From a virus, in the IMG/VR virus record IMGVR_UViG_3300021964_000615, positions 1 to 22,058 of that record: 22,058 nucleotides of DNA; one strand, given 5' to 3'. The notes under the pieces were generated by a model that did no database searches, was not told where the DNA came from, and saw only the letters and a list, made by a program, of their open reading frames with translations. Of the stretch, positions 1 through 22,058 are shown piece after piece (positions within the stretch are counted from its first letter, which is position 1; each line of letters begins with the position of its first letter). Both the position numbers and the translations under genes were made by a program.

Positions 1-3000
1 TAGTGGTGTAGATGGTTCAAGCGGAAGTAGTGGTTCATCTGGCTCATCTGGTACTTCTGGTAGAGATGGTGCTAGTGGTGAAGGTGGTACACCTGGTACT
101 TCTGGTTCAAGTGGAAGTAGTGGAAGTTCAGGTTCATCTGGCTCAAGTGGAAGTAGTGGAAGTAGTGGTTCATCTGGTTCAAGTGGAAGTAGTGGAAGTT
201 CTGGTTCATCGGGTTCTTCTGGTGTTGATGGGGCAGATGGTTTAATAGGTTCATCTGGTTCGGCGGGTTCTTCTGGTTCAAGTGGTTCATCTGGAAGTTC
301 AGGTTCAAGTGGTTCATCGGGTTCAAGCGGAACAAGCGGTACAAGTGGAACATCTGGTTCAAGTGGTTCAAGTGGAAGTAGTGGAACTGACGGTAGTGCT
401 GGTTCAAGCGGTTCATCAGGTTCATCTGGTTCAAGTGGTTCTGATGGTAATCCTGGCACCTCTGGAAGTAGTGGAAGTTCAGGTTCATCGGGCTCATCGG
501 GTTCATCGGGTTCAGATGGTTCATCTGGTAGTAGTGGAAGTAGTGGAAGTTCAGGTTCGTCTGGAAGTAGTGGAACGAGTGGAACATCTGGAACTTCTGG
601 AACATCGGGTACATCGGGTACATCTGGTTCAAGTGGGTCAAGTGGTTTACTTTCCCTAACTGGTAATACTGATAATGGTGTAATTACACTTAATGGTTCA
701 GCACCAAACGCAACGGTTGAATCAAATCTTACTTTTGATGGAACAACCCTAAACATAACAGGTAATCTGAATGTAACAGGTACTCAAACAATTGTGAATA
801 CCGAAACTATTCAGTTAGCAGATAATATTATTACTCTTAATTCAAACTTCACATCAGGTACTCCTTCGGAGAATGCTGGTATTGAAGTTTTAAGAGGTTC
901 ATCAGCAACTAAACAATTTATTTGGAATGAATCATCGGATAGATGGTACGCTGATTCACCATTACAAGTAAATGGTAGAATTTATTCAACGGATATAGAT
1001 ACTGGACAAGGTGCAACTGAGGTTTATTTAATGGACCAAAATGTTAGAAGTTCAGATTCTCCAACATTTAATAGATTAACTCTATCACAAGGAACTGGAA
1101 CGGCTCCTTTAACTGTTTCATCTACAACATTAGTATCAAACCTTAATGCTGATTTATTAGATGGTTTGCATTTACATACTGGTAGAAATAACGAAGCAAA
1201 TAAAGTAGTAAGAACCGATGGTAATGGATATGCTAACTTTGGTTGGATTAATACAACTTCGGGTAACACAACTGGTACAATTACAGATATCTATGTAAAT
1301 ACCAACGATGGATATATTAGAAAAGCAACTCCAGCTCACTTTAGAAGTCAAATATTAGATGGTACTTATACCCCATATGACCATATTCGTTCATTGGGAA
1401 CTCAAGCATTTACTAATGGTTCAAATCCAAATATAACAACTGCTCAAGTAATTTCCGAAATGGAAAGTGATGGAGCATTTGATTCATATAGTTCAGTATT
1501 TAAAACTTCTTGGAGTTATGCTGGAAATTACAATTTAACTGATGCTGGTAGATTTACTGAAACAGCAGGTTCATCTTGGATAACTTGGACTGATAATTCA
1601 TCGGATTCTACAAGAGGTAATATTACCGCATTAGCAATCGCACCAAACACTGGTGGTTCTGCCGGTAGAGTATTCATATATAATGACCAAGGTAGTAGTT
1701 ATGCACCTGGTTGGAGAGAAGTTTGGACTTCAACTTCAGATGGTGATGGTTCTGGATTAGATGCTGACCTTTGGGATGGATATCAATTCTCAGATTATTT
1801 AAATCAGGCGGTAAAAACAAATAGTACTGTAACCTTTGCTGGGTTAAATATGAACAATGGTAATATTACAAATGTAAATAATATTACAATAAATGACCCT
1901 GGACCTAATGAAGGTATTAATTGGAGTGGAGGTAATCTTTGGAAAATATATGAATCTCCTAATGATTTATCAACTAACTCAGCTGGTAATTTACAATTTG
2001 TAAGAAATAGTACAAGAGTAATGACTCTTGATACTTCGAATGATATGTTTGTTGCTTCAAATATTTACGCAACAAGATTCTACTCATCAGGTCAATCAAC
2101 ATATTACTTAGACCCAGATGGTACTTCAAACTTAAATGGATTGACTGTAAATGGTACTATTAATGGTTCTATTGATGCCGCAACAAGATTATCATCAAAT
2201 ACTGGTACTGAATCTGATAGTTTCCAATATTGGAACACAATTAATAACTCAACTTTAAATCCTGATACCAATTGGTGGTATGGGATGAGATTAGGACATG
2301 GTAACGCATCAACATATTATAGTGCAACATTAGCAATCAGTTTCTTCTCCGATGATATGAGATTTAGAAGATTACAAGCTGGTACATATCAAACATGGAG
2401 AACTATTGGACATGATGGAAATATTCCATATGCCTTTAGAATGAATCAAGATGTTCGTACAACCGATTCACCTACTTTTGCTGGATTGAATTTAGGAAAT
2501 GGTAATTTAAATACTGTTGAAAACATTTATTTAGATAACGCTATTTACAGTCAAGGTGATACGAACACTTACATGCAATTCCATGCGGCTGACCAATGGA
2601 GAGTTGTAACTGGTGGTAGTGAACGGTTGGAAGTAAACAACACAAATACAACATTAGCTACTAACTTACAAATCAACAGCCATGTTATCAATATGGATTT
2701 GAATAACATAAGTGATAATGCTATTGACCTTAGAGAAGTTCGGAGTAGTACATGGCCATTTATATTTGTATCAAACGCAGTTGGTAATGATAACGCATCT
2801 GGTTTTTGGGTAGGTAGTAATGGTTACCCTGATATGAGATTGAGAAGAGATAATAGTACAGTAAGAGCACTAATCTCATCTTGGGAAAGAAGTTATGTAA
2901 GTAATGGGTTCAGTATATCAGGTGGAACACTTGATATGAACAACAATGATATTGTTGGTGTAGACCAAATAATACATGAAGGTGATACTGATACTTACAT

Positions 3001-6000
3001 GCAGTTCCATGCATCAAACGAATGGAGAGTTGTAACTGGTGGTGGTGAAAGATTAGAAGTAAACAACACCAACACAACAGTTCAAAATAACTTAGTTGTT
3101 AATGGTTCTCTCACATTAAATGGTTCGGTTAACTTAGGTGATGATTACTCAATTGGTAAGTTTACTTATGTTTCAATTGGTGATTTGGGTGCTAGTGGAA
3201 CTCAAGCTCGTACCTTCGAAGTTGCTAGATTGGCAATGGATTACAATGATTGGAACGATGCTGGTACATTCGAAGTAGAATTGCATGAAGATTACTATGG
3301 TAGAGGTGATAGAAAAACTTATACTGTTTGGTGGGGATACAATAATGCTTGGCAAGTATATCTAACCGATAGTAGAGTTTGGGCTGATAATAGAATGCAG
3401 GTAAGAATTGGTTCTCCAGTAACTATTAGTGGTGATATCAGATATGTTCCTGTTTATGTAGATGTTAGATACTACGGACAGGTTGATGTAATGATTAAAA
3501 CCAATAAGACAGTACAATATACTGATAATACACCATCTGGCGGACAAGCTTACATTAACAAATCACCGGGTGCAACGAATATTTCAGATTTTACACCGGA
3601 TTCTGAAGTATTCCCAACAGCAAATAGTGGACAGATTGCAGTACCAAGAGTTAGATTCACATCTACTTCAGTTGGTGCATGGAATGTGATGCACTATGGT
3701 GGTGCGGTGAGTACTGGTGATTTCCAAGATTGGACAAACTCAACTGGTGAGATGAACATTATTCAGGTTAACAACTTGAACTCTGGATTCTCAAATCAAC
3801 CAACAGGTGTGTACACTTATGGTGGTGTGATGAGTTGGAGAACCGCAAACCATTCATTCCAATTATACGCAGCACACACTGGTGATTTAGCATACAAAAC
3901 TCAATGGAATAATGATAACTATTCTGGTTGGAGAAGAATCTTAGATTCTACAAACTATCCATACGCTGCGAATATGAACCAATATGTTCGTACAACTGAT
4001 AGTGTAACGTTTAACGAAATTTACAATAATGGTTGGTTTAGAAACAACCAAAGTGGTGAAGGTTTATACAACCAAGCAACTGGAGCACATTGGGTTTCAG
4101 ATGCAGATGCATCTTGGACTGCTAGAGATTCAGCATCTTCTATAAGAATTAGAATGAAAACTAATGGAAGTACCGAAAGAGGTTCTTTCTACGCAAATAG
4201 TTCTAATCAAATTGGTATTTTAGATACTGGTGGAAGTTGGGCAATTAGACACCAAAATGATTATGGTACTCAGTTCTATACTGATGGTACAACCGAAGAA
4301 TTTAGAGTTGGTAGAGATACTGTAAGTGGAAATTATGGTACAGTTGAAACCAAAACAACTAAAGGTGGTTGGGGTGGATACTCAATCAATGGTGGTTGGG
4401 TCTTTATGCATGACCATTCAAATGCCGCAGGTATCTACAATGATTATGAAAATGAGTGGGCTATCTTAATGTATAGAAACTCATATGTTAGATTACATTT
4501 TAATGGTGCGAATAAATTAGAAACTACCAATACCGGTATTAGTGTTCAAGGTGATGCTGTTGGTACTGGTACAATTGATTTCGATGGAAAATATCATATT
4601 TTAGGTACTTCATCAAATTGGGATTCAGTTGGACAAAACGCACAAACAAACCTACACTTCCAAGGACATCAGATGTTCTGGATTGGTGCGGGTAATGGTA
4701 CTTGGTTTACTGGAACAGCAAATACAAAATCACAAGCGTCTGGTTTAGCATCTGATGCAAATTACGCACATGATTTACTTCTTACAACTATGTATTCTGA
4801 TGCTAGTTACGATAGAGGTATTACATTTGCGGTATCAAACAATAACGATGAAAATAGTGGTTGGAGATTAGGTAAATGGCATAGTGGTAATGGTAGAACC
4901 ACATCTCTCTTAGCAGTAGATGGACAGATATTCGCTAAAGGTGGATATACTGATGAATATGATTACTACGCAAATGATTACTCATCTTACTACAATGATG
5001 GTAACGCTCATTGGGGTGGTGATAGTGGACAATTTAATAAACCATCAATTGTAGCATCAACTGCAATTCAGATTCAAAGTGGTAACGCTGGTACAAACTC
5101 TCGTAAACCACAAATCCAATTCCACCAATATGGATATGGTGGACCTAAGATTGAATACGATGGACCTGCTGATATCCTTAGATTCCAAGGTTCATCATCT
5201 CGATTGGATTGGGTTGAGTTTAACACTTCTGGTATTACTAATGGTTTAAGAATTAACTTTGACCAGGTTTACTCACCAGCAAGACCACTACAACTACAAT
5301 ATAGTTCAGGTCAAAACACTTACATTAATGGTGCAAGTGGTGGTAATGTGGGTATTGGGCATACAACTGCTTCACAAAGATTAGATGTAAATGGTTCGGT
5401 TATTATTAGAACTGACCTTTATATGGATAATGGTAGAATCTACGATGTAGAGGATATCTTCTTAAATGACCGGATTTACCACGATGGTGATACTAACACA
5501 TATATACAGTTCCATGCAGCTGACCAATGGAGAGTTGTAACTGGTGGTGGTGAAAGATTAGAAGTAAACAATGGTACAACTACTGTACAAAACAACTTAT
5601 ATGTAAATGGTAACCGAAACCGAATAGGTAATGGTAACGATGATAGAACTCACATCAATGATATGTTATATGTGGGTGCTACTGATAGTGGTGATTCTCA
5701 CTTCTACTTTGGTGAAGGTGGATACCACGATATTTCATATGGTGCACACTGGTATTGGGATAGTGGATACACTTGGTCTTGGTATATGAGAAATGCTGGT
5801 AGTGATACTCTAATGATGAGATACATTACCAACAATAATGCATATGTGTATTGGTATCGTCATTTCCATATGAACAATTACGATATCAATTATGTAAACC
5901 AATTACACTTTAACGCAAATGTTAGATTCTATGATGAAGGTAACGATTCTTATCTAAACTTTAAATTTGGTGATGCAAATACAGGTGGTATTAAATTCTA

Positions 6001-9000
6001 TACTGGTGGAAACACTAGAGCTGGATATCTTTATTCAGATGGAGCTGGTGCTAACTTCGGTTTATTAAATAGAGATGGACAGTGGGCAGTTAGAACAACG
6101 AATGTACAAACATCAATGTATTACGATGGTAGTGAAAAAATCTACACTCGTTCAGATGGTGTTTATGTAAATGGAAATATTTTTGCATCAAGATTCTATG
6201 ATACCAATACATCTTACTACTTAGACCCTGCATCTACTTCTTATTTAAATGATGTTAGAGTAAATATCTTATACGATAGAGAGTCTACTGGATATTATTG
6301 GCATGGTGGTTCTACTTCTCGTATGAATCAGGCTGAATTTATTGGTAGAGTTGTTATCGGTGGTAGATTTGATTACAACGCATACAACTCAGTATCATCC
6401 ACTAGATTACATTTCGGTGGAGGTAACTCTGATGCAAATGGTAACTACTATATTGGTACGAATCGGGAAAACTATGGTGGTAACTACTCTAAATTAGATT
6501 TAAGATGGCATACTGGTATCCGTATGGGTGCACAATCTGGTTATGGTGGTATCAGAATGTACAACAATGAGGATTTATCAACAATGTTATTCTCAGTTGG
6601 TAGAAGTTCTCAAGATGTTGAAGTTACTTACAACCTAAGAGTAGGTGGACAGAAAGCAATTAACTCTCGAAATATGCATGTTGGTTCATTTACCAACTTA
6701 GCAACTGCTGAAGATTGGGTAGTTCAAAATGGTTCTAATAACGCAGCATTGGGTGGTGGATTCGGACAGAATGGTGATGGTAACTCGGTACTGCAAGATT
6801 ACGACCCGTGGGGTAGACCTTCATTAGTTTGGAGAACATTAGGAAACGATACATCTTCAAACGCTGATGGTGGTTGGAACAAAGGTGTATCTAACTTAGA
6901 TGGTAATAAATCATATATGTATGTGGTTTATGTGAAGAGAGATTCTTCATCTACGAATGGTACTTACTACTTCGGTTGTAGTGGTGGTGAAACACTTAAT
7001 ATGAGTGGTTCGGCAAATGGTAACCCATATTTCCATGCATTTGGTATCGGTTCACTTCCGCAAGGAGTTTGGTGTTTGGCGATTGGATATGTGTACGCTA
7101 ACAATCACCCACAAACTTCATCTTTAGGTAGAGGTGGTGTTTGGAGATTAGATACAGGTCAGAAAATTAGTGGTTCTACTGATTATAAAATGAGATACAC
7201 TGGTACGAGAGGTCAAACTCATAGAACTTACTTGTACTACTCAACCGACCCAGCAGCTCACTTAAAATGGTGGGGACCTGGTGTATATGAAATCAATGGT
7301 AACGAACCAAACATCGAACAACTTTCTGGTAATAGAGTAAATCAGGGTAATGGTTTATGGTTCGATAACGCATCTGCTATTGTAATGCCTGCACGGAATG
7401 GTGGTACAATGAGATTAAGAACCAATACACATTGGGATTCTCAATCTGGTATCGATTACATTGGTTCAGCTGGTGAATTCAGAATGAGTTCGGATACTGG
7501 TAACTTGAACTTGAGAGTAGATGGTTGGATGTACAACTATGATGTAACTTACTCTCCTCGCTACTACGACCAGAATAGTACATCATACTACGCAGACCCT
7601 GCATCTACATCGTACTTTAACGATATGAGGGCAAATATCTACTATGATAGAGATAATACCTCATATTACGCTAACCCTGGTCAAACATCGTACTTCAATG
7701 ATATTAGAACAAATATCATTTACGATAGAGAGAATACTGCATACTACTTTGGTAGTGGACAGGGTGATGCTCGTGCAAATACAATGAGAGCGTGGAACTT
7801 CTACGCTGATGATTGGTTTAGAAACTACAACCAAAACGAAGGTCTATATAACCAATCAAGTGGTAATCACTGGTACTCATCTGGTGCATATTGGGCTATT
7901 GGTTATTCTGGTAGTGCTAAGGGTATTATTGTAAGAGATGGTTTCCAAGGTACTGTTAGGGGTTACTTCTACGCAGAAGATAACAACACTATTGGTTTAT
8001 TAGATTCAGATGGGACTTGGGCAGTAAGAGTAGTTCGTGATTCTTATGTAGAAATGCGAGATAACAACGAAGTAACCTTCAGAGTTGGACAAGGTGGTGT
8101 AGATGGTAACTATGGTACTGTTCAGACTCATGGTGGAGGTAAAGGTGGTTGGGAAGGATACTCAATTAATGGTAGATATGTGTTCATGTCAGCAGATAAT
8201 AATGGTGCTGGTATCTACAATGATATTGATAATGAGTGGATGGCTTATTTCAATAGAAATGGTAGTACCGAACTACATTGGAATGGTGCTAGACAAATGA
8301 ATACCGATTCTTATGGTATCTATGTAAGAGACCAAGTAAGAGCACAAGTTTACTATGACCACGATACTGGATACTATGGTAACTTTAACTCTACTTCTAG
8401 ATTTAATGCAACAATAACCAATACATCATACTTCGGGGTAGGTTCAAATAGAGGGTACGCACAGGGATATGGTACATACTCATCATCTTTACATAGAATA
8501 GCATACATATCCTTTGACTGGAATGCTAATTATAACTCATATACTAATCATGGTATCGCATCTACTTCTAATACTGGTGGATTCTCCGATAACATATCTA
8601 TTAACTCATATAATGATGTTAATATTAGATTAGATAGTAATAATAACAATACTAACTCTTATCTAAGAATACATGATAATGGTTCCGGTAATTCTCAGAA
8701 TGTAGCATATATTGGTAGAGAAAATGGTAATGCAATTGCATACTTCTACAATAGAGTATATGGTGCAACCTACTATGACCGGAATAATGGAAATTACTAC
8801 ACCAATCCAGCATCTACTTCTATAATGAACGAAATCCGTATAGATGCATTAATACGGCACAATGGTGATACGAATACCTACATGCAGTTCCATGCAGCTG
8901 ACCAATGGAGAGTTGTAACTGGTGGTAGTGAAAGATTAGAAGTTAATAACTCACAAATCTACGCTACTAGAGTATTTAGATGTACACAAGATGTAATTGC

Positions 9001-9433
9001 ATATTATTCTGATGAAAGATTAAAAACTAAAAAGGGTAGAATTGGAAATGCACTTTCTAAACTTCTTTCATTAGATGGTTTCTACTATGAAACTAATGAG
9101 TTAGCTAATTCAGTTGGATTTACCGAAGATGGATTACAAGTAGGTTTATCAGCACAACAGGTTAGAGATGTGATGCCTGAGGTAGTTCACTTAGCACCAT
9201 TTGATTCTGATTATGATGAAAATGGAAACCTATACTCTAAATCAGGTGAAGATTACTTAACTATCAAATACGATAGATTGGTTCCACTAATGATTGAAGG
9301 TATCAAAGACCAGCATAAATTGGTGAGTTGGAACAACTCTAAAGTGAAAGAATTAGAAGGTATTATTGAGAAACAACAAAACGAAATTGAAGAATTAAAA
9401 AACTTAGTAAAACAATTAATCAATAAAGGTTAA
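1..9433 (+). CDS. Giant tail fiber protein, 5' truncated, with collagen-like tract and C-terminal S74 self-cleaving chaperone
   Basis: The reading frame is open from base 2 to the TAA at 9431-9433 (3143 codons) and enters from outside the window, so the true start is not visible. A GTG at 794 is internal. Order of parts: 71 Gly-X-Y triplets (5-646); a fiber block with DNIITLNSN and NAGIEVLRG (about 800-900); motifs of the LDADLxDG and NQxVRTTDSPTF type (about 1025, 1140-1180, 1750-1830, 2440-2480, 3970-4010), typical of phage fibers; four GDTxTYxQFHA modules; a 169-aa duplicated module; VGIGHTTASQRLDVNGS near 5350; several YYxxPxxTSxxN repeats; and an S74 chaperone domain (9008-9433) ending in a coiled coil. 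Fibers of this kind trimerise and bind the host surface. The chaperone is normally cut off after folding. It lies upstream of sheath and tube genes, as expected for a tail module. Receptor and fold of the middle are unknown. Confidence 0.9.
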   Translation, partial: SGVDGSSGSSGSSGSSGTSGRDGASGEGGTPGTSGSSGSSGSSGSSGSSGSSGSSGSSGSSGSSGSSGSSGSSGVDGADGLIGSSGSAGSSGSSGSSGSSGSSGSSGSSGTSGTSGTSGSSGSSGSSGTDGSAGSSGSSGSSGSSGSDGNPGTSGSSGSSGSSGSSGSSGSDGSSGSSGSSGSSGSSGSSGTSGTSGTSGTSGTSGTSGSSGSSGLLSLTGNTDNGVITLNGSAPNATVESNLTFDGTTLNITGNLNVTGTQTIVNTETIQLADNIITLNSNFTSGTPSENAGIEVLRGSSATKQFIWNESSDRWYADSPLQVNGRIYSTDIDTGQGATEVYLMDQNVRSSDSPTFNRLTLSQGTGTAPLTVSSTTLVSNLNADLLDGLHLHTGRNNEANKVVRTDGNGYANFGWINTTSGNTTGTITDIYVNTNDGYIRKATPAHFRSQILDGTYTPYDHIRSLGTQAFTNGSNPNITTAQVISEMESDGAFDSYSSVFKTSWSYAGNYNLTDAGRFTETAGSSWITWTDNSSDSTRGNITALAIAPNTGGSAGRVFIYNDQGSSYAPGWREVWTSTSDGDGSGLDADLWDGYQFSDYLNQAVKTNSTVTFAGLNMNNGNITNVNNITINDPGPNEGINWSGGNLWKIYESPNDLSTNSAGNLQFVRNSTRVMTLDTSNDMFVASNIYATRFYSSGQSTYYLDPDGTSNLNGLTVNGTINGSIDAATRLSSNTGTESDSFQYWNTINNSTLNPDTNWWYGMRLGHGNASTYYSATLAISFFSDDMRFRRLQAGTYQTWRTIGHDGNIPYAFRMNQDVRTTDSPTFAGLNLGNGNLNTVENIYLDNAIYSQGDTNTYMQFHAADQWRVVTGGSERLEVNNTNTTLATNLQINSHVINMDLNNISDNAIDLREVRSSTWPFIFVSNAVGNDNASGFWVGSNGYPDMRLRRDNSTVRALISSWERSYVSNGFSISGGTLDMNNNDIVGVDQIIHEGDTDTYMQFHASNEWRVVTGGGERLEVNNTNTTVQNNLVVNGSLTLNGSVNLGDDYSIGKFTYVSIGDLGASGTQARTFEVARLAMDYNDWNDAGTFEVELHEDYYGRGDRKTYTVWWGYNNAWQVYLTDSRVWADNRMQVRIGSPVTISGDIRYVPVYVDVRYYGQVDVMIKTNKTVQYTDNTPSGGQAYINKSPGATNISDFTPDSEVFPTANSGQIAVPRVRFTSTSVGAWNVMHYGGAVSTGDFQDWTNSTGEMNIIQVNNLNSGFSNQPTGVYTYGGVMSWRTANHSFQLYAAHTGDLAYKTQWNNDNYSGWRRILDSTNYPYAANMNQYVRTTDSVTFNEIYNNGWFRNNQSGEGLYNQATGAHWVSDADASWTARDSASSIRIRMKTNGSTERGSFYANSSNQIGILDTGGSWAIRHQNDYGTQFYTDGTTEEFRVGRDTVSGNYGTVETKTTKGGWGGYSINGGWVFMHDHSNAAGIYNDYENEWAILMYRNSYVRLHFNGANKLETTNTGISVQGDAVGTGTIDFDGKYHILGTSSNWDSVGQNAQTNLHFQGHQMFWIGAGNGTWFTGTANTKSQASGLASDANYAHDLLLTTMYSDASYDRGITFAVSNNNDENSGWRLGKWHSGNGRTTSLLAVDGQIFAKGGYTDEYDYYANDYSSYYNDGNAHWGGDSGQFNKPSIVASTAIQIQSGNAGTNSRKPQIQFHQYGYGGPKIEYDGPADILRFQGSSSRLDWVEFNTSGITNGLRINFDQVYSPARPLQLQYSSGQNTYINGASGGNVGIGHTTASQRLDVNGSVIIRTDLYMDNGRIYDVEDIFLNDRIYHDGDTNTYIQFHAADQWRVVTGGGERLEVNNGTTTVQNNLYVNGNRNRIGNGNDDRTHINDMLYVGATDSGDSHFYFGEGGYHDISYGAHWYWDSGYTWSWYMRNAGSDTLMMRYITNNNAYVYWYRHFHMNNYDINYVNQLHFNANVRFYDEGNDSYLNFKFGDANTGGIKFYTGGNTRAGYLYSDGAGANFGLLNRDGQWAVRTTNVQTSMYYDGSEKIYTRSDGVYVNGNIFASRFYDTNTSYYLDPASTSYLNDVRVNILYDRESTGYYWHGGSTSRMNQAEFIGRVVIGGRFDYNAYNSVSSTRLHFGGGNSDANGNYYIGTNRENYGGNYSKLDLRWHTGIRMGAQSGYGGIRMYNNEDLSTMLFSVGRSSQDVEVTYNLRVGGQKAINSRNMHVGSFTNLATAEDWVVQNGSNNAALGGGFGQNGDGNSVLQDYDPWGRPSLVWRTLGNDTSSNADGGWNKGVSNLDGNKSYMYVVYVKRDSSSTNGTYYFGCSGGETLNMSGSANGNPYFHAFGIGSLPQGVWCLAIGYVYANNHPQTSSLGRGGVWRLDTGQKISGSTDYKMRYTGTRGQTHRTYLYYSTDPAAHLKWWGPGVYEINGNEPNIEQLSGNRVNQGNGLWFDNASAIVMPARNGGTMRLRTNTHWDSQSGIDYIGSAGEFRMSSDTGNLNLRVDGWMYNYDVTYSPRYYDQNSTSYYADPASTSYFNDMRANIYYDRDNTSYYANPGQTSYFNDIRTNIIYDRENTAYYFGSGQGDARANTMRAWNFYADDWFRNYNQNEGLYNQSSGNHWYSSGAYWAIGYSGSAKGIIVRDGFQGTVRGYFYAEDNNTIGLLDSDGTWAVRVVRDSYVEMRDNNEVTFRVGQGGVDGNYGTVQTHGGGKGGWEGYSINGRYVFMSADNNGAGIYNDIDNEWMAYFNRNGSTELHWNGARQMNTDSYGIYVRDQVRAQVYYDHDTGYYGNFNSTSRFNATITNTSYFGVGSNRGYAQGYGTYSSSLHRIAYISFDWNANYNSYTNHGIASTSNTGGFSDNISINSYNDVNIRLDSNNNNTNSYLRIHDNGSGNSQNVAYIGRENGNAIAYFYNRVYGATYYDRNNGNYYTNPASTSIMNEIRIDALIRHNGDTNTYMQFHAADQWRVVTGGSERLEVNNSQIYATRVFRCTQDVIAYYSDERLKTKKGRIGNALSKLLSLDGFYYETNELANSVGFTEDGLQVGLSAQQVRDVMPEVVHLAPFDSDYDENGNLYSKSGEDYLTIKYDRLVPLMIEGIKDQHKLVSWNNSKVKELEGIIEKQQNEIEELKNLVKQLINKG
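5..646 (+). repeat. Collagen-like Gly-X-Y tract, degenerate 9-nt tandem repeat
   Basis: Glycine codons fall every 9 bases from 5 to 644 without a break, giving 71 triplets. X-Y is mostly Ser-Ser or Thr-Ser, with occasional GRD, GAS, GEG, GTP, GVD, GAD, GLI, GTD, GSD and GNP. Proline is nearly absent (two triplets), unlike vertebrate collagen. At DNA level the unit is a degenerate GGT-TCA-TCT / GGA-AGT-AGT nonamer. Phage fibers often carry collagen-like rods, but how stable a Pro-poor version would be is unclear; a flexible or glycosylated spacer is an alternative. The tract continues leftwards out of the window. Confidence 0.9.
2555..2642 (+). repeat. Fiber GDT module, copy 1
   Basis: Encodes GDTNTYMQFHAADQWRVVTG followed by GSERLEVNN. 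It is one of four near-identical modules in the same frame of the fiber gene. This copy is the most divergent at DNA level (for example 'gaacggttggaa' where the others have 'gaaagattagaa'). Confidence 0.85.
2981..3068 (+). repeat. Fiber GDT module, copy 2
   Basis: Encodes GDTDTYMQFHASNEWRVVTG followed by GGERLEVNN. From the second half onward its DNA is almost identical to copy 3 (over 40 bases), although they lie about 2.5 kb apart. Confidence 0.85.
4034..4540 (+). repeat. Duplicated 169-aa fiber module, copy A
   Basis: Runs from WFRNNQSGEGLYNQ to the Gly-Ile before SVQGD. It shares landmarks in order with copy B: WFRN, GLYNQ, HW, FYA, IG-LD, W-A-R, FRVG, GNYGTV, KGGW-GYSING, VFM, AGIYND-ENEW, R-S---L-NGA and GI. 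Both copies are exactly 507 nt, so they align without gaps. A partial third relative (IKFYTGG...GLLNRDGQWAVR) lies near 5980-6110. Function unknown; probably a structural fiber domain. Confidence 0.8.
5486..5572 (+). repeat. Fiber GDT module, copy 3
   Basis: Encodes GDTNTYIQFHAADQWRVVTG followed by GGERLEVNN. Bases 5507-5565 match copy 4 (8885-8943) with a single difference (GGTGGT versus GGTAGT), which indicates recent duplication or gene conversion inside the gene. Confidence 0.85.
7814..8320 (+). repeat. Duplicated 169-aa fiber module, copy B
   Basis: Second copy of the module at 4034-4540, with equal length and the same order of landmarks, but diverged at many residues between them. Upstream it is preceded by YYxxPxxTSYFND repeats, whereas copy A is preceded by a VRTTDSVTF motif, so the module has been set in two different contexts. 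Confidence 0.8.
8864..8950 (+). repeat. Fiber GDT module, copy 4
   Basis: Encodes GDTNTYMQFHAADQWRVVTG followed by GSERLEVNN. It sits immediately before the C-terminal chaperone domain, so this module type marks the last fiber segment before the processing site. Confidence 0.85.
9008..9433 (+). other. S74 / endosialidase-type intramolecular chaperone domain of the fiber
   Basis: The last 141 residues begin with SDERLK, where the Ser codon is 9008-9010 and the Lys codon 9023-9025. In the endosialidase intramolecular chaperone family (Peptidase_S74) this Ser/Lys pair makes the autocatalytic cut just before the Ser. Further family features are GLSAQQVRDVMPEVV and YLTIKYDRLVPLMIEGIKDQ. The domain ends in a heptad-type coiled coil (KVKELEGIIEKQQNEIEELK), as in family members that hold the trimer during folding. 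The cleavage site is predicted after the Tyr-Tyr at 9002-9007. Confidence 0.88.
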
Positions 9434-9451
9434 TCTTTTTACTAATATAGT

Positions 9452-9461
9452 TATATTTATA
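9452..9461 (+). promoter_or_regulatory. Candidate phage late promoter element (TATATTTATA)
   Basis: Lies in the gap between fiber and the 173-aa gene, 22 nt before the ATG at 9484. The same ten-base pattern, with one or two changes, occurs in the gaps before 10146, 12507, 13112 and 14137. No TTTG box is placed 19-21 nt upstream. No clear terminator separates the fiber gene from this element. Confidence 0.5.
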
Positions 9462-9483
9462 AACATAAAGTAAAAAAAACAAA

Positions 9484-10005
9484 ATGGCTTTAGAAATACA
9501 AAAACAAATAGGTACAAGTAGAGGTATCACTTCTGAAGGATATGTAAGAATAGAATCGTTTGAATTTAGAAAATCAAATGGTAAATTAAGGATATATCCT
9601 ACATTATATCTAAATGAAGGAGCTGCTTCTAGTGCATCTCAAGATTTATTTGATGAACACTCACCTGCTATGTTAGTTGAAGAATGGGAAGCAAAGAGCT
9701 ATGAGGTTAAGGAAAACTATACTTTTCATTTAACAGAATCTCAAGTTAGAACGAGAGAATTTTTAAGAGTAGAAACTGTATCTTCATCTGTAGACCAAAT
9801 GGTTCCAGACCCAGAAGACCCTGAAAATATGATTACTCAATCTTCTTGGACATATGATACTGTAAATGTTAGTGGTAGTGAAGAATATACAGCAGATGTA
9901 ATCACAACTAACGCATTAACCGGTTCATCTATTTATGATTTCGCATATCCATTACTAAAAACAGAACTAAAACAAATTTTTGGTGATGTTATTGTGAATG
10001 TGTAG
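9484..10005 (+). CDS. Unrecognised 173-aa protein between fiber and tail sheath genes
   Basis: I do not recognise the family. The protein is acidic and soluble, with no signal peptide or membrane segment. It opens with MALEIQKQIGTSRGITSEGY, has an acidic Pro-rich loop (VPDPEDPENM, about residues 108-117), and ends with a hydrophobic-acidic helix (YPLLKTELKQIFGDVIVNV). The ATG at 9484 is chosen because it is the first in frame and follows an A-rich stretch; there is no Shine-Dalgarno. It has its own promoter-like element upstream and is separated from the sheath gene by 140 nt of AT-rich DNA with inverted repeats. Its place between fiber and sheath suggests a virion or assembly protein, which is inference. 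Confidence 0.75.
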   Translation: MALEIQKQIGTSRGITSEGYVRIESFEFRKSNGKLRIYPTLYLNEGAASSASQDLFDEHSPAMLVEEWEAKSYEVKENYTFHLTESQVRTREFLRVETVSSSVDQMVPDPEDPENMITQSSWTYDTVNVSGSEEYTADVITTNALTGSSIYDFAYPLLKTELKQIFGDVIVNV

Positions 10006-10029
10006 TTGAAATCTTAAATTGATAATAAC

Positions 10030-10049
10030 CTACATATAATTGTATGTAG
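10030..10049 (+). repeat. Inverted repeat CTACATA-6nt-TATGTAG
   Basis: Perfect 7-bp arms with a TAATTG loop, 25 nt after the stop at 10005. A second inverted repeat (ATAAAT-GAA-ATTTAT, 10055-10069) follows at once, then CTTTT. Together they may form a weak terminator or a protein-binding site. The T run is short and interrupted, so I do not call a terminator. Confidence 0.4.
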
Positions 10050-10086
10050 TTAATATAAATGAAATTTATCTTTTGGAGATTTTCGT

Positions 10087-10096
10087 TATATTTATA
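10087..10096 (+). promoter_or_regulatory. Candidate phage late promoter element (TATATTTATA) before tail sheath
   Basis: Identical to the element at 9452-9461. It lies 49 nt before the sheath ATG, farther than the 22-28 nt at the other sites, leaving a longer leader with a TTTGAT/ATCAAA inverted repeat (10103-10120) and a GGAG (10132-10135). A looser Bacteroidetes-like reading also exists here (TTTG at 10072-10075 and TGTATTTG at 10099-10106, spacer 23), but both box and spacing deviate. Confidence 0.5.
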
Positions 10097-10145
10097 TGTG
10101 TATTTGATTTATTTATCAAAATAAACTTATTGGAGAAATAAAATT

Positions 10146-12455
10146 ATGGCAGAAAGAATAGTATCACCTGGAGTATTTACGAGAGAAAATGACCTTTCGT
10201 TCTTAGCACAGGGAGTAGGAGAAATAGGAGCAGCATTTGTAGGACCTTTCAAACAAGGACCAGCGTTTGTTCCAACGATTGTAAGAACACAATCAGAATT
10301 TGAAGATAAGTTCGGAACACCTGATGGAACTTATTATACAGAGTACGCAGTACAAAACTATCTTAGAGAAGCTGGAACAGCAACAGTTGTTAGAGTTTTG
10401 GGTAAAACTGGTGATGATGCTGGTTATTCTCAAGTAACACCTGTTGGTTTAGTAGCTAGTGGTTCAGATGGTTCTAAAAAACTAATTGCAACATTACATA
10501 ATACTGTAAATGGTGATGAGGAAGTAGGATTTGGTCCTTTTACTGTAACACCATCTACTACTACATCTGGTTCATTTGTAGTAAGTGGTAGTGGATTAAG
10601 TAATATATCATCTTCACTATTATCATCAGCTGGTAATGATGTAACTGATGTATTTGGCTCTAACCCATTAGGTAATAAAGAAGCTTATGTATATTCTTAC
10701 TTTAAAGATGCAGTAGATGATATCAACTTAGAAGTTGCGAATGGTGAGGCAGTTGTTGCTGAAGTTCTACCAACTCAAGATTTCTCATATGAGGCTAGTT
10801 GGGCAACTACACCATATGTTAAATCACAATTGATTTCAGGTGTAAGAAGTGAATTATTTAGATTCCATACATTAGGATATGGTACAAACGAAAACTCCAG
10901 ATTTAAGATTTCAATCTCCAATGTGAAAGCTGCCGGTGAAGATGGAGGAACTGATTATTCAGTATTTACAGTAATTATTCGTTCATTCGCTGATACGGAT
11001 AAAAGACCTGTTGTATTAGAAACATTTACTAATGTAAACTTAGACCCAGCATCACCAAACTTTATCGCTAGAAGAATCGGTGATAGATATTTAACTATCG
11101 ATTCAAATGGTAAGATTACTGAAAATGGTGATTGGGTAAACAATTCAAAATATATTAGAGTACAAGTAGCAGCTCAGGGTTCATATCCTGTATCTGCCGC
11201 ACCATTTGGACATGGAGCATACTCTAATCCAATTAAAGCAACTGATGAAACTATCGTTCCAGCGGTTGTTTACCAAACTGGTTCAGTAGTTAATTCTGCT
11301 GGTAACCCAACTTATTTTGCTGGTTTCGATTTTGAAACAACTGGTGTAAAATATGATAATAACAATTATATCAAACCTCTACCTGAAAGTGTAGGAGTTG
11401 GTTCGAATGTTGATTTCGGATTCGATTCTCAACTTTCTTATGTAATGAGTGGTTCTGATTCATCTGATATGGTAAAGAGACAATTCTCAATTGCATTCCA
11501 AGGTGGATTTGATGGACAATCACCTGCAACTAATATCAACTTAGGTTCTGATATGAATGCTGGTAATTCGCAAGGACTTGATTTATCATCAACTACGGCT
11601 GGTGGTTACCTATCATACTCTAAAGGTTTGAACGCAATTTCAAACGCTGATGAATGGGATATCAATATGTTAGTAACTCCTGGTGTTGTAAGAACATTAC
11701 ACCCAGCGGTTGTTAGTAAAGCAATTGATGTTGTTGAAGCTAGAGCAGATGCATTTTACATCGCTGATTTCGCTGATGCTAGTTCAACAATCTCTGATGT
11801 AACAACTCAGGCAAACGCAGTAGATTCTAATTATGTTGGAACTTACTATCCTTGGGTTAAGACAGTAGATACAAACACTAACAAATTAGTAAGTGTTCCA
11901 CCTTCAGTATTATTACCTGCTGTGTACGCAGCAAATGACGCTATTGCAGCTGAATGGTTCGCACCTGCTGGTTTAAATAGAGGTGGTATCATAGGAGCAG
12001 CATCGGTATTGAATAGATTAACACACTCTGAAAGAGATACTTTATATGAAAACAAAGTAAATCCAATCGCTTCATTCCCTGGACAAGGTATTGTGGCATT
12101 CGGACAGAAAACATTGCAAGATAGAGCATCAGCATTGGATAGAATTAATGTTAGAAGATTATTAATCAATGTTAAGAAATTTGTAGCATCTACATCTCGA
12201 TTCTTAGTATTCGAACAAAATACGGCATCGACTAGAGGTAGATTTATCAACACTGTACAACCTTACTTAGAGGGTATCCAACAAAGACAAGGATTGTACG
12301 CATTTAAAGTAGTTATGGATGAGACTAACAACACACCTGATGTGGTTGATAGAAACATTTTAGCTGGACAGATATTCCTACAACCTGCTAAGACCGCTGA
12401 ATTCATTGTAATTGATTTCAACATCTTACCAACTGGAGCATCGTTCTCAGCATAA
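10146..12455 (+). CDS. Contractile tail sheath protein (T4 gp18-like)
   Basis: Forms the contractile cylinder around the tail tube. Residues 1-90 carry the usual sheath start (AERIVSPGVFTRENDLSF, then a GAAFVGPFKQGPAFVPT block and YLREAGTATVVRVLG). The C-terminal part has the conserved sheath core: FEQNTASTRGRFINTVQPYL, QRQGLYAFKVVMDETNNTP, and a final FLQPAKTAEFIVIDFNILPTG strand of the kind used in the inter-subunit mesh. At 769 aa it is longer than T4 gp18 (659 aa). The extra length probably lies in the variable middle (about residues 110-480, rich in Ser/Gly/Asp). The ATG follows TTGGAGAAATAAAATT, one of the few starts here with a plausible Shine-Dalgarno (GGAG, 10-nt spacer), fitting high expression. 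It is directly upstream of the tube gene, as in T4. Confidence 0.93.
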   Translation: MAERIVSPGVFTRENDLSFLAQGVGEIGAAFVGPFKQGPAFVPTIVRTQSEFEDKFGTPDGTYYTEYAVQNYLREAGTATVVRVLGKTGDDAGYSQVTPVGLVASGSDGSKKLIATLHNTVNGDEEVGFGPFTVTPSTTTSGSFVVSGSGLSNISSSLLSSAGNDVTDVFGSNPLGNKEAYVYSYFKDAVDDINLEVANGEAVVAEVLPTQDFSYEASWATTPYVKSQLISGVRSELFRFHTLGYGTNENSRFKISISNVKAAGEDGGTDYSVFTVIIRSFADTDKRPVVLETFTNVNLDPASPNFIARRIGDRYLTIDSNGKITENGDWVNNSKYIRVQVAAQGSYPVSAAPFGHGAYSNPIKATDETIVPAVVYQTGSVVNSAGNPTYFAGFDFETTGVKYDNNNYIKPLPESVGVGSNVDFGFDSQLSYVMSGSDSSDMVKRQFSIAFQGGFDGQSPATNINLGSDMNAGNSQGLDLSSTTAGGYLSYSKGLNAISNADEWDINMLVTPGVVRTLHPAVVSKAIDVVEARADAFYIADFADASSTISDVTTQANAVDSNYVGTYYPWVKTVDTNTNKLVSVPPSVLLPAVYAANDAIAAEWFAPAGLNRGGIIGAASVLNRLTHSERDTLYENKVNPIASFPGQGIVAFGQKTLQDRASALDRINVRRLLINVKKFVASTSRFLVFEQNTASTRGRFINTVQPYLEGIQQRQGLYAFKVVMDETNNTPDVVDRNILAGQIFLQPAKTAEFIVIDFNILPTGASFSA

Positions 12456-12471
12456 AACAAAAAAATGAATA

Positions 12472-12487
12472 ACTAATATTTATTAGT
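12472..12487 (+). promoter_or_regulatory. Perfect palindrome ACTAATA-TT-TATTAGT containing a late-promoter-like element
   Basis: Seven-base arms around TT, lying 17 nt after the sheath stop and 19 nt before the tube ATG at 12507. The element AATATTTATT (12475-12484), related to TATATTTATA at the other gaps, lies inside it. The leader continues with AAAAGGGAAAATAAAAA, which includes a purine-rich GGGA ribosome-binding candidate. The palindrome could be an operator or simply a symmetric promoter core; the sequence alone cannot decide. Confidence 0.45.
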
Positions 12488-12506
12488 ATAAAAGGGAAAA
12501 TAAAAA

Positions 12507-12995
12507 ATGGCAGAAGTATTAGAATTTAACGAAATGTTCTTCACCAACTTCGAACCGAAGATGAAGAATCGCTATATTATGGAGATTGATGGTATTCAAT
12601 CATACTTAATCAAAACAGCGGCAAGACCATCTATCAATTTCGAAACTGTGAAGTTGGACCACATCAACACTTATAGAAAATTACAAGGTAAGGGTGAGTG
12701 GCAGGATATCACAATCACATTGTATGACCCAATTGTACCTTCAGGTGCACAACAGGTGATGGAATGGGTAAGATTGGGATATGAATCTTTAACGGGTAGA
12801 AAGGGATATGCAGATTTCTACAAAAAAGATATCGATTTCTATATGTTAGGGCCTGTTGGAGATAAAATCGAACAATGGAAACTAAAAGGAGCATTTATCC
12901 AAGCAGCTAACTTCAATGACTTAGATTTCTCATCTAATGACCCTGCCGATATTGAATTAACGCTTTCGTATGATTACGCAATATTAGAATTTTAA
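12507..12995 (+). CDS. Tail tube protein (T4 gp19-like)
   Basis: Builds the inner tube through which DNA passes. At 162 aa it is nearly the size of T4 gp19 (163 aa). Features of the gp19 family: an N-terminal NEMFFTNFEPKMKNRYIMEI strand, the KTAARPSINFETVKLDHINT segment, KLQGKGEWQDITITLYDPI, and the C-terminal strand pair with GAFIQAANFNDLDFSSNDPA and IELTLSYDYAILEF. The order sheath then tube, with a 51-nt gap containing a promoter-like palindrome, lets the tube be expressed from the sheath transcript and from its own start. It is followed by a strong terminator. Confidence 0.93.
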   Translation: MAEVLEFNEMFFTNFEPKMKNRYIMEIDGIQSYLIKTAARPSINFETVKLDHINTYRKLQGKGEWQDITITLYDPIVPSGAQQVMEWVRLGYESLTGRKGYADFYKKDIDFYMLGPVGDKIEQWKLKGAFIQAANFNDLDFSSNDPADIELTLSYDYAILEF

Positions 12996-13023
12996 GATAT
13001 TATCCACTACTATCTATAAATTG

Positions 13024-13053
13024 AAGAAGGTTCTCTTAGTGAGAACCTTTTTT
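13024..13053 (+). terminator. Rho-independent terminator after tail tube gene
   Basis: Stem AAGGTTCTC (13027-13035), loop TTAGT, stem GAGAACCTT (13041-13049), perfect over 9 bp and extendable outward by a G-U and two A-U pairs, running into a T stretch (13048-13053). It lies 28 nt after the tube stop and closes the sheath-tube unit. Confidence 0.9.
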
Positions 13054-13077
13054 CGTTTTACAACTTTTTTATTTTGA

Positions 13078-13087
13078 TATACTTATA
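13078..13087 (+). promoter_or_regulatory. Candidate phage late promoter element (TATACTTATA)
   Basis: Lies between the terminator and the gp26-like gene, 24 nt before the ATG at 13112. It differs by one base from the elements at 9452 and 10087. Position after a terminator strengthens the promoter reading, because transcription must restart here. The ATG at 13112 has AAAGG (13101-13105) at a 6-nt spacing. Confidence 0.55.
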
Positions 13088-13111
13088 TATACAAACAAAT
13101 AAAGGTTAATT

Positions 13112-13885
13112 ATGAGCGAAAATAAATTCGAATTCCCAACTGAGGTAGTGGATTTACCATCAAAGGGATTAGTTTATCCAGAAGGACATCCTTTAAGAAA
13201 AGGAAATATTGAGATTAAATATATGACAGCAAGAGAAGAAGATATTCTTGCATCTCAATCTTTAATCAAAAAGGGTGTAGTATTAGATAGATTATTTGAA
13301 TCAGTTGTTGTAGAACGTGATGTTGACATCAATGATATCTTCATTGGTGATAAAAACGCTATTCTATTAGCAACCAGAGTAATGGGTTATGGGGCTGATT
13401 ATCAAGTAGAAGTAACTGACCCCTCTACATTAGAACCACAAAAAGTAACTATTGATTTATCTAAAGTAAAAACCAAAGATTTTAATGAAGAAATCTTAAA
13501 TGGTGATAACTTATATAAATTTACCTTACCTAAGAGTGGAACTGAATTAGAATTCAAACTTCTTACACATGGTGATGAATTAGAAATCACAAAAGAAAAT
13601 CAAGCATTGGCTAGATTGTACAAAGGAAAGGGTGATACATCCTTTGATGTAACTACTCGTTTGAAATTTATGATTCAATCAGTAGATGGTAACCAAGATA
13701 GAGGATACATCACTAAATGGGTTCAAAACTCATTCTTAGCATTAGACACAAAAGCATTTAGAAAATTTGTAAGAGAGTTAAGTCCGGATATGGATTTAAC
13801 ATTTAACTTTGTTTCAGAGTTGACGGGAGAAGAGGAGGCTCTCGATATCCCGTTTGGGGTATCGTTTTTTTACCCTTCCGAATGA
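13112..13885 (+). CDS. Baseplate / tail assembly protein, T4 gp26-like; 0-frame product of a candidate frameshift pair
   Basis: The N-terminus FPTEVVDLPSKGLVYPEGHP followed by IEIKYMTAREEDILASQSLIKKG (about residues 8-52) is the signature of the T4 gp26 baseplate family. The protein has 257 aa (T4 gp26 is 208). T4 gp26 is needed for baseplate hub assembly. The position between tube and tape measure is where other tailed phages encode tail assembly chaperones with a frameshift. The last codons run through seven T's (13865-13871) and stop at TGA 13883-13885, while the +1 frame continues into the next reading frame for 64 codons past this stop. It forms its own transcription unit, with a terminator before and after it. 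The assembly role is family-based; the chaperone analogy is inference. Confidence 0.8.
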   Translation: MSENKFEFPTEVVDLPSKGLVYPEGHPLRKGNIEIKYMTAREEDILASQSLIKKGVVLDRLFESVVVERDVDINDIFIGDKNAILLATRVMGYGADYQVEVTDPSTLEPQKVTIDLSKVKTKDFNEEILNGDNLYKFTLPKSGTELEFKLLTHGDELEITKENQALARLYKGKGDTSFDVTTRLKFMIQSVDGNQDRGYITKWVQNSFLALDTKAFRKFVRELSPDMDLTFNFVSELTGEEEALDIPFGVSFFYPSE

Positions 13886-14078
13886 TTATAGTATCCAACT
13901 TCATAACCAAATTTGGGAGTTGGTTAACTTTGGTAATGGATTTACTTGGAGAGATGTTTACTTCATGCCAATCCAATGGAGAAAGTTTTACTTTAAGAAG
14001 TTAGTTGACTTAAAAAAGAAAGAAGCAGACGAATACAAAAAAGCAGAACGTAAATCAAAAGTAAGGGTTAGTAAATAA
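13854..14078 (+). CDS. Overlapping +1-frame extension, gp51-like / second part of tail assembly frameshift product
   Basis: This 74-codon frame overlaps the 3' end of the gp26-like gene by 32 bases. Its only upstream start is a TTG at 13854 without a well-placed Shine-Dalgarno (AGGAGG at 13833-13838 is 15 nt away), and the first ATG (13965) would leave only 38 codons. A +1 slip on the T7 run joins the two frames as ...GVSFF-TLPNDYSIQLHNQIWELV..., giving about 321 aa. The sequence has an aromatic helix block (WRDVYFMPIQWRKFYFKKLVDLKKKEADE) like those in short proteins that follow tail assembly chaperones and in small gp51-like proteins. The tail is Lys-rich. A homopolymer sequencing error, which would make one continuous gene, is the main alternative. 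Confidence 0.7.
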   Translation: MGYRFFTLPNDYSIQLHNQIWELVNFGNGFTWRDVYFMPIQWRKFYFKKLVDLKKKEADEYKKAERKSKVRVSK

Positions 14079-14094
14079 TCCTTACTTTTTTTTT
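14060..14094 (+). terminator. Rho-independent terminator overlapping a stop codon
   Basis: Stem AGTAAGGGTTA (14060-14070), loop GTAAA, stem TAATCCTTACT (14076-14086), 11 bp with one G-U pair, then a run of nine T's (14086-14094). The stop TAA (14076-14078) of the +1-frame product is part of the stem, so ribosomes that finish the long product would cover the hairpin while those stopping at 13885 would not. Confidence 0.88.
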
Positions 14095-14098
14095 ATCC

Positions 14099-14108
14099 AA
14101 TATTTATA
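14099..14108 (+). promoter_or_regulatory. Candidate phage late promoter element (AATATTTATA)
   Basis: Follows the terminator directly and lies 28 nt before the ATG at 14137. A second AT-rich candidate (TATAAATA, 14121-14128, identical to the T4 late promoter core) lies closer to the start; if it were a -10 box the transcript would begin at or near the ATG. One of these is likely to drive the long baseplate operon 14137-21580. Confidence 0.5.
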
Positions 14109-14136
14109 GATGTATAAAACTATAAATAAAGTAACC

Positions 14137-14349
14137 ATGTCAAACGAAAAAACAAACGAAGGTTTATTTTCAGCAGCCAAAAAATTCTCTGATGCATTCT
14201 TTGATGGATTATCTAAAAACGCATCTGATAGAATGTTAGCTAAGGCTAAAAAAGCAGGTGTTCCTAAAGAATTGACTAATGTGATGGCAAAAATTCAGAA
14301 AGATAAGGAAGAATTAGATGCTATTTTAGATAGAATAGCTAAAAAATAA
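14137..14349 (+). CDS. Small 70-aa hydrophilic helical protein before the tape measure gene
   Basis: Unrecognised. It starts MSNEKTNEGLFSAAKKFSDA, is rich in Lys, Ala and Asp, and reads as two helices, the second (ELTNVMAKIQKDKEELDAILDRIAKK) with coiled-coil-like spacing. An in-frame ATG at 14110 would add nine residues, but it lies one base after the promoter-like element, so 14137 is preferred. It is the first gene of a tightly packed operon; the stop is 9 nt before the tape measure start. A role beside the tape measure (chaperone or tail-tip component) is only a guess from position. Confidence 0.7.
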   Translation: MSNEKTNEGLFSAAKKFSDAFFDGLSKNASDRMLAKAKKAGVPKELTNVMAKIQKDKEELDAILDRIAKK

Positions 14350-14358
14350 TAAATTATA

Positions 14359-16968
14359 ATGGCTGAAGATTTAAGAGGTAGGTTAGAAATACTGAAAGAG
14401 ATTGAAAAAGCTGAAGCTCGTATTGATAGAGCTAGGCAATCTACTGTCTTAACTCAAGCAAAAATTAACAAATATGTAGATGACCAAAAGAAACAGGTTG
14501 TACAATTAGGTAGAGAATTAAAACAAGTTAATTTAGATAGATTAAAAGGATTTGCATCAGAAGAATCTTCACTAAAATCAATAGGTTCTATCTATGAAGA
14601 TTTAATTAAAAAGGATAGTGCAAGATTACTAGCACAGGTTAAAGCAACTGGGTTAAGTGCTCCTCAAGAAGCAGCTATGAGTAGAATGGCTGAAATTAAT
14701 AGAGATTTAGCTCAATTAGGTAGAGATGATATTGCTCAACAAGCTGCATTGTTAAAAGAGTATGATATGCAATCAGAAATATTGGGTGATATTTCTGCAG
14801 AAAATCAACATATTGTTGATAATTTAACACAACAAAATCAATTAGCTCAAACCCATTCTCAACTTACAAGCAAACAAAAGGATTTTTTACAAAAACAAAA
14901 AAATGTATATGATGGTATCAAAGATACCATTGGTGGAATCTTAGAAACCGCATCATTACTCACATCAACTGTTGGTGGAGTATTAGGTGGTGCACTTATT
15001 GGAGCTGGTGTTGCTGGTAAAGCATTGCTAAGTACGATGAAAGAATTGGGTGGTTCAATTGGAACTACCAATACAATAGCTACTACTTTATTTAGTAAAG
15101 TATTTCCAGATGCAGTTGGTACAGTTAAAGGATTATCAAGTGAATTTGGTGGATTAGCAGACGTATCCTTAAAAACACAATTCAGAACCAATGTATTAGC
15201 TAAGAACTTAGGAATTAGTGCTGGTGAAGCAGCATCTTTGACTGGTTCATTTGCTCGTTTAAATGATGGTTCAGCAGAAACTGCTCAAAACTTAATAGAA
15301 TCAACAAAGAATTTAGCACAAGCAAATGGATTAGTTCCAAATCAAATAATGGCAGATGTAGCTAACTCAGCTGAAGAATTTGCATTGTTTGGGAAAGATG
15401 GTGGAAAAAATATAGCTGAAGCAGCCATTGCTGCTGGTAAGTTGGGTGTTTCCATGTCTAAGATTAGTGGAGTAGCTGATAATCTATTAGATTTTGAATC
15501 ATCGATAAATGCCGAATTAGAGTTGGGTGCAATGTTAGGTAAGAATATCAATTTAGATAGAGCCAGAGCATTAGCATATGAAGGGGATATAGGTGGTTCA
15601 GTAAGAGAAACACTTTCAGCATTGGGTGGTATTGAAGAGTTCAATAAAATGGATTACTTCCAAAAGAAACAAACCGCAGCATTATTAGGTGTATCCGTTT
15701 CAGAATTCCAAAAAATGGCAGAAAATGCTGATAAGCTGGATAAAAATGGAGAATTAACTTTATCTACCTATGATAATTTAAAAAATACTGCTAAAGCATT
15801 TGGTTCACAAATTATGAGTGGTGTACAAGGTTTAGGTAGTATGGCTGTTGCCGCTGGACAAATGGGATTTAATTTGAAGGATGGTTTAAAATCCATGAAA
15901 GGAATGGGTGGGTTAACCGAAAAACTTAAAGGATTATTCGGTAAAGATGCACTTTCAAAAGCTAGAAAGAGTGGATTATCCGATAAACAAATAGGAGCTG
16001 GTTTTGGTGGTAAAAAAGCTAAAGATGCTTTATCTGGAAAAGCCGCAAAAATGGCACCCAATACTTCGGTTTCCGATAACTTAAATAAAACCGCAGGTTC
16101 AAAAGGACCAAAAGCTAGTAACCTACTAAAAGGCGCAGCTGCAATTCTTATTTTAGCTGCAGCATTATTCGTTGCTGCTAAAGCTTTCCAAGAATTTGGT
16201 GATGTAGAATGGCCGGCAGTTGCATTGGGTTTAGGTGGTTTAGCTGGTTTAGCTGCAATTGCATATGTATTAGGAAAAGCTCAAGGTGAAATGATTAAGG
16301 GTGCAATTGCTGTGGCTATCTTAGGAGCCGCACTTATTCCATTTGCATTCTCAATGAGTTTAATTGCTGGATTAGATATAGGTTCGGTAATGGCAGCTGC
16401 AGCTGGATTAGTAATTTTCTCAGCTGCAATCTTTGGATTAGGAGCATTAATGATGACTGGAGTGGGTGCATTTATATTCGGAGCTGGTTTAGCGGCATTA
16501 GCTGGATTAGGTGTATCAATGATGGTGTTGGGTGCTGGATTATTAGTAGCAGCAGCTGGATTCCAAGCAATTGGAGGTTCGATGGGAAGTGTAGTATCAC
16601 TCATATCTCAGGTTAAGGATGTGTTGGGTGGTATGTTCCAATACATCGCACCTATTGCCGCATTAGCATTAGGATTAGTTGGATTGGCTGGTGCATTAAC
16701 ATTGGTTGGTGTAGCTGGTATCGCTGCTCTACCAGGTCTAATGGCTGTTGCTGCTATTGGTACAATAGCTATGGGAGTTGGTTCTTTATTAGGAATTGGT
16801 GGAGATGAAGGTGGAGCTGGTGGAGATTCTGATTTAATAACTGAAATCAGAGGATTAAGAGAAGATTTAAATTCTGGTAAAGTAGCAGTTTATTTAGATG
16901 GACAGAAAGTAACCTCTGGAGTTAGTAAAGTAGTAAGTAGAGTAGGAAGTAATTCATACGCAACATAA
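14359..16968 (+). CDS. Tail tape measure protein
   Basis: Sets tail length and occupies the tube lumen. At 869 aa it is the longest gene of the operon. Layout: Gln/Lys-rich coiled-coil N-terminus (residues 1-190); a Gly/Ala hydrophobic segment (about 195-225); a soluble middle with the Ala-rich GKNIAEAAIAAGKLGVSMSK region (about 230-480); a basic Gly-rich linker (about 520-585); a block of several predicted membrane-type helices (about 590-815); and a short C-terminal domain (LITEIRGLREDLNSGKVAVY-LDGQKVTSGVSKVV) typical of tape measures. With the usual rule of about 0.15 nm per residue, the tail would be near 130 nm, an estimate only. T4 gp29 has the same role. Position after the tail assembly genes and before baseplate genes supports the call. 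The start has no Shine-Dalgarno. Confidence 0.88.
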   Translation: MAEDLRGRLEILKEIEKAEARIDRARQSTVLTQAKINKYVDDQKKQVVQLGRELKQVNLDRLKGFASEESSLKSIGSIYEDLIKKDSARLLAQVKATGLSAPQEAAMSRMAEINRDLAQLGRDDIAQQAALLKEYDMQSEILGDISAENQHIVDNLTQQNQLAQTHSQLTSKQKDFLQKQKNVYDGIKDTIGGILETASLLTSTVGGVLGGALIGAGVAGKALLSTMKELGGSIGTTNTIATTLFSKVFPDAVGTVKGLSSEFGGLADVSLKTQFRTNVLAKNLGISAGEAASLTGSFARLNDGSAETAQNLIESTKNLAQANGLVPNQIMADVANSAEEFALFGKDGGKNIAEAAIAAGKLGVSMSKISGVADNLLDFESSINAELELGAMLGKNINLDRARALAYEGDIGGSVRETLSALGGIEEFNKMDYFQKKQTAALLGVSVSEFQKMAENADKLDKNGELTLSTYDNLKNTAKAFGSQIMSGVQGLGSMAVAAGQMGFNLKDGLKSMKGMGGLTEKLKGLFGKDALSKARKSGLSDKQIGAGFGGKKAKDALSGKAAKMAPNTSVSDNLNKTAGSKGPKASNLLKGAAAILILAAALFVAAKAFQEFGDVEWPAVALGLGGLAGLAAIAYVLGKAQGEMIKGAIAVAILGAALIPFAFSMSLIAGLDIGSVMAAAAGLVIFSAAIFGLGALMMTGVGAFIFGAGLAALAGLGVSMMVLGAGLLVAAAGFQAIGGSMGSVVSLISQVKDVLGGMFQYIAPIAALALGLVGLAGALTLVGVAGIAALPGLMAVAAIGTIAMGVGSLLGIGGDEGGAGGDSDLITEIRGLREDLNSGKVAVYLDGQKVTSGVSKVVSRVGSNSYAT

Positions 16969-16974
16969 TATATT

Positions 16975-18705
16975 ATGCCAACATTAGAAGAATTATTTAA
17001 AAGTAAACAATTACCCTCTCAGGGTGGTAAAACCGCTGAAGATGCTTATGCTATTAGAGATAGTAAGGATATAAGAATATCTTCATCAAATCCATTAGTA
17101 AATGTAACTGGTATGTTATTGGCTAGGGGTGCTAGAAAGTTATTAGGAATTAGAACTGATGAATCTTTAATAGAACAAGAAGTAACTGGTTTAAGAGTTA
17201 TTAGGTTTGGTTCTATTCCTATGATATATGGTTCAGATACACCGAGAATAACTTTAAGAACAACCGATTCACTTTCAAAAATGAAAGCAGAAACATCTGG
17301 TGAGGTAACAGGTGCTACTGGTTTGATGGCTAAGATAGGAAGTGCAGCATCTAGTGTAAAATCGGCATTAGGATTACCTACAAAAGCAATTCCAACATTT
17401 GTAGTAAGTGGATTGGAAGCTGAAAGACTTGGTGAAACTCAAAAAAGAATGAGCCAATTGCAAAAAGTTTTAAAATCAGCTGAAGGAACAGCTGCGGGAA
17501 AACTCTTAGGATTTATTGGTGAAAATGCTGGTGGAGGTACGCCAGATGCTATTGGTAGAAATTTAGTGGGTGGTGCAATAAGTGCTGGTAAGCAAGAATT
17601 AGGTAAAAAACTATTTGGAAGTAGAGGTGGTAGTTCTTTAGGATTAGCAACTGGAAAAATACCAACTGGAATTACACCAGCTCCATCAAATGAATTCCCA
17701 ACTATATTTACGGATAAAAGTTTAAGAAATTGGGGTAAATTTGGATTTAACTATGGTTCATTAGAACCAACTACTGGTGCTCAAACATTAAAAGAAGATA
17801 AAAAAGGAAATAGGTACAGTAAAACCATTATTAAAGAAGGTGATGATAAAAATGATTTATCTTATAAACAAGAAGTTGAAAATGTACCAACTATTAAATT
17901 TAGTGCTGAACCCGAAAGAGTAAGTAAATTTTCAAATGTAACCAAAAACCCAAATTATAAAGATATTAGTAAAGATAATTCTTTAGAAACAAAAAGAGGA
18001 ATGTACACCATTAGTGATAAAGTAAATATGAGTGGTGTATATGATAATGATGATGTAGAGTTAGATGAATTGGATTTTGTAACACTTAAATTTACTTCAT
18101 TAGGTACGGTTAGTGGGGCATTACGTTCAGCAAATTTTAGAGCAACTATTAGTGGATTAAGTGAAACCTTTTCTCCTTCTTGGAGTGGACAGAAATTTAT
18201 TGGAAACCCATTTAGTTATTATACATATGATGGAATAGAAAGAAGTGTTTCTTTTAATTTTAAAACATATTCTTTAAATGCAATGGAACACCAAAAAGCT
18301 TGGGATAAACTCAACTTTTTATCGGGATTAACTTATCCAGCTGATTATTATAAAAATTCAGCTATAAAATCACCACTTATAATGTTTACATTAGGTGATA
18401 TGTATAATAAAAAAGCAGGTTTTATAGAATCTCTTTCATACACCATTGATGATACCACACCTTGGCAGGTAATGGATAATGAAAATACTCATTTAAATAA
18501 TCAAGCTCAAGTTACTAGTGATATATTATATGGTAAACCTAAAGGTATATCCCAAAACCCATCTAATAATGAAATAGATATGAAGGGTTATCGATTACCC
18601 ACAATTGTTGATGTGGCTGTTACCATTAAATTTGTTGAAAATAGAAAAGAAACTGGTACTGAGGATGGTAATAGAAAACTTTATACCTTTGGACCAACAA
18701 CTTAA
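16975..18705 (+). CDS. Baseplate / tail-tube cap or initiator protein (gp48/gp54-like candidate)
   Basis: 576 aa, starting 6 nt after the tape measure. The N-terminal third (VTGLRVIRFGSIPMIYGSDTP) is followed by a Gly/Ala-rich low-complexity part (about 100-235). The C-terminal block (about 343-570) has strands and motifs such as SFNFKTYSLNAMEHQKAWDK, LSGLTYPADYY, PLIMFTLGDMY, FIESLSYTIDDTTPWQV and GYRLPTIVDVAVTIKFVENR, a pattern I associate with tube-like domains of gp48/gp54-type proteins that sit on the hub and start the tube. In T4, genes 29-48-54 are contiguous, which fits this order. T4 gp48 and gp54 are shorter (364 and 320 aa). The assignment rests on motif pattern and synteny, not on a clear family signature. 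Confidence 0.6.
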   Translation: MPTLEELFKSKQLPSQGGKTAEDAYAIRDSKDIRISSSNPLVNVTGMLLARGARKLLGIRTDESLIEQEVTGLRVIRFGSIPMIYGSDTPRITLRTTDSLSKMKAETSGEVTGATGLMAKIGSAASSVKSALGLPTKAIPTFVVSGLEAERLGETQKRMSQLQKVLKSAEGTAAGKLLGFIGENAGGGTPDAIGRNLVGGAISAGKQELGKKLFGSRGGSSLGLATGKIPTGITPAPSNEFPTIFTDKSLRNWGKFGFNYGSLEPTTGAQTLKEDKKGNRYSKTIIKEGDDKNDLSYKQEVENVPTIKFSAEPERVSKFSNVTKNPNYKDISKDNSLETKRGMYTISDKVNMSGVYDNDDVELDELDFVTLKFTSLGTVSGALRSANFRATISGLSETFSPSWSGQKFIGNPFSYYTYDGIERSVSFNFKTYSLNAMEHQKAWDKLNFLSGLTYPADYYKNSAIKSPLIMFTLGDMYNKKAGFIESLSYTIDDTTPWQVMDNENTHLNNQAQVTSDILYGKPKGISQNPSNNEIDMKGYRLPTIVDVAVTIKFVENRKETGTEDGNRKLYTFGPTT

Positions 18706-18711
18706 TAAATT

Positions 18712-19002
18712 ATGGCAAGTAGATATCAAAATAATGAAATTAAAAAAATAGGAGATGGTAGAACAGTATATCGTTCTAAAATTTATCCTGAAATTCCATT
18801 AAAGGATGATGATATTATAGTAGCATCTGAGACTGGTGATAGATTAGATACACTTGCTTATCACTATTATGGAGATGCATCCCTTTGGTGGATTATCGCA
18901 GCGGCCAATAACATTCACAATGCACCATTTGGTTTAAAAGATGGTACTATTTTAAGAATACCACAAAACTTTATAGAGATAAACAATCAATTTAAAAAAT
19001 AA
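18712..19002 (+). CDS. LysM-fold baseplate protein (gp53 / tail protein X-like)
   Basis: 96 aa. The LysM pattern is clear: GDRLDTLAYHYYGDASLWWIIAAANNI, then GLKDGTILRIP near the end. Small LysM proteins in contractile phages and related injection systems bind at the hub or inner baseplate (P2 gpX, the LysM part of T4 gp53). The N-terminal 35 residues (RYQNNEIKKIGDGRTVYRSK) are charged and may form an extension that docks on neighbours. The gene sits 6 nt after the cap-like gene and 5 nt before the hub gene, consistent with joint assembly. It has no signal peptide, so a role in binding cell wall outside the virion is unlikely. Confidence 0.8.
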   Translation: MASRYQNNEIKKIGDGRTVYRSKIYPEIPLKDDDIIVASETGDRLDTLAYHYYGDASLWWIIAAANNIHNAPFGLKDGTILRIPQNFIEINNQFKK

Positions 19003-19007
19003 GTTAT

Positions 19008-21224
19008 ATGTCATTTCCGAATTTTTCAAATATTCAAGATTTTGTTAAAAGTACTTTAGCCAAACGAGTAGGAAATCCCCAATTAATATCTAAACTTAAT
19101 CCATTTGTTAGATTGGTTTCTGGTGGTGGAGGTGGATTGGTTTTAGATTCAAATCCAGATAATAATTTGTTTAGAGCGGCCGGTAGAACATATGGTTCAT
19201 CTACACAAGCAGGTAGAATAGGTACAACTTGGGGAGGAGCTGATATAAATCCCTCAGTTGGACAGGGTTATAGACCTTCTCCAATTGTAACCTCATTGGA
19301 AGTAGATGAAGGTTCTGGTAATTTGAGTAGAAAAGCAAGTTTTTCTATAACTTGTTTTACTAGAGAACAAATGGAAGTATTGACCAGATATTTTTTAGAA
19401 CCTGGTATGAGTGTGTTCATAGAATGGGGTTGGAATACCGCAGCAGGTGTAGGTGGATTATCAGCATTAAGTGCATCTGAAATATGTAAATTTCAAAATT
19501 CATCAAATACTAATAATGTAAGAAGTAATGCTGGTGGTGAATATGATAACTACTTAGGATTTTCAACTGGTGGTGGTGTTTCATTAGATGGTGATAAATG
19601 GACTATAAATGTAAATTGTACGGGATATACGGAATTACCAACATATTTACTTACTACCGAAACCGGTGAACAAAAACTAAACGAATCAAAAAAATTAACA
19701 TCAGCTGAACCATTTGGTTTGAATTATATTGATTCTGATAATAGTAGTTTGGGTGATGAACGTTTTATGAAAATGTTTAATGAATTACCACAAACAAGAC
19801 AAACTTTAGCAGTAAAGGGATTACGAAGTAAGTTTGCAGCAGATGATACTTATTTAATAAATTTTGATGATGAGGTTATTGAAGAATTAAATGATGAATC
19901 TGATGGATTTACTATTCCTGGTCTTGGTTGGGAAGTTTCACAAGGAAAAATGACAATTGATGGAAAACAAGTCAAATTTCCAACGGGTACAAAAATAACT
20001 GGAGATGAGAGATTTATACGATTTGATGGTATGATGGATATCATATATGAAATTGGTATTTCTGGCTATACTTTACCTGATGGTACTGAAATAACTTTTG
20101 AAATTGATTACAAAGATACTGCTTGTTTAGCATTTGAAAAAATATATAGTACTGACCCATCTAAATTATTTATACCAAACCCACAATCTCCGAAATTTAA
20201 TTTAGCTGCTATTGGTATTGATAGTGGATTACCATCAATTGAAGAAATTAGAAATGCTGGTACAGTAAACAATTCACCACTTAATAAAATTAAATTCCCA
20301 AATCCATCTAATTATTCATTTACACCTTCGGATGGTGGAAAGGTAGTAACCAAAAATGCAAATGAATGGGGATACCTAAAGGATTTGTATGTTAATTTTG
20401 ATTTCTTTAAAGGTATATTGGATACTAAGCAATTTTATCTGAAAGATGCATTGTATCAAATTTTAAATGGAATATCATCAGGTGTAAATGGTATGTGGGA
20501 TTTTCAAATACAAGAATCTCAGGTAACATCTGATGGGAAAAAAGTAAACAAATTAAAAATATTTGAAATGAATCTTATATCGAATGGAAAACAAACTCCT
20601 GCATATACATTTGAAATGATAGGAGCAAATTCGGTATTTATTGATGCTAGTTTGGATTTGGATATTAGCGGCGCTAAAATGAATCAAGTTATAGGTTCAA
20701 AATTGGGAGCAGATTTAAATGGTGATTCTAAAAAAATATCATTATTTTCTAAAGAAAATGTACTTAGTGACCAATTGGGTGTAAAATTAAAAAGAAAAGA
20801 TACAAACAAAAAAGACCCTAAGACTCAAACTGAGCAAGATAAAAAAGATATAGCAGAAGCTAATTTAAACATTATGTTAGGTAAAGCTCGTTTTTATCCA
20901 AAGGTTGAAATAAATGATAAATCGGATATGAGTCAAGACCTCTACAAATTGTGTTATTTGGGAGCTTATAGAGATGCTGGTATATTTACTGCATTAAAAA
21001 CAGGAAATGATGAAGATACATCATCCGCAACTCCTTTAATGCCAATTAACTTCACTTTTAAGGTTCATGGTGTTAGTGGCATAAGAAGAGGTGATATGTT
21101 TAAAGTAAATGGAGTACCATCTGTATATAATAATGGATTTTTTCAAGTATTAAGTGTTAAACATAGTATTGAGGGTATGATGTGGACAACCGAAGTAACT
21201 GGTGGATATAGAAATAATAAATAA
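19008..21224 (+). CDS. Baseplate hub protein (gp27-like candidate)
   Basis: 738 aa. After a Gly-rich N-terminal arm (about residues 1-85) comes a strand-rich domain (SPIVTSLEVDEGSGNLSRKA, FTREQMEVLTRYFLEPGMSV, then FIEWGWN, about 90-145) of the hub barrel type. The C-terminus (about 675-735) has the hub/late-control fold signature: PINFTFKVHGVSGIRRGDMF, then NGFFQVLSVKHSIEGMMWTT and a final EVTGGYR. Such proteins form the trimeric centre of the baseplate that joins tube and spike. T4 gp27 has 391 aa, so this one carries a large insert in the middle (about 200-560). A Lys/Asp-rich linker (LKRKDTNKKDPKTQTEQDKK) near residue 597 may be a flexible or processing region. No lysozyme domain is visible. 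Confidence 0.68.
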   Translation: MSFPNFSNIQDFVKSTLAKRVGNPQLISKLNPFVRLVSGGGGGLVLDSNPDNNLFRAAGRTYGSSTQAGRIGTTWGGADINPSVGQGYRPSPIVTSLEVDEGSGNLSRKASFSITCFTREQMEVLTRYFLEPGMSVFIEWGWNTAAGVGGLSALSASEICKFQNSSNTNNVRSNAGGEYDNYLGFSTGGGVSLDGDKWTINVNCTGYTELPTYLLTTETGEQKLNESKKLTSAEPFGLNYIDSDNSSLGDERFMKMFNELPQTRQTLAVKGLRSKFAADDTYLINFDDEVIEELNDESDGFTIPGLGWEVSQGKMTIDGKQVKFPTGTKITGDERFIRFDGMMDIIYEIGISGYTLPDGTEITFEIDYKDTACLAFEKIYSTDPSKLFIPNPQSPKFNLAAIGIDSGLPSIEEIRNAGTVNNSPLNKIKFPNPSNYSFTPSDGGKVVTKNANEWGYLKDLYVNFDFFKGILDTKQFYLKDALYQILNGISSGVNGMWDFQIQESQVTSDGKKVNKLKIFEMNLISNGKQTPAYTFEMIGANSVFIDASLDLDISGAKMNQVIGSKLGADLNGDSKKISLFSKENVLSDQLGVKLKRKDTNKKDPKTQTEQDKKDIAEANLNIMLGKARFYPKVEINDKSDMSQDLYKLCYLGAYRDAGIFTALKTGNDEDTSSATPLMPINFTFKVHGVSGIRRGDMFKVNGVPSVYNNGFFQVLSVKHSIEGMMWTTEVTGGYRNNK

Positions 21225-21226
21225 TT

Positions 21227-21580
21227 ATGAATATAGATAGATATAAGGAAATAACTGATTTGGGTTCAGAGTTTAATCAGATAAATATAGTAGCATACAT
21301 ACCTAATCCAATCGATATTGATTATAATCGAGGATACATTACTAGATACTTTATTCAAAAATCAAATGATTCATCTTCTGTAATATACGAAATTAGAAAA
21401 AAATCTACTTCTAAGTTTTCTAATAATTCATTTTATAATGTAGTTTCGTTGGATTGGAGAATTAAAGGAAATCCATCCGAAGTAAAGAAATCAAATTCCG
21501 CATCTGTAAGAATAGCATCTCACTCAATGAGAAATATTCAACTATATCTTCCCAACCTTTTACAATTTCATCAAAAATAA
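21227..21580 (+). CDS. Conserved-looking 117-aa protein at the end of the baseplate operon
   Basis: Unrecognised by name. Notable parts are YIPNPIDIDYNRGYITRYFI (about residues 24-43), VVSLDWRIKGNP (about 73-84), and the C-terminal SMRNIQLYLPNLLQFHQK. No signal peptide or membrane segment. The gene starts 2 nt after the hub stop, in the recurring TAATT-ATG context, so it is almost surely translated from the same transcript. I have the impression of similar short proteins next to baseplate genes in marine phages, but I cannot confirm this. A small baseplate or hub-associated protein is the best guess. Confidence 0.7.
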   Translation: MNIDRYKEITDLGSEFNQINIVAYIPNPIDIDYNRGYITRYFIQKSNDSSSVIYEIRKKSTSKFSNNSFYNVVSLDWRIKGNPSEVKKSNSASVRIASHSMRNIQLYLPNLLQFHQK

Positions 21581-21612
21581 TTTGGATAATTAAAATATTT
21601 TTCTTATATTTG
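21581..21612 (+). promoter_or_regulatory. Bacteroidetes-type promoter (TTTG - 20 nt - TATATTTG)
   Basis: TTTG at 21581-21584, a 20-nt spacer, then TATATTTG at 21605-21612. This matches the Bacteroides/Flavobacterium vegetative consensus (-33 TTTG, about 19-21 nt, -7 TAnnTTTG) at every fixed base. It lies directly after the stop of the last baseplate gene. The predicted start of transcription falls within a few bases of the ATG at 21617. Confidence 0.75.
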
Positions 21613-21616
21613 TTAG

Positions 21617-22058
21617 ATGATTGTAGTAGAGTCTAACAAAGAGAAGGAGAAGTTTATCAAAAGATGGGAATCCGAACCATCTATTGTAGTTCCTATATGG
21701 TGTGATTTAGAAAAACACCCAATGAACAATGAACTTGCGTTTTTGTTCGTTATGATTGGAAAATCCACCTTTATCCTCATATATAATCATATTGATGGGA
21801 AATCCCATCATTTAAACCTTTCCAAATCTACACAACCAAAATGGGTGTGGAATAAAAAGGGCTTATTACAAAGTGGTACAAATATACAAAATATTTTTGA
21901 TATATCCAACTATTACTTCTTTGAAAGGAATGAAACTATACCCGATGAGGTACAAAATCAACCATTTATCTCACATTATACCCGAATGGGTATAAGAGAA
22001 AACTTAGGTAAGATTGCACCTCTAATGAAATGGGGAGAGTACTTAAAATCATTTGTTG
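21617..22058 (+). CDS. Unrecognised protein, 5' part only (runs off the window)
   Basis: Open for 147 codons from ATG 21617 to the window end, with no stop. Starts MIVVESNKEKEKFIKRWESE, then VVPIWCDLEKHPMNNELAFL, FILIYNHIDGKSHHLNL and PKWVWNKKGLLQSGTNIQNI. The D-x-E of CDLEKHP (residues 30-32) followed by hydrophobic strands and a Tyr/His pair faintly recalls exonuclease motif I of DnaQ-like or family A polymerase proteins, but the match is weak and I do not assign it. Met36 is the next in-frame ATG and would discard the well-formed N-terminus, so 21617 is preferred. Its host-type promoter and position suggest the start of another gene module, possibly expressed earlier than the tail genes. 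Confidence 0.7.
   Translation, partial: MIVVESNKEKEKFIKRWESEPSIVVPIWCDLEKHPMNNELAFLFVMIGKSTFILIYNHIDGKSHHLNLSKSTQPKWVWNKKGLLQSGTNIQNIFDISNYYFFERNETIPDEVQNQPFISHYTRMGIRENLGKIAPLMKWGEYLKSFV

Follow-up and report, generated by a model that had tools for sequence, protein, structure and literature searches.

The window analyzed here is the whole of a 22,058-base virus record (IMGVR_UViG_3300021964_000615). It carries a T4-like tail module in which sheath and tube genes are followed by ORF1, a small ORF, a tape-measure-like ORF, and later a baseplate gene of the gp53/LysM type (Table 1). ORF1 sits between the tail tube and tape-measure-like genes, as chaperones of the G/GT type do. The tape-measure-like ORF gave no significant match of its own in the family searches used for ORF1; the corresponding ORF position in Flavobacterium phage immuto is annotated as tail tape measure. 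The terminator-like hairpin at the end of ORF2 suggests that the chaperone gene may end its transcript before the tape-measure gene. At the other end of the window, positions 2–9433 hold a very long, open-ended, fiber-like ORF (≥3143 aa) that begins with SGSSG-type repeats. Its C-terminal "SDERLKTK" stretch may resemble an intramolecular chaperone domain.

Table 1. Features of the chaperone locus and its neighbors in the window.
Feature	Position	Strand	Basis
Tail tube protein (gp19-like), upstream neighbor of ORF1	12507..12995	+	ORF list and family searches
ORF1, short form, 257 aa; gp26-like/PF12322 putative tail assembly chaperone (TAC-N)	13112..13885	+	family matches, model
9-bp hairpin abutting the T run; candidate stimulator on the 5' side	13843..13864	+	terminator scan and family-wide upstream stability
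Slip site TTT TTT T	13865..13871	+	sequence, conservation
ORF2, +1-frame extension, 68 aa and stop; TAC-C/T-like domain	13872..14078	+	selection, profiles
0-frame stop TGA, end of the short form	13883..13885	+	sequence
Terminator-like hairpin and T run overlapping the ORF2 end	14057..14089	+	consensus match only
Tape-measure-like protein, 869 aa, downstream	14359..16968	+	length and synteny with Flavobacterium phage immuto

ORF1 matched PF12322 at E = 2e-7 (31.3 bits, cutoff 24.5) and phrog_150, a "baseplate hub" family, at E = 1.4e-10 over residues 4–253, while a PDB sequence search gave no match. The predicted structure of the short form (pLDDT 89, 37 sequences) was aligned with 845 PDB chains. 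The top match was the HK97 tail assembly chaperone 2ob9 (Z 5.1 over 90 residues, rmsd 4.6; the runner-up had Z 4.3), a modest match whose score may reflect only a common arrangement, in a structure search that possibly missed other folds. Taken alone, this resemblance weakly suggests a chaperone function, with which it fits. Among predicted viral proteins resembling the short-form model, the named ones were mostly T4-like baseplate hub proteins.

In the 0 frame, the junction reads TCG TTT TTT TAC CCT TCC GAA TGA, and ORF1 comprises 257 codons and the TGA. As had been predicted from the sequence, a run of seven T's is followed 12 nt on by the TGA, and the +1 frame, open at 13824–14075 with its stop at 14076–14078, crosses the run and encodes 68 more residues after the slip; the joined product would have 253 + 68 = 321 aa. 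The second frame also lacks a good start, the sole one upstream of the slip in the window's ORF list being the TTG at 13854. Apart from the slip site, the only plus-strand TTTTTTT in the window belongs to a longer T run at 14086, past the ORF2 stop.

An IMG/VR scan gave 78 near relatives of 83–100% identity, three of which run off the contig. In all 75 that reach the junction, TTTTTTTACCC, the stop distance, and the +1 offset are kept. The comparison proposed in the original prediction thus found the overlap, the T run, and the frame offset conserved, and its counter-scenario of six T's in one continuous gene fails, as all 75 relatives have seven. Across 43 distinct alleles, codons 252–255 (F F Y P) were free of synonymous change; elsewhere in ORF1 of these alleles, 219 of the 590 Phe codons were TTC and 84 of the 357 Tyr codons were TAC. 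In six near relatives (L029, L030, and L072–L075), a +1-frame stop lies 2 nt upstream of the T run, and an upstream start therefore cannot serve ORF2 there.

The same alleles were informative about the extension. Past the overlap, pN/pS of ORF2 was 0.164 in the +1 frame, versus 1.34 and 1.66 in the other frames, and was about equal to that of ORF1 (0.154). Of the three reading frames of ORF2, only the +1 frame shows purifying selection.

We extended the comparison to a family set of 265 listed loci, drawn from named records, near relatives, and three further scans, two of which contributed their best 80 each; 259 loci reach the junction and six run off. Among these 259, we counted 247 loci of a +1 class, 10 of a -1 class, and 2 with an own start. 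The final classes were set from the slip sequences: an automatic rule had given 238 +1, 10 -1, and 11 neither (9 of the 11 ending at the contig's end), and L207 and L217, called -1 by length only, were moved to +1, and L175 and L187, called +1 by the rule, to the -1 clade. The +1 class includes Flavobacterium phage immuto, Microcystis phage Mel-JY01, Bacillus phage SP-15, Listeria phage LIS04, Streptococcus phage vB_SagM-GXN1, and the uncultured LR756508. For 188 of the 189 distinct +1-class loci, extension profiles made from one half of the set gave their best score in the +1 frame when applied to the other half (187 at E < 1e-3, Z 1000). The exception in this cross-validated test was Rhodothermus phage RM378 (L087 2998–3877), which has T7 and an open +1 frame but whose +1 extension was not recognized by profiles of +1-class extensions. 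The records of immuto (L080), SP-15 (L084), and LIS04 (L086) leave the extension without annotation. For deposited genomes, the +1 extension supplies a missing protein end.

The slip codon and the next base, here separated by an underscore, read YTT_T in 187 of the 192 distinct +1 junctions listed (TTT_T 164, CTT_T 23); the others read CTA_T (2), TTT_C (2), and TTT_A (1), and the CTA_T and TTT_A sites do not fit YUU_U. As a control, other Phe-Phe and Phe-Leu dipeptides of the same loci read YTT_T in 20 of 1088 cases, counted in stop-to-stop ORFs of at least 150 codons with gene status unchecked and loci redundant. Leu codons at the slip were CTT (23) or CTA (2) and never TTA or TTG; TTA is the commonest Leu codon in the same genes (230/527). 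Among 121 +1-class representatives (<80% identity over 90 nt), 22 have a site other than T7: 14 TTTCTTT, 3 TTCTTTT, and 5 others. The TTTCTTT loci are not one clade, their common ancestor spanning 167 of 181 tree tips. On this sequence evidence, the same putative slip site recurs across a large and diverse group of T4-related phages.

These variants also bear on the direction of the shift, which the original prediction had given as "+1 (or -2)." Moving two bases back at the T run would reach the same frame and is permitted by the U run at T7 loci, and a -2 shift is known in phage Mu (excerpt of a review, PMC5009743). However, UUU-CUU-U, UUC-UUU-U, and UUC-CUU-U fail to re-pair two bases back, with pairing judged by rule, and do re-pair one base forward. 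A +1 shift is therefore favored, and the -2 part of the prediction is dropped as highly improbable.

The surroundings of the site constrain where the second frame can be entered. In 60 of 191 junctions, the stretch from the last +1 stop to the slip contains no ATG, GTG, or TTG, and in 30 of these 191 none occurs anywhere from that stop up to +66 nt. In 54 of 191, a +1 stop falls within 10 nt upstream of the slip, and in 20 the closest such stop ends 2 nt before the site; the 0-frame stop of the +1 junctions comes 15–30 nt after the first base of the slip site. With +1 stops near upstream and the 0-frame stop near downstream, the shift must occur in the short stretch between. Against the linkage of the two frames, some +1-frame ATG, GTG, or TTG is found upstream of the slip in 131 of 191 junctions, and in 81 a +1-frame start codon at offset -11 overlies an NTT-GGN codon pair. 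ORF2 could then be a separate gene, started at the TTG that exists at 13854 or by coupling to the ORF1 stop, and two relatives (L258 and L263) indeed carry an own ATG. The 30 junctions devoid of any start codon up to +66 nt and the 20 with a stop 2 nt before the slip argue against a separate gene, however, as does conservation that centers on the slip codons, and we regard an independent start as having very little probability. Nor is a separate start conserved among relatives, a scenario the original prediction had raised: an ATG just after the stop occurs in only 2 of the 259 loci listed.

The nucleotides preceding the slip unexpectedly showed an excess of RNA structure. In the 121 representatives, the 27 nt before the slip had a mean z of -0.95 against synonymous recodings, versus -0.11 ± 0.12 in 52 windows further upstream, and a z of -0.56 against GC-matched recodings, versus a background of -0.14 ± 0.07. 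With GC matching, T7 sites (z -0.48 ± 0.10) and non-T7 sites (-0.64 ± 0.20) were alike; in the -1 clade, the upstream signal was not clear (z -0.15 ± 0.25, n = 10; -0.45 with pooled codon usage). Of the 121 representatives, 92 fold at -4 kcal/mol or lower within 30 nt, and in 65 of these 92 the stem ends 0–4 nt from the slip. Among the nine stem pairs of the window, only -18/-5 covaried clearly across the representatives, in statistics that ignore relatedness. Pair -16/-7 covaried for Watson–Crick pairs only (p = 0.0035, and p = 0.28 with G–U allowed, relatedness again ignored), and no covariation across the representatives was seen for -14/-9, -15/-8, -17/-6, -19/-4, -20/-3, -21/-2, and -22/-1. 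With few pairs covarying, the exact stem appears to differ between lineages. In yeast, a hairpin located 5' of a +1 site increased shifting, with an effect on -1 sites that depended on closeness (excerpt of PMC3639245), and the 5' hairpin is a plausible stimulator of the slip.

On the 3' side, the window was no more stable than shuffles (z 0.04), and eight loci gave z values from -2.9 to +1.6 (the L194 stretch included the slip). Across the 121 representatives, a downstream excess appeared against synonymous controls in the 36 nt from slip+7 (z -1.14) and with GC matching in the 27 nt from slip+13 (z -0.60). As the synonymous control ignores the overlapping 0 frame, we do not claim a downstream stimulatory structure.

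A hairpin flush with a T run also resembles an intrinsic terminator, and the RNA polymerase might itself slip there: the hairpin and U7 would make it drop one U, and part of the mRNA would already be +1-joined and be translated in the ordinary way. A hairpin-dependent one-base deletion has been described in a Roseiflexus IS element, but the same excerpt of the review describes high-efficiency cases at runs of 9 (PMC5009743). Against slippage, too, the 22 representatives without T7 keep the frame offset and a similar hairpin signal, and the TTTCTTT loci are spread over more than one clade. Variant sites without a long homopolymer make polymerase slippage unlikely as a general mechanism, and we consider this explanation improbable, though less so than a -2 shift or a separate gene.

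Relatives outside the +1 class were consistent with ribosomal frameshifting. Ten loci forming one clade (support 1.0) have T_TTT_TTC at the junction and their extension in the -1 frame, and the +1-extension profile matched all ten (E from 1e-6 to 5e-16, 19 targets). In this clade, slip sequence and frame change together, as is expected of a programmed shift. The window's own extension is in the +1 frame and is not a -1 form; the X_XXY_YYZ -1 form is that of the separate 10-locus clade. L258 and L263, which make up another clade (support 1.0), have an in-frame ATG for the extension just after the ORF1 stop, and their extensions matched the +1-extension profile at E = 1e-27. In this clade, a separate start appears to have taken the place of the frameshift, and the own ATG implies that linkage is not strictly necessary.

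Eleven further named phages (BUCT-ZZ01, S-SM1, Syn10, S-B68, HTVC008M, Aeromonas 65.2, RHph_N34, BSP101, K445, Atu_ph07, and PA5oct) have an open -1 frame that crosses the stop and continues for 160 nt or more. In nine of the eleven, the slip sequence is T TTT TT followed by C, T, or G; in Vibrio K445 (L287) and Salmonella BSP101 (L286), the open -1 frame crosses the stop without a T6 slippery run. The -1 extension region of S-SM1 (L282 1511–1693) is annotated as a separate "gp51."

The T4 proteins gp26 (208 aa) and gp51 (249 aa), whose genes lie on opposite strands, both match PF12322 along its length, which makes them paralogues, and gp51 runs on beyond the match. A T4-type gp51 model (pLDDT 83, six sequences) has a helical C-terminus. 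A profile of five cyanophage and pelagiphage -1 extensions matched the C-terminus of a gp51 homologue at E = 8e-8 and a +1 extension at E = 5e-5, whereas the best shuffle among the 683 targets reached only 0.057. Direct comparisons of gp51 with the +1 extension were not significant: the isolated gp51 C-terminus gave E = 0.036 against the +1-extension profile (19 targets), hhalign against gp51 gave a probability of 60.7% with the entire joined proteins and 0.8% with just the extension, and an hmmsearch with the SP-15 and RM378 extensions among its targets reached E = 0.46 at best. Direct homology of the +1 extension with gp51 residues ~208–249 is therefore not claimed, the cyanophage bridge being the only significant connection. 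The "gp51-like" label that the original prediction gave to ORF2 is accordingly supported only indirectly, through the cyanophage -1 extensions.

The reach of this bridge was limited. A profile of the 11 named -1 extensions missed the 10-locus -1 clade (best E 0.75), and a relatives scan with the cyanophage protein yielded none that was confirmed. A combined family profile clearly matched 4 of the 11 named -1 extensions (HTVC008M, Syn10, S-SM1, and BUCT-ZZ01), was weak on Atu_ph07 and PA5oct (E about 0.002), and left the other five unmatched. We thus see a partial bridge that appears to connect gp51-type C-termini with +1 extensions. On this view, the two chaperone forms would be old, with T4 probably producing each from a gene of its own.

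A programmed shift in a gp26-like tail assembly gene, as originally predicted, remains the best reading, supported by the conserved site, the frame, and selection. The gene very probably makes its tail assembly chaperone in a short and a long form by a +1 slip at the conserved T run. Most ribosomes would end at 13883 and release the short TAC-N. Some would slip +1 with, probably, the second Phe codon of UUU-UUU-U in the P site: the peptidyl-tRNA-Phe would step from 13868–13870 to 13869–13871 and re-pair on the overlapping UUU, and the ribosome would then read ACC CUU and onward into the 321-aa long form with its added C-terminal domain. Once the ribosome has passed, the hairpin would re-form in its wake, directly next to the slip site, and probably push the ribosome forward. 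If the pair works like lambda gpG/gpGT, the tape measure would be coated by the short form, and tube protein would be recruited by the long form, the rarer of the two. The conserved shift site, its frame, the starts missing in many relatives, the purifying selection, and the hairpin excess are directly supported; production of both forms, their ratio, the exact codon that slips, the role of the hairpin, and the chaperone function we infer.

As a wider and decidedly tentative proposal, which we think may well be wrong, re-folding of a hairpin at the exit side of the ribosome, and not a rare codon or a Shine–Dalgarno element, might drive the YUU_U +1 slip as a natural class across a large T4-related branch. 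The T4 chaperone family might then have switched among a +1 slip, a -1 slip, an independent start (L258/L263), and a duplicated gene (T4 gp26/gp51), keeping both protein forms throughout. The natural variants (T7, CUU_U, UUC-UUU_U, the -1 heptamer, an own start, and strong or weak hairpins) are a ready set for tests of what sets shift direction and of whether bacterial +1 shifts can be driven by a 5' hairpin.

Tail chaperone genes are well known to use frameshifts, which are -1, -2, or +1 in different phages, with T4 named as the exception (excerpt of PMC5009743); the same excerpt holds a +1 shift in the tail chaperone of the archaeal virus HSTV-2 to be very likely. An excerpt of a 2025 paper describes a -1 shift in Vandenendeviridae and refers to known poly-T -1 signals in "TAC-N genes of T4-like phages," with Vladimirov et al. 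(2022) as its source. The view that no case was established for T4-like gp26 thus needs amending for -1 signals. No report of a +1 site in the gp26/gp51 family was found in the search listings and paper excerpts covered, where Vladimirov et al. (2022) figures only as a reference. A tail-chaperone frameshift as such is known, then, and the +1 YUU_U site in the gp26/gp51 family appears to be new: it is clean and widely conserved, though the excerpted review treats T4 as the exception (PMC5009743).

Among related systems, the -1 extensions of the cyanophages, HTVC008M, PA5oct, Atu_ph07, and Aeromonas 65.2 belong to the same family and extend across the stop like the window gene, from which they differ by frame (-1 versus +1). 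T4 gp26 and gp51 match PF12322 and phrog_150, as ORF1 does, but T4 has two genes where the window has one gene and a shift, which suggests alternative routes to the same two forms. Lambda gpG/gpGT shares the place before the tape measure, the short and C-terminally extended forms, and a shift just before the 0-frame stop; the lambda shift is -1, whereas that of the window would be +1 at YUU_U with a 5' hairpin. CUU_U and UUU are named as slippery +1 codons in an excerpt of PMC10885494. The chaperone family, which sometimes has CUU_UGG, resembles prfB in the predicted re-pairing of YUU_U to UUU. The prfB (RF2) +1 frameshift site is CUU_UGA and uses the stop codon and a close Shine–Dalgarno element, whereas the chaperone family would use a sense codon and a hairpin.
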